Source: Bacillota bacterium (lineage in GTDB: Bacteria > Bacillota > Negativicutes > Sporomusales > CTSoil-080). From it: a stretch of DNA of 64,000 nucleotides. A program made the translations under genes and the position numbers. A model generated the notes under the pieces. The model did not search any database. It saw only the letters and a list, made by a program, of their open reading frames with translations, and was not told the origin of the DNA. Positions 1 through 64,000 of the stretch are shown piece by piece. The first letter of the stretch is position 1; each line of letters opens with the position of its first letter. Location: assembly GCA_017889625.1 (NCBI GenBank), contig JAGGAD010000010.1, positions 1-64,000 on the forward strand, written 5' to 3'.

Positions 1-33
1 GTAAAAATATTAGGACAATTGATAAAATTAATT

Positions 34-76
34 ACCCCTGTATTCTCTTGATTGAGATTGCAGGGGTTTTGCTTTA
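34..76 (+). terminator. Probable intrinsic terminator of the gene upstream of the window
   Basis: A 7-bp GC-rich stem (34-40 with 61-67, ACCCCTG/CAGGGGT) has a 20-base loop and is followed by TTTTGCTTT. The large loop makes it moderate. It most likely ends a gene lying to the left of the window on the plus strand. Confidence 0.5.
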
Positions 77-359
77 ATAATATCAATCTTGCCTATGTAT
101 TAGGGAGTGTAAAGCAGATATAGAAATAATTAAAAAATAGAGTTGTAATAATTATTATCAAGTAGTACAATATAAATATAATTTTTATAATTACATAGTA
201 AATATTATCAAACATATTATAAGATGACCAATTATGATTAGCTGGCTTCCGAAGGGGGCAAGAATTGGCGGAGTCACTGGAGCTTAAGGAGTTTTGATTG
301 CGGCGATTAATCATAGAATGATATCGAAGCAGTCGCTTTAATTATGAGGAGGTGTATTT
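77..359. other. AT-rich upstream region of the acyl-CoA dehydrogenase fusion gene
   Basis: This stretch is strongly AT-rich up to about 230 and then more GC-rich (240-310). I see no convincing gene. A 73-codon reading frame on the minus strand has a low-complexity Ile/Tyr/Phe-rich translation and no Shine-Dalgarno sequence. The only clear signal is the ribosome binding site GAGGAGG at about 344-350, upstream of the start at 360. The promoter of the downstream gene should lie here but no strong hexamer pair stands out. Confidence 0.4.
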
Positions 360-2267
360 ATGTTGTTTAAGACTACCGAACAACATGAAGCGTTGAGGGG
401 AAAAATCAGAAAATTTGCCGAAGAGGAAGTTAAACCGATTGCCTTTATGTTGGATCAGGAAAATAAATTTCCTTCTGACGTAATTAAAAAGCTGGCTTAT
501 ATGGGGATGCTGGGGATTCCATATCCCAAAGGGTACGGTGGAGCAGGTCTGGACATAATCAGTTATGCAATCGCTGTTGAAGAATTATCAAGAGTGGACG
601 GTGGTACCGGCGTAATTCTTTCGGCTCATACATCCTTAGGGGCATATCCAATTGCTGGCTATGGCACAGAAGAGCAAAAACAAAAATACTTGATTCCCTT
701 AGCAAAGGGAGAGAAACTTGGCGCATTTGGGTTAACAGAGGAGAATGCGGGAAGTGACGCTGGTGGTACTGAGACGATGGCTGTCTTAGACGGGGACTAT
801 TACATATTAAATGGTGAAAAGATTTTCATCACCAACGGTGGTGAGGCCGATATTTACATTATTTTTGCAATCACGACCCCAGATATTGGTTCGCGTGGTA
901 TCAGCGCGTTTATCGTCGAGAAGGGGTGGGAAGGCTTTAGCTTCGGACAACATTACAACAAAATGGGGATTCGTTCTTCGGCAACTGCCGAGCTTATTTT
1001 CAATAACGTGAAAGTTCCTAAGGAAAATTTATTAGGTAACGAGGGCGATGGTTTCAAGATTGCTATGGCAACCTTGGATGGCGGACGGATTGGCATTGCC
1101 GCTCAGGCTCTTGGTATCGCCCAAGGTGCTTATGAGAATGCCCTAGCGTATTCAAAAGAAAGAATTCAATTTGGCAAACCTATCTGCCAGCAACAGATCA
1201 TTGCTTTTAAGTTGGCGGATATGGCGACAAAACTTAGAGCCGCTAGATTACTTATTTACAGTGCGGCCGAGCTAAAAGAAAATCATGAGCATTACAGTAT
1301 GGAAGCAGCTATGGCTAAACAATACACTTCAGACGTTTGCCTTGAGATTGTAAACGATGCACTGCAAATTTTTGGCGGAAGTGGTTATCTAAAAGGTATG
1401 GAAGTGGAGCGGGCTTATCGGGACGCTAAGATTTGTACCATATACGAAGGAACTAATGAGATTCAGCGGGTTGTTATCTCGGCAAGTATCATTGGTAAAA
1501 TGCCAAAGACAGAGCAAATAAGTAAAGCCGCTAAAAGTGGACCTGCCACGGGGTATCGTAAGAAAGTGATTTTAAATAGTGGCACGCCGCAAGAAAGAGT
1601 TGATACTCTTGTGCAAGCGCTTAAGGCTGATGGCTATGATTTCACCGTGGGAATTCCTTTAGACACTCCGATAAGTAAAGCGGAAAGAGTCGTCAGTGCG
1701 GGTCAAGGCATTGGGGAAAAAGAAAATATGAAGTTAATAGAAGCCTTGGCAGTTCAGGCCGGTGCAGCCATTGGGTCATCTCGTCCCGTAGCTGAAACCC
1801 TTAAATACGTACCAATAAATCGCTATGTGGGGATGTCAGGGCAAAAATTCAAGGGGAATCTTTATATTGCCTGCGGTATTTCAGGGGCTGGTCAACATTT
1901 AAAAGGAATAAAGGATGCGTCGACAATTGTCGCGATAAATAATAATGCGAATGCCAAAATCTTTAAGAACGCCGATTACGGTATCGTTGGCGATTTAATA
2001 GAAATATTGCCATTGCTTACAGCCGCTTTAGACAACGGAGCGTCTAAAAATGAAGCTCCGCCGATGAAGAAACTAAAAAAAGCTGCTCCGAAGACCGTTG
2101 CGCCCAAGTGGAAATATCATGTATGCAATGGCTGTGGCTATGAATACGATCCTAGCGTGGGTGACCCAGAAGGTGAAGTAATTCCGGGCACGTCGTTTGA
2201 AAATCTGCCTGACGAGTGGACCTGTCCGGCTTGTGGTGAAGAAAAAGATGTGTTTATCGAAGTCTGA
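360..2267 (+). CDS. Acyl-CoA dehydrogenase - EtfA-like FAD domain - rubredoxin fusion
   Basis: Flavin acyl-CoA dehydrogenase/reductase with its own electron-transfer modules, 635 aa. Residues 1-380 are a complete acyl-CoA dehydrogenase, including the catalytic Glu363 in [10 protein letters not shown]. Residues about 440-556 match the C-terminal FAD domain of EtfA (SAGQGIG 445-451, SRPV 474-477, GMSGQ 491-495, CGISGAGQH 505-513). A Lys/Pro-rich linker (560-582) leads to a rubredoxin at 585-633 with Cys589, Cys592, Cys622 and Cys625. The EtfA N-terminal domain and EtfB are absent. A flavodiiron protein gene follows 53 bp downstream, so electrons from an acyl-CoA may pass via FAD and rubredoxin to an O2/NO-reducing partner. 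The fusion is seen directly; the electron route and the substrate are inferred. Start ATG with GAGGAGG upstream. Confidence 0.93.
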
Positions 2268-2320
2268 TTTCGCTAGAAAGTAAATATAATTAGGCGTTTC
2301 TAATAAGGAGGATTAAACCT

Positions 2321-3520
2321 ATGTATTGTGTTAGAAATATAACTGAAGATCTATATTGGGTTGGTGGCAATGACCATCGCCTTAATCTCTTTGAAAATAT
2401 TCATCCCATTTCACAAGGTGTTTCCTATAACTCTTATCTACTTTTAGATGAGAAGACAGTTCTCTTTGATACGGTAGACTGGTCAATTTGCCGTCAGTTC
2501 CTTGAAAATATTAAAGCGGTCCTAGGTGATAGGTCGTTAGATTATATGGTAATTAACCATATGGAGCCGGATCATGCTGCGTGCATTGAAGAGATTATTC
2601 TCCGGTATCCGCAGGTAAAAATTATATGTACGGAAAAAGCGGCTCTGCTAATGCATCAGTTCGGCTTTGACATCGATGGTAAATTAATCGAAGTCAAAGA
2701 AGGGGATACGAGATCCTTTGGCCACCATGAGGTTGCATTTGTGGCTGCGCCAATGATACATTGGCCAGAAGCGATGGTGACGTATGATACTACCAACGGC
2801 GTATTATTTTCCGCTGATGCCTTCGGATCTTTTGGCGCTTTGGACGGTAAGCTGTTTAATGACGAAGTCAATTTTGACCGGGATTGGCTTGACGAGGCCA
2901 GAAGGTATTATACCAATATTGTTGGCAAGTATGGTCCGCATGTTCAGGCGCTGTTGAAAAAGGCTGGCACTATTGCTATCAAGATTATCTGCCCGCTGCA
3001 TGGACCGGTATGGCGTAATGACTTTGGATACTTATTAGATAAATACGATAAGTGGAGCCGTTATGAACCTGAAGAAAAAGGGGTAATGATCGTTTATGGA
3101 ACTATGTACGGAAATACTGAGGCCGCGGCCAACGACTTGGCAACAAGGTTAGTGAAAAAGGGAATGACCAATGTGGTTATGTATGACGTTTCCAAAACAC
3201 ATGTTTCCTATTTGATTTCTGAGACCTTCAAATATAGTCATGTGGTTCTTGCTTCCGTAACCTATAACCTAAAAATTTATCCCCCAATGCTGGATTATAT
3301 AATGGACATGAAAGCCCTAAACCTTCAGAAGCGTACCTTCACGCTGATCGAAAATGGGTCCTGGGCGCCACAAGCCGGCAAATTACTGCGTGAACTTTTG
3401 GAAGATATGAAAGAAATGACGATCTTAGACAATGAGCTGACCTTGAACTCCAGCATGAAAGAAGGGGATGGGGATTCAATGGACACCATTGCGGAGAGCA
3501 TTATCGAGTCGATGAAATAA
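2321..3520 (+). CDS. Flavodiiron protein (FprA-type oxygen/NO reductase)
   Basis: Cytoplasmic class A flavodiiron protein, 399 aa, the normal length for the family. The N-terminal metallo-beta-lactamase-like domain carries the di-iron ligands His80, Glu82, Asp84, His85 (motif HMEPDH), His147, Asp166 and His227. From about residue 255 comes a flavodoxin domain with the FMN phosphate loop GTMYGNTEAAA. Family members reduce O2 to water, or NO to N2O, with electrons from rubredoxin. The rubredoxin is fused to the acyl-CoA dehydrogenase encoded just upstream (53-bp gap, own AAGGAGG Shine-Dalgarno), suggesting one transcription unit for oxygen defence. Whether O2 or NO is the true substrate cannot be read from sequence. 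Confidence 0.95.
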   Translation: MYCVRNITEDLYWVGGNDHRLNLFENIHPISQGVSYNSYLLLDEKTVLFDTVDWSICRQFLENIKAVLGDRSLDYMVINHMEPDHAACIEEIILRYPQVKIICTEKAALLMHQFGFDIDGKLIEVKEGDTRSFGHHEVAFVAAPMIHWPEAMVTYDTTNGVLFSADAFGSFGALDGKLFNDEVNFDRDWLDEARRYYTNIVGKYGPHVQALLKKAGTIAIKIICPLHGPVWRNDFGYLLDKYDKWSRYEPEEKGVMIVYGTMYGNTEAAANDLATRLVKKGMTNVVMYDVSKTHVSYLISETFKYSHVVLASVTYNLKIYPPMLDYIMDMKALNLQKRTFTLIENGSWAPQAGKLLRELLEDMKEMTILDNELTLNSSMKEGDGDSMDTIAESIIESMK

Positions 3521-3544
3521 TTTAGAAACCGTAAATATAAGAAT

Positions 3545-3597
3545 AGACTGTTGGATTAGCGATAAATTTATATCATAATCCAACAGTCTATTTCACT
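3545..3597 (+). terminator. Intrinsic terminator after the flavodiiron protein gene
   Basis: A perfect 15-bp inverted repeat (TAGACTGTTGGATTA, 3546-3560 region, with its complement ending near 3592) is followed by TTTC. It closes the two-gene oxygen-defence unit before the tRNA promoter. Confidence 0.75.
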
Positions 3598-3632
3598 AAT
3601 AAAAGTTATACGCATAAAGTGCGAATAAGTGG

Positions 3633-3661
3633 TTGACATAAAAAAATAAATATGATATGCT
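3633..3661 (+). promoter_or_regulatory. tRNA operon promoter
   Basis: TTGACA at 3633-3638, a 17-base spacer and TATGCT at 3656-3661 form a good sigma-A-type promoter 24 bp ahead of the first tRNA. Confidence 0.75.
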
Positions 3662-3684
3662 ATTAAAGCTGTCGGAAAAATCTA

Positions 3685-3759
3685 GGGCCTATAGCTCAGC
3701 GGTAGAGCAACCGGCTCATAACCGGTCGGTCCCTGGTTCGATCCCAGGTGGGCCCACCA
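3685..3759 (+). tRNA. tRNA with CAU anticodon (Met, or Ile2 if lysidine-modified)
   Basis: Full cloverleaf of 75 nt with encoded CCA. The acceptor is GGGCCTA paired to TGGGCCC, the D stem GCTC/GAGC, the anticodon stem ACCGG/CCGGT with loop CTCATAA, and the T arm CCTGG-TTCGATC-CCAGG. The anticodon is CAT. It lacks the initiator C1-A72 mismatch and the three GC pairs of tRNA-fMet. An elongator Met and an Ile2 tRNA cannot be separated by eye. Confidence 0.93.
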
Positions 3760-3768
3760 AAAATATTT

Positions 3769-3802
3769 GGCCCAGCGGTCAAGTGATTAAGACGTCGCTC
3801 CT
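3769..3802 (+). pseudogene. 5' fragment of a tRNA-Glu-like gene
   Basis: The stretch GGCCCAGCGGTCAAGTGATT followed by AAGAC and GTCGCTC matches the usual 5' half of bacterial tRNA-Glu (acceptor strand, D arm with GTC/GAC stem, start of the anticodon stem). There is no anticodon loop, T arm or 3' acceptor strand; the intact Thr tRNA begins 8 bases later. It looks like a deletion remnant in a tRNA cluster. Confidence 0.55.
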
Positions 3803-3809
3803 ATTATGT

Positions 3810-3885
3810 GCTGGTGTAGCTCAATTGGTAGAGCAGCTGACTTGTAATCAGCAGGTTGGGGGTTCAATTCCTCTCGCCAGCTCCA
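3810..3885 (+). tRNA. tRNA-Thr (UGU)
   Basis: 76-nt cloverleaf with encoded CCA. The acceptor is GCTGGTG/CGCCAGC, the D stem GCTC/GAGC, the anticodon stem GCTGA/TCAGC with loop CTTGTAA (anticodon TGT), and the T loop TTCAATT. It lies 50 bp after the CAU tRNA, presumably in the same transcript. Confidence 0.95.
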
Positions 3886-3932
3886 AATAAAAGACGACCG
3901 TTGCAGACTGGTTTGCCACGGCTGAGTAAATG

Positions 3933-3992
3933 AAAAATTGATCTGATTTGCTATAAGGCGATGCACTGATAGCAAATCAGATCAATTTTTTT
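3933..3992. terminator. Bidirectional terminator between tRNAs and uvsE
   Basis: A near-perfect 22-bp inverted repeat (3933-3954 with 3969-3990) starts with an A run and ends with seven Ts. It can stop the tRNA transcript on the plus strand and uvsE (ending at 4035) on the minus strand. Confidence 0.85.
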
Positions 3993-4034
3993 GCCAGTTA
4001 CACGTTGTATGACATGACCTAAAATTAAGCGTTG

Positions 4035-5009
4035 TTAACCTCGTCCTAGCAGATCAGCAATTTCAACTGTCGCTTGTCCGCTGCGCCTTACACCTGGCTC
4101 TGCAACCAAATCTTCAACGAGTTGAAACATGGCCTTATCCTTCTGCTTTGCTTCCACCATTATATCGAAGTCCAGGTTTGTTTTTGTCGCCAGATTTATA
4201 AAGGGGCGAACATCTGCAAGGTCGACATAATCGGCATGGGCCCGTAAATCAGTTTGATTTTTAGGACTGGATACATGAATTTTTGGTAGAACGCTTGACC
4301 AAGTTGCAGCTATTCTTGGCCAAAGATCTTGCAGATGTTCCCCAGCGTTATTGCAGCGGTGGTGATGTATATCGAGAACCATCGGGCAGCCTAATTCTTC
4401 GCATAACCCGAGCACGTCCTTCGCGGTATAAATCTTGTCATCGTTCTCCAACATTATCCTTCTCCGGAGACGTTCAGGCAACTGGACGAAATTTTCGGTA
4501 AACCTCGCCAGAGCCGTTAGCTTATCATTATACAGTCCCCCCACATGGAGAACAAGTGAAGGCAAAGCTTCAATGCCCATCGCCTCAAATATTCGAACGT
4601 GGTAATCAAGATCCGCTAGCGAAGCGGCAAGCACGTCTGGCTTCGGGCTGTTAAGCAAAGTGAAATGGTCGGGGTGGGCACTTACCCTCATGCTGTTTTT
4701 CCTAATATAGTCGCCGATATCTCGCCATTTCGTCCCGGCAGCGGCGATATAATCCCAGCCTGCTGCCAGCGGATGAGTCGCAAGCGGCACTAATTTGGAC
4801 GTGAACCGATACAAGTGAATGCCACTTGCGGCATTGTATCGTAATATCCGGAGGGTTGTTTCTAAATTTACCAGCATAATTCGGCGCAACCGGCTCATAC
4901 GGTCATCCTTGTTCGTAATTTTTTCACTTGCTTTAACGCTGATGGTTTTATTAGGAGTTCCTTCAGGAACATCTAAAGATATTGCTACATAGCCGAAACG
5001 GATTCGCAC
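4035..5009 (-). CDS. uvsE: UV damage endonuclease UvsE/UVDE
   Basis: TIM-barrel endonuclease that nicks DNA 5' to UV photoproducts, starting an excision route independent of UvrABC. 324 aa from the GTG at 5009. Family landmarks seen are the N-terminal RIRFGYVAIS, RVSAHPDHF (about residue 110 on), the LHVGG strand, LENDD and LDIHHHRCN, which supply metal ligands. The longest frame begins at 5129, but that extra part overlaps the strong terminator hairpin at 5096-5147 and does not resemble the family. The GTG has GGAAGGGAAGGGG just upstream and gives the usual N-terminus. The gene is apparently monocistronic. In spore formers it fits a role in protecting outgrowing spores, but that is inference. 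Confidence 0.92.
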   Translation of the reverse strand: MRIRFGYVAISLDVPEGTPNKTISVKASEKITNKDDRMSRLRRIMLVNLETTLRILRYNAASGIHLYRFTSKLVPLATHPLAAGWDYIAAAGTKWRDIGDYIRKNSMRVSAHPDHFTLLNSPKPDVLAASLADLDYHVRIFEAMGIEALPSLVLHVGGLYNDKLTALARFTENFVQLPERLRRRIMLENDDKIYTAKDVLGLCEELGCPMVLDIHHHRCNNAGEHLQDLWPRIAATWSSVLPKIHVSSPKNQTDLRAHADYVDLADVRPFINLATKTNLDFDIMVEAKQKDKAMFQLVEDLVAEPGVRRSGQATVEIADLLGRG

Positions 5010-5095
5010 ATTTCCCAGTCCCCTTCCCTTCCTGTTAATTAACTTTCCCCGTGGCAGCGTTCTTATTCCGGGGGTATATCTTCTTTTCAAAATAA

Positions 5096-5147
5096 AAAGG
5101 TTCTGTTGTACGAGCGATAAATTTATCACTAAAACAACAGAACCTTT
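5096..5147 (-). terminator. Intrinsic terminator of the small secreted peptide gene
   Basis: A 14-bp perfect stem (5096-5109 with 5134-5147) is followed on the minus strand by TTTTTATTTTG. It sits 18 bp after the stop codon of the 51-residue peptide gene and separates it from uvsE. Confidence 0.8.
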
Positions 5148-5164
5148 CTATTGAATTGTTTATA

Positions 5165-5320
5165 TTAAGATTGAGGAGCTGGTTCATGTGGGGCTGGTTG
5201 GTGGTGGTGATAAGGCGGCTGCGGTTCAGGCGGAGCCGGCGGTGCGGGGTGAGCGCTAACTGAAGCGGCAAAACTCAAAACCATTAATCCCATTAGTATA
5301 GTTGAAATTGTTTTTTTCAT
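5165..5320 (-). CDS. Small secreted Pro/His-rich peptide
   Basis: Unrecognised 51-aa product. The ATG at 5320 is preceded by a good Shine-Dalgarno (GGGAGGT, 12 bases upstream), and a strong terminator follows the TAA. Residues 1-23 are a textbook signal peptide: MKK, a hydrophobic core ILMGLMVLSFAAS, then VSA as the cleavage site. The predicted mature 28 residues start HPAPPAPPEPQPP and contain HHH, with 11 Pro and 5 His. Pro-rich, histidine-bearing exported peptides can bind metals or the wall, but no function is shown here. It is too short for a usual ORF cutoff, yet it has a complete expression unit. Confidence 0.75.
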   Translation of the reverse strand: MKKTISTILMGLMVLSFAASVSAHPAPPAPPEPQPPYHHHQPAPHEPAPQS

Positions 5321-5460
5321 TGTCTGTAACCTCCCGTTTGTTTATGGCTTTATTGTACCGGTTCAATGTTACGGGGCGATGGCAAATTTATTGCTATTTC
5401 TAGGTAAATAGGATGCAGATTAGTAAAAAATTTGCGGCGAAATTGGGACAGGACTATAAA

Positions 5461-5780
5461 AGCCTGACCCAATTGTCAGGCTGAAAGCCGGAATCAGAAG
5501 GGCTGAGGTTTTGTTATTAATGTAGCGAGGGTGGAGTGGTGAGGTTTCAGGATAGAAAAATCAGGATGGTGTGGGGATATTTTTTGCCAATAACGGGCCC
5601 AGGCCCGGTGACATGGGGGTTGCCGTTAACGCTTTGGGTGCAGTCTACTAAGTTTATTGGCGACAGCCGTCGTACCGTAGGGCATTCGCACAGGCTCGAG
5701 AAGTCGTTTAATATATCTAGTTTATCCTGGTCCGGGGGATAGCAAAGCGAATATTGCCTTGCTGCTAGTTTTATTTTTTT
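5461..5780 (+). ncRNA. Candidate structured non-coding RNA
   Basis: TTGCGG (5432-5437), a 17-base spacer and TATAAA (5455-5460) could start a transcript near 5467. The following 300 bases are GC-richer than the flanks and hold several helices: CGGGCC/GGCCCG (5594-5599 with 5602-5607), TAACGG/CCGTTA (5591 and 5623), CAGGATA/TATCCTG (5546 and 5723), and CGAC/GTCG (5661-5672). The stretch ends in an imperfect hairpin (5740-5767) followed by TTTTATTTTTTT. I do not recognise the family. It is not tmRNA, RNase P RNA, SRP RNA or a riboswitch I know; 6S RNA is possible but unproven. Confidence 0.3.
5740..5780 (+). terminator. Terminator-like hairpin ending the candidate RNA
   Basis: TAGCAAAGC (5740-5748) pairs imperfectly with GCCTTGCTGCTA (5756-5767), followed by TTTTATTTTTTT to 5780. 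Confidence 0.5.
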
Positions 5781-5801
5781 ATACTAGCGTTAATTTTATG
5801 G

Positions 5802-5826
5802 TATAATTTACATTGGATGTAAATTA
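5802..5826 (+). promoter_or_regulatory. -10 box overlapped by a perfect 10-bp inverted repeat (operator)
   Basis: TATAAT at 5802-5807 (weak -35 near 5779) is overlapped by TAATTTACAT-TGG-ATGTAAATTA at 5804-5826. The position, covering the -10 box and likely start point, is that of a repressor operator for the orphan gene at 5851. I do not recognise the repressor. Confidence 0.6.
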
Positions 5827-5850
5827 ACGTAATGGATGCGAGGTGTTTTT

Positions 5851-6087
5851 ATGAAACGGGCAATGTTTATTCGCATACTTACCGGAATAAAACTTGTTTC
5901 AAATAACGTTAGTGTTGTCGAGAATTTTAATAATAAGGCGATGGTAATCATTCGGGTTCCAGAAATCATCGGGGAAACACCTAAGCAAATTCGCTCTTTT
6001 CAAAAAGTCTTGGGATGGGCATCTTATTATAGTATAAAACCTGATGGAGACGGGCTTATTGTAACCTTGGAATTTGAGTGGATATAA
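5851..6087 (+). CDS. Hypothetical protein, 78 aa
   Basis: Unrecognised cytoplasmic protein. The start at 5851 (MKRAMFIRILTG) is chosen over an ATG 15 bases upstream because GCGAGGTG precedes it by a proper spacing. There is no signal peptide or membrane segment; the sequence alternates hydrophobic and charged residues and ends in a beta-rich GDGLIVTLEFEWI. The gene has its own promoter with an overlapping palindrome (5804-5826), so its expression is probably regulated. No partner is evident; an unrelated membrane-anchored gene follows after 82 bp. Confidence 0.6.
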   Translation: MKRAMFIRILTGIKLVSNNVSVVENFNNKAMVIIRVPEIIGETPKQIRSFQKVLGWASYYSIKPDGDGLIVTLEFEWI

Positions 6088-6169
6088 GCTAGGCGGTTTT
6101 ACATTCACCAATTTTGCTTTTCCCGAATAAAATGAAGGGAAGGGACATTTGGGTGGAGGTAAAATAGTT

Positions 6170-6784
6170 ATGACAATTACAACCAGCGTACGAAATTATA
6201 TAATAATTTCTTTAGTAGTGGCTGTTGTAGGGATATTAATTGGCGCCGGTGCCATGTATAAATGGGGACCTAAACAAGTAGTTACAGTTACTTCGCCGAG
6301 TACAGGCAACATAATCACCCCCCTGCCGCTAACAACGCAAACGGCGGAAAATACACAAACAGCGGTGGTACCAATTACCCAGCCTGGTGATCTGGTGCAA
6401 TTTAGGGAACAGCAAAGTAAAATCGTGGCTATTGTTAATGACAAAGAGTATGAAGTTCCCAATACTACCGGCTCGACTCAGGTTGAACTTGGAACATCCG
6501 GTCAATTGGAAATTGAGCATCAGACTACCAGCCAGATTGATATGACGCCGATTGTTAACCAGCTTTTAGCGGAGCAATTAAATGAAGAACATGCCAAGTG
6601 GGCTAAGGAAATCAAACATCACGGCATTGGGGTTGGGGTTGGCTATCATGATGAATGGTATATTCCGATAGAATATCAAACTGACTATGCGAAAAATAGA
6701 GCGATATCTTTTGAAATTCATAAAGATATCGGCCTAAATTATAAGATAATCGGCGGGGAAATAAAGCATATTTGGAGATTTTGA
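6170..6784 (+). CDS. Membrane-anchored hypothetical protein, 204 aa
   Basis: Unrecognised protein with a single N-terminal membrane segment (about residues 11-31, YIIISLVVAVVGILIGAGAM) and, on the positive-inside rule, an extracytoplasmic remainder. It has a Thr/Pro-rich spacer (40-70), a middle region and a C-terminal part rich in Gly, Tyr and Ile (GIGVGVGYHDEWYIPIEY, about 157-174). The ATG at 6170 has GGAGG 10 bases upstream and is preferred to the TTG seven codons earlier. A terminator follows directly. The layout resembles small anchored proteins near phage lysis genes, but no phage gene is nearby, so I make no functional call. Confidence 0.65.
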   Translation: MTITTSVRNYIIISLVVAVVGILIGAGAMYKWGPKQVVTVTSPSTGNIITPLPLTTQTAENTQTAVVPITQPGDLVQFREQQSKIVAIVNDKEYEVPNTTGSTQVELGTSGQLEIEHQTTSQIDMTPIVNQLLAEQLNEEHAKWAKEIKHHGIGVGVGYHDEWYIPIEYQTDYAKNRAISFEIHKDIGLNYKIIGGEIKHIWRF

Positions 6785-6807
6785 TCCTGAGAGTAGGGTC
6801 TTTTTTT
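6783..6807 (+). terminator. Intrinsic terminator
   Basis: A short stem GATCCT/AGGGTC with a 6-base loop overlaps the stop codon of the preceding gene and is followed by seven Ts. Confidence 0.6.
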
Positions 6808-6957
6808 ATGGAGTTACATAAAGATTACATATAAAAATTATAATTTGCAGTAAATTTATCGCGGTTATTCGTAATTTGTGCTAACATAAAAAAGGAAAAA
6901 AGGCAAAAATGTTGAAACATAGTTGAAAAGAAACATACTTTTTTAAGAAGGTCAATA

Positions 6958-8145
6958 ATGGTGAAAAAATGTGCCCTAGGAGTTGATGTCGGAACAGCAT
7001 CGATTAAAGCACTGGTAGGAATGATAAATGGTAGAGATAATATTTCGATAATTGGCAGTGGGTTTGTACCGACAGTTGGATTTTCTAAAGGGATGTTGAC
7101 GGATGCCGCGAGGTTAGCTAAGGCGATAAAAGAGGCCGTTGATTGTGCGGTTATGGCCGCGGAAACTAAAGTAGAAGATATCTACCTTGGAATCGGCGGG
7201 TTAGGGATAGTTTCAGGTAATAGCCGTGGTAGCGTCGCGTTGTCACCTAAAAGTATAATTACAGGTGCGGATATAAAACGGGTTTGCCAAGTAGCAACAA
7301 TGCTGGCGGTCCCCGAAGATTACCGAATATTACATACTTTGCCAATTAGGTATTGGGTTGATGGGAACCAATGTGCCGAGGAGCCGGTAGGACAGCAAGG
7401 TGTTAGGCTGGAAGTGGATGCACATGTTGTTAGTGTTCCTGAGGCGGTTATTGCCGAAATTAGTGAGGAATTAGCTGCGTTAGGTATACACCTTTCTGGA
7501 ATAATGGCTAATGCTGTAACCGGACTTTATATTGAGGGAGGCACTGAAGAAACCAGTGCGGTAATTGATATTGGCGCCGGACTTAGTGATTTGGCATTGC
7601 TTCATCGTGGTAAAATATGTGTGTCATCATCGTTGATAATTGGCGGAGACTATGTAACAAATGATATTATGCAGGCTCTTGGCATTAGCCGGCCTCATGC
7701 TGAGGAAGTAAAACGTTATTATGCCAAGTTGAACGGTGAACTTCGTGGTAAAGACATAATGCTGGATTGCAATGGTTATGGTACTACTGATATAAAAGTG
7801 GCTTATGATTTTTTGGCGAAGGTTATTGAAAGTCGGATTGAGGAAATCATATATATTGTCCATCAGTATTTTCAGCCGGAAATAACTAGGTATGGTGTGA
7901 AAAAGATAGTTCTGACCGGCGGATCAGTTTTGTCGCCGAGTTTTGCTATGTATATTGAAAAGTTTTTTAATATTAAGCCAGAATTAATTGCGTTAGGAAA
8001 CCGGTTGCCAGCAGAGTACGCCCAGCAGTCTAATACTGCCTGTTATGGCATTTTGAATGAAGTAGCCATGGGTGTGGTAGTGGATGATGATAATGAGGTA
8101 GGTATGTTGCGGCTACTGGTTAATAAAATTAAGAATTTAATTTAG
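6958..8145 (+). CDS. ftsA: Cell division protein FtsA
   Basis: Actin-like ATPase that tethers FtsZ filaments to the membrane, 395 aa. The phosphate-1 motif [14 protein letters not shown] is at residues 8-21, the SHS2/1C insertion follows (about 85-160), phosphate-2 lies in [14 protein letters not shown] (about 202-215) and the adenosine motif in VLTGGSVL (about 320). The C-terminal end [13 protein letters not shown] is a plausible amphipathic membrane-targeting helix. It sits 35 bp upstream of ftsZ, the classical pair. The start ATG (AAGAAGG upstream) is directly followed by GTG. The family identity is clear, although divergent FtsA/PilM-like members exist. Confidence 0.92.
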
Positions 8146-8180
8146 TATGCACTTGTGATTATAAGGAGGAAGTAATATCC

Positions 8181-9227
8181 ATGCTCGAATTTGATATGGA
8201 TTTGGACCAGTTTGCAGCTATAAAAGTTGTTGGTGTTGGAGGGGGCGGGAATAATGCGGTTAATCGCATGATTGCTGCTGGCCTGCAAGGAGTGGAATTT
8301 ATTTCTGTAAATACGGATGCGCAAGCGCTGTTATTGTCGCATGCTCCTTACCGCATTCAGATTGGTGAAAAGCTGACTAAAGGTCTTGGGGCTGGGGCTA
8401 ATCCCGAAGTTGGCGAGAAAGCTGCCCAAGAAAGCCGAGAAGAAATTATGGAGGCGCTTAAGGGAGCCGATATGATTTTTATTACTGCCGGAATGGGGGG
8501 CGGCACTGGAACGGGGGCAGCTCCCGTCGTTGCTGAGTGTGCCAAGGAAGTTGGCGCATTAACAGTAGGGGTTGTTACACGCCCTTTTACGTTTGAAGGA
8601 CGCAGACGGCAAGGACAAGCTGAGCGGGGCATTGCCAAGATGAAGGAAAAGGTAGATACCTTGATTACTATTCCTAATGATCGTTTAATGCAGGTCGTGG
8701 ATAAGAGAACCCCGATTCTTGAAGCTTTCCGTATTGCTGATGATGTGTTGCGCCAAGGGGTGCAAGGTATATCGGATCTTATCGCCGTACCTGGACTTAT
8801 CAACCTGGACTTTGCGGATGTTAAAACTATTATGGTTGAAACTGGATCGGCATTGATGGGGATTGGCAATGCTAGCGGTGATAACCGCGCCGTGACGGCG
8901 GCTGAAGCCGCAATAAAGAGCCCGTTGTTGGAAACGTCAATTCAGGGGGCCAAAGGAGTGCTCTTGAATATAACTGGCGGCACCAGTCTTGGGTTGTTTG
9001 AAGTTAATGAGGCGGCGGATATTATTGCTCAAGCGGCTGATCCGGAAGCTAATATTATTTTTGGTGCGGTAATTGATGAAAATTTTGACGATGAAGTACG
9101 GGTAACGGTAATTGCTACCGGGTTTGATGCTAAACCGGCTATTAGCGCGGATAATGAACCGGCCCCGGTTATTGAGCCGTTTAAACGCGGCGATCTTGAT
9201 ATACCGGCGTGGATGAGACGTTCGTAG
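8181..9227 (+). CDS. ftsZ: Cell division GTPase FtsZ
   Basis: Tubulin-like GTPase that forms the Z ring, 348 aa. It has the N-terminal [17 protein letters not shown], the tubulin signature [13 protein letters not shown] (about 103-115) and the T7 loop region [14 protein letters not shown]. The very C-terminal [10 protein letters not shown] is the conserved tail that binds FtsA and SepF; sepF lies about 4.5 kb downstream. The linker before the tail is short (about 20 residues). AAGGAGG precedes the ATG. It is the last gene before a strong terminator and is probably cotranscribed with ftsA. Confidence 0.98.
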
Positions 9228-9242
9228 TTTTTAAGGTTAAAT

Positions 9243-9282
9243 AAAAAATCACTGCTAGGCACAAGCTTAGCGGTGATTTTTT
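9243..9282 (+). terminator. ftsZ terminator
   Basis: AAAAAATCACTGCTA pairs with TAGCGGTGATTTTTT (one G-T pair) around a 10-base loop, ending in six Ts. Confidence 0.88.
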
Positions 9283-9480
9283 CGCTAAATGAACCATCTT
9301 ACTTTATTAGACGTTGACTGGCAATACTTCTATTTATTTGCGGTTTACCGTACTCACAATGTTACATTTTTTTTTAGTCACCCTTGCTATAATAGGAATA
9401 TCTGCTGATCAGTCTCCATAATTTGTTATATAGTCCATAAGGTTACTTAGGTGTAAAAATGCACCAGAGAGGTGCGGCTA

Positions 9481-10407
9481 ATGTATATTTATGCGGATGT
9501 AGTGTTATTGGTGAATATTGTTATGAATAGCATCATTTTGGTGCTGACTGGATGGGCGGCCGGTTGCAACTTTAAAATTTGGCGGATAATTGCTGCCGCT
9601 TTTTTAGGTGGAATCTATGCCCTAGGTGAGGTAACTGGTGAATTTGTACTATTATATACGCCGCTAGTAAAACTCATTGCCTCGGTAGCAATACTTTTTA
9701 TTGCTTTTGGTAAACGGCGGTGGCGTTCGTTGATTATATCGTTGGCGTGGTTTTATATTATGTCGATTCTGGCTGGCGGAGCAGTGTTTGGCTGGCTGAT
9801 ATTTACTAATAGTAGTTCGGCTTTGCCAGGGAATAATCAAGGCTGGCTGAGTGTTACCTGGTATCATTTGGCTGCTGGCGTGGTGTTGGTGGTAATGCTG
9901 TTTTTGGTGGCACTAAGGCGAATGAGAACGGATATTACCCAGCGGCAGTTAATTTTTCCGGTCACTGTTTACTATGAAGACCGGCAGGTAAGCTTATCGG
10001 CCTTGTTAGACACCGGAAACAGATTGTTTAGTGCGAGTGGGCAGACACCGGTCATATTAGTGGATTTTGAGTCGATAACGGAGGTGTTGAATGAGAAGGT
10101 AAAAAATTATTTGCGAGAGCGGCCATCAAGCCAATGGTTAGTTGAGTTAGGGCAATGCGGTGACCCGGCCTGGTTAGCAAGGATTCAGTGCGTACCGTAT
10201 CGGGCGGTGGGGTGCTCCAGCATATTACTTGCGTTCAAACCTGATCGAGTAATGGTGATAAATAAGGATCGTGTTATTGAAACTCAGTCTGTGGTAATAG
10301 GTATTTATAGTGGTAGCTTGAGTGCTGGCGATAAATATAATGCTTTGCTGCATCCTAGGGTATTAGAATGTGGCAGTGACCAAGAGGGGGCGAATGCATG
10401 CGCATAA
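9481..10407 (+). CDS. spoIIGA: Sporulation sigma-E factor-processing protease SpoIIGA
   Basis: Membrane aspartic protease that cleaves pro-sigma-E in the mother cell after septation. 308 aa from the ATG at 9481, which aligns with the usual [12 protein letters not shown] start and has GAGAGGTG 6 bases upstream; a GTG three codons earlier is disfavoured. Five hydrophobic segments occupy about residues 5-155. The cytoplasmic protease half contains [11 protein letters not shown] (catalytic Asp in DTGN). The stop overlaps the sigE start by 10 bases, fitting translational coupling with its substrate. This is direct evidence that the organism has the endospore programme. Confidence 0.95.
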
Positions 10408-11141
10408 CTTGGACTATTTTTAAATTAATGATAAAACTTCGATTTATTGCTTTGCTCCAGTTTTTACGGATATTGGAGCCGGACGAAGTTTTCTATGTCG
10501 GTAGTACCGAGGTTTTGCCACCGCCGTTATCCGGTGACGAAGAAGTGTTTTTGCTTAATCGTCTGCAAAAAGGCGATAGTACAGTTAAAAGCGTTTTTAT
10601 TGAAAGAAACTTGCGGTTGGTTGTGTACATTGCCAGAAAGTTTGAAAATACCGGAGTTGGAATTGAAGATTTAGTTAGTATTGGCACGATTGGTTTAATA
10701 AAAGCAGTAAACACTTTTGATCCGGTAAAACGAATAAAATTAGCGACCTATGCTTCTAGGTGCATTGAGAATGAAATTCTGATGTATCTTCGTCGCAATA
10801 GTAAGACCAGAGCGGAAGTTTCTTTTGATGAGCCGCTTAATGTTGACTGGGATGGCAATGAATTATTATTATCCGATGTTTTGGGTACGGAGAATGATAT
10901 TATTTATAAGTCGGTGGAAGAAGAAGTTGATAAGGTATTATTGCATACGGCAATGAATAAGTTAACTCGTCGTGAACAACGTATTATGGAATTAAGATTT
11001 GGCTTAAGCGGCGAAGGCTTAGAACGTACGCAGAAAGAGGTTGCCGATATGTTAGGAATATCGCAGTCGTATATTTCTCGGTTAGAAAAGCGGATAATTC
11101 AAAAAATGAAGAAACATATCCGGGCCATGGGAGGCGAGTGA
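10398..11141 (+). CDS. sigE: RNA polymerase sigma-E factor, sporulation (pro-sigma-E)
   Basis: Mother-cell-specific sigma factor, 247 aa. The hydrophobic/basic N-terminal pro-sequence (about residues 1-30, [16 protein letters not shown] onward) keeps it inactive at the membrane until SpoIIGA cuts near [14 protein letters not shown]. Region 2 ([17 protein letters not shown] and [12 protein letters not shown]) and region 4 ([10 protein letters not shown], then the helix-turn-helix [18 protein letters not shown]) are nearly identical to the well-known Bacillus protein. AGAGGGGG precedes the ATG. It overlaps spoIIGA by 10 bases; a terminator follows at 11174. sigG, which often follows, is absent here. 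Confidence 0.97.
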
Positions 11142-11173
11142 GTTCCTGTAATGTTTGCCATAAAAATTAGACA

Positions 11174-11228
11174 AAAAAATTGGGGCTATGCTAAAACAAT
11201 CAGTTTTAGCATGACTCCAATGTTTTTA
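11174..11228. terminator. Convergent terminator between sigE and the MFS exporter
   Basis: A long hairpin (ATTGGGGCTATGCTAAAAC against GTTTTAGCATGACTCCAAT, two mismatches) is flanked by an A run and by TGTTTTTATTTT. It serves sigE on plus and, by overlap with the stop at 11226, probably the exporter gene on minus. Confidence 0.8.
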
Positions 11229-12641
11229 TTTTGCGGGGTGGGGTGGTTTGCGGTTAAATGAAATAATAGCGCCCAGCATCGCAAAAAAGGCGGCGGTTAA
11301 AAGGGCGCCTTGATAGCCGGATAAAAAGGCGGCAGTATTTTGGATAAGATCGGGCTGAGCAAAGTCGGACAGAAAATAGCGACGGCGGTTTTCGAAGATT
11401 GTAACTGCGACCGCAGTTCCCGAAACCATGCCGATATTACGCATTAGGGCATTGATACTGCCCGCGATACCGATTTTACTTTTGGCTACGGAGCTAATGA
11501 CACTGTTGTTGTTGGGGGCCTGGAATAAACCGTTGCCGAAGCCTAACATTGCCTGGGTTATTGCCACTTGCCAGATTTCGGCGCTAGGTCCGAGCGTCGA
11601 TAGGAAGACAAGCCCGCTTGCCATAATGGTCAGGCCGCCGGTAGTTAGTATTACTTGGTTGATTTTTTCGGATAGGTAGCCGCTAAGCGGGGCAGTTACG
11701 GCCATTACTAAGGGGAAGGGTGTAAGCAGTAAGCCTATTTGGGTTGGCCCTAATTGGAGGATGGTACTTAGATAAAAGGGCAGAAGAATAGTATTGCCAA
11801 ATGTGGCCATGAAGGAAAAAAGCCCGGATAAGTTGCCGGTCAGAAAAGGGCGGATACGAAACAAGGTCAAATCAATCATGGGATGGTCGATATGGTGTTC
11901 AACGAACAAAAAACAAATCATTGCGGTTAGCGAGGATATTAGTCCGGTAATAACAGTGATAGAGGTCCAGCCCCAGTCGGCACCATGGATAAGGACTAAT
12001 AAAAGAGTGCATACGCTGAAAGCAAATAGCCCGCCGCCAGCAAAATCAAAGGTTTCGTCATGACGCTTTTCCCCTGCGGGCAGAATGATTCGGCCAAGAA
12101 TAAAGCCGATCAGGCCAATTGGGATGTTGACAAAGAAAATGGCTTCCCAACCGAAAGTTCCGACAAGTATTCCGCCCAGGCTCGGCCCGGTCATACTGCC
12201 TAAGGCTACTACTGTGCCGATTATGCCCATTGCGCGGGCGCGCAATGTTGGGGGGAAGGCTCGGGCTACAAGACCTGGGGCGTTAGCCATTAGCATTGCG
12301 GCACCAACGGCCTGGATGGCTCTGGCACCAATCAGCCAACCGATGCTATGCGATACTCCACAGCCAATAGAGCTTATGGTAAAAACGACAAAGCCGGTAG
12401 TGTACACTAACCGGTGACCATACATATCTCCCGCCCGGCCAAAGATTGGCAACAAACTGGAAATCACTAAAAAATAGGCCGATACTACCCATTGGGCCAT
12501 TGGCAGATCAATGTGAAAGCAAGTGGTTATCGATGGCAGGGCGACGCTGACGATACTGGAATCTAACGTGGCCATAAAGGTGCCGATGGAGGTGATAGCC
12601 AGCACTAGCCAGGGGCTTTTCAATGTTGCTGGTTGTTGCAT
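11226..12641 (-). CDS. MFS drug exporter, DHA2 (14-helix) family
   Basis: Proton-driven efflux transporter of the EmrB/QacA type, 471 aa with about 14 hydrophobic segments. Visible motifs are the N-terminal TFMATLDSSIVSVALPSI (motif D1), GRAGDMYGHRLVYTTG (motif A, loop 2-3), GARAIQAVGAAM (motif B) and GPSLGGILV (motif C, antiporter). The ATG at 12641 has AGGAGGT 10 bases upstream. It lies alone on the minus strand between sporulation and yggS-operon genes, with no adjacent regulator. The substrate cannot be told from sequence. Confidence 0.9.
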   Translation of the reverse strand: MQQPATLKSPWLVLAITSIGTFMATLDSSIVSVALPSITTCFHIDLPMAQWVVSAYFLVISSLLPIFGRAGDMYGHRLVYTTGFVVFTISSIGCGVSHSIGWLIGARAIQAVGAAMLMANAPGLVARAFPPTLRARAMGIIGTVVALGSMTGPSLGGILVGTFGWEAIFFVNIPIGLIGFILGRIILPAGEKRHDETFDFAGGGLFAFSVCTLLLVLIHGADWGWTSITVITGLISSLTAMICFLFVEHHIDHPMIDLTLFRIRPFLTGNLSGLFSFMATFGNTILLPFYLSTILQLGPTQIGLLLTPFPLVMAVTAPLSGYLSEKINQVILTTGGLTIMASGLVFLSTLGPSAEIWQVAITQAMLGFGNGLFQAPNNNSVISSVAKSKIGIAGSINALMRNIGMVSGTAVAVTIFENRRRYFLSDFAQPDLIQNTAAFLSGYQGALLTAAFFAMLGAIISFNRKPPHPAK

Positions 12642-12983
12642 GCTGTTAATACCTCCTTGATTGCTGTTAATTGTAATAGGATAGGTTAGTTCATATTTTT
12701 ACAATAATAGGAATGCCAATACCTTCATATTATCAAATTCGGCAAAGAATTAGCAAGAAAATAAGTTTGCCTGGTAGCTATTAGTAGGACTAAGGTCTCA
12801 ATTTTCAACTGGAATTTTCAAAAATTCGGTAGCTATTATTAATCATAAAATCAGTAAAATATAGTAGTGACGAGGCTTTAAAGGTATTGCCTAATATAAA
12901 CATAAAAAAGTATAATAAAAAGAAAGGCCAAGAGGAAAAAAATATTAATGGGCGAATAATAAATGTCAGTGGAGGAATTATCC
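12642..12983. other. Divergent intergenic region with a promoter for the yggS operon
   Basis: An AT-rich 342-base spacer between divergent genes. TTGCCT (12887-12892), an 18-base spacer and TATAAT (12911-12916) form a good plus-strand promoter. I see no gene, repeat or riboswitch in the remainder; the exporter promoter on minus was not resolved. Confidence 0.6.
12887..12916 (+). promoter_or_regulatory. Promoter of the yggS-sepF-proC-ylmH-divIVA operon
   Basis: TTGCCT-N18-TATAAT; the predicted start near 12923 gives a leader of about 60 bases to the chosen ATG. Confidence 0.6.
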
Positions 12984-13697
12984 ATGGAAATAGCCGAAAA
13001 TTTAAAAATGATTACTAATAATGTAAGCGCAGCTCTTGCTCGGCGACGTGCAGAGGTGATGGGGACAGGCCATGAGGTAAAATTGGTGGCTGTTACCAAA
13101 AATCATGATGCGCTGACAGTGCGGGCGGCTATTGATGCTGGGGTGCGGTCAATTGGTGAGAATCGGGTTCAAGAAGCACTTTCTAAGGCTGAAGTATTAG
13201 AGCGTAACGCTGAGTGGCATTTAATCGGTCATTTGCAGACCAATAAAGTTCGGCAGGCTGTTCCGCAGTTTGCGCTGATTCATTCGGTGGATAGCGAACG
13301 GTTGGCAGTCGAGATCGATCGGGCCGCAGGTAAAATCGGCAAATGCCAGGATATTTTGCTGCAGGTTAATCCGGCTGGTGAAGATACTAAGTTTGGATTA
13401 GCTACGGCTGAGTTACAAATAGTCGCCGAACAGGTTAGTGCCTTAGCTAATGTACGTCTGTGTGGCCTGATGACAATAGCGCCACACTATGATAATCCTG
13501 AAGCCACTAGAATTGTGTTTAAAAAGACGTATGAACTGTTCATGGAGCTTAAAGCAGCCAAGCTGCCGAATACGGCTATTGAGTGGTTATCCATGGGTAT
13601 GACGAATGATTATACCGTAGCGGTGGAAGAAGGCGCTAATTTAATAAGAGTTGGTACCGGAATTTTCGGTTTGCGTGATTATAATAAGGAGGTATAG
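12984..13697 (+). CDS. yggS: YggS-family pyridoxal phosphate homeostasis protein
   Basis: PLP-binding, single-domain alanine-racemase-fold protein without known catalysis, involved in vitamin B6 and amino-acid homeostasis. 237 aa from the ATG at 12984 (GGAGGA 8 bases upstream; an ATG 7 codons earlier lacks one). The PLP lysine lies in KLVAVTKNHD (about residue 39), followed by SIGENRVQEAL, WHLIGHLQTNK, and near the end LSMGMTNDYTVAVEEGANLIRVGTGIFG. It heads the yggS-sepF-proC-ylmH-divIVA string, a standard Gram-positive division neighbourhood. Confidence 0.95.
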   Translation: MEIAENLKMITNNVSAALARRRAEVMGTGHEVKLVAVTKNHDALTVRAAIDAGVRSIGENRVQEALSKAEVLERNAEWHLIGHLQTNKVRQAVPQFALIHSVDSERLAVEIDRAAGKIGKCQDILLQVNPAGEDTKFGLATAELQIVAEQVSALANVRLCGLMTIAPHYDNPEATRIVFKKTYELFMELKAAKLPNTAIEWLSMGMTNDYTVAVEEGANLIRVGTGIFGLRDYNKEV

Positions 13698-13704
13698 TAA
13701 GGCC

Positions 13705-14139
13705 ATGAAGTTTATGGAAAAGGTTTGGGGTGGACTGGGACTTATCGAGGAGGAGGAACCGGTAGTGGAAGAAGATAGTGGTTCTTCGCGGCAAGAAGCA
13801 GAAGAACCAAAGGCCAAGCGGGGCAATTTAGTTAATCTGCCTACTGCCCCCAAACAGGTAAAAGTAATGGTAGTTGAACCGGTTTCATTTGATGATGCCC
13901 AGCATGTGGCCGAGCATTTAAAAAACCGGAAGCCGGTAGTGGTAAATTTGGAAAATACGGATACTGATGTGGCTAAACGCATGATTGATTTTGTTAGTGG
14001 GACAACCTATGCCTTAGGTGGTAGTATTCAAAAAATTGGTAATAACATATTTCTGTGTGCACCCAATAATGTCGATGTTGCTTATAGCTCCCGTGAGGAT
14101 CATGATCGATCATTTTCGCCGTGGAATACTAAAAAGTAA
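13705..14139 (+). CDS. sepF: Cell division protein SepF
   Basis: Z-ring-associated protein, 144 aa. It has the N-terminal membrane-targeting amphipathic helix (MKFMEKVWGGLGLIEE), an acidic linker (20-50) and the conserved SepF core: VEPVSFDDAQHVAEHLKNRKPVVVNLEN, then RMIDFVSGTTYALGGSIQKIGNNIFLCAP. The ATG at 13705 is chosen because AGGAGG lies upstream and MKFM is the usual start; the longer frame from 13651 overlaps yggS. It binds the FtsZ C-terminal tail. It lies 7 bp after yggS and 35 bp before proC. Confidence 0.95.
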   Translation: MKFMEKVWGGLGLIEEEEPVVEEDSGSSRQEAEEPKAKRGNLVNLPTAPKQVKVMVVEPVSFDDAQHVAEHLKNRKPVVVNLENTDTDVAKRMIDFVSGTTYALGGSIQKIGNNIFLCAPNNVDVAYSSREDHDRSFSPWNTKK

Positions 14140-14174
14140 CTAATTTATCGGGATAATGGTGGAGGAATCGTCAT

Positions 14175-14987
14175 ATGTTGAGCAATAAAACAATTGGGTT
14201 TATAGGCGGCGGAGCCATGGCGGAGGCTTTAGTCCGGGGAATATTGGCTGCTAAATTGGTGACGGCAGATAAAATTACGGTCTGTGATGTGGCTGAAGAA
14301 CGATTGAAATTTTTGAGTAGTGCTTTTGGCGTAGCAACATCACTTGATAGTAAAGCTGTGGCTGGTAAGGTTGATGTCTTGTTCTTGGCAGTAAAGCCAC
14401 AGGTTATTCATGGGATATTGAGTTTAATCGCTCCGGCGGTTAAGAAAGAAACGCTAGTAATAACCATTGCGGCTGGAATAACTATTGCGGCAGTCGAGGA
14501 TAAATTGCCGGGCGTGCCAATTATCAGGGTAATGCCTAATACCCCGGTGGCAGTTTCAGCCGGGATGGCCGCGGTGGCGCTGGGCAGTCATGCGACAACG
14601 GCCATGGGGGACTTAACATCGCTTGTTTTTTCTGCAGTAGGCCGGGCGGTGGTAGTCGCGGAGAGTGCTATGGATGCGGTTACCGGACTGTCAGGAAGTG
14701 GACCGTCCTTTGCTTATGTATTAATTGATGCGTTATCTGATGCCGGAGTTAGAGTAGGCTTGCCGCGGCAGATGTCCTTAACTCTAGCCGCTCAGACTCT
14801 GTTGGGAGCGGCGAAAATGGTATTGGATACTGGCGAACATCCGGCTAAATTGCGGGATATGGTTACTTCGCCAGGCGGGACATCTATTGCCGGAGTTCAT
14901 GTGTTGGAACAAAGAGGTGTACGGGCCGCATTAATAGATGCCGTGGTGGCAGCGGCAGAGCGTTCTAGAGAGATGGGGAAAAAATGA
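14175..14987 (+). CDS. proC: Pyrroline-5-carboxylate reductase
   Basis: NAD(P)H-dependent reduction of 1-pyrroline-5-carboxylate to L-proline, 270 aa, normal length. It has the N-terminal Rossmann motif IGFIGGGAMAEALVRG, VKPQ at the cofactor edge, and the C-terminal P5C reductase signature including GLSGSGPSFAYV and RDMVTSPGGTSIAG. GGTGGAGG precedes the ATG. The stop overlaps the ylmH start by 4 bases (ATGA). Confidence 0.97.
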   Translation: MLSNKTIGFIGGGAMAEALVRGILAAKLVTADKITVCDVAEERLKFLSSAFGVATSLDSKAVAGKVDVLFLAVKPQVIHGILSLIAPAVKKETLVITIAAGITIAAVEDKLPGVPIIRVMPNTPVAVSAGMAAVALGSHATTAMGDLTSLVFSAVGRAVVVAESAMDAVTGLSGSGPSFAYVLIDALSDAGVRVGLPRQMSLTLAAQTLLGAAKMVLDTGEHPAKLRDMVTSPGGTSIAGVHVLEQRGVRAALIDAVVAAAERSREMGKK

Positions 14988-15769
14988 GCGAGCGGGAAAA
15001 AATTCTACGTTATTATCGTGATGGCAATGATGCTGAAATTGCTGCAAGACTGACTGATTTAGCGGAAAATTCGGTGCGGTCAAGGAAATACCGGGTAAGT
15101 GAATTTCTTGATCCGAATGGGTATAGCATTGCTGAGACAATAGCCGCGCATTATGATCGCATTAGTATTGAAGCGGATGGTGGCTTTGCCGGAGCGGAAC
15201 GAGTAAAAGTCGCATTTATTGAAGAAGACTTTATGGGAAGTGTCGAATTTGGAATAGCTGCTTTAGAGATCACGGTAGATGTTCGCTATTACCAAATTTC
15301 CCACCGGGATGTGCTGGGAGCAGTCTTGGGACTGGGATTGAAACGGGAATTGATTGGCGATATTATCATGGGTGGCCGGGGTTGCCAAATTGTCTGCGAA
15401 ACAGCAATGGCTGAATTTATCAGCAATAATCTCACGACAATTGGTGCGGCAGCGGTGGAAATACAGCCTTTAGCGCTTAATGAGCTCGCTTCCCGGGAAG
15501 AACGGGTCAAAGAAATCAGAAATACGGCAGCTTCACTTCGACTGGATGTAATAGCGGCGATGGGATTTGGTACTTCGCGCAGTAAAATGGCCAGTGAAAT
15601 CACGGCGGATAAGGTAAAACTCAATTGGAAGGTGGCTAAGAGCGCATCCCAGAGCGTTAAAGCCGGGGACATTATATCGATGCGTGGCCGGGGGCGGGTT
15701 GAACTGACGGAAGTGCTGGGTCAAACCAAAAAAGGCCGGATAAGTGTACTATTGAAGCGGTTTATATAG
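14984..15769 (+). CDS. ylmH: S4-domain RNA-binding protein YlmH
   Basis: RNA-binding protein of the division gene cluster, 261 aa, with a C-terminal S4 domain (about 180-245: LRLDVIAAMGFGTSRSKMASEI, then VNW-like KLNWKVAKSASQSVKAGDIISMRGRGR). The N-terminal two thirds is the YlmH domain (HYDRISIEADGGF and ISHRDVLGAVLGLGLKRELIGDI). In other Firmicutes it acts in ribosome-associated quality control and influences septum placement. It overlaps proC by 4 bases; divIVA follows after 12 bp. Confidence 0.94.
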   Translation: MSEREKILRYYRDGNDAEIAARLTDLAENSVRSRKYRVSEFLDPNGYSIAETIAAHYDRISIEADGGFAGAERVKVAFIEEDFMGSVEFGIAALEITVDVRYYQISHRDVLGAVLGLGLKRELIGDIIMGGRGCQIVCETAMAEFISNNLTTIGAAAVEIQPLALNELASREERVKEIRNTAASLRLDVIAAMGFGTSRSKMASEITADKVKLNWKVAKSASQSVKAGDIISMRGRGRVELTEVLGQTKKGRISVLLKRFI

Positions 15770-15781
15770 AGGAGGGGTGAG

Positions 15782-16237
15782 ATGTTAACACCACTAGACA
15801 TCCACAATAAGGAGTTCAAACGGAGTTTTCGGGGATTTAACGAGGAAGATGTTGACTCTTTTCTCGATGAAGTCGTTAAAGACTATGAAAAGTTATACCG
15901 GGACAATTTCGATCTCAAGGAAGCAATAGAACGGGTCAACGGCAAGCTTGAACACTATCAGCATATGGAAAGCACTCTACATAATACGTTGGTTATTGCC
16001 CAGGAAACGGCGGAAGATGTAAAATTAAACGCCAAAAAAGAAACGGAGCTTATTTTAAAAGAAGCTCAGATTAGAGCGCAAAAGTTGATTGAAGAAGCTA
16101 ATGATAAATTACGCCGGGCTAATGCTGAATGTGATGACCTCCAAAAACAGGCGCAGGTTTACCGGGTAAGGCTGCGGACCCTGATTCAAGCCCAAATGGA
16201 AATGCTGAAAACTGCGGAAGAAGAGGATGATAATTAA
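15782..16237 (+). CDS. divIVA: Cell division/polarity protein DivIVA
   Basis: Membrane-curvature-sensing coiled-coil scaffold, 151 aa. The N-terminal lipid-binding domain reads LTPLDIHNKEFKRSFRGFNEEDVDSFLDEV (residues 2-31). It is followed by long heptad coiled coils (34-70 and 75-140) rich in Glu, Lys and Leu. A strong GAGGAGGGG lies upstream of the ATG. In spore formers it also helps anchor the chromosome origin at the pole. yggU follows 2 bases later. Confidence 0.95.
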   Translation: MLTPLDIHNKEFKRSFRGFNEEDVDSFLDEVVKDYEKLYRDNFDLKEAIERVNGKLEHYQHMESTLHNTLVIAQETAEDVKLNAKKETELILKEAQIRAQKLIEEANDKLRRANAECDDLQKQAQVYRVRLRTLIQAQMEMLKTAEEEDDN

Positions 16238-16239
16238 CG

Positions 16240-16539
16240 TTGGAGTTAGAAACGCTAGATTGTCGTGATGTCTCTGACGGTATAACGGTTAAGGTCAAAG
16301 TCCAGCCCCGCGCCAGCCGTAACGCTGTCAGCGGGATTATTGGAGATAGTTTAAAATTGGCGCTTACTTCGCCCCCGGTAGATGGAGCCGCTAATTCAGC
16401 CTGTATCGCTTTTTTCGCTGAACTATGCCGGGTGGCTAAAGGGCGGGTAACAATCGAGAGCGGACAAAAAAGCCGTGAGAAAGTGATAAAAATAACCGGT
16501 CTGGATAAAGCCGGTTTCTTTGCTGTTTTGCAAAGATAA
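16240..16539 (+). CDS. DUF167 family protein YggU
   Basis: Small conserved protein of the UPF0235/DUF167 family, 99 aa; function unknown. Typical family segments are VKVQPRASRNAVSGI, LKLALTSPPVDGAANSACIAFFAEL and VTIESGQKSREKVIKI. The start is TTG (16240), two bases after divIVA, with GAGGATGA upstream; translation is probably coupled. It is the last gene of the division operon before the ileS promoter. Confidence 0.88.
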   Translation: MELETLDCRDVSDGITVKVKVQPRASRNAVSGIIGDSLKLALTSPPVDGAANSACIAFFAELCRVAKGRVTIESGQKSREKVIKITGLDKAGFFAVLQR

Positions 16540-16542
16540 AAT

Positions 16543-16571
16543 TTGACTAATAGCGGTAAGTTTTATATAAT
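16543..16571 (+). promoter_or_regulatory. Promoter of the ileS T-box leader
   Basis: TTGACT (16543-16548), a 17-base spacer and TATAAT (16566-16571): a strong promoter immediately after yggU. Confidence 0.85.
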
Positions 16572-16589
16572 ATTGAATATTAATCTAAC

Positions 16590-16818
16590 ATTTATTACAA
16601 GCGATGACGGAGCCAGTAACCGAACGAAAGTTTTCAGCGAGCCAGGGGTGGTGTAAGCCTGGTAGGCTTTATTTGGTGAATATCTCTCCTGAGCTGCGAA
16701 CCGAAGAATAGTAGGCTTCGCCGCATGACTAGCGTTATTAGTTTTTAGTGGCCGGTTGAGCAATTAGGGTGGTACCACGGGAGAATAACCTCGTCCCTTA
16801 GGGATGGAGGTTTTTTAT
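16590..16818 (+). promoter_or_regulatory. T-box leader (isoleucine)
   Basis: tRNA-sensing riboregulator of ileS. Stem I begins near GCGATGACGGAGCCAGTAA (16601-16619). The specifier region has GGTGAATATCTC, with ATC (Ile) as the likely specifier. The T-box sequence AGGGTGGTACCACGG lies at 16766-16780. The terminator hairpin is ACCTCGTCCCT/AGGGATGGAGGT (about 16788-16811) followed by six Ts. Uncharged tRNA-Ile should stabilise the antiterminator and switch ileS on. Confidence 0.95.
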
Positions 16819-16839
16819 TATTTTTGGAGGTGGGTATTT

Positions 16840-19629
16840 TTGGATTACGCAAAAACCTTGAATTTACCGCAGACTGAGTTTCCGATGCGGGCCAATTTGC
16901 CGGAGCGGGAACCAGAACTTTTAAAGTATTGGAAAGATAACCAAATTTATCAGGAAAAATTAAAAACGGCTCAGGATCGGCCTAAGTTTATTTTACATGA
17001 TGGACCGCCCTATGCTAATGGCAATATTCATATCGGTCATGCTTTGAATAAAATTTTGAAAGATATTATTCTAAAATACAAGTCCTTGCAAGGTTTCTGT
17101 ACTCCCTACATACCGGGCTGGGATACTCATGGTCTGCCGATTGAACATGCGGCGATAAAAATTCTGGGGTTGAACCGGCATGAACTTGATCCTTTAGCCC
17201 TTCGTAAAGAATGTAAAAATTACGCTTTAAAATATGTGGATATTCAACGGGAAGATTTTAAACGTTTAGGTGTTGGCGCAGATTGGGATAACCCGTATAT
17301 TACGCTTAAACCGGCCTATGAAGCTAAACAAATTGAAGTTTTCGGCGAAATGGCGAAAAAAGGCCACATTTATAAAGGCTTGAAATCAGTGTATTGGTGT
17401 ACCTCGTGTGAAACCGCATTAGCTGAAGCTGAAATCGAATATGCTGAGAAAAAATCACATTCTATATACGTAAAATTTCCGTTAGCTGATGCCAAAGGCA
17501 ATCTTCCGGCTGGTGTTGATGCTGCCACTGTTTATGCGATAATTTGGACGACAACTCCGTGGACCATGCCGGCGAATGTAGCAATTTCGATTAATCCAGA
17601 ACTTGAGTACTCCTGGGTTCAGGCCAACGGTGAAGTTTACTTGCTGGCTACGGAACTGATCGGAAATGTATTGAAAGTTAATAACATTGAAAACTATACT
17701 ATTTTGGGTACCTACAAAGGTGCAGTATTAGAAGGAATGACCTTTAACCATCCGTTTATTGCGCGTCAAGCACCGATTATTCTTGGTGACCATGTAACCT
17801 TAGAACAAGGTACTGGTTGTGTACATACCGCTCCTGGCCATGGTCAGGAAGACTTTGAAGTAGGACTTAAATACAATTTACCGGTGATTAATCCGGTTGA
17901 TCCTAGCGGCAAGTTTACCGCCGAAGGCGGTATTTTCGAAGGCTTAAAAGTAGAAGATGCTAACGTGCCGGTGATAAAAGAACTCGCCGGGCGAGGCTTG
18001 CTATTTGCTAAAGGCACGGTTCGCCATCAATACGCCCATTGCTGGCGGTGTAAGAACCCGATTATTTACCGGGCCACTGAGCAATGGTTTGCCTCGATCG
18101 ATGGCTTTAGGGATAGTGCGTTAAAAGCTATTGAAGACAATCAGTGGATTCCGGCCTGGGGTAAAGACCGGATTCATAACATGGTAGCTGACCGCCATGA
18201 CTGGTGTATTTCGCGTCAGCGGGTCTGGGGTCTGCCAATTCCAATTTTCTATTGTGAAAAATGTAATGAACATATCATCAACGATGCTACCATTAAGAAA
18301 ATAGCTGAGCTGTTCCATAAAGAAGGTTCTGATGCCTGGTGGGCTAAAAGTGCTACTGAAATATTGCCAGATGGCTTTACCTGTCCGTCCTGCGGCCATG
18401 ATGGTTTCCGTAAAGAAACCGACATTATGGATGTCTGGTTTGACAGTGGTTCAAGCCATGCCGCAGTATTGGCGGTACGTCCAGAATTGAATTGGCCGGC
18501 TGATCTTTATCTTGAAGGCAGTGATCAACATCGCGGCTGGTTCCAATCCTCACTGTTAACCGCGGTAGCCACCCGCGGGAAGGCACCATATAAAGCCGTG
18601 CTGACCCATGGCTTTGTCGTTGATGGTGAAGGCCGTAAAATGTCTAAATCCGTTGGTAATACCATTGTCCCGCAAGAAGTCATTAACCAGTATGGCGCCG
18701 ACATTCTGCGCCTGTGGGTGGCATCGGCGGACTATAAAGCCGACATCCGTATCTCTAAAGATATTCTGAAACAAATGTCGGAAGTTTACCGGAAGATTCG
18801 TAATACCTTCCGCTATATTCTAGGAAACATCGCTGACTTTGATCCTAGTACCGACAAAGTAAGTTATAGTCAATTGTTGGAACTTGATCGCTGGGCGCTA
18901 TTGCGTTTGGAACAAGTGCGCCAACGAGTTACCAAAGCTTATGAAGAATATGAATTCCATCATCTTTATCATACCGTGCACAATTATTGCGCTATTGATT
19001 TAAGCTCGATTTATCTTGATATTTTGAAAGACCGTTTGTACACTTCGGCGCCTGATTCGGTCGAAAGAAGGGCCGCCCAGACGGCTATGTATGAGATTCT
19101 TACCACGTTAGTGCCAATAATTGCGCCAGTACTGTCGTTCACGGCGGAAGAAGTGTGGCAGCACATGCCTAAAGTCCAAGGGGCACCGAAAAGCGTTCAA
19201 CTTGCGGCTTGGCCGGCGGCACATCCCGAATATCTCGACGAAGCGCTGGAAAACAAATGGAATGAAATCTTGGCTATGCGCAGTGAGTTAACCAAAGCAT
19301 TGGAAACCGCGCGCCGCACTAAAGTGATTGGTCACTCCCTGGATGCTAAAGTTAACATCTTTGCTGACGGCGAAGCCTATGAACGTTTGGCGGCGGTCAA
19401 AGAAGAACTGGCAACAATCCTAATTGTTTCCGGCGTTGAACTAGTGCAAGGGACCGAAAATGCTCCGGCTGAAGCTTACCGGGCCGATGACCTTGCACTG
19501 GCCGTAGCGGTTTTTGCTAAAGGCGGCGTAAAATGCGAACGGTGCTGGATTTATAGCGATACCGTAGCTCAAGATTCAGAGCACCCAGCCTTGTGCGCGC
19601 GGTGTGCGGATGTAGTTAAAACATTGTAA
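16840..19629 (+). CDS. ileS: Isoleucyl-tRNA synthetase
   Basis: Class I aminoacyl-tRNA synthetase charging tRNA-Ile, 929 aa. HIGH motif at residues 64-67 (GNIHIGHALNK), the CP1 editing domain (about 190-390, with TTTPWTMPANVAI), KMSKS at 600-604, and the C-terminal zinc ribbon CERCWIY...CARC. The start is TTG at 16840 with GGAGG 9 bases upstream, giving LDYAKTLNLPQTEFPMRANLP, the usual N-terminus. The longer ATG frame starts inside the T-box terminator hairpin and is rejected. A strong terminator follows. Confidence 0.98.
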   Translation: MDYAKTLNLPQTEFPMRANLPEREPELLKYWKDNQIYQEKLKTAQDRPKFILHDGPPYANGNIHIGHALNKILKDIILKYKSLQGFCTPYIPGWDTHGLPIEHAAIKILGLNRHELDPLALRKECKNYALKYVDIQREDFKRLGVGADWDNPYITLKPAYEAKQIEVFGEMAKKGHIYKGLKSVYWCTSCETALAEAEIEYAEKKSHSIYVKFPLADAKGNLPAGVDAATVYAIIWTTTPWTMPANVAISINPELEYSWVQANGEVYLLATELIGNVLKVNNIENYTILGTYKGAVLEGMTFNHPFIARQAPIILGDHVTLEQGTGCVHTAPGHGQEDFEVGLKYNLPVINPVDPSGKFTAEGGIFEGLKVEDANVPVIKELAGRGLLFAKGTVRHQYAHCWRCKNPIIYRATEQWFASIDGFRDSALKAIEDNQWIPAWGKDRIHNMVADRHDWCISRQRVWGLPIPIFYCEKCNEHIINDATIKKIAELFHKEGSDAWWAKSATEILPDGFTCPSCGHDGFRKETDIMDVWFDSGSSHAAVLAVRPELNWPADLYLEGSDQHRGWFQSSLLTAVATRGKAPYKAVLTHGFVVDGEGRKMSKSVGNTIVPQEVINQYGADILRLWVASADYKADIRISKDILKQMSEVYRKIRNTFRYILGNIADFDPSTDKVSYSQLLELDRWALLRLEQVRQRVTKAYEEYEFHHLYHTVHNYCAIDLSSIYLDILKDRLYTSAPDSVERRAAQTAMYEILTTLVPIIAPVLSFTAEEVWQHMPKVQGAPKSVQLAAWPAAHPEYLDEALENKWNEILAMRSELTKALETARRTKVIGHSLDAKVNIFADGEAYERLAAVKEELATILIVSGVELVQGTENAPAEAYRADDLALAVAVFAKGGVKCERCWIYSDTVAQDSEHPALCARCADVVKTL

Positions 19630-19646
19630 GCTAGTAACAAAAATAT

Positions 19647-19688
19647 AAAAATGGCTGAAACCAAGTAAAAAGGTTTCAGCCATTTTTT
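19647..19688. terminator. ileS terminator (also faces the GNAT gene)
   Basis: AAAAATGGCTGAAACC pairs perfectly with GGTTTCAGCCATTTTT around 9 bases. It has A and T runs on both sides and so can work in both directions between convergent genes. Confidence 0.9.
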
Positions 19689-19695
19689 ATAAGAA

Positions 19696-20451
19696 TTATT
19701 CTGCGGTTTCTTTAACTCGATACCAATAAGTATATAATCTTGAAAATCCAAGTTTTCTATACAAATTTATCGCGGCAGTATTGAGGGACATAACCTGTAA
19801 ATAAGCGGTTCTAGCACCGGCCGTTAGGCCAGCCTTTATAATGGCCATACAGATGCTTTTACCAATCCCTTGGTTTCTATAACCTTCATCGATATAAATA
19901 TCAAAAAGACCAAGGTGGTTTCGTTCAAGTACGCCTAGGCCAAACCCGATAATTCTGTTGTTCTCTTTGATATAAGCGCAAAAGAGTTGATTAGGAATAT
20001 TTAAAAATATCGTTTTAACGGTACTTCGTTGTAGTTGATCGGTAATATTGTTTACTGCTAAAAAATTATCAAGCCAAACCCCTTCGATTTTTTCACTAAT
20101 AACAACCTCGTTACTACTTTCAAGTACGGAAGTTGTTAAAAGCGGTAACGTCATAATATCAGCTTGCTTCTTTATTTGGTAGCCTAATTTATTTAACTCG
20201 CAATCTAAATCCGGTGTACTAAAATCCGTCATTTTATATACAACAGGCAGACCATGAGAAAAATATTTGTTTTCGCAATAACTTATTTTTGTAGTTATAT
20301 CTATAATCGATGCATATAAGGGATTAATACAATTTGCGCGATAAGTATAGCCATTTGAGAACCTTAATAGCCAGCCGTCATATAGTTCTGATGTTAAAGC
20401 AGGAAAAGCATTAAGCGCGAGTTCTTCTAAATGATTTATCAAATTTTTCAT
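19696..20451 (-). CDS. GNAT-family N-acetyltransferase
   Basis: Probable acetyl-CoA-dependent acetyltransferase, 251 aa. The C-terminal half (about 140-245) is a GNAT fold with the acetyl-CoA loop DIYIDEGYRNQGIGKSICMAII and the following AYLQVMSLNTAAINLYRKLGFSRLYTYWYR, typical of motifs A and B. The N-terminal half (WLLRFSNGYTYRANCINPLY) resembles the extra domain found in some two-domain GNAT proteins. The substrate is unknown. GGAGG precedes the ATG. It is a single gene on the minus strand, convergent with ileS. Confidence 0.88.
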   Translation of the reverse strand: MKNLINHLEELALNAFPALTSELYDGWLLRFSNGYTYRANCINPLYASIIDITTKISYCENKYFSHGLPVVYKMTDFSTPDLDCELNKLGYQIKKQADIMTLPLLTTSVLESSNEVVISEKIEGVWLDNFLAVNNITDQLQRSTVKTIFLNIPNQLFCAYIKENNRIIGFGLGVLERNHLGLFDIYIDEGYRNQGIGKSICMAIIKAGLTAGARTAYLQVMSLNTAAINLYRKLGFSRLYTYWYRVKETAE

Positions 20452-20552
20452 TATAAACCTCCAGTAATTGCTATGCTACTATTTTAGTTGCTAAGTATAT
20501 TTTTGTAAATGTCTCCCTTGATACCGAATAAAAAGCGTAACCCTAGGAAAAT

Positions 20553-20602
20553 TTGACTTATTAATAAATGGGAATTATAATTGTAATACATCGTATTACA
20601 AT
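20553..20602 (+). promoter_or_regulatory. Toxin-antitoxin promoter with 10-bp palindromic operator
   Basis: TTGACT (20553-20558), a 17-base spacer and TATAAT (20576-20581). The perfect palindrome ATTGTAATAC-ATC-GTATTACAAT (20580-20602) overlaps the -10 box and likely start point, the usual place for autorepression by a ribbon-helix-helix antitoxin. Confidence 0.8.
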
Positions 20603-20640
20603 GTATTTCGCTAGCTTTGAATAAAGAAAGGATGTTTATA

Positions 20641-20880
20641 ATGGCTGAATTACTTAGTGTCGTTTCTGTAAGACTGAGTAAAGAAGAAAAGACACTTTTG
20701 GATTCCTATGCTAAACTCCATGGTAAAAAACAATCTGATATTATTCGTGAGGCTGCGATGCGAATGATTAAGGATGACATGGACTTTCGTCTCTATGAAG
20801 AAGCCAAACGAAAAACTAGTCGCTTTTACTCGCTTGAGGAGGTGCGAAAAGAACTTGGGTTGGAAAGTACAACTGTCTGA
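20641..20880 (+). CDS. Ribbon-helix-helix antitoxin (RelB/DUF6290-like)
   Basis: Antitoxin of a RelBE/ParDE-type module, 79 aa. The N-terminal ribbon-helix-helix (LSVVSVRLSKEEKTLLDSYAKLHGKKQSDIIREAAMRM, residues 4-42) binds DNA. The charged C-terminal tail (EEAKRKTSRFYSLEEVRKELGL) would wrap the toxin. The ATG at 20641 has AAAGGATG upstream; the TTG 8 codons earlier is disfavoured. Its promoter carries a perfect palindrome. The toxin frame starts 26 bases before its stop codon. Confidence 0.88.
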   Translation: MAELLSVVSVRLSKEEKTLLDSYAKLHGKKQSDIIREAAMRMIKDDMDFRLYEEAKRKTSRFYSLEEVRKELGLESTTV

Positions 20881-21100
20881 TCAAGCTGTTAAGGCATTAA
20901 AAAAATTGGACCGGGTTAATAGAGAAATGATTGTCGCATATTTAGAACAACGAATAGATGGTTGTTCTAACCCGCGTCTGTATGGTAAGCCGCTCAAAAA
21001 GGATAGCGATACTGTATGGCGGTATACAGTAGGACAATATCGCTTGATTTGTGAATTGGATAATATGATTATCACTGTCTATGTACATGGGGGGATTTTA
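20855..21100 (+). pseudogene. RelE-like toxin, truncated C-terminus, in frame with lepB
   Basis: From the TTG at 20855 (GAGGAGGTG upstream) the frame gives a RelE/ParE fold: GWKVQLSDQAVKALKKLDRVNR, then SNPRLYGKPLKK, VWRYTVGQYRLICELDN. Normal homologues end with a strand carrying roughly VGHRKDVY, which supplies catalytic Arg/Tyr residues. Here it is replaced by VYVHGGIL and the frame has no stop: it continues straight into signal peptidase I, to 21646. It is therefore either a C-terminally truncated, probably inactive toxin or the first part of a 263-aa fusion protein. Confidence 0.7.
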
Positions 21101-21646
21101 ATGAACTTGATAAAAACGATACAAGACTGGGCTTATAGTCTGGCAATTTCGCTGGCCTTAGCCTTATTTATAAATATTTTCATTGCCCAACATATTGTAG
21201 TTGAAGGCCACTCAATGGATCCGACCTTACAAAATCACCAACATTTAGTTGTATCAAAGCTATCGCATAGTATAAAACAAATACCGGATTACGGTGATAT
21301 TGTTATTATTGATAGCCGGGTTAATCGAGAACGCAGCTTAAAAGATGATTTGGCTGAGCCAGTAAATAAATTTATTAGTCAACAAGACTATGTTTTTATT
21401 AAAAGAGTAATCGGTAAACCGGGGGATGTGCTTGAGTTCAACCATGGAAATGTTGTTCGAAATGGTATCAAATTGGATGAGACTTACATTTTAGAGCCAA
21501 TGAAATATCCGTTAGATAGAAAAGTTGTAGTGCCAAATAACAGTGTGTTTGTGATGGGTGACAACCGCAATAATAGCATGGACAGCCGGATAATCGGCAA
21601 TATTCCGTTAGACCATGTACTGGGGAAAGTTTTTATTAAACTTTAA
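21101..21646 (+). CDS. lepB: Signal peptidase I
   Basis: Membrane-bound serine protease that removes signal peptides, 181 aa, a usual Gram-positive length. One N-terminal transmembrane segment (about 10-30), the catalytic Ser38 in VEGHSMDPTL, the catalytic Lys101 in YVFIKRVIGKPGD, and box E GDNRNNSMDSR. The ATG at 21101 has a GGGGGG stretch 6 bases upstream, so it can be translated on its own. The same frame is open upstream through a truncated RelE-like toxin to 20855, so an N-terminally extended fusion is possible. Confidence 0.93.
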   Translation: MNLIKTIQDWAYSLAISLALALFINIFIAQHIVVEGHSMDPTLQNHQHLVVSKLSHSIKQIPDYGDIVIIDSRVNRERSLKDDLAEPVNKFISQQDYVFIKRVIGKPGDVLEFNHGNVVRNGIKLDETYILEPMKYPLDRKVVVPNNSVFVMGDNRNNSMDSRIIGNIPLDHVLGKVFIKL

Positions 21647-21800
21647 TGGAGAAATTTATGTCATATTCGTTAGGTGATTTAGGCCAATATAAGTAAGGCA
21701 AGCTAAATCTGTCTATGTTACTAAAAGATGGAGATTAGCAGCTTGGCTGATGAAGATACTGTCAGAATGGTTTATAAGAAAAATTAGCTAAGCGCGATAT

Positions 21801-21838
21801 AAAAACCCTGTGGATTGTTATCTTCCACAGGGTTTTTG
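21801..21838. terminator. Bidirectional terminator between lepB and the DedA gene
   Basis: AAAAACCCTGTGGA/TCCACAGGGTTTTT is a perfect stem around 9 bases. A and T runs flank it between convergent genes. Confidence 0.9.
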
Positions 21839-21850
21839 CAACATCGATAT

Positions 21851-22435
21851 TTAAATTCGTTCAGCTAACGCAGTTTTTTTAAATCGACGGATGAGGTAGA
21901 TGCTAAGGGCAATGATAACCACGGCAGCAAGGGTGATAAACAACAAATCATCCGAGTACTCAGTAAGAAGGCGTTCAGCAGTAGCTCCATAGTAGTAAAT
22001 GATAATCCCTTCGAGGAGAAAACGTTTGCCCCGGCCAATGAGCGATATAATCATAAAAACAGTAAATCTCACTTTTAGCGCTCCGGCTGTAATACTGACA
22101 AACTTATACGGAATAGGCGATAGGGCCGCAATAAAAATAGCCCATTTTGCATTGTTTTTTGCATGATAGAAGATTTTTTCTGCGTATTTAGCCGGAATAA
22201 GTTTTCGGGCCGCCGGACCACCTAGCTTAAAACCAATTCCATAGCCGAGAATACCGCCAACCACTGACCCAGCGGTAGCAATTATTCCTAAAGTCAAAGC
22301 TTGCTCTGGGTGAGCTAAGGCCAGCGGAATAAGCACTAAATCAGGAAAAATTGGTGAACAAAAAGATTCGGTAAAGGCTGCGATGAGTAACCCAATCCAG
22401 CCCCAATTAAGCAAAAGTAAAGTTAATTGTTCCAA
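21851..22435 (-). CDS. DedA/SNARE-associated family membrane protein
   Basis: Polytopic membrane protein of the DedA (VTT domain) family, 194 aa. Members are linked to lipid carrier or phospholipid flipping and membrane homeostasis. Seen are FTESFCSPIFPDLVLIPLAL, the Gly-rich GSVVGGILGYGIGFKLGG, and the family core FIAALSPIPYKFVSITAGAL. About five hydrophobic segments occupy the protein. The TTG at 22435 is chosen for its GGAGGT 5 bases upstream; the longest frame begins 15 codons earlier at a GTG without a ribosome site. It has its own promoter at 22590-22618. Confidence 0.87.
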   Translation of the reverse strand: MEQLTLLLLNWGWIGLLIAAFTESFCSPIFPDLVLIPLALAHPEQALTLGIIATAGSVVGGILGYGIGFKLGGPAARKLIPAKYAEKIFYHAKNNAKWAIFIAALSPIPYKFVSITAGALKVRFTVFMIISLIGRGKRFLLEGIIIYYYGATAERLLTEYSDDLLFITLAAVVIIALSIYLIRRFKKTALAERI

Positions 22436-22526
22436 GGTTACCTCCAACAGTGTAGTCGAGAACTTTGATTTTGTCAGCACACAGGCTTGCTTGTAAAATC
22501 AAACGGATAAGCCAATTGGTAAAAAA

Positions 22527-22585
22527 GTCATGAAATAAAGACCTGAGTAGGGTCACAACCTTACTGAGGCCTTAAAGTATTTCAT
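22527..22585 (-). promoter_or_regulatory. Long imperfect hairpin in the DedA gene leader
   Basis: On the minus strand, TGAAATACTTTAAGGCCTCA and the following GTAAGG pair imperfectly with CCTACTCAGGTCTTTATTTCA, then ACTTTTTTACC follows. Because the promoter lies upstream (22590-22618), this is an attenuator or leader structure. I cannot match it to a riboswitch class. Confidence 0.4.
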
Positions 22586-22589
22586 AGTT

Positions 22590-22618
22590 ATTATAGCGTG
22601 TAAGCGCTAGTTGGTCAA
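22590..22618 (-). promoter_or_regulatory. Promoter of the DedA gene
   Basis: On the minus strand, TTGACC (22618-22613), a 17-base spacer and TATAAT (22595-22590). The leader to the chosen start is about 150 bases. Confidence 0.75.
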
Positions 22619-22657
22619 GGTAAAAAAAGAAAAAATGGAAAATTATTACACAAAAAA

Positions 22658-23812
22658 CTATGGGCGTGGTACAAGCTGTTCATATAAATAAATAATGTCG
22701 GTTCCGGTAAGCGCTCGCTTATGTTTTATCGCAAAGTCGCGTACCGCTGGCAAGAGTCGGCTGGCGGTAGCTTTGTCCAGTTCAATCCCCAATTCGCCAA
22801 GTCGGTTACGAAGTGCGGCTGACCCGGAGTGTTTACCAATAATCAGGTGACGTTCCAGACCGACTTCTTCTGGTGGATACGGTTCATAAGTGGCAGGATT
22901 TTTTAAGGCAGCATCGGCATGAATCCCTGATTCATGGGAAAAAAGGGCCTCCCCGATTATAGGTTTAGAAACGGAAATTATTCGGTTAGCGGCGGTGGCC
23001 ACATAATTACAAGTCGGCTTAAGTTTGCTGGTATCATAAATAACTGGTTGCTTAAAAATATGTTTTAGAGCCATAATCACTTCCTCAAGTGCGGCATTGC
23101 CGGACCGTTCGCCAAGGCCCGTGACGGTAGTCGAAATAAAACTGGCGCCAGCTTGCCAGGCGGCCAGAGCATTCGCGGTAGCAAGGCCAAAGTCGTTATG
23201 AGCATGAATTTCAATCGGCAGGGGGACTTTTTCTCGTAGCCGGCGGATGCGTTCACAAAGAGCTAAGGGATCGATAATGCCGACGGTGTCACAATAGCGC
23301 AGCCGATCCGCTCCGGCTTTTTTTGCAGCCAGGGCATACTCGATAACAAATGCTTCGTCGCTGCGCGTTGTATCCTCGGCCCCGACAGAAACATATACGC
23401 CCTGGGCTTTAGCATAGCTAACCGCTTCAACCATATTTTCGAGGACAGCCTGGCGCGAAGTTTTGAGCTTCTGCACAATATGAATATCAGAAGTAGGAGC
23501 CGAAATTTCAAGTGCATCCACACCGCAAGCAAGGCCGACCTTAACCTCGTTAATACTTGCTCGGCACCATGCCATAATACTGGTGCGAAGGCCAAGCTTG
23601 ACAATTAGTTTTAATGCTTCGGCTTCTGCACCGCCCATGATGGGAGTACCGGCTTCGAGTTGATCCACACCAATTTCGTCAAGTAGCTTGGCAATAGCAA
23701 TCTTTTCCTTTGTAGTGAAGACTACGCCGGGAGCCTGTTCGCCATCGCGGAGCGTGGTATCAACAATATAAACAGGCTGTGGTTGGCTTAGAGGGCTAAA
23801 GTTATCGTTCAT
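22658..23812 (-). CDS. Homocitrate/Re-citrate synthase family protein
   Basis: Claisen-type condensing enzyme of the DRE-TIM superfamily (LeuA/NifV/Re-citrate synthase), 384 aa. Seen are VDTTLRDGEQAPGV (metal Asp and catalytic Arg, about 17-30), the HAHNDFGLATANALAAW metal motif (about 204-220), and FSHESGIHADAALKNPATYE near the C-terminus. The LeuA regulatory domain is absent. NifV and Re-citrate synthase cannot be told apart by eye. The upstream genes encode aconitase and an isocitrate-type dehydrogenase, so condensation of acetyl-CoA with oxaloacetate (Re-citrate synthase) fits better than homocitrate for nitrogenase, of which there is no sign. Start ATG with AAAGGAG. Confidence 0.85.
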   Translation of the reverse strand: MNDNFSPLSQPQPVYIVDTTLRDGEQAPGVVFTTKEKIAIAKLLDEIGVDQLEAGTPIMGGAEAEALKLIVKLGLRTSIMAWCRASINEVKVGLACGVDALEISAPTSDIHIVQKLKTSRQAVLENMVEAVSYAKAQGVYVSVGAEDTTRSDEAFVIEYALAAKKAGADRLRYCDTVGIIDPLALCERIRRLREKVPLPIEIHAHNDFGLATANALAAWQAGASFISTTVTGLGERSGNAALEEVIMALKHIFKQPVIYDTSKLKPTCNYVATAANRIISVSKPIIGEALFSHESGIHADAALKNPATYEPYPPEEVGLERHLIIGKHSGSAALRNRLGELGIELDKATASRLLPAVRDFAIKHKRALTGTDIIYLYEQLVPRP

Positions 23813-23860
23813 AGCGTAACTGGACTCCTTTCAAAAATAAAAATTCTGCTAGAAAACAAA

Positions 23861-23889
23861 AAGCTCCCAGTCATATTGACTGGGAGCTT
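23861..23889 (-). terminator. Internal terminator between the dehydrogenase and condensing-enzyme genes
   Basis: AAGCTCCCAGTC pairs perfectly with GACTGGGAGCTT around 5 bases, followed on the minus strand by TTTTTGTTTTC. It should reduce read-through into the citrate/homocitrate synthase gene. Confidence 0.8.
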
Positions 23890-23909
23890 CATTGCTCAAG
23901 GAAACTTGA

Positions 23910-24977
23910 TTATAATTTGGCGATGATGGCATCAGCCATTTGGCTTGTACCGACCGCCGTGGGGTCGCTTCGGTCAGCCTTCATATCATAGGTAACAGCT
24001 TTTCCGTCAGCAATGACGGTAGCCACAGCTTTTTCCAAGCGGTCTGCGGCAGCAGTTTCGCCGATGTGGCGAAGCATTAACACACCGGATAGCAGGACCG
24101 CAGTAGGATTAACTTTATTAAGTCCTTTGTATTTAGGCGCCGAACCATGGGTAGCTTCGAATACGGCAACTTCATTACCGATATTGGCACCGGGAGCAAC
24201 GCCAAGACCGCCAACCAGACCGGCACACAGATCGGAAAGAATATCGCCGTAAAGATTTGGCAGAACTAGGCAATCATAGGTTTCAGGGCGTTGAACCAGC
24301 TGCATGCACATAGCGTCAACAAGTACTTCATCATAAGCAATTTTACCTTTATACTCAGCGGCGATTTCTCGGGCGACCCGGTAAAAAAGACCGTCAGTGT
24401 ACTTCATGATATTAGCCTTAGCTACGGCGGTAACTTTTTTACGGCCATTCTTTACCGCGTACTCAAAAGCATAACGCACAATACGTTCTGAGCCGCTTGT
24501 AGAAATTGGCTTAATGGAAATAGCGGAATCCTCACGGATTTTGCCGCCGCCCATACCAATAATACTTTTAGCCTCAGGAGTTCCTAAGTCGAACTCAACG
24601 CCAGCATATAAATCTTCACTATTTTCACGGATTACAACTAAATCAATATCAGAATAGCGTGACCGTACCCCGGCATAAGTTTTACAAGGACGAACACAGG
24701 CAAACAGGTTTAGGGCGTGGCGGAGAGCAACGTTTACACTGCGAAAGCCTTTGCCGATGGGAGTAGTGATAGGCCCTTTCAAGGCAACCCTATTGCGGCG
24801 GATAGATTCTAACACATGCTCAGGCAATGGTGTACCATATTTTTCCACGACATCAATACCGGCGTCATGGAGTTCCCAGTCAATTTTTACGCCCGTGGCG
24901 TCAATTACCCGGCGGGTAGCCTCAACAAGTTCAGGACCAGTGCCGTCTCCGGGGATAAGTGTAATAGTATGTGTCAC
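23910..24977 (-). CDS. NAD-type isocitrate dehydrogenase
   Basis: Oxidative decarboxylase of the isocitrate/isopropylmalate dehydrogenase family, 355 aa. [11 protein letters not shown] at the N-terminus binds cofactor. [16 protein letters not shown] carries the Ser and Asn that contact the extra carboxylate of isocitrate; isopropylmalate and homoisocitrate enzymes differ here. [33 protein letters not shown] and [10 protein letters not shown] complete the metal and substrate sites. The length suits IDH3-like NAD enzymes. Start GTG with AAGGAG 9 bases upstream. It lies 48 bp after aconitase, so the operon would convert citrate to 2-oxoglutarate. Substrate assignment rests on motif reading. Confidence 0.85.
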
Positions 24978-25025
24978 AAAAATTAGCTCCTTCCTATCGG
25001 TAAATGGTTCTAAGTAGAACTTGGT

Positions 25026-26960
25026 TTAAGCCAAGCCTTTCTTTTTAGTAAGATTAAGCAGACCGCCAGCAAGAATAATTTCTTTTTCACGGGTGCTGAT
25101 TTTGAGAGTAAGACTAATAGTAGTACCAGCAGAGGTTTTGGCGGTAATCGTTGAACCCGCTGCCATTTGGTCTTGGATAGCGTCAATAGTAAGCTCAGTA
25201 CCTTGGACTATTTTTTCGTAATCCGTCGGATTGGAGAAAGTCAACGGCAGAATACCGAAGTTAATAAGATTAGAGCGATGAATCCGGGCAAAAGACTTAG
25301 CAACAACTCCTTTAATACCAAGATATAAAGGAGCTAGCGCGGCATGCTCACGGCTTGAACCTTGACCGTAATTTTCTCCGGCAATAATAAAGCCGCCGGA
25401 TTTAGCTTGGCAGCGAGCCGGGAATTCCGGGTCAATGCCACTAAATGAGTATTTGGCCAAGTGCGGGATATTAGAACGATAGGGCAATAATGAAGCGTGG
25501 GACGGCATAATATCATCGGTTGTAATATTGTCGCCGACCTTAAGCACAACTTCCGCACTGATAGTGGCTGCTGGTGCCGTAGCCCGGGGAAATGGCTTGA
25601 TATTAGGGCCGCGCACAACCTCAACATTAGTACCTGCCGCTGGTGGGGCGATTAGAAGCGTATTATTAATATTAGTATCAGCCGTGCTTGAAGCCTTAAC
25701 AACCGGTGGCTGACCATAAGTGCGAGGATCGGTGATTACACCGGTCAGGGCGCTTATCGCAGCCACTTCGGGGCTGGCAAGATATACCTTAGCACTAGGT
25801 GTACCGCTGCGGCCGGGGAAATTACGGTTAAACGTACGCAAGGATACGCCATTGGTTTTTGGCGATTGTCCCATACCGATACATGGGCCGCAGGCACATT
25901 CAAGGACGCGGGCTCCGGCACGGATAAGTGAACCAAGAGCACCTTCGTCAGCCAGCATGCCCAAGACTTGTTTCGAACCAGGGGCGATGACCAGCGATAC
26001 ATCAGGATGCACTTGTTTGCCGTCAAGTATTTTGGCTACTTTAAGAAGGTCAAGATATGAAGAATTAGTGCAACTGCCGATAGCTACTTGGTCAAGTTTT
26101 TCTCCGGCAATTTCTCTTACTGTCGAGACATTATCAGGACTATGAGGTTTGGCAATAAGCGGTTCAAGCTCATTAAGATTAATAGTTACTACCTCATCAT
26201 ACTCGGCATCCGCATCAGCGGCGAGGGGCAGCCATTCACTTTCACGGCCTTGATCTTTTAGAAAATCCCGGGTTATTTCATCACTAGGGAAAATAGAAGT
26301 AGTTGCGCCTAGTTCGGCCCCCATATTGGTGATGGTTGCCCGTTCAGGCACTGATAGATTTTTTACGCCTTCACCGCCGTATTCAAAGATCCGGCCTACG
26401 CCGCCTTTAACAGTTAACATTTGCAGTAACTTAAGAATGACATCCTTACCAGTGCTCCAAGCAGGTAGTTTGCCCTTAAGCTCAACCAGGCAAATCTTAG
26501 GCATATTAAGATGATAAGGACCGCCTGCCATTGCAACAGCAACATCAAGGCCGCCGGCGCCAATTGCCAGCATGCCCATGCCCCCGGCAGTAGGAGTGTG
26601 GCTGTCCGAACCAATAAGGGTCCAACCGGGACGGCTGAAACGTTCCAAATTGACCTGGTGACAAATACCATTGCCTGGTTTAGAAAAAACAATGCCATGC
26701 TTGGCGGCTACGGTTTCGATATACCGATGGTCATCAGCATTTTCAAACCCGGTTTGCAAAGTATTATGATCGACATAGGCTACTGAAAGTTTTGTTTTAA
26801 CCTGAGGGATATCCATGGCTTCTAACTGAAGATAGGCCATGGTTCCGGTGGAGTCTTGCGTCAAAGTTTGATCGATGCGAATAGCGATCTCTTCACCGGC
26901 GCGAACTGTGCCGGTTACTAAATGCTCGGTAATAATTTTTGCGGCTAATGTAGTGCCCAT
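25026..26960 (-). CDS. Aconitate hydratase (single-chain, clostridial type)
   Basis: [4Fe-4S] hydro-lyase interconverting citrate and isocitrate, 644 aa. The three cluster cysteines lie in AIGSCTNSSYLDLL and ECACGPCIGMGQSP; SDSHTPTAGGMGMLAIGAGG is also typical. The swivel domain is fused at the C-terminus (about 480-600, GDNITTDDIMPS and GENYGQGSSREHAAL). LeuC/LeuD-type enzymes are split, so this fused form points to aconitase; homoaconitase activity cannot be excluded by eye. GGAGG precedes the ATG. It is the first gene of the minus-strand operon with dehydrogenase and condensing enzyme. Confidence 0.9.
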   Translation of the reverse strand: MGTTLAAKIITEHLVTGTVRAGEEIAIRIDQTLTQDSTGTMAYLQLEAMDIPQVKTKLSVAYVDHNTLQTGFENADDHRYIETVAAKHGIVFSKPGNGICHQVNLERFSRPGWTLIGSDSHTPTAGGMGMLAIGAGGLDVAVAMAGGPYHLNMPKICLVELKGKLPAWSTGKDVILKLLQMLTVKGGVGRIFEYGGEGVKNLSVPERATITNMGAELGATTSIFPSDEITRDFLKDQGRESEWLPLAADADAEYDEVVTINLNELEPLIAKPHSPDNVSTVREIAGEKLDQVAIGSCTNSSYLDLLKVAKILDGKQVHPDVSLVIAPGSKQVLGMLADEGALGSLIRAGARVLECACGPCIGMGQSPKTNGVSLRTFNRNFPGRSGTPSAKVYLASPEVAAISALTGVITDPRTYGQPPVVKASSTADTNINNTLLIAPPAAGTNVEVVRGPNIKPFPRATAPAATISAEVVLKVGDNITTDDIMPSHASLLPYRSNIPHLAKYSFSGIDPEFPARCQAKSGGFIIAGENYGQGSSREHAALAPLYLGIKGVVAKSFARIHRSNLINFGILPLTFSNPTDYEKIVQGTELTIDAIQDQMAAGSTITAKTSAGTTISLTLKISTREKEIILAGGLLNLTKKKGLA

Positions 26961-27025
26961 AGATTACCTCCATATGTACAATAATGTTTTATTTAAAAAT
27001 GAAAGAACTAACTTTATTGCATATT

Positions 27026-27054
27026 ACAATACCTGATTGAGGTAAGATTGTCAA
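27026..27054 (-). promoter_or_regulatory. Promoter of the aconitase operon
   Basis: On the minus strand, TTGACA (27054-27049), a 17-base spacer and TATTGT (27031-27026). Confidence 0.65.
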
Positions 27055-27247
27055 TATATTAGCCTGTTCGTGACGGTTGAATACACGTATTCTTGTGAGT
27101 CGAGATCGCCCTGCTAGCGAAACTTATATTTGAATAATTACCCTGCTTAATATTGCTGGAAATTTATGATTTGTTGTTAATAGAAATCGGTACAGTTGTA
27201 ATTATTTCAATATAAGTGGAAATAACTTCATAGTGAATTACCTAATT

Positions 27248-27276
27248 TTGACTAGCATGCTTAGATGACGTATAAT
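27248..27276 (+). promoter_or_regulatory. Promoter of the FHA/kinase operon
   Basis: TTGACT (27248-27253), a 17-base spacer and TATAAT (27271-27276), about 27 bases before the fhaA start. Confidence 0.8.
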
Positions 27277-27302
27277 GGTAAATATGACATGATGGGAGTT
27301 TA

Positions 27303-28046
27303 GTGATGAGGTTTGTGCGTACGGTTGAAGACCTGTTTGAAAAGTATGTAGATGGCTTTTTTAACGCGCGGTTTGCCGGTGGTCTCCAGCCGGTAGAGAT
27401 AGCAAAAAAATTGTCGCGTGAAATGGAAAATGACAAGACGGTTGGCATTGCGAAAGTTTATGTGCCAAACCAATTTTGTGTTTTTTTGAATAATGAAGAC
27501 TATGAAAAATTTAATCCGTATGGCCAGGCGATCCGTGATGAAATTGCTGGCTTTGTTGCTCAAGAAGCTACCCGTAAGGGATATACCATTGTTGGTAAGC
27601 CAATAGTAGATATTTTTGTCGATGAAGCGGTGAAACGGGGCAAATTTCGGGTGGAGAGCCGCTATACTGAGCCAATACCGGAAGAAGAGCCGCAAGCTTC
27701 ATCCAATACTCAGGTGTTTTCAAAAGTAGCAATGCCGGTAAGACCGAGTATAGATATTGAGGGGCGCCTGACAGTGGTAGATGGGCTGGATAACGGACTA
27801 AGTCTTGATTTTGGAATAGAGCGTATTAATATTGGACGGCGAGAAAGTAACGAAATGCCACTTAACGACATGAATACGTCTCGGCTCCATACCTATGTAA
27901 CCTACGAAGAGGGCGCTCATACTATTTATGATGCTAAAAGCCTTAATGGTACATACGTTAATAATTGCCGGATAACACGTAAGGTTTTGAAATCCGGTGA
28001 CCGGATTAAATTAGGTAATACAGTTATTTTATACGAGGTGAAGTAA
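27303..28046 (+). CDS. FhaA-like protein (DUF3662 + FHA domain)
   Basis: Phosphothreonine-binding signalling adaptor, 247 aa. The N-terminal DUF3662 domain (about 1-125: FVRTVEDLFEKYVDGFF, ARFAGGLQPVEIAKKLSREM, FVVPN-like VYVPNQFCVFLN) and a C-terminal FHA domain (about 170-245, with INIGRRESNEMPLNDMNTSRLH and SLNGTYVNN) are the actinobacterial FhaA layout. In mycobacteria FhaA links the PASTA kinase to wall assembly. The start is GTG 27303 or the adjoining ATG 27306. The stop overlaps the next start by one base. Confidence 0.93.
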   Translation: MMRFVRTVEDLFEKYVDGFFNARFAGGLQPVEIAKKLSREMENDKTVGIAKVYVPNQFCVFLNNEDYEKFNPYGQAIRDEIAGFVAQEATRKGYTIVGKPIVDIFVDEAVKRGKFRVESRYTEPIPEEEPQASSNTQVFSKVAMPVRPSIDIEGRLTVVDGLDNGLSLDFGIERINIGRRESNEMPLNDMNTSRLHTYVTYEEGAHTIYDAKSLNGTYVNNCRITRKVLKSGDRIKLGNTVILYEVK

Positions 28047-28516
28047 TGCCCGCAAAGATGTTGGTCTTTAAGATTATTGGCATTATTCTACATTATGGAT
28101 TATTAGTTTTGATTTATTACTTCTTGTTTCGATTATTAAAAATAATTTATCGGGAATTTTATGTTGCTTCAGGGAAACCCGCCGAATACAGTTCGGTAGG
28201 GGCAGAAGCGGTAAATCAAGAACAAGCTAAATTGGTTGTGCTAACCACAGGTAAGGTAAAACTCAGTCAGCCGGTATTTATACTGGGCGATACAGCCTCT
28301 ATTGGCAGAGGCGCAAATAACACCATCGTCGTAGATGAAAACTTTATTTCCCACGAACATGCCTGTATCACTAAATATAAGCATGAATTTTGGGTTACTG
28401 ACTTACAAAGTACTAATGGCACTTTTATTAATGATATTCGAGTTAAAGACGATGTAGTGCTGAAACCTGGGGATGTTGTTCGGATTGGTTCAGTTAGTTT
28501 TAGGTTTGAGAGGTGA
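28046..28516 (+). CDS. Membrane-anchored FHA-domain protein (FhaB-like)
   Basis: 156 aa with one N-terminal membrane segment (about 6-30, FKIIGIILHYGLLVLIYYFLF) and a cytoplasmic FHA domain (about 70-155: ASIGRGANNTIVVDENFISHEHACI and LQSTNGTFINDIRV). This matches FhaB/FipA of the mycobacterial kinase cluster, which recruits phosphorylated division proteins. The start codon overlaps the fhaA stop (TAATG), and its end overlaps the phosphatase start by 4 bases. Confidence 0.93.
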   Translation: MPAKMLVFKIIGIILHYGLLVLIYYFLFRLLKIIYREFYVASGKPAEYSSVGAEAVNQEQAKLVVLTTGKVKLSQPVFILGDTASIGRGANNTIVVDENFISHEHACITKYKHEFWVTDLQSTNGTFINDIRVKDDVVLKPGDVVRIGSVSFRFER

Positions 28517-29238
28517 GGATATTGCGGGGATATGCGAAATCGGATACAGGCAGAGTCAGGGAAATCAATGAAGATAGTTTCTTGTGTTTGCCGCCGTTAT
28601 TTGTTGTTGCTGATGGTATGGGAGGGCATGTAGCCGGAGAAGTTGCCAGCAACATTGCCATCGGAATTATTAAGAAATATGTGGAGCAGCACAGGCAGTT
28701 TGACAGCCCGGCAGCAATGCTTGAACAGGCTGTCGGTGAGGCTAATTCTGAGGTATATCGTCTATCAAAAGAAAATAGTCAGTACTCGGGTATGGGGACA
28801 ACAGTCACAGCCACCTATGTAGATGGTAAAAAAATGTATTGGTGTCATATTGGTGATAGCCGAATATACCTTATCCGAGACGATGATATGACCCAAATAA
28901 CCCCAGACCACTCGCTGGTCGGCGAATTAGTGAGAAACGGCAGTATTACGGCCGAAGAAGCCTTGAGTCATCCGCAGCGCAATATTCTAACCCGAGCGGT
29001 AGGCGCAGGCGAGACCATTATGGTCGCCAGTGGAATGCTTGACTGGCTGGAGGGCGATCAACTTCTTTTATGTACTGATGGGCTGACTAATATGTTGAGA
29101 GAAAAGGAAATTTTGGATATAGTAAGGGACAACGGGGAAGATGCTAATAGAATTGTTGAAGTTCTGATAAAAAGAGCTAATTTAGCTGGCGGTGCTGATA
29201 ATATAACCGCAATGCTTGTACAAAGCGCAGATGGATAA
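28513..29238 (+). CDS. PP2C-family serine/threonine phosphatase (PrpC/PstP type)
   Basis: Metal-dependent phosphatase opposing the kinase encoded downstream, 241 aa. PP2C motifs seen are DTGRVREINEDSF, VVADGMGGHVAGEVAS, GMGTTVTATYV, CHIGDSRIYLI, ITPDHSLVGELVRNG, LTRAVG, LLLCTDGLTNML and GGADNITAMLV; all metal-binding Asp positions are present. The start is probably GTG 28513, overlapping the previous stop; TTG 28522 is an alternative. There is no membrane segment, unlike mycobacterial PstP. Confidence 0.95.
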   Translation: MRILRGYAKSDTGRVREINEDSFLCLPPLFVVADGMGGHVAGEVASNIAIGIIKKYVEQHRQFDSPAAMLEQAVGEANSEVYRLSKENSQYSGMGTTVTATYVDGKKMYWCHIGDSRIYLIRDDDMTQITPDHSLVGELVRNGSITAEEALSHPQRNILTRAVGAGETIMVASGMLDWLEGDQLLLCTDGLTNMLREKEILDIVRDNGEDANRIVEVLIKRANLAGGADNITAMLVQSADG

Positions 29239-30499
29239 CATGCTTAAAACCTATGATGAGCTAAAACTTTTGGTGCTGGCGGGCCTGATTCTGCTGGCCG
29301 GCCTTGGAACGGTAAGCCTTGCGGCAGGCAGTTTGGATAGTATGGTGTTTGCGATAGCCCTGGCCTTGGCAGTAAGCTATATTGTAGTGCATTATATCTT
29401 GCGGTGGGTTGGCCGCAGCGGAGATAAACTTATTTTACCAGTGGCAGCAGTGTTGACGTCTATCGGTCTGGTTGTTGTTTTTCGGCTTAAACCGGAACTG
29501 TTTTTGATGCAGGCCTTATGGGTAGCCTTTGGCTTGGTAGCCTTTATTCTTGCCGCGGTTGCTGGACGACGGGTTGAGTTATGGGCTGATTACAAATACA
29601 TTTGGGGAGCCATCGGAATTATTCTACTGCTGTCGGCGGAAATCTTTGGCGTTGAAATCGGCGGCAATAAAAACTGGTTGATTATCGGGCCGATTCATCT
29701 TCAACCCGCTGAATTTGCTAAATTGTTTATTGTCATGTTTTTTGCGGCCTACCTAAGTGAACGGCGCGAACTGTTGGCGCATGATACCAAAAAGATCGGG
29801 CCGCTGGTTGTGCCTCACAAAAGGGTTATGGCGCCACTTTTGGCTATCTGGGGAATCGCGATGATTATATTGGTTCTGGAACATGACCTTGGGGCGGCGC
29901 TGCTTTTTTTCGGAACCGCACTTTTGATGATTTATCTTGCCAGTGGTCGCTATAGCTACCTAATTTGGGGCGGCGGACTCTTTCTACTAGGCTCAGTGGC
30001 AGTGTATGTCCTTTATCATCATGTACGAGCAAGAATTGACAGCTGGCTGAATCCTTGGGCCGATCCTAGCGGTGCTTCCTTTCAAATCGTGCAGTCACTA
30101 TTTGCCCTGGGGTCAGGCGGGGTTATGGGAAGCGGCTTAGGCTATGGTTTTCCTAATTTGATTCCTGAAGTTCACACCGATTTCATCTTCTCTGCGATTG
30201 GTGAAGAACTCGGACTATTAGGGTCAGGGGCGGTGCTGTTACTATATATGATTTTGGTTTATCGGGTCTTTAAAGTGGCCTTGGCAGCTAAAACTGCGTT
30301 TAATATCCTGCTGGCTGGTGGTTTGGCAATTTTACTAGCCTTGCAAACGGTAGTTATTGTCGGTGGGGTTACTAAATTTATGCCGCTTACCGGTGTTGCT
30401 TTGCCGCTGATAAGCTATGGTGGCAGTTCAATGGTGGCTACGTTTATTTTACTTGGCCTGGTATTTGCCGTATCGGAAGCAGGTGGCAGTGATGCTTGA
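29231..30499 (+). CDS. FtsW/RodA/SpoVE-family peptidoglycan polymerase
   Basis: SEDS glycosyltransferase that polymerises lipid II with a partner class B PBP, 422 aa, about 10-11 membrane segments. Seen are NWLIIGPIHLQPAEFAKLF, LEHDLGAALLFFG (catalytic-loop Asp), GGVMGSGLGYGFPNLIPEVHTDFIFSAIGEELG and PLTGVALPLISYGGSSMV. The PBP gene follows with an 8-base overlap. The gene order fits the RodA of mycobacteria, but RodA, FtsW and SpoVE cannot be separated by eye. ATG 29231 overlaps the phosphatase end; ATG 29240 is an alternative. Confidence 0.92.
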   Translation: MDNMLKTYDELKLLVLAGLILLAGLGTVSLAAGSLDSMVFAIALALAVSYIVVHYILRWVGRSGDKLILPVAAVLTSIGLVVVFRLKPELFLMQALWVAFGLVAFILAAVAGRRVELWADYKYIWGAIGIILLLSAEIFGVEIGGNKNWLIIGPIHLQPAEFAKLFIVMFFAAYLSERRELLAHDTKKIGPLVVPHKRVMAPLLAIWGIAMIILVLEHDLGAALLFFGTALLMIYLASGRYSYLIWGGGLFLLGSVAVYVLYHHVRARIDSWLNPWADPSGASFQIVQSLFALGSGGVMGSGLGYGFPNLIPEVHTDFIFSAIGEELGLLGSGAVLLLYMILVYRVFKVALAAKTAFNILLAGGLAILLALQTVVIVGGVTKFMPLTGVALPLISYGGSSMVATFILLGLVFAVSEAGGSDA

Positions 30500-31898
30500 T
30501 GAATTAAAGGCTAATGTTCGCAAAACTGCAGTGTTTACCATTGGTATTTTAGTTTTAGTTTTTTGCTACCTTTCCTATATTCAAGTAGTAAAAAGCCAGG
30601 CGTTGGCAACTAATTCACTAAACAAACGAGCAATTCAAGTGGCCGCTAGAATAGAACGCGGGAAAATTTTTGATCGAAATGGCCAGGTGTTGGCATTTTC
30701 AGAGCGCGATAGTGATGGTAAGTACGAGCGGCACTATCCGTACGGAGCGATGTTAGCCCATGTTATTGGCTATAGCAGTACAAAATATGGTATTACCGGT
30801 ATCGAGAGTAGTTGTAATGGTGATTTAGCCGGAATGAAAAATTGGGGACGGTATTTGGGACCGATTGGTAACCTATGGCAGCCAAAAACGGGCAATAACG
30901 TTACCCTAACTATAGATGCGACTTTGGAAGAAATTGCTTATCGGGCTTTGGGAAACCGGCGGGGTGCAATTGTTGCGCTTAACCCTAAAACTGGTGCCGT
31001 GTTGGCCATGGTCAGTAAACCCGGCTTTAATCCAGAAAACCTGGAGCGGGATTGGGAACAAATATCCTCATCCCCGGAAAGTAAGTTGCTTAACCGTGGC
31101 GTACAAGGCCTATATCCACCGGGATCAACCCTAAAAGTTATGATTGCTGAATCGGCCTTGGCAGAAAAAATAACTGATATGAAACAAACGTTTACCTGTG
31201 AAGGTGCTTGGAAGATTGGTAATGACTACGAATTAACCGAAGAACATCGACACGCCCACGGAAAAATCAACCTGGAAGAAGCGTTGGCGGTATCTTGCAA
31301 TATTACATTTGGTAAATTAACCGTAGATTTAGGCTCAAAACGCCTGGCGGACTCCTTTTCACGCTACGGATTTAACCGCCCGGTCAATATGGAATTAGAG
31401 GAAGTGCCGGTAGAATTACCAGATTTCAAACACTTGAGCGATGGGGAACTGGCTCAAACCGGTATTGGTCAGGGTGGTTTATTGGTTACGCCGCTTCGCA
31501 TGGCGATGCTGGCCGCGGCCTTTGCCAATAATGGTTCGATAATGAAGCCGTATGTAGTGAGTAAAGTTACGGCTCCTGATGGCACCATAATCGAAGAATT
31601 TTCCGGGCAAGAGTTTCTGACCCCGACAAGCCCGGCGTTAGCTAAGCTAGTGAGGCAAATGATGGTAGCTGTAGTAGCCGAAGGGACAGGCTCAGCCGCC
31701 GGTATTAGGGGAATAAAAGTAGCGGGTAAAACCGGAACAGCGGAGAATCCACATGGAGAACCGCATGCGTGGTTCATTGGATTTGCTCCGGCTGACGATG
31801 CCCAGATAGTCGTCGCGGTTATTATTGAAAATGCGGGAGCAGGCGGCGAAGAAGCGGCCCCTGTTGCTGGTCAGATATTTGCGGGAGCATTACGTTAA
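30492..31898 (+). CDS. Class B penicillin-binding protein (PbpA-like transpeptidase)
   Basis: Peptidoglycan transpeptidase, 468 aa from the ATG at 30492 (AGGTGG upstream; the longer frame from 30417 lies inside the previous gene). There is one N-terminal membrane anchor (about 12-32). The pedestal domain begins with RGKIFDRNGQVLAFS. Transpeptidase motifs are STLK (in YPPGSTLKVM), SCN (in AVSCNITFGKL) and KTGT (in VAGKTGTAENPHG). No PASTA domains. Translation is coupled to the upstream SEDS polymerase; together they form a synthase pair regulated by the kinase/FHA proteins of the operon. Confidence 0.94.
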   Translation: MLDELKANVRKTAVFTIGILVLVFCYLSYIQVVKSQALATNSLNKRAIQVAARIERGKIFDRNGQVLAFSERDSDGKYERHYPYGAMLAHVIGYSSTKYGITGIESSCNGDLAGMKNWGRYLGPIGNLWQPKTGNNVTLTIDATLEEIAYRALGNRRGAIVALNPKTGAVLAMVSKPGFNPENLERDWEQISSSPESKLLNRGVQGLYPPGSTLKVMIAESALAEKITDMKQTFTCEGAWKIGNDYELTEEHRHAHGKINLEEALAVSCNITFGKLTVDLGSKRLADSFSRYGFNRPVNMELEEVPVELPDFKHLSDGELAQTGIGQGGLLVTPLRMAMLAAAFANNGSIMKPYVVSKVTAPDGTIIEEFSGQEFLTPTSPALAKLVRQMMVAVVAEGTGSAAGIRGIKVAGKTGTAENPHGEPHAWFIGFAPADDAQIVVAVIIENAGAGGEEAAPVAGQIFAGALR

Positions 31899-31910
31899 GG
31901 GGGGGAAGGT

Positions 31911-33773
31911 ATGATAAATCGTACACTGGATAATCGATATACAATTTTAGAGCGAATCGGCGGCGGCGGTATGGCTGATGTCTACCGGGCTCATGATACT
32001 TTGTTGGATCGCTCGGTTGCCGTTAAGGTTCTTAGATCACAATTTACAGATGATGCAGACTTTGTTGCCCGTTTTCGGCGCGAAGCTCAGGCCGCTGCAC
32101 GACTTTCACATCCCAACATTGTAAACATTTATGACGTTGGGCGTGATGGCGATGCAGATTACATCATAATGGAGTATATTTCAGGTGAAACCCTAAAAGA
32201 GAGGATCGATAGGGACGGCCCATTGCCGGTAGAAATGGCGGTTAGATTCGCTTTAGAAATTGCGGAAGCATTAGAACATGCTCATCAAAACAATTTGGTG
32301 CATTGTGATATAAAATCGCACAATATTTTGACCACCCGGGCTGGGCGGATGAAAGTAACAGATTTTGGTATTGCCAGAGCAGTTACTCAGGCAACCATGA
32401 CCCAAACAAGTACGATTATTGGCTCGGTTCATTATTTCTCGCCGGAACAGGCCAAAGGGTCGGCGGTAAGTGCCAAGTCTGATATTTATTCACTGGGAGT
32501 AGTATTATTTGAAATGCTGACCGGACAAGTGCCGTTTAATGGTGAAACGCCGATTAGCATTGCGCTTAAACATCTTCAGGAACAACCGCCAATGCCGAGT
32601 AGCCTTAACCCGGCTGTTCCGCCCCTGTTGGAGGCTATAGTGCTTAAAGCAATGGCAAAAGCCCCTGAACAGCGGTTTGAAGATATTAGTGAAATGATCG
32701 CTGATCTAAAAATGTCGCAGAACTACCTCCGCGATGATCATACCCGGCGGCTTTCAAAAGAAGATTTTCCCACCCAGGTACTACCAAGAGTGCCAAATGC
32801 CGAATATGAGCAAAAATCTGGAACCGGAAAGCCACCAGTGCCGTTGTGGCGGCGTAAATGGCTGTGGGCAGTTGTGGGACTGTTAATCTTAGGATTTGCT
32901 TTTGGTGCATTTCTTTCTTTCGGTAAATTTTGGAGCTTGAATGAAGTCGTTGTGCCGAATGTAATCGGTAAACCGATGGAAGCGGCTAGGACGGCTTTAA
33001 CTACCGAAAATCTCCGGGTAGCGGTGGCCTACGAATATAGTGAAAAAGTACCTAATGGGATTGTTATTAAGCAGAATCCGGAAGCCGGTAATACGGTTAA
33101 GGAACAGCGTATGGTAACAATTACTGTCAGCAAGGGTGCAGAAATTACGGTTGTGCCGGAGTTAAAGGGGTTAAGCCGACGTGATGCAGAATTACAAATA
33201 AAAAATGCCGGGTTAGAAATAGGACGGATTGATGAACAATTTTCAGCCGATGCTCCGGCGGATACTGTAATAGGACAAAATCCTAGAGCGCCGGCGCAGA
33301 TTAATAAGGGGACAACGGTTGACCTGGTAATAAGCAAAGGGGCTGGGCCGCGTAAAGTCGTATTACCTGATTTCCGGGGTACACCATTGCCAACCGTGGC
33401 CACTCAATTAGACAGTTTAAAAATTAAACAAGGTTCAGTTACTGAAGTTCCCAGTACTCAGTATCCAGCAGGTACCATCGTCGGACAAAATCCGGCGGCC
33501 GGAAGTGAAGTTCTTGAAGGATCGACCATTGAACTTACAGTGGCGAAAAGCGCTTCCGGTATGACAAAACGAGCAGTAGTGCAGATTACTGTACCGGAAG
33601 GTGCTGCCCGTCAGACGGTGCAAGTAGTTGTTACTGATACTAATGGACGGCGAGTAGCCTATGAAAATGTCCACAAAGCTGGTGATCGTATTGAACAGTC
33701 GGTCGAAGGGGTTGGCCAGGTACGAGTTCAAGTATATATAAATGGGACGTTATTACAAGAACAGTTATTGTAA
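31911..33773 (+). CDS. prkC: PASTA-domain serine/threonine protein kinase (PrkC/PknB type)
   Basis: Membrane Ser/Thr kinase sensing muropeptides or lipid II, 620 aa. Kinase domain 1-270: GGGGMADVYRAHD loop, Lys39 in VAVKVLR, DFG in VTDFGIARA, and an activation loop with several Thr (QATMTQTSTIIGSVHYFSPEQ). The catalytic loop reads HCDIKSHN (His131-Cys132-Asp133), so the usual Arg before the catalytic Asp is Cys. Membrane segment about 315-337. Three PASTA repeats follow (about 344-550), then a roughly 70-residue beta-rich C-terminal domain. A GGGGGAAGG site precedes the ATG. It probably phosphorylates the FHA proteins' partners and wall enzymes. Confidence 0.96.
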   Translation: MINRTLDNRYTILERIGGGGMADVYRAHDTLLDRSVAVKVLRSQFTDDADFVARFRREAQAAARLSHPNIVNIYDVGRDGDADYIIMEYISGETLKERIDRDGPLPVEMAVRFALEIAEALEHAHQNNLVHCDIKSHNILTTRAGRMKVTDFGIARAVTQATMTQTSTIIGSVHYFSPEQAKGSAVSAKSDIYSLGVVLFEMLTGQVPFNGETPISIALKHLQEQPPMPSSLNPAVPPLLEAIVLKAMAKAPEQRFEDISEMIADLKMSQNYLRDDHTRRLSKEDFPTQVLPRVPNAEYEQKSGTGKPPVPLWRRKWLWAVVGLLILGFAFGAFLSFGKFWSLNEVVVPNVIGKPMEAARTALTTENLRVAVAYEYSEKVPNGIVIKQNPEAGNTVKEQRMVTITVSKGAEITVVPELKGLSRRDAELQIKNAGLEIGRIDEQFSADAPADTVIGQNPRAPAQINKGTTVDLVISKGAGPRKVVLPDFRGTPLPTVATQLDSLKIKQGSVTEVPSTQYPAGTIVGQNPAAGSEVLEGSTIELTVAKSASGMTKRAVVQITVPEGAARQTVQVVVTDTNGRRVAYENVHKAGDRIEQSVEGVGQVRVQVYINGTLLQEQLL

Positions 33774-33787
33774 CAGGAGGCAGCAAT

Positions 33788-34663
33788 GTGCAACAAGGAG
33801 TTGTTGTAAAGGCCTATAGTGGGTATTACTATGTACAGACTGGCGACAAAGTTGCTATGTGTACCCTCAGAGGAAGATTCAAAAAAGAACGATTTTCCCT
33901 GTTAGTTGGTGACAAAGTTAAAATTGGGATGCTTGGCGAAGGCAAAGGCGTGGTTGAAGAGATTTTACCACGCCATAGTCTGTTAAAACGCCCGATGGCG
34001 GCAAATGTCGATCAGGTTATGCTTATGTTTGCAGTCGTAAATCCCGATATAAATATTTCGCTGGTCGATAAATTTTTAGTATTGGCTGAATCATCCGGCT
34101 TAACGGCAACAATTTGTTTAAATAAAATTGACTTAGCGGATACCGCCATGTTAACGCCGATTGTAGATTTGTACCAACATATCGGCTATACGGTGATCTT
34201 ATCATCAAGCAAGACTGGTGTTGGCCTAGAAGATCTCCGGCGGCATCTTTATGATCATATTACTGTATTTGCCGGGCCGTCCGGGGCTGGCAAATCAAGC
34301 ATGCTAAATGCAGTTGAACCTGGTTTGCAACTGGTAACCGGAGAAGTCAGCAAAAAAATCGGACGGGGTAAGCACACCACCCGTTATGCTGAACTATTGC
34401 CGCTATCCAGCGGGGGGTTTGTAGTCGATACACCCGGCTTTAGTTTTACCGAATTTACCGACATTCCACCGGTTGATCTTGGAAGCTATTTTCCGGAAAT
34501 TGCGGAATATATAACAAAATGCAAATTTAACACCTGCGTACATGATAAAGAACCTAAATGTGCGGTTAAACACGCCGTAGAAGAAGGGAAAATTGCTAAG
34601 GAACGATATAACTCCTACCTGGAAATTTTAAATGAGGTTAGGGAAAATAAGAAAGGGTTGTAG
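33788..34663 (+). CDS. rsgA: Ribosome small-subunit GTPase RsgA
   Basis: Circularly permuted GTPase that checks 30S subunit maturation, 291 aa. The N-terminal OB fold is residues 1-65. GTPase motifs come in permuted order: NKID (G4, about 115), [10 protein letters not shown] (G1, about 165), DTPGF (G3, about 216). The C-terminal zinc finger is [20 protein letters not shown] (Cys-Cys-His-Cys). The start is GTG with AGGAGG 7 bases upstream. Its place after the PASTA kinase is common in Firmicutes, where the kinase phosphorylates this GTPase. Confidence 0.96.
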
Positions 34664-34665
34664 CT

Positions 34666-35313
34666 ATGATAAAAATTGCACCTTCCATATTGTCGGCTGA
34701 CTTTGGCTGCTTGGCCTCAGAAATAAAACGCGTAGAAGCGGCTGGGGCTGATCTAATTCATATTGATGTCATGGATGGTCACTTTGTGCCCAATTTGACC
34801 TTTGGTCCGCCGGTTGTAAAGGCGGTCCGCTCGGTCACCAAGCTGCCGTTTGATGTTCATTTAATGATTAATAATCCCCAGCAAATGCTTAACTCATTTA
34901 TTGAAGCTGGAGCCGATATTATTACGATACACGCTGAGACAGCCCCTCATCTGCACCGGTTGTTGCAAACAATAAAAGAGCAAGACGTTAAAACCGGAGT
35001 TTCGCTGAACCCTTCTACGCCGCTGTCAATGGTAGAAGAAGTGCTGGATGAAGTAGATATGGTACTGATTATGTCCGTTAATCCGGGATTTGGCGGACAA
35101 AAATTTATCGGTTCGGCGCTGGATAAGATTAAGCGGTTAAAAGAAATGATTACGGCGCGTAACTTGACGGTGGATATTGAAGTTGATGGCGGAATTAATG
35201 CTGATACTGCCCGGAAAGTGATTGCTGCCGGGGCCAATGTACTAGTTGCAGGATCGGCGATATATGGAGCCAATGATCTTACTAAGGCTGTTTCAATATT
35301 ACGTGGGGCTTGA
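34666..35313 (+). CDS. rpe: Ribulose-phosphate 3-epimerase
   Basis: TIM-barrel epimerase interconverting ribulose-5-phosphate and xylulose-5-phosphate, 215 aa, normal length. Signatures are [29 protein letters not shown] (metal His and catalytic Asp), [19 protein letters not shown] and VDGGIN (second Asp). It starts 2 bases after rsgA and ends the operon. It supplies pentose phosphate metabolism; the next operon's riboflavin precursor, ribulose-5-phosphate, is one of its substrates. Confidence 0.97.
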
Positions 35314-35356
35314 CCAAATATTTTAAAAGTGCTAAGATAACAATAAAGTTAATATG

Positions 35357-35480
35357 AGCCTTTGGGGCAAGGTGAGAAAGATTAATCTTTCGATTCCTGA
35401 CCGGCGGTAGAGCCCGCGAGCCGTATGGCTGATCCGGTGTAATTCCGGTGCCGACAGTATAGTCTGGATGGGAAAAGGCT
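35357..35480 (+). promoter_or_regulatory. FMN riboswitch (RFN element)
   Basis: Near-consensus RFN aptamer: CCTTTGGGGCAAGGTGA, ATTCCTGACCGGCGGTAG, AGCCCGCGAGC, GATCCGGTGTAATTCCGG, CCGACAGTATAGTCTGGATG and a closing AAAGGCT. It senses FMN and controls the rib genes downstream. Confidence 0.97.
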
Positions 35481-35528
35481 AGTGCAACAGTTATATTTGA
35501 CAATGCACTTTGTTTTGATTGTCCGAGA

Positions 35529-35574
35529 GGCTATTTAAAAAGCGTATGCTTTTTGAATAGCCTTATTATTTTAT
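35529..35574 (+). terminator. Expression-platform terminator of the FMN riboswitch
   Basis: GGCTATTTAAAAAGC (35529-35543) pairs with GCTTTTTGAATAGCC (one mismatch), followed by TTATTATTTTAT. It lies between aptamer and ribD, so FMN binding should end transcription here. Confidence 0.8.
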
Positions 35575-35585
35575 CGAGGTGTATT

Positions 35586-36722
35586 ATGCAAGAAGACTAT
35601 CAGTATATGCGTCAGGCTATTGAACTGGCCAGCCAGGCGGCTGGACGGACAAGTCCAAATCCCTTGGTGGGAGCAGTGATGGTAAAAAACGGTCAAGTAG
35701 TCGGCCAAGGCTATCATGCGCGGGCTGGTACTCCGCATGCAGAAATTAATGCGTTAGCGGTTGCCGGAAGCCAAGCCCGGGGGGCAACACTATATGTAAC
35801 CTTGGAACCTTGTTCACACTATGGCCGTACCGGACCTTGCGCCAAGGCCGTAATTGAAGCAGGGATAACTCGGGCCGTGGTAGCGATGACTGACCCTAAC
35901 CCCAAAGTTAAGGGCCGTGGCATAGAACTTATGCGTACTGCTGGTATTGAAGTCGTAGAAGGAGTGATGGCCGCTGAAGCTGCGAAACTTAATGAAGTAT
36001 TTATTAAATGGATAGCTACAGGCATGCCGTTCGGCCTGATGAAAACTGCCATGACTTTAGATGGAAAAATCGCTACCCGAACGGGGCATTCTAAATGGAT
36101 AACCGGGGAAACATCCCGGAATAGTGTCCATACTTTGAGGGATACCTGTGACGCTATTTTAGTGGGTATCGGTACAGTCTTGGCCGATAATCCCGAACTT
36201 ACCACCAGACTTCCTAATGGTGGGAAAAATCCGCAGCGGATTATTGTTGACAGCTTGGCGCGAACCCCGCTTACCGCAAAAGTTGTCAATGACGGCTTGG
36301 CGCCAACCATCATTGCCGTAACTAGTGATGCCCCGGCGGAAAATATTGCGGCGCTCCGGGCAAAAGGGGTACAAGTCCTGGTAGTATCCCGCGGCAGTAC
36401 CGGCGTTGACCTGAGGGAACTATTTAGCCTGCTTGGCAAACGAGAAATTACCAGTGTACTTATCGAAGGCGGCGCAGCAATAAATGCCGCGGCGCTGGCG
36501 GCAAATATCGTTGACAAAGTTTATGCATTTGTTGCCCCCAAAATCATCGGCGGCAAAACCGCACCGGGTCCGGTTGGAGGAATTGGCGCTGAAACGATGG
36601 CGGAAACAATTAACTTGGAAGAAATAACCATCAGCTTGAGCGGCGAGGATGTACTAATAACCGCTTACCTGGAAGCACGGGAGGTACGCCATGTTTACCG
36701 GACTTGTGGAAGAATTGGGTAG
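35586..36722 (+). CDS. ribD: Bifunctional riboflavin deaminase/reductase
   Basis: Two steps of riboflavin synthesis: deamination of the pyrimidine, then NADPH reduction of the ribosyl chain, 378 aa. Deaminase domain (1-145): GTPHAEINAL and LEPCSHYGRTGPC (zinc His/Cys). Reductase domain (150-370): MKTAMTLDGKIATRTGHSKWITG, GIGTVLADNPELTTR and LIEGGAAINAAAL. The ATG at 35586 has CGAGGTG upstream; the longer frame starts inside the riboswitch terminator. The end overlaps ribE by 32 bases. Confidence 0.97.
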   Translation: MQEDYQYMRQAIELASQAAGRTSPNPLVGAVMVKNGQVVGQGYHARAGTPHAEINALAVAGSQARGATLYVTLEPCSHYGRTGPCAKAVIEAGITRAVVAMTDPNPKVKGRGIELMRTAGIEVVEGVMAAEAAKLNEVFIKWIATGMPFGLMKTAMTLDGKIATRTGHSKWITGETSRNSVHTLRDTCDAILVGIGTVLADNPELTTRLPNGGKNPQRIIVDSLARTPLTAKVVNDGLAPTIIAVTSDAPAENIAALRAKGVQVLVVSRGSTGVDLRELFSLLGKREITSVLIEGGAAINAAALAANIVDKVYAFVAPKIIGGKTAPGPVGGIGAETMAETINLEEITISLSGEDVLITAYLEAREVRHVYRTCGRIG

Positions 36723-37350
36723 AGTTAAACATCTTGCCAAAGGTGATAAATCAGTTAAAATATCGATTAGCGCCAAAAAAGTGCTTGAAGATGTAAAATT
36801 GGGTGACAGCATTGCCGTCAATGGTACCTGTCTTACCGTTGTGGACTACAACGATACCTGGTTTACCGCGGATGTAATGCCGGAAACAGTTAACCGTACC
36901 GCCTTAGCGGTACTAAAACCCGGTGACCAGGTAAACCTGGAACGGACCCTTGCGGTCGGTGACCGGTTTGGCGGGCATATCGTCAGTGGGCATATTGACG
37001 GAGTGGGCACAATATTGGCCAAACAACAAAACGATATTGCAGTTATTATAAAAATAGCGGCTGACCCTGAAATTATGCGCTACATAGTAAAAAAGGGTTC
37101 AATAGCCATTGACGGAATAAGCTTAACCGTAGTGGAGACAAGTGATAACTGGTTTACGGTTTCGCTTATACCGCATACCGCGGCCGCAACTACTTTAGGC
37201 ATTAAAGGAGTACAGGCAACAGTAAATTTGGAAACCGATGTGATTGGTAAATACATTGAAAAATTTATGCGGCTTGGTCCGGCTGAGCCTAAACATACTA
37301 AATCAACATTGACGGCAGAATTTTTACTAGAAAATGGATTCAATCTATAA
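36691..37350 (+). CDS. ribE: Riboflavin synthase alpha subunit
   Basis: Dismutates two 6,7-dimethyl-8-ribityllumazine molecules to riboflavin, 219 aa. Two tandem lumazine-binding barrels: [38 protein letters not shown] in the first and [26 protein letters not shown] in the second. The start lies inside the end of ribD (32-base overlap, GGGAGG upstream). ribBA follows after 12 bp. Confidence 0.97.
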
Positions 37351-37362
37351 GGGGGAATTTCT

Positions 37363-38556
37363 GTGAAACTTAACACTATTGAAGAAGCCATCGAAGACAT
37401 TAAAGCCGGCAAAATTATTATTGTTGTTGACGATGAAGACCGGGAGAACGAGGGCGATTTACTTATGGCAGCAGAGAAGGTTACGCCGGAAGCCATTAAT
37501 TTTATGGCGACCTATGGGCGGGGGCTTATTTGCATGCCGGTTATCGGCAGTCGCTTGGATGAACTTGGTATCGGGCAAATGGTTGCCAGCAACACTGACA
37601 CAATGGGGACTGCATTCACGGTTTCTATTGATGCTGGCAAAGTTACCACCGGCATTTCGGCCCATGAACGGGCCATTACCATTTCGACGGTGCTTGCTGC
37701 GGATACTAAACCTCAGGATATTCATCGGCCTGGTCATATCTTTCCGTTGCGTTGCCGTGAGGGCGGGGTGCTCAGGCGGGCCGGACATACCGAAGCCGCG
37801 GTTGATTTAGCTACCTTAGCGGGCCTGTATTCAGCTGGAGTAATCTGTGAAATTATGAATGACGATGGAACTATGGCTCGCTTACCGCAACTTATCGAAT
37901 TTGCGGCTAAACATGGCCTGAAAATTATTTCTGTTGCCGACTTAATTAAATACCGCAAACGCACGGAACATTCCGTTGTCCGGGCGGCTGAAACAAAATT
38001 GCCGACCAAGTTTGGCGAGTTCCGGCTATTTGCTTATGAAAGCGATCTAGACAATCAATGCCATGTGGCGTTAGTTAAAGGGGATGTCCGTGGCAAAGAG
38101 AATGTCCTTGTCCGAGTTCATTCCGAGTGTCTTACCGGTGATGTCCTGGGATCGCTTCGCTGCGATTGTGGCGAACAACTGGAAAGAGCCCTGCAGCGCA
38201 TTGATGAAGAAGGTGAAGGGGTTCTACTATACATGAGGCAGGAAGGCCGGGGTATTGGACTGGCAAACAAAATCAGAGCGTATGCCTTGCAAGATCAAGG
38301 AAAAGACACTGTAGAAGCCAATGAAATATTAGGCTTTGCTCCAGACCTTCGTGATTATGGCATCGGTGCACAAATATTAGCCGACCTTGGCTTGTCAAGT
38401 ATTCGACTATTGACGAACAACCCCAAAAAACGAGTTGGCCTGGAAGGTTATGGCTTAAAAATTACTGAACGTGTAGCGCTGGAAATAAAACCAAACCGGT
38501 TTAATCAACGCTATCTTTCGGTAAAAAAATCAAAGTTAGGTCATCTTTTAAAATAA
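37363..38556 (+). CDS. ribBA: Bifunctional DHBP synthase / GTP cyclohydrolase II
   Basis: Makes both riboflavin precursors, 397 aa. N-terminal RibB domain (1-200): [54 protein letters not shown]-terminal RibA domain (205-397): [21 protein letters not shown] (zinc Cys), [25 protein letters not shown]. All key residues appear intact. It lies between ribE and ribH under FMN-riboswitch control. Confidence 0.98.
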
Positions 38557-38574
38557 TAGAGGAGGTAATAAAAC

Positions 38575-39036
38575 ATGAAAACATATGAAGGAAAACTTAT
38601 AGCTGAAGGTTTAAAATTTGGGATAATCGTGGCTAGATTTAATGAATTTATCACCACTAAATTGTTGGGTGGGGCGCAAGACGCACTTAAACGTCATGGC
38701 GCAGCTGACGAAGACATTGAAGTAGCCTGGGTTCCTGGGGCTTATGAAATTCCGCTGGTGGCGCAGAAGATGGCAGCAAGCAATAAATATGATGCCGTAA
38801 TCTGCCTAGGCGCAGTAATTCGAGGTAGTACGCCGCATTTTGATTATGTCTGTGCCGAAGTATCTAAAGGGGTAGCCCAGGTATCATTAGCTAGTGGTAA
38901 GCCAGTTATCTTTGGAGTACTAACCACCGAAAATATTGAACAAGCGGTGGAGCGGGCAGGAACAAAGGGTGGCAATAAAGGTTTTGACTCCGCAGTTTCG
39001 GCTATTGAAATGGCTAATTTGCTAAAAACGCTTTAA
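38575..39036 (+). CDS. ribH: 6,7-dimethyl-8-ribityllumazine synthase
   Basis: Condenses the two RibBA/RibD products to lumazine, 153 aa, usual length. Seen are [55 protein letters not shown] (catalytic His) and [30 protein letters not shown] precedes the ATG. It is the last riboflavin gene of the operon. Confidence 0.98.
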
Positions 39037-39066
39037 AACATTGCAAATCTTAGGGAAGTGTAACTG

Positions 39067-39621
39067 ATGAAAATTGGTATTATCAGTGATACTCACGGCT
39101 GTGTAGAAACTTGGCGAAATGTTTACGAAAGATACTTTAAAGACACTGAGCTTATTCTTCATGCTGGAGATGTACTGTACCATGGGCCGCGGAATAACAT
39201 TCCCCCGGAATATAACCCGAAGGCCTTGGCGGAAGAATTAAATAATTGTTCCGTACCGCTGGTGATTGCCTGTGGCAATTGCGATGCTGAAGTCGATGCG
39301 ATGGTCCTTAAATCACCGGTGCAGGCCCCCTACGCTTATGTAATGCTAGGTCAAAAACGAATAATCGTTAACCATGGACACTTACTGACCGAAGCGGCGG
39401 TGTGGGAAACTGCTAATCGGATGCGAGCTACGTTAATTGTTACCGGTCATACCCATGTGGCTGTTCTAAAAAAGCAAAATGGCGTTATTTGGCTGAATCC
39501 AGGTTCCGGTGCCATGTCCAAACGCGCTGATGGTAAAGGAACGGCGGCGTTGCTTGAAGATAATCGCGTAGTAATTTTTGATGTTATAACTGGGGAAGTA
39601 ATTGCTGAAGAATCAATATAA
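39067..39621 (+). CDS. YfcE/MJ0936-type metallophosphoesterase
   Basis: Calcineurin-like phosphodiesterase, 184 aa. Di-metal motifs are GIISDTHGCVETW, HAGDVLYHG, ACGNCDAE (in place of the usual GNCD), NHGHL and VTGHTHVAVL. Family members hydrolyse phosphodiesters in vitro; the natural substrate is unknown. It lies 30 bp after ribH and may be cotranscribed. A strong terminator follows its stop. Confidence 0.9.
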   Translation: MKIGIISDTHGCVETWRNVYERYFKDTELILHAGDVLYHGPRNNIPPEYNPKALAEELNNCSVPLVIACGNCDAEVDAMVLKSPVQAPYAYVMLGQKRIIVNHGHLLTEAAVWETANRMRATLIVTGHTHVAVLKKQNGVIWLNPGSGAMSKRADGKGTAALLEDNRVVIFDVITGEVIAEESI

Positions 39622-39672
39622 AAACGGAGAAGAGTACCTGCCGGTTTACCGGCACGCTCTTCTCCGTTTTTT
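39620..39672. terminator. Terminator after the rib operon
   Basis: AAAAACGGAGAAGAG pairs with CTCTTCTCCGTTTTT, with an inner CCGGT hairpin. A and T runs on both sides make it suitable for the convergent LysR gene too. Confidence 0.9.
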
Positions 39673-39681
39673 ATATTGATT

Positions 39682-40581
39682 TTACGAGATAAGAAATTTT
39701 TCTTTTTTTAATAATTCCATGAATAGCGGAATTAAAGGATTAGGATTATTAGTTTTCCAGGCAACCGCATAGCCGTTGATAAATGAACAGCCTTCAAGGT
39801 CAATAAATCGGAGATTAGGACTGGCATAAGCTTTAACATGCTTGGTCTGAATTGCAACTCCCATCCCGGTTGCTACCATCAATAAGAGCGTCTCCAAAAT
39901 TGGGACGGTGGCGATTATATTGGGATAAAAGCCGTTAGAAATGCATAAGTGACGCATATGGTCATAGGCTTGCGGGCACTCTGAACGTGACAAGATAATG
40001 AACGGTTCCTTAGCAAGAGCTGACATTTTAAGCTTAGTTTCATTAGCTAAAGGATGGTCATCAGGTAATAAGACTGATAACGGATAAAAATTAGGACTTA
40101 GCTGAAAAGAAATACCGGGTATATCATGCAGACCTTGAGTCATGGTAAAAGCTATATCCACTTTTCCCGCTTCCAGAGCCTCGGTCAAAGAGCCCCAGCT
40201 CAGCTTGCTAAAGGAGAGCGCGGCGTGGGGATATTGGTGGTGAAAGCTGTTAACTAGTTTAGGCAAATCCTCACGTTCTAACGGACCTAAAAAACCAATT
40301 GATAAACTGGTAAAATGGCCACTGTTGGCTAAACGGGCCTGATTAATCGCACCTTCAATTTCATTGACCAAAGCAATAGCTTCTTTTAAAAACTCAGCTC
40401 CCGCGGCGGTTAATCTGACCCAGCGAGTATTACGATCAAATAATTTTAGTCCGATTTGAGTTTCCAAATCAGCAATTTGCCGGCTGAGTGCGGGCTGGGT
40501 AATATTAAGATTTTTTGCAGCCACAGAAAAATTCGAATATTCAGCAGCAGAAATAAAGTATTGCAATTGCTTGCTATTCAT
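39682..40581 (-). CDS. LysR-family transcriptional regulator 1
   Basis: 299-aa regulator. The N-terminal winged helix-turn-helix reads MNSKQLQYFISAAEYSNFSVAAKNLNITQPALSRQIADLE with the typical LysR recognition helix, and the substrate-binding domain follows (about 90-295). It resembles its neighbour (40698-41585) along the whole length, e.g. SIGFLGPLEREDLPKLV against HIGYLGSIDTYLPNFI, and GSLTEALEAGKVDIAFT against GALNQALEDGVLDIAFT, so the pair arose by duplication. The effector is unknown. Confidence 0.93.
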   Translation of the reverse strand: MNSKQLQYFISAAEYSNFSVAAKNLNITQPALSRQIADLETQIGLKLFDRNTRWVRLTAAGAEFLKEAIALVNEIEGAINQARLANSGHFTSLSIGFLGPLEREDLPKLVNSFHHQYPHAALSFSKLSWGSLTEALEAGKVDIAFTMTQGLHDIPGISFQLSPNFYPLSVLLPDDHPLANETKLKMSALAKEPFIILSRSECPQAYDHMRHLCISNGFYPNIIATVPILETLLLMVATGMGVAIQTKHVKAYASPNLRFIDLEGCSFINGYAVAWKTNNPNPLIPLFMELLKKEKFLIS

Positions 40582-40697
40582 AATGTCTCCTTTGCAATCG
40601 CGATTAGCGGATATTAATACTTAGTACAAAAACATAAGTGATATCAGTAAATGTTATAAATAACCCTAAAATGTAAGCCTTGATTAAATTCAATCTT

Positions 40698-41585
40698 TTA
40701 CTGTATTTCGTCGGAAATTGTCTTAATAAAGGAAGAAATTAAGGGGTTAGAATTGGCCGCTTTCCAAGCAGCGGCGATAGTAAAGCTAAAACTACAATCC
40801 TCAAGATCAAGGTAGTGGAGATTGCCGACACCGTAGCATTGGACGAGCCTGGAGTGAAGAGTAATGCCCATTCCCGCAGCTACCATTAACAGCAATGATT
40901 CAATAATAGGGGCAGTGCCAACAATATTAGGGGTAAAGCCGCTGGAAAGGCAGAGCTGGCGCATATGATTATAAGACAAAGGACTTTCTTGGCGGGAAAG
41001 GGTGAGAAAAGGATGCTGTTTAAGTGCCGCAAGAGCAACGGAAGGCTTTTGGGCCAACGGGTGTTCTTGCGGTACAACGGCACAAATAGAATAAGGTTGA
41101 CAGACCGATTTCCAACTTATTCCAGACAAAAAATCCAGTCCGTAGGACGGGGTAAAGGCAATATCTAACACGCCGTCTTCCAACGCCTGGTTGAGCGCTC
41201 CCCAGTTAAATTGCGAAAAACTTATCTCACAATTAGGAAAGGAAGCCCGAAACTTTCTAATAAAATTAGGAAGGTAAGTATCGATTGAACCTAGATAACC
41301 AATATGCAGGCGTCCGACGCTGCCTTGGGCGGCCAGACGGGCTTTCTTTATAGCTGTTTCTGATCTAGCAACAATTGATAGTGCTTTTTCAAAAAGGGCA
41401 GCTCCGGCGGCGGTTAATTCAACACTGCGCGTATTGCGAATAAATAAGTGAAGACCCGTTTGAGCCTCTAAATCAGTGATTTGTTTGCTGAGTGCTGGTT
41501 GGCTAATGTGCAAATCTTTAGCCGCAGCAGAAAAATTTAAATGTTCAGCAACAGAAATAAAGTTGATTAATTGCCGTATATCCAT
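40698..41585 (-). CDS. LysR-family transcriptional regulator 2
   Basis: 295-aa LysR regulator and paralogue of the adjacent gene. It has the N-terminal helix-turn-helix (FSAAAKDLHISQPALSKQITDLEAQ) and an effector domain with matching landmarks (LTLSRQESPLSYNHMRQLCLSSGF; the neighbour has ILSRSECPQAYDHMRHLCISNGF). It is divergent from the alcohol dehydrogenase gene 277 bp away, whose intergenic region carries an 11-bp palindrome, so it probably regulates that gene set. GAAGGAG precedes the ATG. Confidence 0.93.
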   Translation of the reverse strand: MDIRQLINFISVAEHLNFSAAAKDLHISQPALSKQITDLEAQTGLHLFIRNTRSVELTAAGAALFEKALSIVARSETAIKKARLAAQGSVGRLHIGYLGSIDTYLPNFIRKFRASFPNCEISFSQFNWGALNQALEDGVLDIAFTPSYGLDFLSGISWKSVCQPYSICAVVPQEHPLAQKPSVALAALKQHPFLTLSRQESPLSYNHMRQLCLSSGFTPNIVGTAPIIESLLLMVAAGMGITLHSRLVQCYGVGNLHYLDLEDCSFSFTIAAAWKAANSNPLISSFIKTISDEIQ

Positions 41586-41711
41586 GGTTTCTCCTTCGAA
41601 ATTAAACTATCAGAATCATTATAGTATGACAAATAGATTCTTACAATTAAATTATTTCTGAAATTAGAAGATAGTAAAATAGTCCAAAATTGCTAAATAT
41701 TTTATAAAGTC

Positions 41712-41742
41712 ATAATAAATTGAATTTGTGACAATTTATTAT
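41712..41742. promoter_or_regulatory. Perfect 11-bp inverted repeat in the lysR-adh intergenic region
   Basis: ATAATAAATTG-N9-CAATTTATTAT. A dyad of this kind between a LysR gene and its divergent target is the usual place for LysR binding, but the sequence does not by itself prove it. Confidence 0.45.
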
Positions 41743-41861
41743 AAATGTTAGAACAAAATAGTATTTCCAAAATAATGTGATAAAATGTATATTATAGTAG
41801 GTGGAGTGTTATTGAGAAAAATTAAAAGTGAAATTGCTATTGCTGGAGAAAGGAGATTTTT

Positions 41862-42911
41862 ATGAAGGCAGTACATTATCATGGTCCGCGTAACTTGGAA
41901 TTGTTAGATATTCCAAAACCAAAGGCGGCTCCAGGACAGGTAGTGGTTAAAATTGCCTACTGTGGTATCTGTGGTACTGATGTCCATGCGTACTCAATGC
42001 AAGGTATTTTTAACTGGGAACTTGTTCTTGGTCACGAAGCAGTAGGTTATGTTGAAGAAGTTGGCGAAGGCGTTACCTGCGTTAAAGTTGGTGACCGAGT
42101 TGCGGTTGGACCGCCGGGAGACTGCGGAGCGTGTTACTCGTGTAATACAGGTAATCCCAATACCTGTACAAACGGTTTCCCCAATACGCTGGGTATTGGT
42201 CCAAACACTCAAGGGGCCTATGCGGAATATGTTCTTTCTCATTATCCACAAAATGAACTTTTTAAAATTCCTGAAGGTGTAACCTTCGAACAAGCTGTTC
42301 TGTTTGACGTTCTTGGGGTTGGGTTCCACGCCGTTCGCCGGTCTGACATGAGAGTTGGCGATAACATTGTAGTATCAGGTTGCGGCTCGATCGGTTTTTC
42401 CGTTATCCAAGTGGCAAAACTGGCTGGCCCGAATAATTTGATTGTATTTGACCCTTTGGAATCAAAACGTAAGATCGCTAAAGAATTAGGTGCGGATTAC
42501 GCATTTGACCCGGCTAATGCGTATGACGTTGTGAAAGCCAAAGAAATTCTGGCTCAAGCCAATGGTGCTCAGGTTTGCTTTGAAGCAGCAGGCCATCCGT
42601 CTTCTATCGATACTTGCATAAATCTTTGTATGCCAAGCGGGCAAATTATGCTTATTGGTAACGACGGTCGTCCTTATCAGCTAGTCACGGCGGCCCTTGG
42701 CCATCATCAGTATGATTTGAAATTTAGCTTTACATACACTAAGGAAGAAATTACCATGTTGTTTAATCTTATCAAGAGTGGCAAACTAGACACTGCCGCT
42801 TATTCGCTGCTCAAAGCGCCGCTTGATGATGCAATCAATAAGCTGGAAGAACTTGCAACAGGCAAGCTTGAAGTTGCCAGGGTTCTTCTTATGCCAAATG
42901 GTAATATCTAA
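41862..42911 (+). CDS. Zinc-dependent alcohol dehydrogenase (medium-chain)
   Basis: NAD(P)-dependent MDR-family dehydrogenase, 349 aa. Catalytic zinc: Cys in YCGICGTDVH and GHEAVG. Structural zinc: CGACYSCNTGNPNTC. Rossmann fold: VSGCGSIGFSVIQVAKLAG, with Asp of VFDPLESKR suggesting NAD preference. It resembles threonine/sorbitol/butanediol dehydrogenases, but the substrate is not evident. AAAGGAG precedes the ATG. It lies upstream of a VOC protein gene and an MFS carrier, probably a small catabolic unit controlled by the divergent LysR. Confidence 0.92.
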   Translation: MKAVHYHGPRNLELLDIPKPKAAPGQVVVKIAYCGICGTDVHAYSMQGIFNWELVLGHEAVGYVEEVGEGVTCVKVGDRVAVGPPGDCGACYSCNTGNPNTCTNGFPNTLGIGPNTQGAYAEYVLSHYPQNELFKIPEGVTFEQAVLFDVLGVGFHAVRRSDMRVGDNIVVSGCGSIGFSVIQVAKLAGPNNLIVFDPLESKRKIAKELGADYAFDPANAYDVVKAKEILAQANGAQVCFEAAGHPSSIDTCINLCMPSGQIMLIGNDGRPYQLVTAALGHHQYDLKFSFTYTKEEITMLFNLIKSGKLDTAAYSLLKAPLDDAINKLEELATGKLEVARVLLMPNGNI

Positions 42912-42944
42912 AAAATAAATTTTATAAAAATGGAGGAGATTTTA

Positions 42945-43376
42945 ATGTCTCAATGTTGTAAAGGGGCCGAACCAGTTATAAAACCGTTGCATCAGGGGAT
43001 CAGCGTAGCTGACGTTGACGCTTCGATTGCTTGGTATCAGAAAATGTTTGGGTTCAGATTAGTATCAGATGATTTTGTTCCCCAATTGCCGGCAAGAATA
43101 GCTTTTATGGAGCTGGGTGACTTCAGTATTGAATTATTTGGGGTGGAAGGCGCAGCCGCACTGCCGGAAGATCGTCGTACTCCTAATCTCGATATTCGTA
43201 CCCATGGTACAAAACATGTAGCTTATTCGGTCAAAGACCTTCGTACCCTGATGGCTGACTTGAAGTCTAAAGACGTAGACATCGCGGCGGATATCTTCCC
43301 GATGGCTGGTGACTTAGTAGCATTTATTCGTGACAATACTGGCAATCTGATTGAACTTATCCAACAACCAAAATAA
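42945..43376 (+). CDS. Glyoxalase/VOC-superfamily protein
   Basis: 143-aa vicinal-oxygen-chelate protein. Two beta-alpha-beta-beta-beta halves: HQGISVADVDASIAWYQKMFGFRLV with an aligned FMELGDFSIELFG, and KHVAYSVKDLRTLMADL with NTGNLIELIQQ. The His, Glu, His and Glu positions that bind metal in epimerase- and lyase-type members are present. The ATG at 42945 has GGAGGAG upstream; the ATG 5 codons earlier lies within that site. It is 33 bp after the dehydrogenase and probably acts on the same pathway; the reaction is unknown. Confidence 0.85.
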   Translation: MSQCCKGAEPVIKPLHQGISVADVDASIAWYQKMFGFRLVSDDFVPQLPARIAFMELGDFSIELFGVEGAAALPEDRRTPNLDIRTHGTKHVAYSVKDLRTLMADLKSKDVDIAADIFPMAGDLVAFIRDNTGNLIELIQQPK

Positions 43377-43468
43377 GTCTGGCTTGGTTAGCTAAAATCT
43401 GTTGCCCAAAAGCTTATTGATCATTAACCAAATACAGAGGTTATATTTCTACTAGATGATGCCATGAG

Positions 43469-43514
43469 GTAAATACAGCCAACGGCAGAAGAGCTTTTGG
43501 CTGTATTTACTTTA
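43469..43514 (+). terminator. Terminator after the VOC gene
   Basis: GTAAATACAGCCAA pairs perfectly with TTGGCTGTATTTAC around a 14-base loop, followed by TTTAAA. Confidence 0.65.
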
Positions 43515-43629
43515 AAAAGAAGCTATGTATGGGCAAAAAAATTAATATGCTCATCTCGCAGCATTTGACGGTAAAAAATCGCTTAGTTTGATAAAACTGC
43601 GGTTTAATAGTAATGAAAGGACGTAAAAG

Positions 43630-44919
43630 ATGAGTATGGAAGCTAGTGTTAACAACTCTCCTAAGTATCCAACTTTCAGATGGTTTGTATTAGTAAGTGC
43701 CGTTTTAATGATGTTTTTTGCAATGATGACCGGGTTGGCTGTTGCACCGTTGATGGGTGTAATTGCACAAGATTTGGGTGTTGATATAGGAACAGCTTCA
43801 TTCGGAATAATGGGCCTTAATATATTTTCTAGTGCGATTGGAGTCATTATTGCCGGATATCTTCTCGATAAGTTAGGTATATTTAAGATAATGATCGGAA
43901 GTATGGCCTTACTGCTTGTTGCCAATACGGCGTATCCTTTGTTAGGCCATAGTTATGAGGGTGTGGTATTAATCCGCATACTGATAGCTTTAGGCGGAGC
44001 AGTTGGGATGATTGCTATTAATCCAGTAGTTTCTATTTGGTTTCCGGAAAATGAACGTGGTACTGCCTTGGGCGTAAATTCGTTGACAATGTTAGGAGCC
44101 GTACTTGGGTTTATTCTTGGACCTAAATTTGCTCAAATGGCTGGAAGTTGGCAAGGCGGATTGGCCTGGATGTCAGGAATTTTACTAGTTGGCTTTGTGT
44201 ATATATTGGTAGTTGGTATTTTAGCTAATAGATATGAGTTGCCTAATAGTTCGCCGGTGGCTAAGGATGAACCAGCCGCTGACACTAATTTTTGGCATAT
44301 TGTTAAATCTAATCCAGCTTTCTGGGTTGGGTTGGCAGTTATGGCACTCAGTAATTGGGTTAATAATGCCTTTAGTGATCTTAGCCCGGGATATTTGGCG
44401 GTTCAACCACCGGTTGGTGTTGGTTTTGGTCCGGAAGTAGCAGGTCAACTTTCGTCAGGCACTTGGATTGGTACACTTGTCGGTATCTTTATTAGTGGAA
44501 TTGTTATTGATAAAGTATTTAGGGGAAAATCGGGAATTCTTATTGTTGTAGGGTTTATTTGCAATATAATTTTTTGCAATGGAATAATGTTTCATCAAAT
44601 CTACAGCAACACGACGCTTCTAACCATTTGGCTATTAGGCGTTGGATTTGTAAGCCCGTTTACTGCAGTTGGCAATCAGTATTTTGCGATTAAGAGTTTT
44701 TCGCCGGATGTAATTGGAAAAGTATCGGCAACATGGACGAGTATCAGTAATTTTATTGGTGCCTTTGGAGTCATGCTGGGGTCTTTTGCCTTGAAAACTA
44801 CAGGAACATATTATGTTTCTTTTGCGATAGTAGCTGTAGTTAGCGTAGTCGGGATTATTGTAGCTTTAGCATCGCAAGATCGGCGTGCAGCTATTGAAGC
44901 AGCTGCTGATAACAACTAG
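43630..44919 (+). CDS. MFS transporter, OFA-like/organic anion type
   Basis: 429-aa major facilitator with about 12 hydrophobic segments. Seen are the first-loop motif GYLLDKLGIFKIMIGSMAL, RILIALGGAVGMIAINPVVSIWF and the central loop (about 205-225). It resembles carboxylate and organic-acid carriers of the OFA/NarK-like groups, but the substrate cannot be read. AAAGGACG precedes the ATG. A terminator upstream (43469) separates it from the dehydrogenase/VOC genes, so it may have its own promoter, though joint function is plausible. Confidence 0.85.
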   Translation: MSMEASVNNSPKYPTFRWFVLVSAVLMMFFAMMTGLAVAPLMGVIAQDLGVDIGTASFGIMGLNIFSSAIGVIIAGYLLDKLGIFKIMIGSMALLLVANTAYPLLGHSYEGVVLIRILIALGGAVGMIAINPVVSIWFPENERGTALGVNSLTMLGAVLGFILGPKFAQMAGSWQGGLAWMSGILLVGFVYILVVGILANRYELPNSSPVAKDEPAADTNFWHIVKSNPAFWVGLAVMALSNWVNNAFSDLSPGYLAVQPPVGVGFGPEVAGQLSSGTWIGTLVGIFISGIVIDKVFRGKSGILIVVGFICNIIFCNGIMFHQIYSNTTLLTIWLLGVGFVSPFTAVGNQYFAIKSFSPDVIGKVSATWTSISNFIGAFGVMLGSFALKTTGTYYVSFAIVAVVSVVGIIVALASQDRRAAIEAAADNN

Positions 44920-44932
44920 GCTTAAATTTAAT

Positions 44933-44970
44933 AAAAACTGTCTTGGCATTAATGCCAAGACAGTTTTTTT
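44933..44970 (+). terminator. MFS gene terminator
   Basis: AAAACTGTCTTGGCATTAATGCCAAGACAGTTTT is an almost uninterrupted palindrome followed by further Ts. Confidence 0.9.
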
Positions 44971-45065
44971 AGTATAACTTGTGCGAAAAGACCTTTTTTG
45001 CGATACTTTACATTGTTTGGCAAAGCATATTATACTAGAACCAACCAGATTTTATAGGAGGATTT

Positions 45066-45938
45066 ATGACAGATCATTTAGCAAAAGCAACTTTTTCAGG
45101 TGTGCGGGCTTTTGCCGCGGTTACCACTGACTTAGTGGAAGAAGCGCGGCAGCGGCATGAGTGTTATCCGATAGCTACTGCGGCTCTGGGCCGGACAATG
45201 ACGGCAGCCTTATTGTTAGCTGCTGATTTAAAAACTGAAGCTGCGATTACAGTGCGAATTGCGGGCGATGGCCAATTAGGCAAGGTCGTCGCTGATGCGA
45301 GCTCTCAAGGAAAAGTTCGAGGCTATGTAGAAAATCCCCAAGTTGAATTAATGTTATCGAACGGGAAACTTGATGTAGGCAGGGCGGTAGGAGCCGGAAA
45401 TATCTTTGTTAGCCGGTTTACCACCGGGACAAATCAGCCGTTTACCGGCAGTGCGCCGCTGATCAGCGGTGAAATTGCTGAGGATATTGCCAATTATCTT
45501 TTTGTATCCGAGCAAACTCCGTCGACGGTAAGCTTGGGGGTACTGGTTAATCCTGATTTGACAACCGCCGCAGCTGGCGGATTTTTTGTTCAGGCAATGC
45601 CGGGGGCTGAAGATGAAGTATTGGCAGCAGTAGAAAAAAATTTGGCAGATATGCCGCCAATTTCTGAATTAGTAGGCCAAGGCAATGATGCTAATGCCAT
45701 TTTGCAACGTATTTTTGCTGGTATGTCTGCTAAAATTTTTGCTGCTGCCCCTCTGGAGTTTTACTGTCAGTGTTCCATTGAACGGGTAGAGGACATGCTG
45801 GTAAGCCTAGGAAAAGAAGAATTAAGTTCGATGGTTGATGAAGGAAAGGCTGAAATAACTTGCCATTTTTGTGGGGAAAAATATCACTTCACTAAAGAAC
45901 GACTGAAAGAACTTTTAGATCAGACTTTTGGTTCATAA
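45066..45938 (+). CDS. hslO: Redox-regulated chaperone Hsp33
   Basis: Holdase chaperone switched on by oxidation, 290 aa. The N-terminal folding domain starts DHLAKATFSGVRAFAA. The C-terminal zinc redox switch is CQCSIERVEDML (CxC) plus CHFCGEKY (CxxC). TAGGAGG precedes the ATG. The role in oxidative stress matches the oxygen-defence genes elsewhere in the window but there is no operon link. A terminator follows. Confidence 0.96.
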   Translation: MTDHLAKATFSGVRAFAAVTTDLVEEARQRHECYPIATAALGRTMTAALLLAADLKTEAAITVRIAGDGQLGKVVADASSQGKVRGYVENPQVELMLSNGKLDVGRAVGAGNIFVSRFTTGTNQPFTGSAPLISGEIAEDIANYLFVSEQTPSTVSLGVLVNPDLTTAAAGGFFVQAMPGAEDEVLAAVEKNLADMPPISELVGQGNDANAILQRIFAGMSAKIFAAAPLEFYCQCSIERVEDMLVSLGKEELSSMVDEGKAEITCHFCGEKYHFTKERLKELLDQTFGS

Positions 45939-45953
45939 GCTATAAGTATACAG

Positions 45954-45988
45954 GAAAAAGGTGACCGCTAAAAATGGTCACCTTTTTT
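45954..45988. terminator. hslO terminator
   Basis: AAAAAGGTGACC/GGTCACCTTTTT is a perfect stem around 9 bases with six Ts after it, 16 bases past the hslO stop. Confidence 0.9.
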
Positions 45989-46037
45989 CTGTATAAAAAA
46001 AATAAGGCACGCGCTGATCGCCGTACCTCATTTAAAA

Positions 46038-46229
46038 CTACACTGCACGTTGTACCTTACCGGAGCGAAGACACCGGGTACAAACATTGATCTTCTTTAT
46101 GTCACCATCAACTAAGGCTCTAACCTTTTGAATGTTAGGCTTCCAAGTGCGTTTGGTTTTTAAGTGCGAGTGGCTGACATTGTTTCCGCTACATTCACCT
46201 TTGCCACAAACAGTGCAAACATTGGCCAT
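46038..46229 (-). CDS. rpmB: 50S ribosomal protein L28
   Basis: 63-aa ribosomal protein. MANVCTVCGKG at the start and INVCTRCLRSGKVQRAV at the end give four cysteines of a zinc-ribbon (C+ form). RTWKPNIQKVRA is the conserved rRNA-contact segment. AAGGAGGTGG precedes the ATG. It is a single gene on the minus strand, convergent with hslO. Confidence 0.97.
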   Translation of the reverse strand: MANVCTVCGKGECSGNNVSHSHLKTKRTWKPNIQKVRALVDGDIKKINVCTRCLRSGKVQRAV

Positions 46230-46330
46230 TTATTCCACCTCCTTTAACGAAGGACAAGAAAACCTTGCCACAATAACATTGATATTCTATCATATCGGAA
46301 AAATAGATGCAATAGCTAAAAATATAATAT

Positions 46331-46371
46331 GTAGTTAACTTATCATAATATGCTAATGATAAGTTAATTAC
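46331..46371. repeat. Long palindrome between rpmB and the DUF1858 gene
   Basis: TTAACTTATCAT (46335-46346) and ATGATAAGTTAA (46356-46367) are perfect 12-bp arms with 9 bases between. Three outer base pairs plus a G-T extend it to 16. There is no T run on either side, so an operator is more likely than a terminator. Confidence 0.55.
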
Positions 46372-46446
46372 ATAGCTGGCACATTGGCAGGATTTTCGGC
46401 ATAAATATGGAAGAAGAAAAGAAGATGACGGCAGGAGGTGGGTTAA

Positions 46447-46641
46447 ATGATTACCAAAGATACTCCGGTAACGGAAGTGCTAAGAGTTTGTCCTAAAGCG
46501 CGGGAAATATTTACTACCCACGGGATGAGCTGTATCGGGTGTATGGGAGTAGCGACGGAAACAGTTGACAGTGCAGCCCGAGCGCATGCCGTAGATTTAG
46601 AACTATTATTGCAGCAGTTGAACGAAGTACAGCAAGATTAG
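46447..46641 (+). CDS. DUF1858 redox-disulfide domain protein
   Basis: 64-aa single-domain protein of the DUF1858 family (hybrid-cluster-protein-associated redox disulfide). ITKDTPVTEVLRVCPKAREIF and GMSCIGCMGVATETVDSAARAH carry the CxxC pair typical of the family; the role is unknown but redox-related. GCAGGAGGTGG precedes the ATG. It lies 44 bp ahead of recG and may be cotranscribed. Confidence 0.88.
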   Translation: MITKDTPVTEVLRVCPKAREIFTTHGMSCIGCMGVATETVDSAARAHAVDLELLLQQLNEVQQD

Positions 46642-46685
46642 AGTAGGGGAATTGTAACCCTAAGCGATGCTGGGATTATTTTGGG

Positions 46686-48743
46686 GTGAATTTTTTGGGG
46701 GATCTTTCAACCAACGTTAAATATATTAAAGGTGTTGGCCCGGCCAAGGCTAATATTTTGACAAAACTTAATATTTTTACAATTGGCGATTTAGTAGAGC
46801 ACTATCCGCGACGGTATGAAGACCGCAGCAAGTTAAATCCTATTAGTAAATTAGTTAACGCCGGGGTGCAAACTTTCCGGGCCACTACGGTCAATTGTCA
46901 GGAAACAAAACCTCGGCGAGGTCTTACGCTTACGAAGGTAACAGTCCAGGATTCAAGCGGCTTCGCACAATTAGTATGGTTCAATCAACCATATATAAAA
47001 AAATGGTTTAAGCCGGGAAGCGAACTTATTATTTCAGGAAAAGTAGAGCGTAAATTTGGTCAAGTACAGATAACACGTCCGGAAATAGAAGCCTTGGATG
47101 GTTCGGACTTGCTACATACCGGGCGCATTGTGCCAATTTATCCGGCTAGTGAAAATGTTGGGCAGCGTTGGCTGAGGGCCATTATTCATCAGGTTCTCGG
47201 TGAATACAGTTTGCCGGGCGAATTTTTACCGCCGGTGATTGTAAAAGAATTTGGCCTTATTGACCGTCGAATGGCGATAAGAACCATTCACTTTCCTGAG
47301 GATCAATCTTCCCTAGCAGCGGCGCGGCGGCGCTTAGTTTTTGAAGAATTGTATCTATTACAATGCGGTCTTTTGTTTTCAAAAAGAAAAAACCAGCAGT
47401 CCAATAAGGGGATAAAACATAGTGCCGATGGTGAATTGGTGAACAAAATGAAGGCCAGTCTCCCCTTCACCTTGACTCAAGACCAACAGGCATCGCTCCG
47501 GGATATCACGGCGGACATGGAGGATACCACGGCGATGCAGCGGCTTGTTCAAGGGGACGTAGGCTCGGGCAAGACAGTGCTTGCTGCTATTGCGTTGACT
47601 AAGACCGTAGAAAACGGTTATCAAGGGGCGATGATGGCTCCGACTGAGATTTTGGCGGAGCAGCACTATCATACCTTGGCCCAGCTTCTTGCGCCAATGG
47701 GGATTAGGATAGCGGTGCTTACCGGAAGATTGACGCGGCGGATCAGGCAGGAAGTTTTAGCGCGGGCTAAGGATGGTCTGGTTGATATTGTAGTTGGAAC
47801 CCATGCGCTTATTCAAGAGGATGTCGAATTTAAACAGCTCGGACTGGTAATTACCGATGAACAGCATCGGTTTGGTGTTAATCAGCGGGCTTTGTTAACG
47901 GCTAAAGGTCAGACGCCGGATGTCCTGGTTATGACCGCTACACCGATTCCCAGAACAATGGCATTGACGGTATATGGTGATCTCGATGTTTCAGTTATCC
48001 GACAATTGCCGCCGGGGCGAAAACCAATAAAAACCTATGCGGTAGGCAGTGAAATGCGTCAGCGAATTTATACTTTCATTGCTAAAGAAGTAAAGGCCGG
48101 GCGTCAAGCATATGTGGTGTGTCCGCTGGTAGAAGAATCGGAAAAACTAGAAGCAAAAGCCGCCGTTCAAATGTACGAACAACTAAAAGTTACATATTTT
48201 AAAGATATATCCTGTGGAATTGTTCACGGAAAGATGAAGTCCCAAGAAAAAGATAACGTTATGAACGACTTTTATTCTGGTGAAATAAAGGTGCTGGTGG
48301 CGACTACGGTAATAGAAGTTGGGGTCAATGTTCCTAATGCCAGTGTTATGGCGATTGAAGGAGCCGATAGATTTGGTCTGGCTCAATTACACCAATTGCG
48401 TGGCCGCATTGGACGCGGCGAACATCAGTCTTATTGTATTTTGCTGTCTGATAATCAAAATCAGGAAACTAAGGATCGGTTAGATATTATGGTTAAAATC
48501 AGTGATGGTTTTGAACTGGCAGAGAAAGACCTCCTGTTGCGAGGCCCAGGACAGTTTTTTGGAACCAGACAACATGGCATGCCTGACCTGAAAATCGCTG
48601 ATATTGTCCAGGATACTGAAATATTATTGGAAGCAAGAACTGCAGCTAAACAAACCGTAGCCGACAGCCAAGAGTTTCAGCTTGTCAGAACGGTTCTAAC
48701 GGCGCGGCTAGGTGATTATTTTGGTATGATTTTTAATAATTAG
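46686..48743 (+). CDS. recG: ATP-dependent DNA helicase RecG
   Basis: Branched-DNA helicase that regresses stalled replication forks, 685 aa. The N-terminal wedge/OB domain (about 60-160) precedes the helicase core: QGDVGSGKTVLAA (Walker A), MAPTEILAEQH (Ia), DEQHRFG (Walker B), MTATPIPRTMALTVYGDLD (III), and domain 2 with VEVGVNVPNAS and QLHQLRGRIGRG. The C-terminal wing contains GPGQFFGTRQHGMPDLKIAD. The start is GTG 46686; TTG 46695 is possible. Length and motifs are normal. Confidence 0.97.
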   Translation: MNFLGDLSTNVKYIKGVGPAKANILTKLNIFTIGDLVEHYPRRYEDRSKLNPISKLVNAGVQTFRATTVNCQETKPRRGLTLTKVTVQDSSGFAQLVWFNQPYIKKWFKPGSELIISGKVERKFGQVQITRPEIEALDGSDLLHTGRIVPIYPASENVGQRWLRAIIHQVLGEYSLPGEFLPPVIVKEFGLIDRRMAIRTIHFPEDQSSLAAARRRLVFEELYLLQCGLLFSKRKNQQSNKGIKHSADGELVNKMKASLPFTLTQDQQASLRDITADMEDTTAMQRLVQGDVGSGKTVLAAIALTKTVENGYQGAMMAPTEILAEQHYHTLAQLLAPMGIRIAVLTGRLTRRIRQEVLARAKDGLVDIVVGTHALIQEDVEFKQLGLVITDEQHRFGVNQRALLTAKGQTPDVLVMTATPIPRTMALTVYGDLDVSVIRQLPPGRKPIKTYAVGSEMRQRIYTFIAKEVKAGRQAYVVCPLVEESEKLEAKAAVQMYEQLKVTYFKDISCGIVHGKMKSQEKDNVMNDFYSGEIKVLVATTVIEVGVNVPNASVMAIEGADRFGLAQLHQLRGRIGRGEHQSYCILLSDNQNQETKDRLDIMVKISDGFELAEKDLLLRGPGQFFGTRQHGMPDLKIADIVQDTEILLEARTAAKQTVADSQEFQLVRTVLTARLGDYFGMIFNN

Positions 48744-48837
48744 CAGTAAATATACACCATTGGATGCTATCCGGTTGATATTGTTTCCTAAAACCGGAAA
48801 CAATAAGGTTAATATAAAAATTGGAGTGGTGTAGAAA

Positions 48838-49032
48838 ATGGAAAAAATGTATACTGAAGCTGAGGTTAAAAACATTGCCCAGGAATGTCAGGAATTCGAA
48901 CATATCACCAGTGCCATGGGGTACGGCGGTTCATTTATTAATATAGCTCCGGAACGGTACATGCGGCGATGTCCTGATTGTGTACAATGGCTAGGCGGAT
49001 CCTGTGAAATTTTTCTCAGTGAGTTGGAATAA
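48838..49032 (+). CDS. Small cysteine-containing hypothetical protein, 64 aa
   Basis: Unrecognised. MEKMYTEAEVKNIAQECQEFEH is acidic and helical. The C-terminal half has RRCPDCVQWLGGSC, a CxxC plus one more Cys, suggesting metal or redox chemistry without proof. TTGGAGTGG precedes the ATG. A short palindrome (ATTGTTTCC/GGAAACAAT, 48780-48804) lies in its upstream region and a terminator follows. It looks like a real monocistronic gene. Confidence 0.65.
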   Translation: MEKMYTEAEVKNIAQECQEFEHITSAMGYGGSFINIAPERYMRRCPDCVQWLGGSCEIFLSELE

Positions 49033-49036
49033 CCTG

Positions 49037-49066
49037 AATGCAGCACCGATAGGTGCTGCATTTAAT
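49037..49066 (+). terminator. Intrinsic terminator
   Basis: AATGCAGCACC/GGTGCTGCATT is a perfect 11-bp stem around 4 bases, then TAATATTT. Confidence 0.75.
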
Positions 49067-49297
49067 ATTTGTGTTAAATATTAAAATACACACACTTGAT
49101 TTTTCTAGCTCCAAACCTTACGGGATTCATTATTTAAGAATGAGATTAATTTATTACCAATGCTACAATAGCTAAACTACCAAACCTGCGCATTACCACA
49201 CTCAAATTAAGGGCGGTGGTGTAATACGCCGGAACATGTTCTGTAAATCTGGCATAAATATATAGTAAGGTATATTCCATAACGAGGAGGTTTGAAT

Positions 49298-49891
49298 ATG
49301 AATTCTGGCTTACATCACTATATCAACAGAGAATTTGCCAGGGAGCTTAAGGGACTTGCCGGGCGAAACATACTGCTTTTGCTTTTGGACGGTTCAGCAG
49401 TATTTGGCAGGTTGGGCGGTATTGATGAATGTGTTATAAGTGTTTTGCCGGCAGTAGGAATGACCGGGGTTACGGCAGTACGGTTTCGTCCTCCGAATCC
49501 TACTTTACCTGAATATGACATACTATTAAGTGAAGCGTTGATTGACCTATGTAACGTTACGGCAGTGATCGAAGGGCCGTTTATTGTTCCGCCAATTAGC
49601 AAGGCGTGTAGTTTAGCTAATAACCCCAATAATGCGCCTAAACAAATGATGAAACCTAAAACTCCCTATGTGCGCCAACAAAGCCACCTCTTAGAACAGC
49701 TAGATGAGTTTTGCGGACAAAATATTGGCGTATTGCTTATGGGCGGTTGGGTAATTGGCGGACAGTTAAGTGAAGTTGATGAATGTGTAATTTTATTTGG
49801 TCCGGCTACAACTACGGCTCCGTACATGATATGCATGGGCGCATTAAACGTATTTGGGCCGCCGTTTACCGGCGGGTATTCCTTAGTCTGA
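49298..49891 (+). CDS. Hypothetical protein with two Sm/DUF2642-like repeats
   Basis: Unrecognised 197-aa protein with an internal duplication. Residues about 20-52 (LAGRNILLLLLDGSAVFGRL then GGIDECVISVLPA) align with about 138-170 (FCGQNIGVLLMGGWVIGGQL then SEVDECVILFGPA); each copy is followed by a hydrophobic strand ending in GPPF or EGPF. The pattern G-x-N-[VI]-x-[VL]-x-x-x-DG-x(5)-G-x-L-x-x-[VI]-D-E is reminiscent of the Sm-like small beta-barrel, also seen in spore-coat DUF2642 proteins. That is a shape argument only. The ATG at 49298 has GAGGAGG 7 bases upstream. No secretion signal. Confidence 0.65.
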   Translation: MNSGLHHYINREFARELKGLAGRNILLLLLDGSAVFGRLGGIDECVISVLPAVGMTGVTAVRFRPPNPTLPEYDILLSEALIDLCNVTAVIEGPFIVPPISKACSLANNPNNAPKQMMKPKTPYVRQQSHLLEQLDEFCGQNIGVLLMGGWVIGGQLSEVDECVILFGPATTTAPYMICMGALNVFGPPFTGGYSLV

Positions 49892-50020
49892 TAGCGGTTT
49901 AAGGAGAAGGAATCGAACATAGCGCGAGCAGGGATAATTACTAAATCGCCGAATAGAATATAGCTAAAAGCAATGTATCTAGAGGCAACATGGCACGTGG
50001 ATTGAGGAGGCAATAGCTAT

Positions 50021-50518
50021 ATGAAAGAATTAAGATTTGCTGTAGCATTAGAGGCCAGCATTCGTAAAGAATTGGAAGATATAAACCGCCAAGCACTACC
50101 GGAGCTATGTCCAGTGGTGCAAATCGTCAGTAAGTTTCAAGCTGAATTTGAACTATTATTAGATCGCGCCTGCAGCACTGACGTTGATCTCGGTAAATAC
50201 CCTGAAATTGATGCTGCGCTGCTTTTAGGCTCAGACCAGGATTGGCAGCAAGCGGTGAAAAATTTTTCTGATACCAATAATAAAGCGTTAGCTAATTTGA
50301 CGCTGTTATGGAGAGTGCTAGCGCTTATTGAAAACTCACAGCAGTACTATCAGCAGGCGGCGCTGAACTCACCCTATCCGTTAACTAAGCTGTTCTTGAG
50401 TTCGTTGACCCAAACTAAACTCATCCTCCGGCGGAGGTTGGACGGAGTCCTAAGAGCCATGTATAACGAAGTGTGGTCAAGTGTTGGCTTTGCCCCCTTC
50501 GTTTTTGGGAAAGATTGA
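50021..50518 (+). CDS. Hypothetical helical protein, 165 aa
   Basis: Unrecognised cytoplasmic protein predicted by eye to be almost entirely helical, with no membrane segment and few Gly residues. Segments such as LRFAVALEASIRKELEDINRQALP, ALANLTLLWRVLALIENSQQYYQQAAL and LTQTKLILRRRLDGVLRAMYNEVWSS suggest a helical bundle. It is preceded by GAGGAGG and followed by a terminator (50544). It lies between the duplicated-domain protein and the PglX-like methyltransferase; any link with them is only positional. Confidence 0.6.
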   Translation: MKELRFAVALEASIRKELEDINRQALPELCPVVQIVSKFQAEFELLLDRACSTDVDLGKYPEIDAALLLGSDQDWQQAVKNFSDTNNKALANLTLLWRVLALIENSQQYYQQAALNSPYPLTKLFLSSLTQTKLILRRRLDGVLRAMYNEVWSSVGFAPFVFGKD

Positions 50519-50543
50519 CGGTTACAAAAACAACAATAAATTT

Positions 50544-50573
50544 GGTCACTGGCGATATGCTGGTGGCCTTTTT
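50544..50573 (+). terminator. Intrinsic terminator
   Basis: GGTCAC pairs with GTGGCC (one G-T) around a 13-base loop, followed by TTTTT. Confidence 0.6.
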
Positions 50574-50711
50574 CTATCTAAACCAGATAGCTGGCTAGAG
50601 AGAAAAAATAAGTAGCGGGTATAGTTATATAAAAATAGAACAAAATATGGTAGGAATTTACAATTAATAAAACGAATAGTACCAACAGCGATAATAGCCA
50701 GGGGTGTGGTG

Positions 50712-53684
50712 ATGGATAGTTATAGCATAAAGCAAATTACTGAAGTAGCCGCTAAACTGCGAAAAACGCTGGATGGCCATTTTTTAGCTGACGGCGAGGG
50801 TAAGGCTTGGCAGTGGGCATTTAAACTCGGCCTAGACACAGCCATCAGGGTGCGCGGGCTGGAGTATGAACTGCCTGATTTTCTTCAACAAGCGATGGAG
50901 GCCGGGCCAATTGCTGAATCGGTACTTAATACTTGCCAAATGCTTTTTAGTGCCCCGGAAGTATTAAAAAGCTTTAGTTTACCTGATGCTCTGGGGTGGT
51001 TGTATCAGCATTGGTTTGACAATGACCGGAAGGCACTTACTGAAAAGCTTATTGCTGATCAAGGTGCCAAAATTTCTGTCAATGAAATTATTTTGGCTAC
51101 GCAAATATACACTGAACGGTACATGGCAGCATTCTTGGTAGAAAACTCACTAGGAGCATTGTGGCTAAGACTGCATCCGGAGACAAAGTTAACGGCCCAA
51201 TTGCAATATTATGTTCAACGTGTTCAAGAAGACACAATTTACCCCGGAAAGTCAGTCAGCAAAATTACCTTACTTGATCCAGCGTGTGGGTGCGGTAATT
51301 TTTTGCTAGTGGCGTTTGATTTACTATATGCGATGTATATCGAAGAAGGCGGCTTTAGTATTGAAGGCGCGTGCGCCTCAATTCTCAATAATAATTTATT
51401 TGGGGTTGACATTGATGGTGAGGCAGTAAAGGTATGCCGCGCGGTGCTGTGGCTTAAGGCCAAAGAACGAGCGCCAAGGCTTAGAACTGATATGCTGACA
51501 TCCTTTAGCAGTAATATTTTCGCTGTTGGTGAAATAAGCGTGCCCGGCGGATCGTATCTAGGTTCGTTGATAAAAGAAGGAAATACTTTTACCAAAAAAT
51601 ACGACATTGTGACCACCAATCCACCTTATGTTGATAAACGTGACTATGCTGGGCCGGTGAGAAACTATTTGCGGCGTTATTATAGAACCGGTGCGGGGAA
51701 TATCTATGCCGCATTTATTATCCGCTGTCAAGAATTAGCCAGATATTACGTAGCAATGATAACGCCGCAAACCTTCTTGTTTATTACTAGTTACAGCAAG
51801 CTTCGTCAGCAATTGTTTAACCAAAGCAGTATCCGAACCCTGGGCCATTTAGGGTTAGGCGCGTTTCATAATGCAGTTGTTGATACGGCAATGTTTGTTT
51901 TAGCGATAAATGAGTATAACCCAGGAGTATATTTTAGACTGGTTGATGTAATTGATAAACCTCAGGTATTACTTCAAGCGATAGCTAGACACAATAATGG
52001 TGAAACCACAGCGTTGGTGTTCGTGCGAACTTCCGGGGAAATAAGCGACTTGCCAGGCTCACAGGTAATCTATTGGCTTGGTGGCGGCATAATCAAATTA
52101 CTAAAAGAATCTAAGCAAATGAGCGATTATGCAGATGTAGTATTGGGAATGAAAACGTCAAATAACAAAAGGTTTCTCCGGTTTTGGTGGGAACTGCCGG
52201 AAGGTGAACGGCAGAATAATCAGGAATGGGTTCTCTATGAAAAAGAAGTAAGCGGTTATCGGTTTAAGCGAAATTCGTCGTACGTGCTGTTGTGGAATAA
52301 GTTTGCGCAAGACTATTATAAACAGCACTATTCGGCACAATTGCCTAACCCGAAATATTGGCTTAAGCCCGGGATTGTGTATGGTTTAATCAGTAGTAAG
52401 GCTTTTAGTGCCAAACTGCTTGAGCCTGGTCATATGACAGATATGGCAGCTAGCTGTATCTATCCGCATAATGAAGATAATACCGAGCTGATATTAAGTT
52501 TGTTAAATTCCAAAATATATCAATGGCTGTTAAAAGCGTTTAACCCAACGGTTAATTATCAGCCGGTTGATATAAAAAGACTGCCTGTTCCGGCGTTTGA
52601 TGATAGAGCTAGCCTGGTGCTAAAAAATCTGGCGGCGATTGCCGCTCAAACCGCAAATCGACTATATGAGATGGAAATAACTGATCGCGAAGCTAACTAT
52701 GTTATGGAAGATTTTTTCCCGCTTAGAGAAAAAATAGTGCAGCGGCAAATTAAGGTGTGGACGGCTGCGGTAAAATATATGTTGGCACGCGATGCCATTG
52801 ATATAGAATTGATTCGGCTATTAAAATTGCCGGAGACTGAAATTAAGAATATAACTGCCGAAATGGGGAATATACCTAGTAGATACTCGTTATTATTTGA
52901 GTATGACCTCGCTCAAAACAACCAAATAGCAAAAATAAAAGATCGGCTGAAAGAAATATATGAAGCCGGGCAAGATAAACCAATTGGCGGATTAATAGAA
53001 CTAATTGAACATATGACCCATAAATTAAAAGTGCACCCAATCAGTATCTATAAAATTATAAACAACGGTATTGTGCGCGATGGGTGGTGCTGTACAAGCT
53101 TTGAGAAAAATTTTGTTCAAGACGCTGTAAGCAAGATCGTATTAGCGGTAATGGCTACGCGAGAAGGAATACCCGTTACCGGTGGCTGCGGAGAAGAAAC
53201 ATTAAGCGAGTTGGTTCGTCAATATATCGGCGCAAGCTATGATATTGGAGCTGTTGAGGCTGAATTTAAGAAGTTAATGGGTATCTCGCTGGGGGGCTGG
53301 CTTGCTGACGGATTTTTTAAACGCCATATCCGTCAGTTTCGTAAACGTCCGCTGGTGTGGCAATTAAAAAGTCATTCCCCAAACGGTATACCGGCTTTTT
53401 CCGGTTTTATTCATGCTTATACAGCGGAGTGTTTACCAATGATTCGGAGCTGGGTTAGTGAAGCGGTAAAAAGAAGTTCAACAGATGCAATTACTGGTGA
53501 ACTGCAAGACTTTACAGCTCGGTTAAACCTGATGAAAAGGGAAAGATTTAATCCTAAATATGGAGTCCGGTTAAATATTGCCCCGTTTGAACAAGCCGGA
53601 CTGCTTGCGGCACCGGTTCTTGGTAAAATAGATACAATACAAGCCCTTAAAGACTTTGAACAATGGAAAAACATGTTTAATTAG
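50712..53684 (+). CDS. Solitary PglX/Eco57I-type N6-adenine DNA methyltransferase
   Basis: Large SAM-dependent DNA methyltransferase, 990 aa. SAM motif I is LLDPACGCGNFLL (about 186-198) and the catalytic N6-adenine motif is NPPY in VTTNPPYVDKRDYAG (about 302-306). A target-recognition-like region follows (NPTVNYQPVDIKRLPVPAF, about 615-633). The C-terminal RHIRQFRKRPLVWQLKSHSPNGIPAFSGFIHAY strongly recalls BREX PglX proteins. No BREX partner (brxA, brxB, brxC, pglZ, brxL), nuclease or integrase lies in the window: guaB follows directly and unknown small genes precede. The ATG at 50712 has AGGGGTG 7 bases upstream. It could be an orphan epigenetic methyltransferase or a reduced defence system. 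Confidence 0.88.
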   Translation: MDSYSIKQITEVAAKLRKTLDGHFLADGEGKAWQWAFKLGLDTAIRVRGLEYELPDFLQQAMEAGPIAESVLNTCQMLFSAPEVLKSFSLPDALGWLYQHWFDNDRKALTEKLIADQGAKISVNEIILATQIYTERYMAAFLVENSLGALWLRLHPETKLTAQLQYYVQRVQEDTIYPGKSVSKITLLDPACGCGNFLLVAFDLLYAMYIEEGGFSIEGACASILNNNLFGVDIDGEAVKVCRAVLWLKAKERAPRLRTDMLTSFSSNIFAVGEISVPGGSYLGSLIKEGNTFTKKYDIVTTNPPYVDKRDYAGPVRNYLRRYYRTGAGNIYAAFIIRCQELARYYVAMITPQTFLFITSYSKLRQQLFNQSSIRTLGHLGLGAFHNAVVDTAMFVLAINEYNPGVYFRLVDVIDKPQVLLQAIARHNNGETTALVFVRTSGEISDLPGSQVIYWLGGGIIKLLKESKQMSDYADVVLGMKTSNNKRFLRFWWELPEGERQNNQEWVLYEKEVSGYRFKRNSSYVLLWNKFAQDYYKQHYSAQLPNPKYWLKPGIVYGLISSKAFSAKLLEPGHMTDMAASCIYPHNEDNTELILSLLNSKIYQWLLKAFNPTVNYQPVDIKRLPVPAFDDRASLVLKNLAAIAAQTANRLYEMEITDREANYVMEDFFPLREKIVQRQIKVWTAAVKYMLARDAIDIELIRLLKLPETEIKNITAEMGNIPSRYSLLFEYDLAQNNQIAKIKDRLKEIYEAGQDKPIGGLIELIEHMTHKLKVHPISIYKIINNGIVRDGWCCTSFEKNFVQDAVSKIVLAVMATREGIPVTGGCGEETLSELVRQYIGASYDIGAVEAEFKKLMGISLGGWLADGFFKRHIRQFRKRPLVWQLKSHSPNGIPAFSGFIHAYTAECLPMIRSWVSEAVKRSSTDAITGELQDFTARLNLMKRERFNPKYGVRLNIAPFEQAGLLAAPVLGKIDTIQALKDFEQWKNMFN

Positions 53685-53781
53685 TTGAAAATTAAAACAA
53701 CTATCATTTTACGAAGCGTTTCTTTGTTAATATAAAAAAACTGAGAATAATTCATAAATAATGTAAAAAAATAGCTGGATT

Positions 53782-53811
53782 TTGTAGCTTTAAGTATGAT
53801 ATTATTATAAA
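53782..53811 (+). promoter_or_regulatory. Probable guaB promoter
   Basis: TTGTAG (53782-53787), an 18-base spacer and TATAAA (53806-53811), about 40 bases ahead of the guaB start. Confidence 0.5.
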
Positions 53812-53828
53812 AATATGGTAGAAATTAA

Positions 53829-55304
<1,476 letters not shown>

Positions 55305-55312
55305 TAACATAA

Positions 55313-55361
55313 GGTAATATTAAAGCCCTCGGTCCAAAAGGCCGGGGGCTTTAATATTACC
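55313..55361. terminator. Bidirectional terminator between guaB and the deacetylase gene
   Basis: GGTAATATTAAAGCCC pairs with GGGCTTTAATATTACC, with an inner CGG/CCG stem. The far arm overlaps the stop codon of the convergent deacetylase gene. Confidence 0.85.
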
Positions 55362-56274
55362 AGGCTGGCGGGGTTTCTAAGTTAATTACACGAAATTCAA
55401 ACCCCTGACTTTTAAAATAATTTATTATCTCCGGTAAAGCTTTTACGGTTTCGCTATGTCCGCGGCCATCATGCATCAAAACAATTGAATGACTATAGAG
55501 AAATTTATTTTTTTTAATTTGTGTTTTTATATTGGCTACTAGTTGGCCTGCCTTGGTGAAGGAGGCATCTCCAGAGACAATATTCCAGCCAAACTCTTTA
55601 TACCCTAAAGCGGTTAAAGAATCCCAATATTCTTTATTAAAGGTGCCGGAAGATCCACCGGGAGCTCGGCAAATTCTGGGACGAACGCCAATAACTCGCT
55701 TAATGCTTTCATCAGTTTTTTCGAGTTGATCAGTATATGTATTTACTGATTGATACAGATCTTTATAAATATGAGAGTAAGAATGATTGCCGATAGCATG
55801 TCCAGCATTAAAGATGCGACGAAGCAAGTCGGGATTTTTTTCGACCTGATTGCCGATAACAAAAAACGTGGCTTTAACATTATTTGCTTCAAGAATATCA
55901 AGGATAGCCGGAGTATTATCAGCGTCAGGGCCATCGTCAAAGGTTAGATAGACAGTTTTTTCGCCGTAATATGGCAGAACTTGCGGCAAAGTAAGTGGCA
56001 GTTCGGATATTTTTCGCTCACTGACGGTTAGGGGATCATATACTGCGGTTTCTGGAGGGGGCATAATCGGGATATCGCTAAGGTAATAGACATACGGTGG
56101 CGGTTCACTAACATTGTTGTCTAATCCCATCTGTGCTGCCATTGCCGTACGGGTTGGAGGATTAGTGAGGGCTTCTTTCGAAGGTAATATGACAATTGGT
56201 AATAAGACCGCGACTAAGATAAACAACCCGAAAATAATGCCGATAATGTTAAAAAATTTTGAGCGATTTAACAT
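55357..56274 (-). CDS. Membrane-anchored polysaccharide deacetylase (NodB/CE4)
   Basis: Carbohydrate-esterase-4 enzyme removing N-acetyl groups from peptidoglycan or another surface glycan, 305 aa. N-terminal anchor (about 8-30, NIIGIIFGLFILVAVLLPIVIL), an extracytoplasmic linker, then NodB motifs: TFDDGPDADNTPAIL (motif 1, Asp-Asp), HAIGNHSYSHIYK (motif 2, His-x3-His), RICRAPGGSSG (motif 3), FGWNIVSGDASF (motif 4), and HDGRGHSETVKAL (motif 5). The ATG at 56274 is preferred over 56280, which abuts the AGAGGT site. It is divergent from the PBP1A gene, consistent with wall modification. Confidence 0.93.
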   Translation of the reverse strand: MLNRSKFFNIIGIIFGLFILVAVLLPIVILPSKEALTNPPTRTAMAAQMGLDNNVSEPPPYVYYLSDIPIMPPPETAVYDPLTVSERKISELPLTLPQVLPYYGEKTVYLTFDDGPDADNTPAILDILEANNVKATFFVIGNQVEKNPDLLRRIFNAGHAIGNHSYSHIYKDLYQSVNTYTDQLEKTDESIKRVIGVRPRICRAPGGSSGTFNKEYWDSLTALGYKEFGWNIVSGDASFTKAGQLVANIKTQIKKNKFLYSHSIVLMHDGRGHSETVKALPEIINYFKSQGFEFRVINLETPPAW

Positions 56275-56388
56275 TTTCATACCTCTTTTAATACTTTTTC
56301 AGAGGTATTCAACGCTGACCGTAAACTTTCCTGCGCGTAAAGCCTGTTAAGGTTTGGGTATACTAAGTGTTGATAGGAGGGGCAGTTT

Positions 56389-58401
56389 ATGCAAGAACAG
56401 AAAGATGAACCGGGGAAAATGGTCTCGCTGTGGCGTAAATATTATGGTATCAGTATTTTGGCAGCGATAACTATAATTATGTTTTTAGCAATTGGCTGTA
56501 CTTTTTGGGGGTTGCCGGCGACAGATAGTCTAGAAAACTTGCCAATGAAGGCGGCGACACAAGTATATGATATTAATGGTCAGTTAATATCAAAGCTTTT
56601 TGAAGAAAATCGGGTTGTGGTACCAATAACCCAAATGTCACCGTATATTCAACAAGCGATAATAGCTAATGAGGATATACGGTTTTATAGTCATTTTGGC
56701 GTAGACCCGATTGGTATTGGCCGGGCTCTTTGGATAGATATTCGCAGCGGCAGTTTGGCCGAGGGTGGCAGCACTATTACCCAACAGCTGGCTAGAGGAT
56801 TATTTTTAAACCAAGAACAAACGGCGGGGCGAAAACTTAAAGAAGCAGTGCTGGCGATCATTATTGAGCGGCGGTTTTCGAAAGAAGAAATACTTCAAGC
56901 CTATTTAAATCAAGTATATTTTGGTGAAGGGGCTTATGGTGTAGAAGCGGCATCACAGGTATATTTCGGTAAGTCCGCAGAAAAACTTAGTCTTGCCGAA
57001 AGCGCATTGTTGGCGGGATTGCCACGTGGCCCAAATTTATTTTCGCCCTACATTGACCTTGATGCGGCAAAATTACGGCGGGCCGAGGTGCTTCAGGGGA
57101 TGGCCCAAGCCGGATACATTACTCCGGAGGCTGCGGTTGCGGCCCAAAATCAGCCTATTATATTAGTAGGAAAAAAAAAGCGGGTAGTACAGGCATCATA
57201 CTTTTTGGATTATATCGCTGCGCAATTAGTGGGGCGTTATGGTGCGGATCAAGTATATAAAGGTGGACTAAAGGTATATACGACCTTGGATATTAAAACT
57301 CAAAAAGCTGCAGAAGAAGCGCTTGGCGAGTACCAGGGGGCGGTAGTGATTTTAGATCCGAGAAATGGGGAAATAAGAGCACTTGTTGGTGGTCGTAACT
57401 ATAATGAAAGCCAGCTTAATCGGGCGATAGCAGAAGTGCGTCAGCCAGGCTCAGCCTTTAAACCATTTGTTTATGCTGCCGCGCTTAGTCAGGGTCTGAC
57501 CGCTAATGGAATTTTGGTGGATGAACCGATTAATATCAGCGGGTATTCCCCTAATAATTATGATCAGAAATACCGGGGGCCGATTACGCTGAAAAAGGCG
57601 CTTAGATGGTCGGTTAATGTGGCGGCAGTAAAACTTGGCCAGCAAGTAGGAATGATGAATGTTTTATTATTAGCAAGAAATATGGGAATTACTACCGTCG
57701 GACCCGAAGATAATAATTTAGCGGCAGCAATAGGCGGGCTTAGGCAAGGGACAAGTTTATTGGAACTGTGTTCGGCGTATACTGGCTTTGCTAATTCCGG
57801 TATAGTATCGAAACCGACGGCAATAATGAAAGTAGTCGATGATGATGGTAAGGTATTGGAAGAAACGCGGTTTGAACAACGGGCGGTAATCAGCGCGGAA
57901 ATCGCCTACATTGTCACGGATATGTTAAAAGGCGTAATTCAGGATGGTACTGGTACCGCAGCTAATATTGGCCGGCCAGCCGCCGGTAAAACTGGAACAA
58001 CCGATAACTATGAAACAGCCTGGTTTATCGGCTATACTCCGGAACTTTTGGCGGGAATTTATATTGGCAACGATGATCGTACCACGGTTGGAATATCTGG
58101 AAGTCAAGTCGCCGGTTTGTGGAGCGTATTAATGAAAAAAATCTTGGCCGGGACCAAAGCAACGGATTTTGTCATTCCCAACCATATAATTGCTAATGTT
58201 CCGGTCTGCGCCACTACTGGAAAATTGGCGACGGCTGGCTGTAAAGAGATTGAATATAGCGCATTTATCAGAGGCAGTGAACCAACACAAGAAGGACGAA
58301 AACCTGACCAACAAAACGCATATGATCCGCTCAATCCGCAAAAAACGCCAATAACTCCAGATCCTAAACCTAAACCTCGCTGGAAACTGCCTTGGCTATA
58401 A
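56389..58401 (+). CDS. Bifunctional penicillin-binding protein 1A
   Basis: Class A PBP with glycosyltransferase and transpeptidase activity, 670 aa. One N-terminal membrane segment (about 18-40). GT51 motifs: ANEDIRFYSHFGVD (catalytic Glu), EGGSTITQQLARGLFLNQ, and RRFSKEEILQAYLNQVYFGEGAYG. Transpeptidase motifs: SAFK (in RQPGSAFKPFVYAAAL), SVN (in LRWSVNVAAVKLG) and KTGT (in AAGKTGTTDNYETAWFIGYTP). Pro/Lys-rich C-terminal tail. GGAGGGG precedes the ATG. Confidence 0.96.
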   Translation: MQEQKDEPGKMVSLWRKYYGISILAAITIIMFLAIGCTFWGLPATDSLENLPMKAATQVYDINGQLISKLFEENRVVVPITQMSPYIQQAIIANEDIRFYSHFGVDPIGIGRALWIDIRSGSLAEGGSTITQQLARGLFLNQEQTAGRKLKEAVLAIIIERRFSKEEILQAYLNQVYFGEGAYGVEAASQVYFGKSAEKLSLAESALLAGLPRGPNLFSPYIDLDAAKLRRAEVLQGMAQAGYITPEAAVAAQNQPIILVGKKKRVVQASYFLDYIAAQLVGRYGADQVYKGGLKVYTTLDIKTQKAAEEALGEYQGAVVILDPRNGEIRALVGGRNYNESQLNRAIAEVRQPGSAFKPFVYAAALSQGLTANGILVDEPINISGYSPNNYDQKYRGPITLKKALRWSVNVAAVKLGQQVGMMNVLLLARNMGITTVGPEDNNLAAAIGGLRQGTSLLELCSAYTGFANSGIVSKPTAIMKVVDDDGKVLEETRFEQRAVISAEIAYIVTDMLKGVIQDGTGTAANIGRPAAGKTGTTDNYETAWFIGYTPELLAGIYIGNDDRTTVGISGSQVAGLWSVLMKKILAGTKATDFVIPNHIIANVPVCATTGKLATAGCKEIEYSAFIRGSEPTQEGRKPDQQNAYDPLNPQKTPITPDPKPKPRWKLPWL

Positions 58402-58482
58402 TTGCCGGGGTGGGGATAATGTGATAGAATGTAACGAGTTGATTAGAAATATGTTACAGTTGTGAGGGGATTGGGACTGTCT

Positions 58483-59205
58483 GTGCAAACAAGAGTATTA
58501 GGTGTTAAAGTTGATGTTGTGACGATGGACAAGGCAGTAGAGATGCTTGAAACCTTTATAGCCGAAAAAAAGAACCGTTTAGTTGCAACTGCTAATGCCG
58601 AAATGGTTATGACTGCTCAAAATGATAGTCACTTGGCTGAAGTTTTAGACCAAGCTGATTTGGTGGTGCCTGACGGAGCGGGAGTCGTTTGGGCGGCTCG
58701 CTATCAAGGTAATCAAGTACCGGAACGAGTTGCCGGGTACGATATGGTTCAACAACTATTGGCCAGAGCAGCAGTATGCGGCTATCGGGTGTATTTCTTT
58801 GGCGGAGCACCGGGAATTGCGGAACAAGCTTGTAAAACAGCTAAAGAATGGTATTCTGGGCTGGATGTAGTCGGAATACGCAATGGTTTTTTTACTGACG
58901 CAGACGAGCCGGGAATAATCGAGGATATCCGGGCAAGCAAACCGGATATATTGTTGGCTGCACTGGGCGTCCCTAAACAAGAGAAGTGGCTGGCGAAGCA
59001 CTTAACTGAACTTAATGTGCCGGTGTCCATCGGGGTAGGTGGTAGTTTTGATGTCATGGCCGGTAATGTTAAACGAGCGCCGCTATGGATGCGTCGCATA
59101 AGCTTAGAATGGCTGTTCCGCCTAGTGATGCAGCCACAGCGAGCTTTGAGAATGCTAGCTTTGCCGCGCTTTGTCGTAGCGGTTATCACCGCTAAAAAAC
59201 ATTAG
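58483..59205 (+). CDS. WecG/TagA/CpsF-family glycosyltransferase
   Basis: GT26 glycosyltransferase, e.g. adding ManNAc(A) to lipid-linked GlcNAc for teichoic acid or exopolysaccharide, 240 aa. Seen are VLGVKVDVVTMDKAVEML, VATANAEMVMTAQND, LVVPDGAGVVWAAR, PERVAGYDMVQQLL, FFGGAPGIAEQAC, LLAALGVPKQEKWLAKH and GVGGSFDVMAGNVKRAPLWMRRISLEWLFRLVMQP. The start is uncertain: GTG 58483 gives the best family fit; GTG 58462 opens the frame. The gene lies between PBP1A and psd in a cell-envelope neighbourhood. Confidence 0.93.
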   Translation: MQTRVLGVKVDVVTMDKAVEMLETFIAEKKNRLVATANAEMVMTAQNDSHLAEVLDQADLVVPDGAGVVWAARYQGNQVPERVAGYDMVQQLLARAAVCGYRVYFFGGAPGIAEQACKTAKEWYSGLDVVGIRNGFFTDADEPGIIEDIRASKPDILLAALGVPKQEKWLAKHLTELNVPVSIGVGGSFDVMAGNVKRAPLWMRRISLEWLFRLVMQPQRALRMLALPRFVVAVITAKKH

Positions 59206-59340
59206 ACAAAAACAAAGTTGGTATATTATAATGAGTGAGGAAAAATGGGCCGGTTTGGTTCGTCTTTTTCCATAATAAAAATTTGAAGATTAGTAGTATG
59301 CGGCAGTTGCAGTGTACACGGTGCTAAGGGGGGTGGATGG

Positions 59341-59979
59341 ATGGTTAAAGCTCCAATTGTTAAGGAAGGCTATTTGTATATTAGTATATTGGCGTTTATG
59401 ACAGTGGTTGTTGGCTTGACCGTTGACATATATTGGAGCATTATTCCGGGCGTATTATTCCTTTTTGTGTCGTTTTTTTTTCGTAATCCCAATCGGACGA
59501 TTCCAGAAGATGTGCGGCTGATTGTGTCGCCGGCGGACGGGGTAGTGATGGGGGTTAGTGATGTATACGAGGACCAATTTCTAGAAGAAATGGCAATCAA
59601 AGTAACGATATTTCTTTCGGTGTTCAATGTACATATTAATCGTAGTCCTATTGCTGGTGAAATCAAATATCAGCAGTATACCTGCGGGCGGTTTCGTCCT
59701 GCTTATAAAGAATCGGTTGGCTGTGAAAACGAGCGCCACACAGTTGGTATTGAAAATGAAGAGGTGCGCATTTTAGTTACGCAAATCGCTGGTATTTTAG
59801 CCCGGTGTATTGTGTCCTGGGTAACGCTAGGGACGGTGTTAGACCGGGGCGAACGCTATGGTATGATTAAATTTGGTTCTTGTACGGAAATTGTTGTGCC
59901 GAAGAATGTAGAAGTTTTAGTTAAAAAAGGTGATAAAGTCCGGGGGGGCGAGACAGTTATTGGGAGGTTGTGCGAATGA
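59341..59979 (+). CDS. psd: Phosphatidylserine decarboxylase (short form)
   Basis: Pyruvoyl-dependent enzyme forming phosphatidylethanolamine, 212 aa, the short (about 210 aa) class. Two N-terminal membrane segments (15-50). VSPADGVVMGV, FLSVFNVHINRSPIAGEI and ARCIVSWVTLGTVLDRGERYGMIKFGSC are conserved. The self-cleavage site is Gly-Ser in KFGSCTEIV; the Ser becomes the pyruvoyl group, and the residue after it is Cys, where Arg is common. GGGGGGTGG precedes the ATG. It overlaps pssA, its substrate supplier. Confidence 0.95.
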   Translation: MVKAPIVKEGYLYISILAFMTVVVGLTVDIYWSIIPGVLFLFVSFFFRNPNRTIPEDVRLIVSPADGVVMGVSDVYEDQFLEEMAIKVTIFLSVFNVHINRSPIAGEIKYQQYTCGRFRPAYKESVGCENERHTVGIENEEVRILVTQIAGILARCIVSWVTLGTVLDRGERYGMIKFGSCTEIVVPKNVEVLVKKGDKVRGGETVIGRLCE

Positions 59980-60641
59980 AAACTTTCATTCCTAATTTAA
60001 TAACGTCATTGAATCTTGTTTTTGGTTTTCTTTCCATTATCGCTACAATACATGAAAGTTATATTCTAGCGGCAGTGCTGGTAGTAATAGCGATGTTAGC
60101 TGACGGGATGGATGGCCGAGTTGCACGGTATTTTAAGGTAAGCAGTGAATTTGGCAAAGAATTAGATTCTTTGTGCGATTTAGTATCCTTTGGGGTTGCT
60201 CCAGCATTACTTGCTTACAGTTACTTATTAAAAGATATGGGGTATGCTGGTGCCGCCGTTGGTGCGGCATTTGCCGTGTGCGGCGCTTTGCGGTTGGCGA
60301 GATTCAATGTTAATGTCGGAATCGTGAAAGGATACTTTATGGGTTTGCCCATTCCGGCTGCGGGCTGTGTAGTAGCTACTTTTGTTATGCTGGGCATAAA
60401 ACCGCCGGCGTGGATGTTTCTGGTATTTGTCGCTATTTTTGCGTATTTGATGGTTAGCACCATCAAATATCCGGATTTTAAAGGAAAAGGTGAAAAAATT
60501 CGCCTGATTCCGGCAATCGTGTCGCTCATTATGGCGGGGGGAATACTTTGGTTCTCTGTACAGGCGATTATATTTGTTATCTTTTTTGCTTATGCTGTTT
60601 TTGGTATTCTTAATACAGCCTTTGGTTTATTTGATGCTTAG
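59976..60641 (+). CDS. pssA: CDP-diacylglycerol-serine O-phosphatidyltransferase
   Basis: Membrane CDP-alcohol phosphotransferase producing phosphatidylserine, 221 aa, about six to eight hydrophobic segments. The catalytic signature DG-x2-AR-x8-G-x3-D-x3-D is seen in ADGMDGRVARYFKVSSEFGK and the following ELDSLCDLVSFG. IPNLITSLNLVFGFLSI is the usual N-terminus. The ATG at 59976 has GGGAGG 8 bases upstream; it overlaps psd by 4 bases. With psd it makes phosphatidylethanolamine. Confidence 0.95.
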   Translation: MKTFIPNLITSLNLVFGFLSIIATIHESYILAAVLVVIAMLADGMDGRVARYFKVSSEFGKELDSLCDLVSFGVAPALLAYSYLLKDMGYAGAAVGAAFAVCGALRLARFNVNVGIVKGYFMGLPIPAAGCVVATFVMLGIKPPAWMFLVFVAIFAYLMVSTIKYPDFKGKGEKIRLIPAIVSLIMAGGILWFSVQAIIFVIFFAYAVFGILNTAFGLFDA

Positions 60642-60658
60642 TCTTTAAATAATTTGGT

Positions 60659-60707
60659 TATGTATCATGTAATAAGTGGGAGCGGCAGAATTGGATACAT
60701 AGTTTTT
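60659..60707 (+). terminator. Possible pssA terminator
   Basis: TATGTATC (60659-60666) and GATACATA (60694-60701) pair around a long 27-base loop, followed by GTTTTTG. The loop is long, so confidence is low. The rest of the 267-base gap to the next gene shows no other feature. Confidence 0.4.
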
Positions 60708-60907
60708 GTAAGGGTTATATTAAAATGTGAATTAGATCTAGGGCAGGAATTGCTAAGTGAATAGCGAATATGCCAATAATAAAGTAGTTTCCAGTATCTA
60801 TAAAAAACCGACTGCTGGTAAATATGTATTGGAGACAGATATTCAGCGATTTGACCTTAGTTGAGAGTAGCTTTAACGCTGTTCCTAAAAAAGGAGATAT
60901 TTAATCC

Positions 60908-62188
60908 ATGAACCATATTTTTGACTATATTATGATCCCCATACAATTGATAATTATATTCTTTACGCTGTATTATTTTATTCTTGCTTTTTTTGGTTTG
61001 TGGCGTCGAAAAGAGAACAAAATACTAATACCGGAAAAGACCTTTGCGGTTATAGTAGCGGCGCACAACGAAGAAAATGTAATTGTCCAACTTATTGAAA
61101 ATCTTCATGTTTTAAATTATCCGCGGGAACTTTACGACATTTTTGTTGTGGCTGATAATTGTACTGATAGTACAGCGCAATTGTCGAGAAAGGCCGGAGC
61201 AATCGTTCATGAGCGGTTTAATGACGAAGATAAAGGCAAAGGCTACGCAATGGAGTGGATGTTTGCCAAGCTATTCAGGATGAAGCGAAAATATGCTGCC
61301 GTTGTTATTTTTGATGCGGATAATTTAGTCCATCCTAACTTTTTGCTGGAAATGAATAACCGTCTGTGTAAAGGCGAACAAGTAATTCAGGGATACCTTG
61401 ATGCAAAGAATCCTAATGACACTTGGGTTTCAGGAACCTTTGCCATTTCCTTTTGGTTGATTAATCATATTTGGCATTTAGCGAAATATAACTTAGGTTT
61501 GTCTAGCGCTTTGGGTGGGACTGGAATGTGTATTTCCACCAAAGTATTGCAAGAATTCGGTTGGGGTGCCACTTGTTTGACCGAGGATTTAGAATTTACG
61601 ATGAAGGTTCTGCTAAAAGGGATCAGGACTACCTGGGCTCATGAGGCTATTGTTTACGATGAGAAGCCGCTTACATTTAAACAGTCTTGGAACCAGCGCC
61701 GACGTTGGTCACAAGGTCATTTTGATGTGGCTGGGCGTTATATTCCACAGTTATTATATCAAGGAATAAAACGGCATGATTGGCGGCTGTTGGATGGAGT
61801 CTTGCAGTTGTTGCAAAATCATTTTTTGCTGATGTCGACCTTTTTTGTCATAATGAGTTATTTTAATCCGATGTTCCACTTGTATACCGATATATTGGTT
61901 ACTATTATTCCGTACCAAGTGTGGTCAATAATTGCAGTAGGTCAGTATGCTTTTCCGATTTTGGTGCTGGCAATTATTCGAGCTCGGCCAAAATCTTGGC
62001 TCTACCTTATTGTTTATCCGGTATTTGTTTATAGCCAAATACCAATCAGTATGTTAGGCTTCCTGCATCGTAAAGAACGGGTGTGGAGTCATACTCAGCA
62101 CACCAGAAGTATTAGCTATCAAGAAGTTGTACTGGCGGCTGAATCAGAGGAATTTCCGAAAGAAAATTTTCAAATAGCTGGTAAATAG
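60908..62188 (+). CDS. Family 2 glycosyltransferase, processive-type membrane protein
   Basis: GT2 enzyme, 426 aa. N-terminal membrane segment (8-32), catalytic domain with VIVAAHNEENVIVQLIENL, DNCTDSTAQL, IFDADNLVHPNFL (DxD-type), CLTEDLEFTMKVLLKG (catalytic Asp), and QRRRWSQGH (the Q/RxxRW motif of processive synthases such as IcaA or cellulose synthase). Three or so membrane segments follow (about 300-400). Probably builds an exopolysaccharide or glycolipid; the sugar is not determinable. AAAGGAG precedes the ATG. Confidence 0.9.
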   Translation: MNHIFDYIMIPIQLIIIFFTLYYFILAFFGLWRRKENKILIPEKTFAVIVAAHNEENVIVQLIENLHVLNYPRELYDIFVVADNCTDSTAQLSRKAGAIVHERFNDEDKGKGYAMEWMFAKLFRMKRKYAAVVIFDADNLVHPNFLLEMNNRLCKGEQVIQGYLDAKNPNDTWVSGTFAISFWLINHIWHLAKYNLGLSSALGGTGMCISTKVLQEFGWGATCLTEDLEFTMKVLLKGIRTTWAHEAIVYDEKPLTFKQSWNQRRRWSQGHFDVAGRYIPQLLYQGIKRHDWRLLDGVLQLLQNHFLLMSTFFVIMSYFNPMFHLYTDILVTIIPYQVWSIIAVGQYAFPILVLAIIRARPKSWLYLIVYPVFVYSQIPISMLGFLHRKERVWSHTQHTRSISYQEVVLAAESEEFPKENFQIAGK

Positions 62189-62214
62189 ATGAGTTAACAC
62201 TCATCTATTTTTAT
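62186..62214 (+). terminator. Glycosyltransferase gene terminator
   Basis: AGATGAGT/ACTCATCT with a 4-base loop, overlapping the stop codon and followed by ATTTTTA. Confidence 0.7.
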
Positions 62215-62242
62215 AAGCAATCACCGAGGAGGGAATATTACA

Positions 62243-62611
62243 ATGTACGAGTTGACAACGATAGTAGACTTTGAAGCGGCTCACCAACTGAGAAATTATC
62301 CGGGAAAATGCGCTCGCCTCCACGGACATAATTGGCAAGTGGAAGTAACCGTAGCCGGAAATAAACTGGATGAAATGGGAATGCTTATTGACTTTAAGGT
62401 CCTTAAACAAAAAGTGAATCAAGTCATTGAAGGTTTGGATCATTACTATCTAAATGAATTGGAAGCTTTTCGTGAAAATAACCCATCGGCTGAAAACATT
62501 TCTCAATATATTTATCAGACTTTAAAAAATAAGTTTATCCCAAATATAAAATTGTGTCAGGTAAAAGTATGGGAGTCACCGCGTTCGGCAGTAACTTATC
62601 GGGAGGATTAA
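62243..62611 (+). CDS. queD: 6-carboxy-5,6,7,8-tetrahydropterin synthase QueD
   Basis: First committed step from dihydroneopterin triphosphate to queuosine precursor, 122 aa. Zinc His residues in FEAAHQLRNYPGKC and LHGHNW; catalytic Cys in GKCARLHGHNW; Asp-His in GLDHYYLNEL and Glu in VKVWESP. GAGGAGGG precedes the ATG. queE follows after 3 bp; queC and queF are not in the window, and no preQ1 riboswitch is visible upstream. Confidence 0.96.
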   Translation: MYELTTIVDFEAAHQLRNYPGKCARLHGHNWQVEVTVAGNKLDEMGMLIDFKVLKQKVNQVIEGLDHYYLNELEAFRENNPSAENISQYIYQTLKNKFIPNIKLCQVKVWESPRSAVTYRED

Positions 62612-62614
62612 AGC

Positions 62615-63346
62615 GTGAAGGCTGTTAATGTAGTAGAAATATTCTCTTCCATTCAGGGAGAAGGAAAATATGCCGGCTGCCGTCAAGTTTTTGTGCGGTT
62701 GGCAGGATGTAATCTTACCTGTAGCTACTGTGATACTCCCGATTCAAGGAACACTGGGTTAGCCGGGACAATAGAATTAACGCCGGGTAAGCGCGATTTT
62801 GCCAAAATTTCCAATCCGGCTTCGCTGCAGGATATTGCCGGTCATATTAATCATCTATTAACATCACCCCATCACTCCGTAAGCTTTACCGGCGGCGAAC
62901 CGCTCTGCCAGGCTGAAGCGCTTGCTGAATTAATGGCAACCGTAAAAGGGCGTTGTTTCCTTGAAACAAATGGGACGCTGCCGGAAAAACTAAAGGCAGT
63001 ATTGCCATATACCGATATAATAAGCATGGACATTAAGCTGCCAAGCATTTCTGGGCGGGAGTACTGGCGCGAACACTATGAATTTTTGCGACTAGCCGCA
63101 GTTAAAGATGTTTTCGTCAAAGTCGTAGTAACAAAAGATACCATGCCAAGAGAATTTTCTAAGGCAATCCAGGTGGTCGCGGAAGTAGACCCAGAGATTT
63201 TGCTAGTTATCCAGCCGGTAACCCCGATAAATAATGTGGCCGGAGTATTGCCGGAAAAAATGCTGGAACTTCAGGCGGAAGCAATGAAGAGCCTGAGCGA
63301 TGTGAGAGTTATACCGCAAACCCATAAATTTATGGGTCAAATATAG
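62615..63346 (+). CDS. queE: 7-carboxy-7-deazaguanine synthase QueE (radical SAM)
   Basis: Radical SAM ring-contracting enzyme of queuosine synthesis, 243 aa. N-terminal FSSIQGEGKYAGCRQVFVR then the cluster motif CNLTCSYCDT (CxxxCxxC). SFTGGEPLCQ and METNG-like FLETNGTLP are typical, and the C-terminal RVIPQTHKFMG is conserved. The start is GTG with GAGGATT upstream, 3 bp after queD. surE follows 12 bp later. Confidence 0.96.
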   Translation: MKAVNVVEIFSSIQGEGKYAGCRQVFVRLAGCNLTCSYCDTPDSRNTGLAGTIELTPGKRDFAKISNPASLQDIAGHINHLLTSPHHSVSFTGGEPLCQAEALAELMATVKGRCFLETNGTLPEKLKAVLPYTDIISMDIKLPSISGREYWREHYEFLRLAAVKDVFVKVVVTKDTMPREFSKAIQVVAEVDPEILLVIQPVTPINNVAGVLPEKMLELQAEAMKSLSDVRVIPQTHKFMGQI

Positions 63347-63358
63347 GGGGGAGTTTTA

Positions 63359-64000
63359 TTGCGTATTCTGCTAACTAATGATGACGGTATTTTTGCGCCC
63401 GGAATCCAGGCGCTGTGGCAGGAATTAGCTAAAATCGGTGAAATAACTGTTGTTGCGCCGGATTCAGAACGCAGTGCTACCAGTCAGGCCATTACGGTTC
63501 ATCAACCAATACGGGTTGACCAACATTGTTTTGACAATGAGCGGGTTTCAGGTTGGCGCATCGGCGGGACTCCTACCGACTGTGTAAAAATAGCGGTGGA
63601 AGCGTTGCTTGATGAAAAACCCGATATTGTTGTTTCCGGAATAAATCAAGGGCCGAACCTTGGTACTGATGTGTTATACTCGGGGACAGTTAGTGCCGCG
63701 ATAGAGGGAGCCTTATTAGGGATTCCGGCGCTTGCGGTCTCATTAAATAGTTGGCAAGTCAGTGATTTTACCGTGGCGGCTAAATTCACCAGTAACTTAG
63801 TACTTACAACGCTGGCAAAAACTTTGCCGCCGAATACCCTGTTAAATGTAAATGTTCCTCCGTTAAAAAAGGAAGAAATCAGTGGCGTGGAAGTTACCCG
63901 GCTAGGGGTAATTGAATATGAAAATATCTTTGAACAACGAAAAGACCCACGGGGCCGGAGTTATTATTGGATGGGTGGCAAACCGGTTGCTGTCGATAAT
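63359..64000 (+). CDS. surE: 5'/3'-nucleotidase SurE (partial, runs off the window)
   Basis: Survival protein E, a metal-dependent nucleotidase. The frame opens at TTG 63359, with GGGGGGAG 6 bases upstream, and is open to the end (214 codons, 3' end missing). RILLTNDDGIFAPGIQAL carries the paired Asp metal ligands, followed by VVAPDSERSATSQAIT, GTPTDCVKIA, VVSGINQGPNLGTDVLYSGTVSAAIEGALLGIPALAVS, matching the family throughout. Confidence 0.96.
   Translation, partial: MRILLTNDDGIFAPGIQALWQELAKIGEITVVAPDSERSATSQAITVHQPIRVDQHCFDNERVSGWRIGGTPTDCVKIAVEALLDEKPDIVVSGINQGPNLGTDVLYSGTVSAAIEGALLGIPALAVSLNSWQVSDFTVAAKFTSNLVLTTLAKTLPPNTLLNVNVPPLKKEEISGVEVTRLGVIEYENIFEQRKDPRGRSYYWMGGKPVAVDN

What the first reader, a model, noticed from the sequence alone, without database searches (positions are those of the whole stretch)
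360..3520. One-polypeptide acyl-CoA dehydrogenase-EtfA domain-rubredoxin next to a flavodiiron protein
Seen: dehydrogenase with catalytic Glu363, a C-terminal-only EtfA FAD domain and a four-Cys rubredoxin in one 635-aa chain, followed 53 bp later by a complete flavodiiron protein. Known: acyl-CoA dehydrogenases use separate EtfAB; flavodiiron proteins take electrons from rubredoxin. Inference: a self-contained route from acyl-CoA to O2 or NO that bypasses EtfB and NAD(P)H, or alternatively rubredoxin-driven enoyl-CoA reduction in the reverse direction.
Basis: partly seen in the sequence, partly recalled or inferred. Interest (0 to 1): 0.7.

Follow-up and report, generated by a model that had tools for sequence, protein, structure and literature searches.

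The report
Butyryl-CoA oxygen oxidoreductase gene pair
This two-gene unit closely matches a recently described enzyme that lets anaerobic bacteria burn off oxygen with electrons from butyryl-CoA, so the window itself is an ordinary new copy, although relatives in one genus keep its rubredoxin part without the residues that hold iron.

Summary
A 635-aa acyl-CoA dehydrogenase / EtfA FAD-domain / rubredoxin fusion (360-2267) is followed 53 bp later by a 399-aa class-A flavodiiron protein (FDP, 2321-3520). [quoted passage not shown] The window proteins are 75% and 64% identical to the pair of a close Fusobacterium relative. Catalytic Glu, FAD-site residues, four Cys and diiron ligands are intact. 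FDP follows directly in 74 of 77 homologous loci. The host genome has butyryl-CoA pathway genes (thiolase not searched). What may be new lies in relatives. All 29 loci taken from one genus (Anaerococcus by inference) keep the rubredoxin domain under purifying selection, but all four Cys are replaced (Asp, Ser, Ser, Ser) beside an FDP with intact ligands. Other fusions lack rubredoxin, and 21 of 22 of those have no FDP next to them.

The parts
347..354 (+). AGGAGGTG ribosome-binding site of the fusion gene
   Evidence: sequence
360..2267 (+). BCR-type fusion gene, 635 aa (acyl-CoA dehydrogenase - EtfA domain II - rubredoxin)
   Evidence: 75% identical to Fusobacterium vincentii BCR
375..1490 (+). 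acyl-CoA dehydrogenase domain, aa 6-377; best solved relative C. difficile butyryl-CoA dehydrogenase 5ol2
1446..1448 (+). catalytic Glu363 in the IYEGT motif (role recalled from acyl-CoA dehydrogenases)
   Evidence: invariant in 88 of 88
1671..2030 (+). EtfA C-terminal FAD domain (domain II only), about aa 438-557
   Evidence: Pfam ETF_alpha 438-518; aligns to the C-terminal domain of 1efp and 1efv
2118..2255 (+). rubredoxin domain, aa 587-632, Cys 589, 592, 622, 625
   Evidence: Cys positions
2304..2312 (+). ribosome-binding site of the flavodiiron gene (TAAGGAGGA)
   Evidence: sequence
2321..3520 (+). class-A flavodiiron protein, 399 aa
   Evidence: 64% identical to Fusobacterium vincentii FDP
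2420..3004 (+). metallo-beta-lactamase (ODP) diiron domain, aa 34-228
   Evidence: ligand positions
3083..3499 (+). flavodoxin (FMN) domain, about aa 255-393

Best explanation
[quoted passage not shown] Electrons from butyryl-CoA (or another short acyl-CoA) pass to the dehydrogenase FAD, then to the FAD of a tethered EtfA head domain, then to the fused rubredoxin iron, then to the FMN of the flavodiiron protein, and finally reduce O2 to water at the diiron site. The product crotonyl-CoA returns to the butyrate pathway. The modules and their site residues are shown here by sequence. The order of transfer, the substrate and the O2 reaction are inferred from the F. nucleatum homologue. The EtfA part is the head (domain II) without the EtfA/EtfB base, attached through low-confidence linkers, so EtfB is probably not needed.
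For: Same domains, order and gene pair as F. nucleatum FN1424-FN1423, reported as a 4:4 complex that oxidises butyryl-CoA and reduces O2 (PMC12288474 passages). Identity to a Fusobacterium vincentii pair: 75% over BCR, 64% over FDP. Dehydrogenase domain closest to C. difficile butyryl-CoA dehydrogenase 5ol2 by sequence and by fold (60% identity). FDP directly downstream in 74 of 77 genome-contig loci and in 79 of 79 four-Cys rows of the 88-row set. Redox-site residues invariant. The assembly encodes a short-chain enoyl-CoA hydratase, a 3-hydroxybutyryl-CoA dehydrogenase and a butyrate kinase above NCBIfam cut-off, plus acyl-CoA dehydrogenases and a phosphate butyryltransferase-like protein below cut-off. 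AF2 model: folded modules joined by stretches with pLDDT under 50 at aa 383-393 and 576-583.
Against: No biochemistry in this organism. Bystrom & Wolthers 2024 is not held and was known only through citing papers. FN1424/FN1423 themselves were not compared; a Fusobacterium vincentii copy was used. Substrate chain length was not tested and thiolase was not searched. Relatives in one genus lack the rubredoxin iron ligands, so the rubredoxin step cannot hold for every member. The model (pTM 0.60) came without coordinates, so no flavin distances were measured.
Confidence: 0.9

Rival explanations
1. The pair reduces NO instead of, or as well as, O2 using acyl-CoA electrons.
For: Some class-A flavodiiron proteins are NO reductases (recalled); the nearest solved relatives by E-value are named anaerobic nitric oxide reductase flavorubredoxin and nitric oxide reductase.
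Against: The F. nucleatum BCR-FDP complex is reported to have no NO reductase activity (passages).
Confidence: 0.05
2. It runs in reverse: reduced rubredoxin drives enoyl-CoA reduction, and FDP is a separate neighbour.
For: Acyl-CoA dehydrogenases are reversible (recalled); the best NCBIfam model for the chain is acryloyl-CoA reductase, below its cut-off (474 of 640 bits).
Against: FDP is immediately downstream of every four-Cys fusion examined (79 of 79 rows; 23 of 23). The published homologue is an acyl-CoA to O2 complex, and the review gives about -10 mV for butyryl-CoA against +820 mV for O2.
Confidence: 0.03
3. Same architecture and O2 reduction, but the physiological substrate is a different short acyl-CoA such as isobutyryl- or propionyl-CoA.
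For: The host has three further acyl-CoA dehydrogenases that match the fusion, and its phosphate butyryltransferase-like protein scores below the phosphate butyryltransferase cut-offs.
Against: The closest solved relative is butyryl-CoA dehydrogenase; the hydratase and 3-hydroxybutyryl-CoA dehydrogenase at C70 and the butyrate kinase at C84 pass their cut-offs.
Confidence: 0.1

Closest known systems
Butyryl-CoA oxygen oxidoreductase (BOOR; BCR FN1424 + FDP FN1423) of Fusobacterium nucleatum
   Same: Same domain order and adjacent FDP; 75%/64% identity to the pair of a close Fusobacterium relative; redox-site residues kept
   Different: Different phylum; no biochemical test here
Bcd-EtfAB electron-bifurcating complex (C. 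difficile 5ol2)
   Same: Dehydrogenase domain 60% identical; EtfA domain II homologous
   Different: No EtfA domain I in the chain and no EtfB as its partner gene; rubredoxin and FDP as acceptors; no bifurcation expected (inference). Separate EtfBA-like gene pairs exist elsewhere in the genome
Class-A flavodiiron proteins (rubredoxin:oxygen oxidoreductase 1e5d, nitric oxide reductase 1ycf)
   Same: beta-lactamase diiron plus flavodoxin domains, conserved ligand positions
   Different: Donor is a fused acyl-CoA dehydrogenase chain, not an NAD(P)H:rubredoxin reductase system (inferred)
BOOR beside an Rrf2 regulator in Roseburia and other gut Clostridia (PMC13404960, passages)
   Same: Same gene pair
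   Different: One Rrf2 query found no Rrf2-like gene in the loci of the window's two nearest relatives; the window contig starts 359 bp upstream, so its own upstream side cannot be read

Membership tests
BOOR (BCR + FDP) | acyl-CoA dehydrogenase - EtfA C-terminal domain - rubredoxin in one chain | tested here: met
BOOR (BCR + FDP) | flavodiiron gene directly adjacent on the same strand | tested here: met
   53 bp gap
BOOR (BCR + FDP) | catalytic Glu, EtfA FAD residues, four rubredoxin Cys, diiron ligands intact | tested here: met
BOOR (BCR + FDP) | high sequence identity to a Fusobacterium pair | tested here: met
   75% and 64% to F. vincentii, not to FN1424/FN1423 themselves
BOOR (BCR + FDP) | 4:4 complex with butyryl-CoA-dependent O2 reduction | not testable with these tools
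   reported for F. nucleatum (passages)
BOOR (BCR + FDP) | host makes butyryl-CoA | tested here: inconclusive
   hydratase and 3-hydroxybutyryl-CoA dehydrogenase (C70) and butyrate kinase (C84) above cut-off; acyl-CoA dehydrogenases and phosphate butyryltransferase-like protein below cut-off; thiolase not searched
Electron-bifurcating Bcd-EtfAB | EtfA domain I and EtfB as partners | tested here: not met
   no such domain in the chain and the next gene is an FDP; other nearby ORFs were not scanned with profiles
Class A flavodiiron protein | beta-lactamase plus flavodoxin only, with six diiron ligands | tested here: met

The most novel reading that the evidence does not exclude
In one genus (Anaerococcus by inference) BOOR has become independent of rubredoxin iron. 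The fused rubredoxin is kept under purifying selection as an iron-free docking module, and electrons pass from the tethered EtfA FAD directly to the flavodiiron FMN, or through a separate free rubredoxin. Together with rubredoxin-less dehydrogenase-EtfA fusions, this would make the tethered EtfA head a portable one-chain replacement for EtfAB that serves several acceptors.
Probability: 0.4. Interest if true: 0.6.

Novelty: new member of a known kind. Interest (0 to 1): 0.35.

Why it matters
It adds a member from the window's lineage to an O2-detoxifying, butyrate-linked electron route known from Fusobacterium and gut Clostridia. On the tree it sits inside a Clostridium-dominated clade, and in its own order it was found in 2 of 28 genomes, which suggests horizontal spread. 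The Cys-less relatives offer a natural test of whether rubredoxin iron is needed for electron flow to flavodiiron proteins. They also show that a Pfam rubredoxin hit above cut-off (29 of 29) need not mean an iron site.

Tried and rejected
Promoter/terminator scan: no excess over shuffles (promoter-like 12 found, 10.1 expected; terminator-like 2 found, 3.1 expected), so not used. NO reductase reading: rejected on the published homologue. Reverse direction: rejected on neighbourhood and published activity. Rrf2 regulation: with one Rrf2 protein as query, 8 of the 74 genome-contig loci that have at least 1 kb upstream carry an Rrf2-like gene within 1 kb; distant Rrf2 proteins could be missed. Interdomain geometry: no coordinates were available. 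A first Cys count used wrong positions and was redone. Two narrow paper searches on the Cys-less form gave 0 papers; they cover only the held open-access library and these words. In the tree the label 'rdless' on L210_3674 is wrong: that gene bears rubredoxin. The deepest nodes of that tree are weak (0.196, 0.322) and it was rooted at the midpoint, so the order of gain and loss of rubredoxin in the whole family was not decided.

Full report
Observation. The window holds a 635-aa ORF at 360-2267 and a 399-aa ORF at 2321-3520, same strand, 53 bp apart. Pfam assigns the first acyl-CoA dehydrogenase domains (aa 6-377), the ETF_alpha FAD domain (438-518) and rubredoxin (587-632), with no ETF N-terminal domain; the second has ODP beta-lactamase and flavodoxin domains. 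The EtfA part aligns over the C-terminal domain of two solved ETF alpha subunits, 1efp and 1efv. In that alignment their 'VGQTG' reads 'VGMSG' in the window; that these residues lie at the flavin is recalled. The dehydrogenase part is closest to C. difficile butyryl-CoA dehydrogenase 5ol2 by sequence and by fold of the AF2 model (60% identity).

What it is. A review (PMC12288474, abstract and passages seen) states that F. nucleatum FN1423, a flavodiiron protein, is bicistronic with a gene for a fusion of butyryl-CoA dehydrogenase, the C-terminus of EtfA and rubredoxin (FN1424 by PMC12630350, passages). [quoted passage not shown] The primary paper (Bystrom and Wolthers 2024) is not held and was not seen. 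The preprint PMC13404960 (passages) reports the pair beside an Rrf2 regulator in gut Clostridia. I compared the window with a Fusobacterium vincentii pair (L160): 75% identity over BCR and 64% over FDP. FN1424 and FN1423 themselves were not compared.

Conservation. One scan of genome contigs kept 80 matches in 77 loci. In 74 of 77 an FDP gene lies directly downstream; the other three (L072, L075, L077) show neither a rubredoxin domain nor an FDP. In it Glu363 and six FAD-domain residues are invariant in 88 of 88; 84 of 88 have an FDP directly downstream; and the ligand positions are conserved in all 84 FDPs except for H227, missing in 2 rows cut by contig ends. Rubredoxin Cys: 79 rows CCCC, 5 rows DSSS, 4 rows without the domain; these 4 are the rows without FDP.

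Host and spread. The window's assembly encodes an enoyl-CoA hydratase and a 3-hydroxybutyryl-CoA dehydrogenase above NCBIfam cut-off and an acyl-CoA dehydrogenase at C70. At C84 lies a second set (hydratase, 3-hydroxyacyl-CoA dehydrogenase and phosphate butyryltransferase-like proteins below the cut-offs of those names, butyrate kinase above). So butyryl-CoA is plausibly made; thiolase was not searched. A second, 32% identical FDP lies on C34. Among 60 genomes, own included, the full-length fusion is in 6 (G000, G002, G029, G034, G038, G059); within the order it is in 2 of 28, some of which are incomplete. In a sample of 398 genomes of the phylum, 6 had a match running from the dehydrogenase into the EtfA domain (G000, G029, G059, G085, G149, G371); for many genomes only 6 candidates were scored, so some may be missed. 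On a FastTree tree the window groups with G002 and G038 (support 0.967) inside a Clostridium-dominated clade of 53 leaves (0.895), with weak nodes in between (down to 0.163). This fits horizontal spread; the direction is inferred.

Mechanism. The AF2 model (mean pLDDT 82.4, pTM 0.60) has three folded modules, with stretches of pLDDT under 50 between them at 383-393 and 576-583. The likely path is acyl-CoA, dehydrogenase FAD, tethered EtfA FAD, rubredoxin Fe, FDP FMN, diiron, O2. The modules are shown by sequence; path, substrate and oligomer are inferred from the homologue.

Variants in relatives. In the family of G085, 89 of 130 genomes matched the C-terminal part of an Anaerococcus fusion at E up to 1e-40. 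In genus g305, 29 of 31 genomes matched, and all 29 loci taken have the rubredoxin Cys replaced by Asp, Ser, Ser, Ser, with an FDP 5-13 bp downstream and the six ligand positions intact in 29 of 29. That the genus is Anaerococcus is inferred: G480 matches the query from L067 (Anaerococcus sp.) at 100%, and a G476 contig has the length of an A. provencensis contig. Of the 60 other matching genomes I fetched 23 fusions from 21 genera (2 of the 60 matched only with a rubredoxin-less gene): 23 of 23 have four Cys and an adjacent FDP. Pairwise dN/dS of the Cys-less domain is 0.095 (median, 352 of 406 pairs), against 0.082 for EtfA, 0.056 for the dehydrogenase and 0.145 and 0.136 for the linkers; in the 23 four-Cys genes the rubredoxin value is 0.190 (59 of 253 pairs). 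Synonymous distances are near 1 or above in most of these, so the ratios are rough. They point to purifying selection. Pfam scores the Cys-less domain above cut-off in 29 of 29, and 31 of 31 g305 genomes have a separate short rubredoxin. The Cys-less sequences form one clade (11 sampled, support 1.0), with four-Cys sequences as the next branches (0.935, 1.0), so the loss probably happened once. An AF2 model of the Cys-less chain gives that domain similar confidence. No activity of this form is known to me, and it could have lost function or use the free rubredoxin.

Rubredoxin-less fusions. I looked at 22: L072, L075, L077, L156, the second gene of L210, and L215-L231. One of them (L222) is broken by a stop before its end, so its lack of rubredoxin rests on the match alone. 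In 21 of 22 no FDP lies directly next to the gene on the same strand; L225 has one about 110 bp downstream. The second gene of L210 lies just upstream of a complete BCR-FDP pair. Of the 29 matching g305 genomes, 18 have at least one further, shorter match of this kind. Their acceptor is unknown.

Verdict. The Cys-less rubredoxin of relatives is the surprising part. Two narrow searches of the held library gave no paper on it, which is weak evidence of novelty.

Noticed in passing
L162-L190 (genus g305), also L065, L067, L068, L069, L081: Fused rubredoxin domain keeps its fold signature but has all four iron-ligand Cys replaced (D,S,S,S) beside an FDP with intact ligand positions; dN/dS about 0.095 in L162-L190.
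   Followed up: yes
L072, L075, L077, L156, L210 (second gene), L215-L231: Acyl-CoA dehydrogenase-EtfA fusions without rubredoxin (L222 broken); 21 of 22 have no FDP next to them on the same strand.
   Followed up: partly
L225 2679-5690: A rubredoxin-less dehydrogenase-EtfA fusion with an FDP gene about 110 bp downstream, the only such case among the 22.
   Followed up: partly
L160 (NZ_CP084075.1): A 2.1 Mb Fusobacterium vincentii record is labelled a plasmid; its size suggests a chromosome.
   Followed up: no
L161 5545-9144: Vescimonas fastidiosa carries Rrf2 - BCR - FDP on a 142 kb record labelled plasmid.
   Followed up: no
L009 5523-5678: A 52-aa stretch 85% identical to part of the window's FDP lies upstream of the C. 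homopropionicum fusion gene, possibly a duplication remnant.
   Followed up: no
window 3182-3184 (FDP residue 288, Tyr): Arg in 29 of 29 FDPs of the Cys-less genus, Tyr/His/Phe/Trp in 34 of the 35 other rows; a possible compensating change.
   Followed up: no

Follow-up and report, generated by a model that had tools for sequence, protein, structure and literature searches.

A solitary PglX/BrxX-type adenine methyltransferase beside guaB in Negativicutes, probably domesticated from BREX

The window is the whole 64,000 nucleotide stretch of Bacillota DNA analysed here, and the methyltransferase gene with its domains and motifs, the hairpin, the 165-aa gene and guaB, all described below, lie on its plus strand. 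At 50712..53684 it carries a solitary PglX/BrxX-type N6-adenine DNA methyltransferase; enzymes of the PglX type normally work only within the BREX anti-phage system. The open reading frame spans 50706-53684, with upstream GTG codons at 50706 and 50709 that are not a conserved start; the ATG at 50712 is the start common to all orthologues, and the protein is therefore 990 aa, beginning where the original prediction had placed it. SAM-binding motif I (DPACGCGNF, 51276..51302), catalytic motif IV (NPPY, 51618..51629) and the C-terminal FFKRHIRQFRKRPLVWQL block (53313..53366), which is the equivalent of FYKDHxKxYxKRPIYWL in BREX PglX, had all been noticed in that prediction; they are kept in 7/7 orthologues, and none of the seven reading frames has an internal stop.

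Membership of the PglX/BrxX family is seen in the ordered succession of SAM motif, NPPY, recognition domain and BrxX-like C-terminal domain. The PADLOC PglX model matches the protein with E=6e-114 (380 bits); the NCBIfam BREX_1_MTaseX model gives 402.6 bits, which is under its curated cut-off of 500, and the BREX-2 model just 28 bits against the 403 of BREX-1. The DISARM DrmMI model also matches, at 220 bits, under the 380 of PglX; no Drm partner is among the matches listed for the ten genes around the locus. Pfam matches are to Eco57I and TaqI_C, the latter at residues 513-628. The nearest solved structures by sequence are BrxX 8zek/9ewz (E 4e-49) and PglX 8c45 (5e-46). Structure prediction from the seven orthologues alone reached pLDDT 46 and was discarded; with BREX relatives added it reached 85.8, and this predicted model matches 8c45/9ewz best (E 4e-41, TM 0.62-0.71), the orphan methyltransferase CamA coming second at 1e-19.

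The N-terminal domain (NTD, 50712..50990) is reduced to ~93 residues, which the model shows as helices throughout; it is followed by the methyltransferase domain (MTD, 50991..52076) with a reduced insert, the target recognition domain (TRD, residues ~476-640, 52137..52631, with the Pfam TaqI_C match and the highest conservation among orthologues), and the C-terminal domain (CTD, 52632..53681), which is without the BrxX-type metal-binding motif DxDxIIPIxD. Ahead of the LGWLYQ motif there are ~93 residues in the window protein versus ~200-228 in most of the full-length BREX PglX compared, the exceptions being G512 (188) and G122 (139, in a fragment that may be missing its start); the remaining BREX-type proteins with a shorter N-terminus are truncated or split sequences, or come from a genome in which no PglZ was detected. 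The segment from FGxDID to NPPY has 72-79 residues in the orthologues versus 96-198 in BREX-type PglX, and a small insert of 96-98 residues is also seen in some of the latter (G036, G456, G448). Of the BREX-type proteins compared, 15 have the metal motif, as against 0/7 orthologues; in its strict form it is also absent from the BREX-type proteins of G188 and G206. The full NTD, MTD insert and CTD metal motif that together mark a type I BrxX are accordingly not found in the window protein. The NTD, the insert at residues 390-500 and the CTD of BrxX are proposed, in the description given in PMC11842806, as possible contacts to other BREX proteins; judged from the alignments, three parts tied, or proposed as tied, to the work of the BREX complex are reduced or missing in the orphan clade.

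The methyltransferase gene lies between recG and guaB (IMP dehydrogenase, 53850..55304). In all seven orthologues recG is upstream and guaB is the next conserved gene downstream, in agreement with the remark of the original prediction that guaB follows. A 165-aa protein to which no function is assigned is encoded at 50021..50518, and a terminator-like hairpin with a T-run (50544..50578, a consensus match only) separates its gene from that of the methyltransferase; no Rfam RNA family was found in the region. The 165-aa gene also stands beside recG and guaB in families without the methyltransferase, and in G005 it is followed by guaB after 170 bp with no methyltransferase between; the neighbouring genes are therefore considered older than, and not dependent on, the methyltransferase. 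In other carriers unrelated genes stand between the 165-aa gene and the methyltransferase. A minimal defence system formed with the small genes had been suggested; the methyltransferase-free families, the intervening genes and the hairpin speak against it, and the small neighbouring genes are rejected as partners. Two reading frames of the recG-guaB interval, 49292-49891 and 50021-50518, have no Pfam, PADLOC or NCBIfam match; the 199-aa protein of this interval seems, by eye, to be built of two related halves, and the 165-aa protein occurs in 19/28 genomes of the order.

The original prediction described the gene as lacking BREX partners nearby, and the scan of ten genes around the locus finds neither a BREX gene nor a nuclease gene. 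BrxA, BrxB and BrxL do not adjoin the methyltransferase, whose neighbours are Hsp33, RecG, small genes, GuaB, a deacetylase and a penicillin-binding protein (PBP); no defence gene besides the methyltransferase is seen in the ten genes, recG matching some helicase models as expected. The genome-wide search for PglZ and BrxC that had been proposed as a check finds neither in the window's own genome (98% complete, 113 contigs). PglZ (PF08665) is present in 0/7 carriers (the own genome and six with an orthologue), as is the BrxC/PglY ATPase (BrxC = PF25796); the BREX control genomes G025, G027 and G036 are positive for PglZ, and 3/3 control genomes are positive for the ATPase. PglZ is present in 23/27 genomes with other PglX-like matches. 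No cognate endonuclease was found in the window or at the orthologue loci examined, which is one property of an orphan methyltransferase, and the Pfam scan reveals no fused nuclease domain of the type IIG kind, the N-terminal region being short and helical.

Orthologues are found in G001 and G002 (family f1) and in G004, G011, G014 and G016 (family f3), which with the window gene makes seven. A tree of RecG and GuaB groups all seven carriers in a single clade (SH-aLRT 99); 18 other genomes of the order do not have the gene. G018 and G020 (f3, 87% complete) lack the gene and also lack recG and guaB matches, as gaps in the assemblies, rather than gene loss, would produce. Profile searches across the class (381 genomes) and the phylum (399 genomes) return no further orthologue, the next-best match scoring 293 bits versus at least 1600 for the orthologues; a profile scan of genome contigs recovers four orthologues and no carrier beyond this group, and a single-sequence scan recovers none. 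One locus, one clade and 18 genomes without the gene probably reflect a single acquisition followed by vertical descent; conservation at species level or above with vertical inheritance is a further property of orphan methyltransferases. The methyltransferase gene diverges faster than the genes beside it: identity within f1 is 51-53% for the methyltransferase, 77-82% for RecG and 88-90% for GuaB. A phage origin was considered and rejected, as matches in phage records are 21-33% identical, none covers 80% of the query and none is an orthologue; a viral origin was likewise rejected, as most matches on viral contigs sit in BREX-like clusters (judged by ORF sizes) and again none is an orthologue.

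In the PglX tree the seven proteins form one clade (support 100) inside the PglX assemblage and apart from the CamA-like proteins. Its sister is the PglX of G598 (support 83-97); the G598 locus shows BREX-operon-like ORF sizes and a PglZ match. The stem branch of the orphan clade is long (1.41), and the deep forks of the tree are weak. In the tree rooted with CamA-like outgroups, one outgroup row is misplaced (L012, on a very long branch) and three empty rows were omitted; this tree is used solely for the placement of the PglX clade against the four good outgroup rows.

The gene is under purifying selection, as judged from substitution rates, and is not a decaying remnant: dN/dS within f3 is 0.24-0.30 over the whole gene at unsaturated dS (0.5-0.8). 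The TRD has the lowest dN/dS of the four domains, 0.12-0.21, in 6/6 f3 pairs. Mean identity between the two families is 29 for the NTD, 49 for the MTD, 57 for the TRD and 29 for the CTD; the corresponding means for BREX-type PglX pairs at 50-60% MTD identity are 49, 55, 34 and 56. BREX genus-mates are 88-98% identical in the MTD, yet just 26-44% in the TRD. With the main domain boundaries, every one of the 21 orphan pairs has a ratio of TRD to MTD identity of 1.02-1.35, although these pairs are drawn from just seven sequences and are not independent; in BREX pairs the ratio averages 0.69 and reaches at least 1 in 6/178. Over five boundary sets the mean ratio is 1.06-1.16 for the orphans versus 0.56-0.74 for BREX, and in the two narrowest sets the lowest orphan pair falls to 0.97 and 0.91. 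According to PMC11842806, BrxX varies most in its recognition domain, and its NTD and CTD are conserved within type I. By these identities the conservation profile is inverted, the TRD being the most variable part in BREX PglX and the most conserved in the orphans in nearly every comparison; the simplest reading of such a profile would be that the DNA target is fixed and the constraint on partner interfaces relaxed.

The gene is probably a BREX methyltransferase that has been domesticated into a stand-alone methylase of fixed specificity, which likely acts as an epigenetic regulator analogous to CamA. It is hypothesized that a PglX/BrxX methyltransferase was captured once from a BREX-like system, next to guaB, in the ancestor shared by two related families in one order of the class Negativicutes, and then descended vertically as a stand-alone enzyme. 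The enzyme would bind SAM, its recognition domain would read one fixed and probably non-palindromic site, and an adenine would be flipped out and methylated at N6 without any other BREX protein; the 6mA mark would probably serve as an epigenetic signal on host genes, as with the orphan CamA in C. difficile. The almost unchanged DNA-reading part suggests that the protein now marks the cell's own DNA at one fixed sequence rather than fighting phages. The original prediction had offered domestication as one possibility, and it is this part that gains from the vertical inheritance, the purifying selection, the inverted TRD conservation and the reduced BREX-interface parts. What chiefly stands against this reading is that E. 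coli BrxX, in the description of PMC11842806, is inactive as a methylase alone and needs BrxB, BrxC and BrxZ, so that catalysis by the orphan protein alone is an extrapolation; the counterweight is the PglX of Streptomyces coelicolor (Pgl, BREX type 2), which is active alone in vitro according to the summary in a review (PMC12707154). The target motif and the regulatory role of the methyltransferase are likewise conjectural.

Four other readings have to be weighed against domestication. The long stem branch, the weak deep forks and the support of 83-97 for the G598 sister would suit a stand-alone methyltransferase lineage sister to BREX PglX, whose reduced architecture could be ancestral (the Thermotogota pair described below is similar) and whose mode of action could equal that of the domesticated enzyme; because the base of the tree lacks resolution, an origin older than BREX is conceivable. 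The C-terminal block and the fold matching BrxX are nevertheless retained, and the outgroup-rooted tree, with its one misplaced outgroup row and weak base, puts BREX PglX on several sides of the clade, so that this origin is considered unlikely, though a serious contender. The BREX remnant named in the original prediction would be a drifting leftover of a lost locus: kinship with BREX PglX is clear, and the NTD and CTD are weakly conserved, but seven intact orthologues are kept at one locus across two families, under purifying selection and with PglZ and BrxC in 0/7, which makes decay scarcely credible.

The remaining two readings concern what the protein does. As a member of a defence protein family it could belong to a stand-alone or two-part defence, in which it marks self or senses unmarked DNA while an unlinked nuclease or effector attacks the unmarked DNA; dependence on a cognate nuclease could hold the site fixed. 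Against this, no nuclease or helicase partner is found in the window or at the orthologue loci examined, recG aside, the gene occupies one locus in all carriers, neither patchy nor in a defence island, and its recognition domain does not diversify as that of BREX does; a defence role is therefore held to be improbable. A sequence-specific DNA binder, with methylation lost or weak and acting as a regulator or roadblock, would account for the recognition domain being the most conserved part, and BrxX alone is described in PMC11842806 as binding its site without methylating it. The retention of the SAM motif and NPPY in 7/7 is not required of a pure binder; this is not decisive, as BREX sensing uses SAM, but it leaves such a binder a quite doubtful proposition.

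The closest comparison is with the type I BREX BrxX/PglX (E. coli HS 9ewz; Salmonella 8c45), with which the window protein shares domain order, catalytic motifs, overall fold (TM 0.62-0.71, predicted model) and the C-terminal RPxxW block; however, its NTD has ~93 rather than ~210 residues, its MTD insert is reduced, DxDxIIPIxD is missing, neither BrxC nor PglZ accompanies it in the genome, and its TRD is conserved, not variable. CamA, the orphan adenine methyltransferase of C. difficile (PDB 7lni), is also solitary and chromosomally fixed with no nuclease partner, and conserved specificity residues are described for it (PMC8187626); it differs in being 577 aa without the BrxX-type C-terminal domain and in belonging to a separate branch, CamA-like proteins falling outside the PglX clade. 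Spo0A is found in all six near-complete carriers, and a sporulation role like that of CamA is therefore possible by analogy. The S. coelicolor PglX likewise lacks the flanking subdomains of BrxX, as the review summarizes it (PMC12707154), but belongs to a Pgl/BREX-2 locus, and the window protein scores 28 bits with BREX-2 versus 403 with BREX-1. Type IIG/IIL restriction-methyltransferases such as MmeI have related methyltransferase and recognition domains; in the window protein no nuclease domain is found, and ~93 helical residues stand ahead of the methyltransferase domain. In the accessible text of openly licensed papers retrieved by a search for PglX without BREX, a solitary PglX passed on vertically is nowhere described. 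Orphan methylases, CamA among them, are already known; the window protein is a solitary one that descends from BREX PglX or has it as its nearest kin.

It can be proposed tentatively, as somewhat likelier wrong than right, that BREX methyltransferases were exapted more than once into partner-free epigenetic enzymes of fixed specificity, the window clade being the clearest case; the Thermotogota pair L079/L080 and the solitary PglX of G067 are possible further candidates. If repeated exaptation is true, methylation by BrxX would owe its dependence on BrxB, BrxC and BrxZ to the NTD, insert and metal site. A partner-free natural relative with reduced or lost segments hints at which segments impose the partner dependence of E. 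coli BrxX, and a frozen versus diversifying recognition domain is a simple sequence signature separating domesticated from defence methyltransferases.

The Thermotogota pair (L079:991-3960 and L080:60-3029) are near-identical 989-aa PglX-like proteins from metagenome-assembled genomes with a similarly short NTD and insert; their neighbours are PadR and MFS genes, and a sugar ABC transporter with a LacI gene, and the short contigs carry no BREX gene. The PglX of G067 (Negativicutes, L053:448-3666) is a 1073-aa protein without the strict metal motif, encoded beside a tRNA-synthetase-like gene in a genome with no PglZ detected, and is possibly a solitary copy or a remnant. In the BREX locus of G027 (L040:7566-11221) the PglX frame starts late and is preceded by a 131-aa ORF, as if the NTD had been split off. 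Several contigs catalogued as viral (L167-L172 and L175) carry what resemble BREX operons by ORF sizes, with PglX-like proteins of 1084-1164 aa. The genome of the window (G000) also encodes, on contig C98 (L038:7337-9298, minus strand), a second solitary-looking adenine methyltransferase of 653 aa; among solved structures CamA is its closest relative (E 2e-40, over the methyltransferase domain alone). Most genomes of the order contain similar matches, although PMC8187626 describes CamA as rarely found outside C. difficile.
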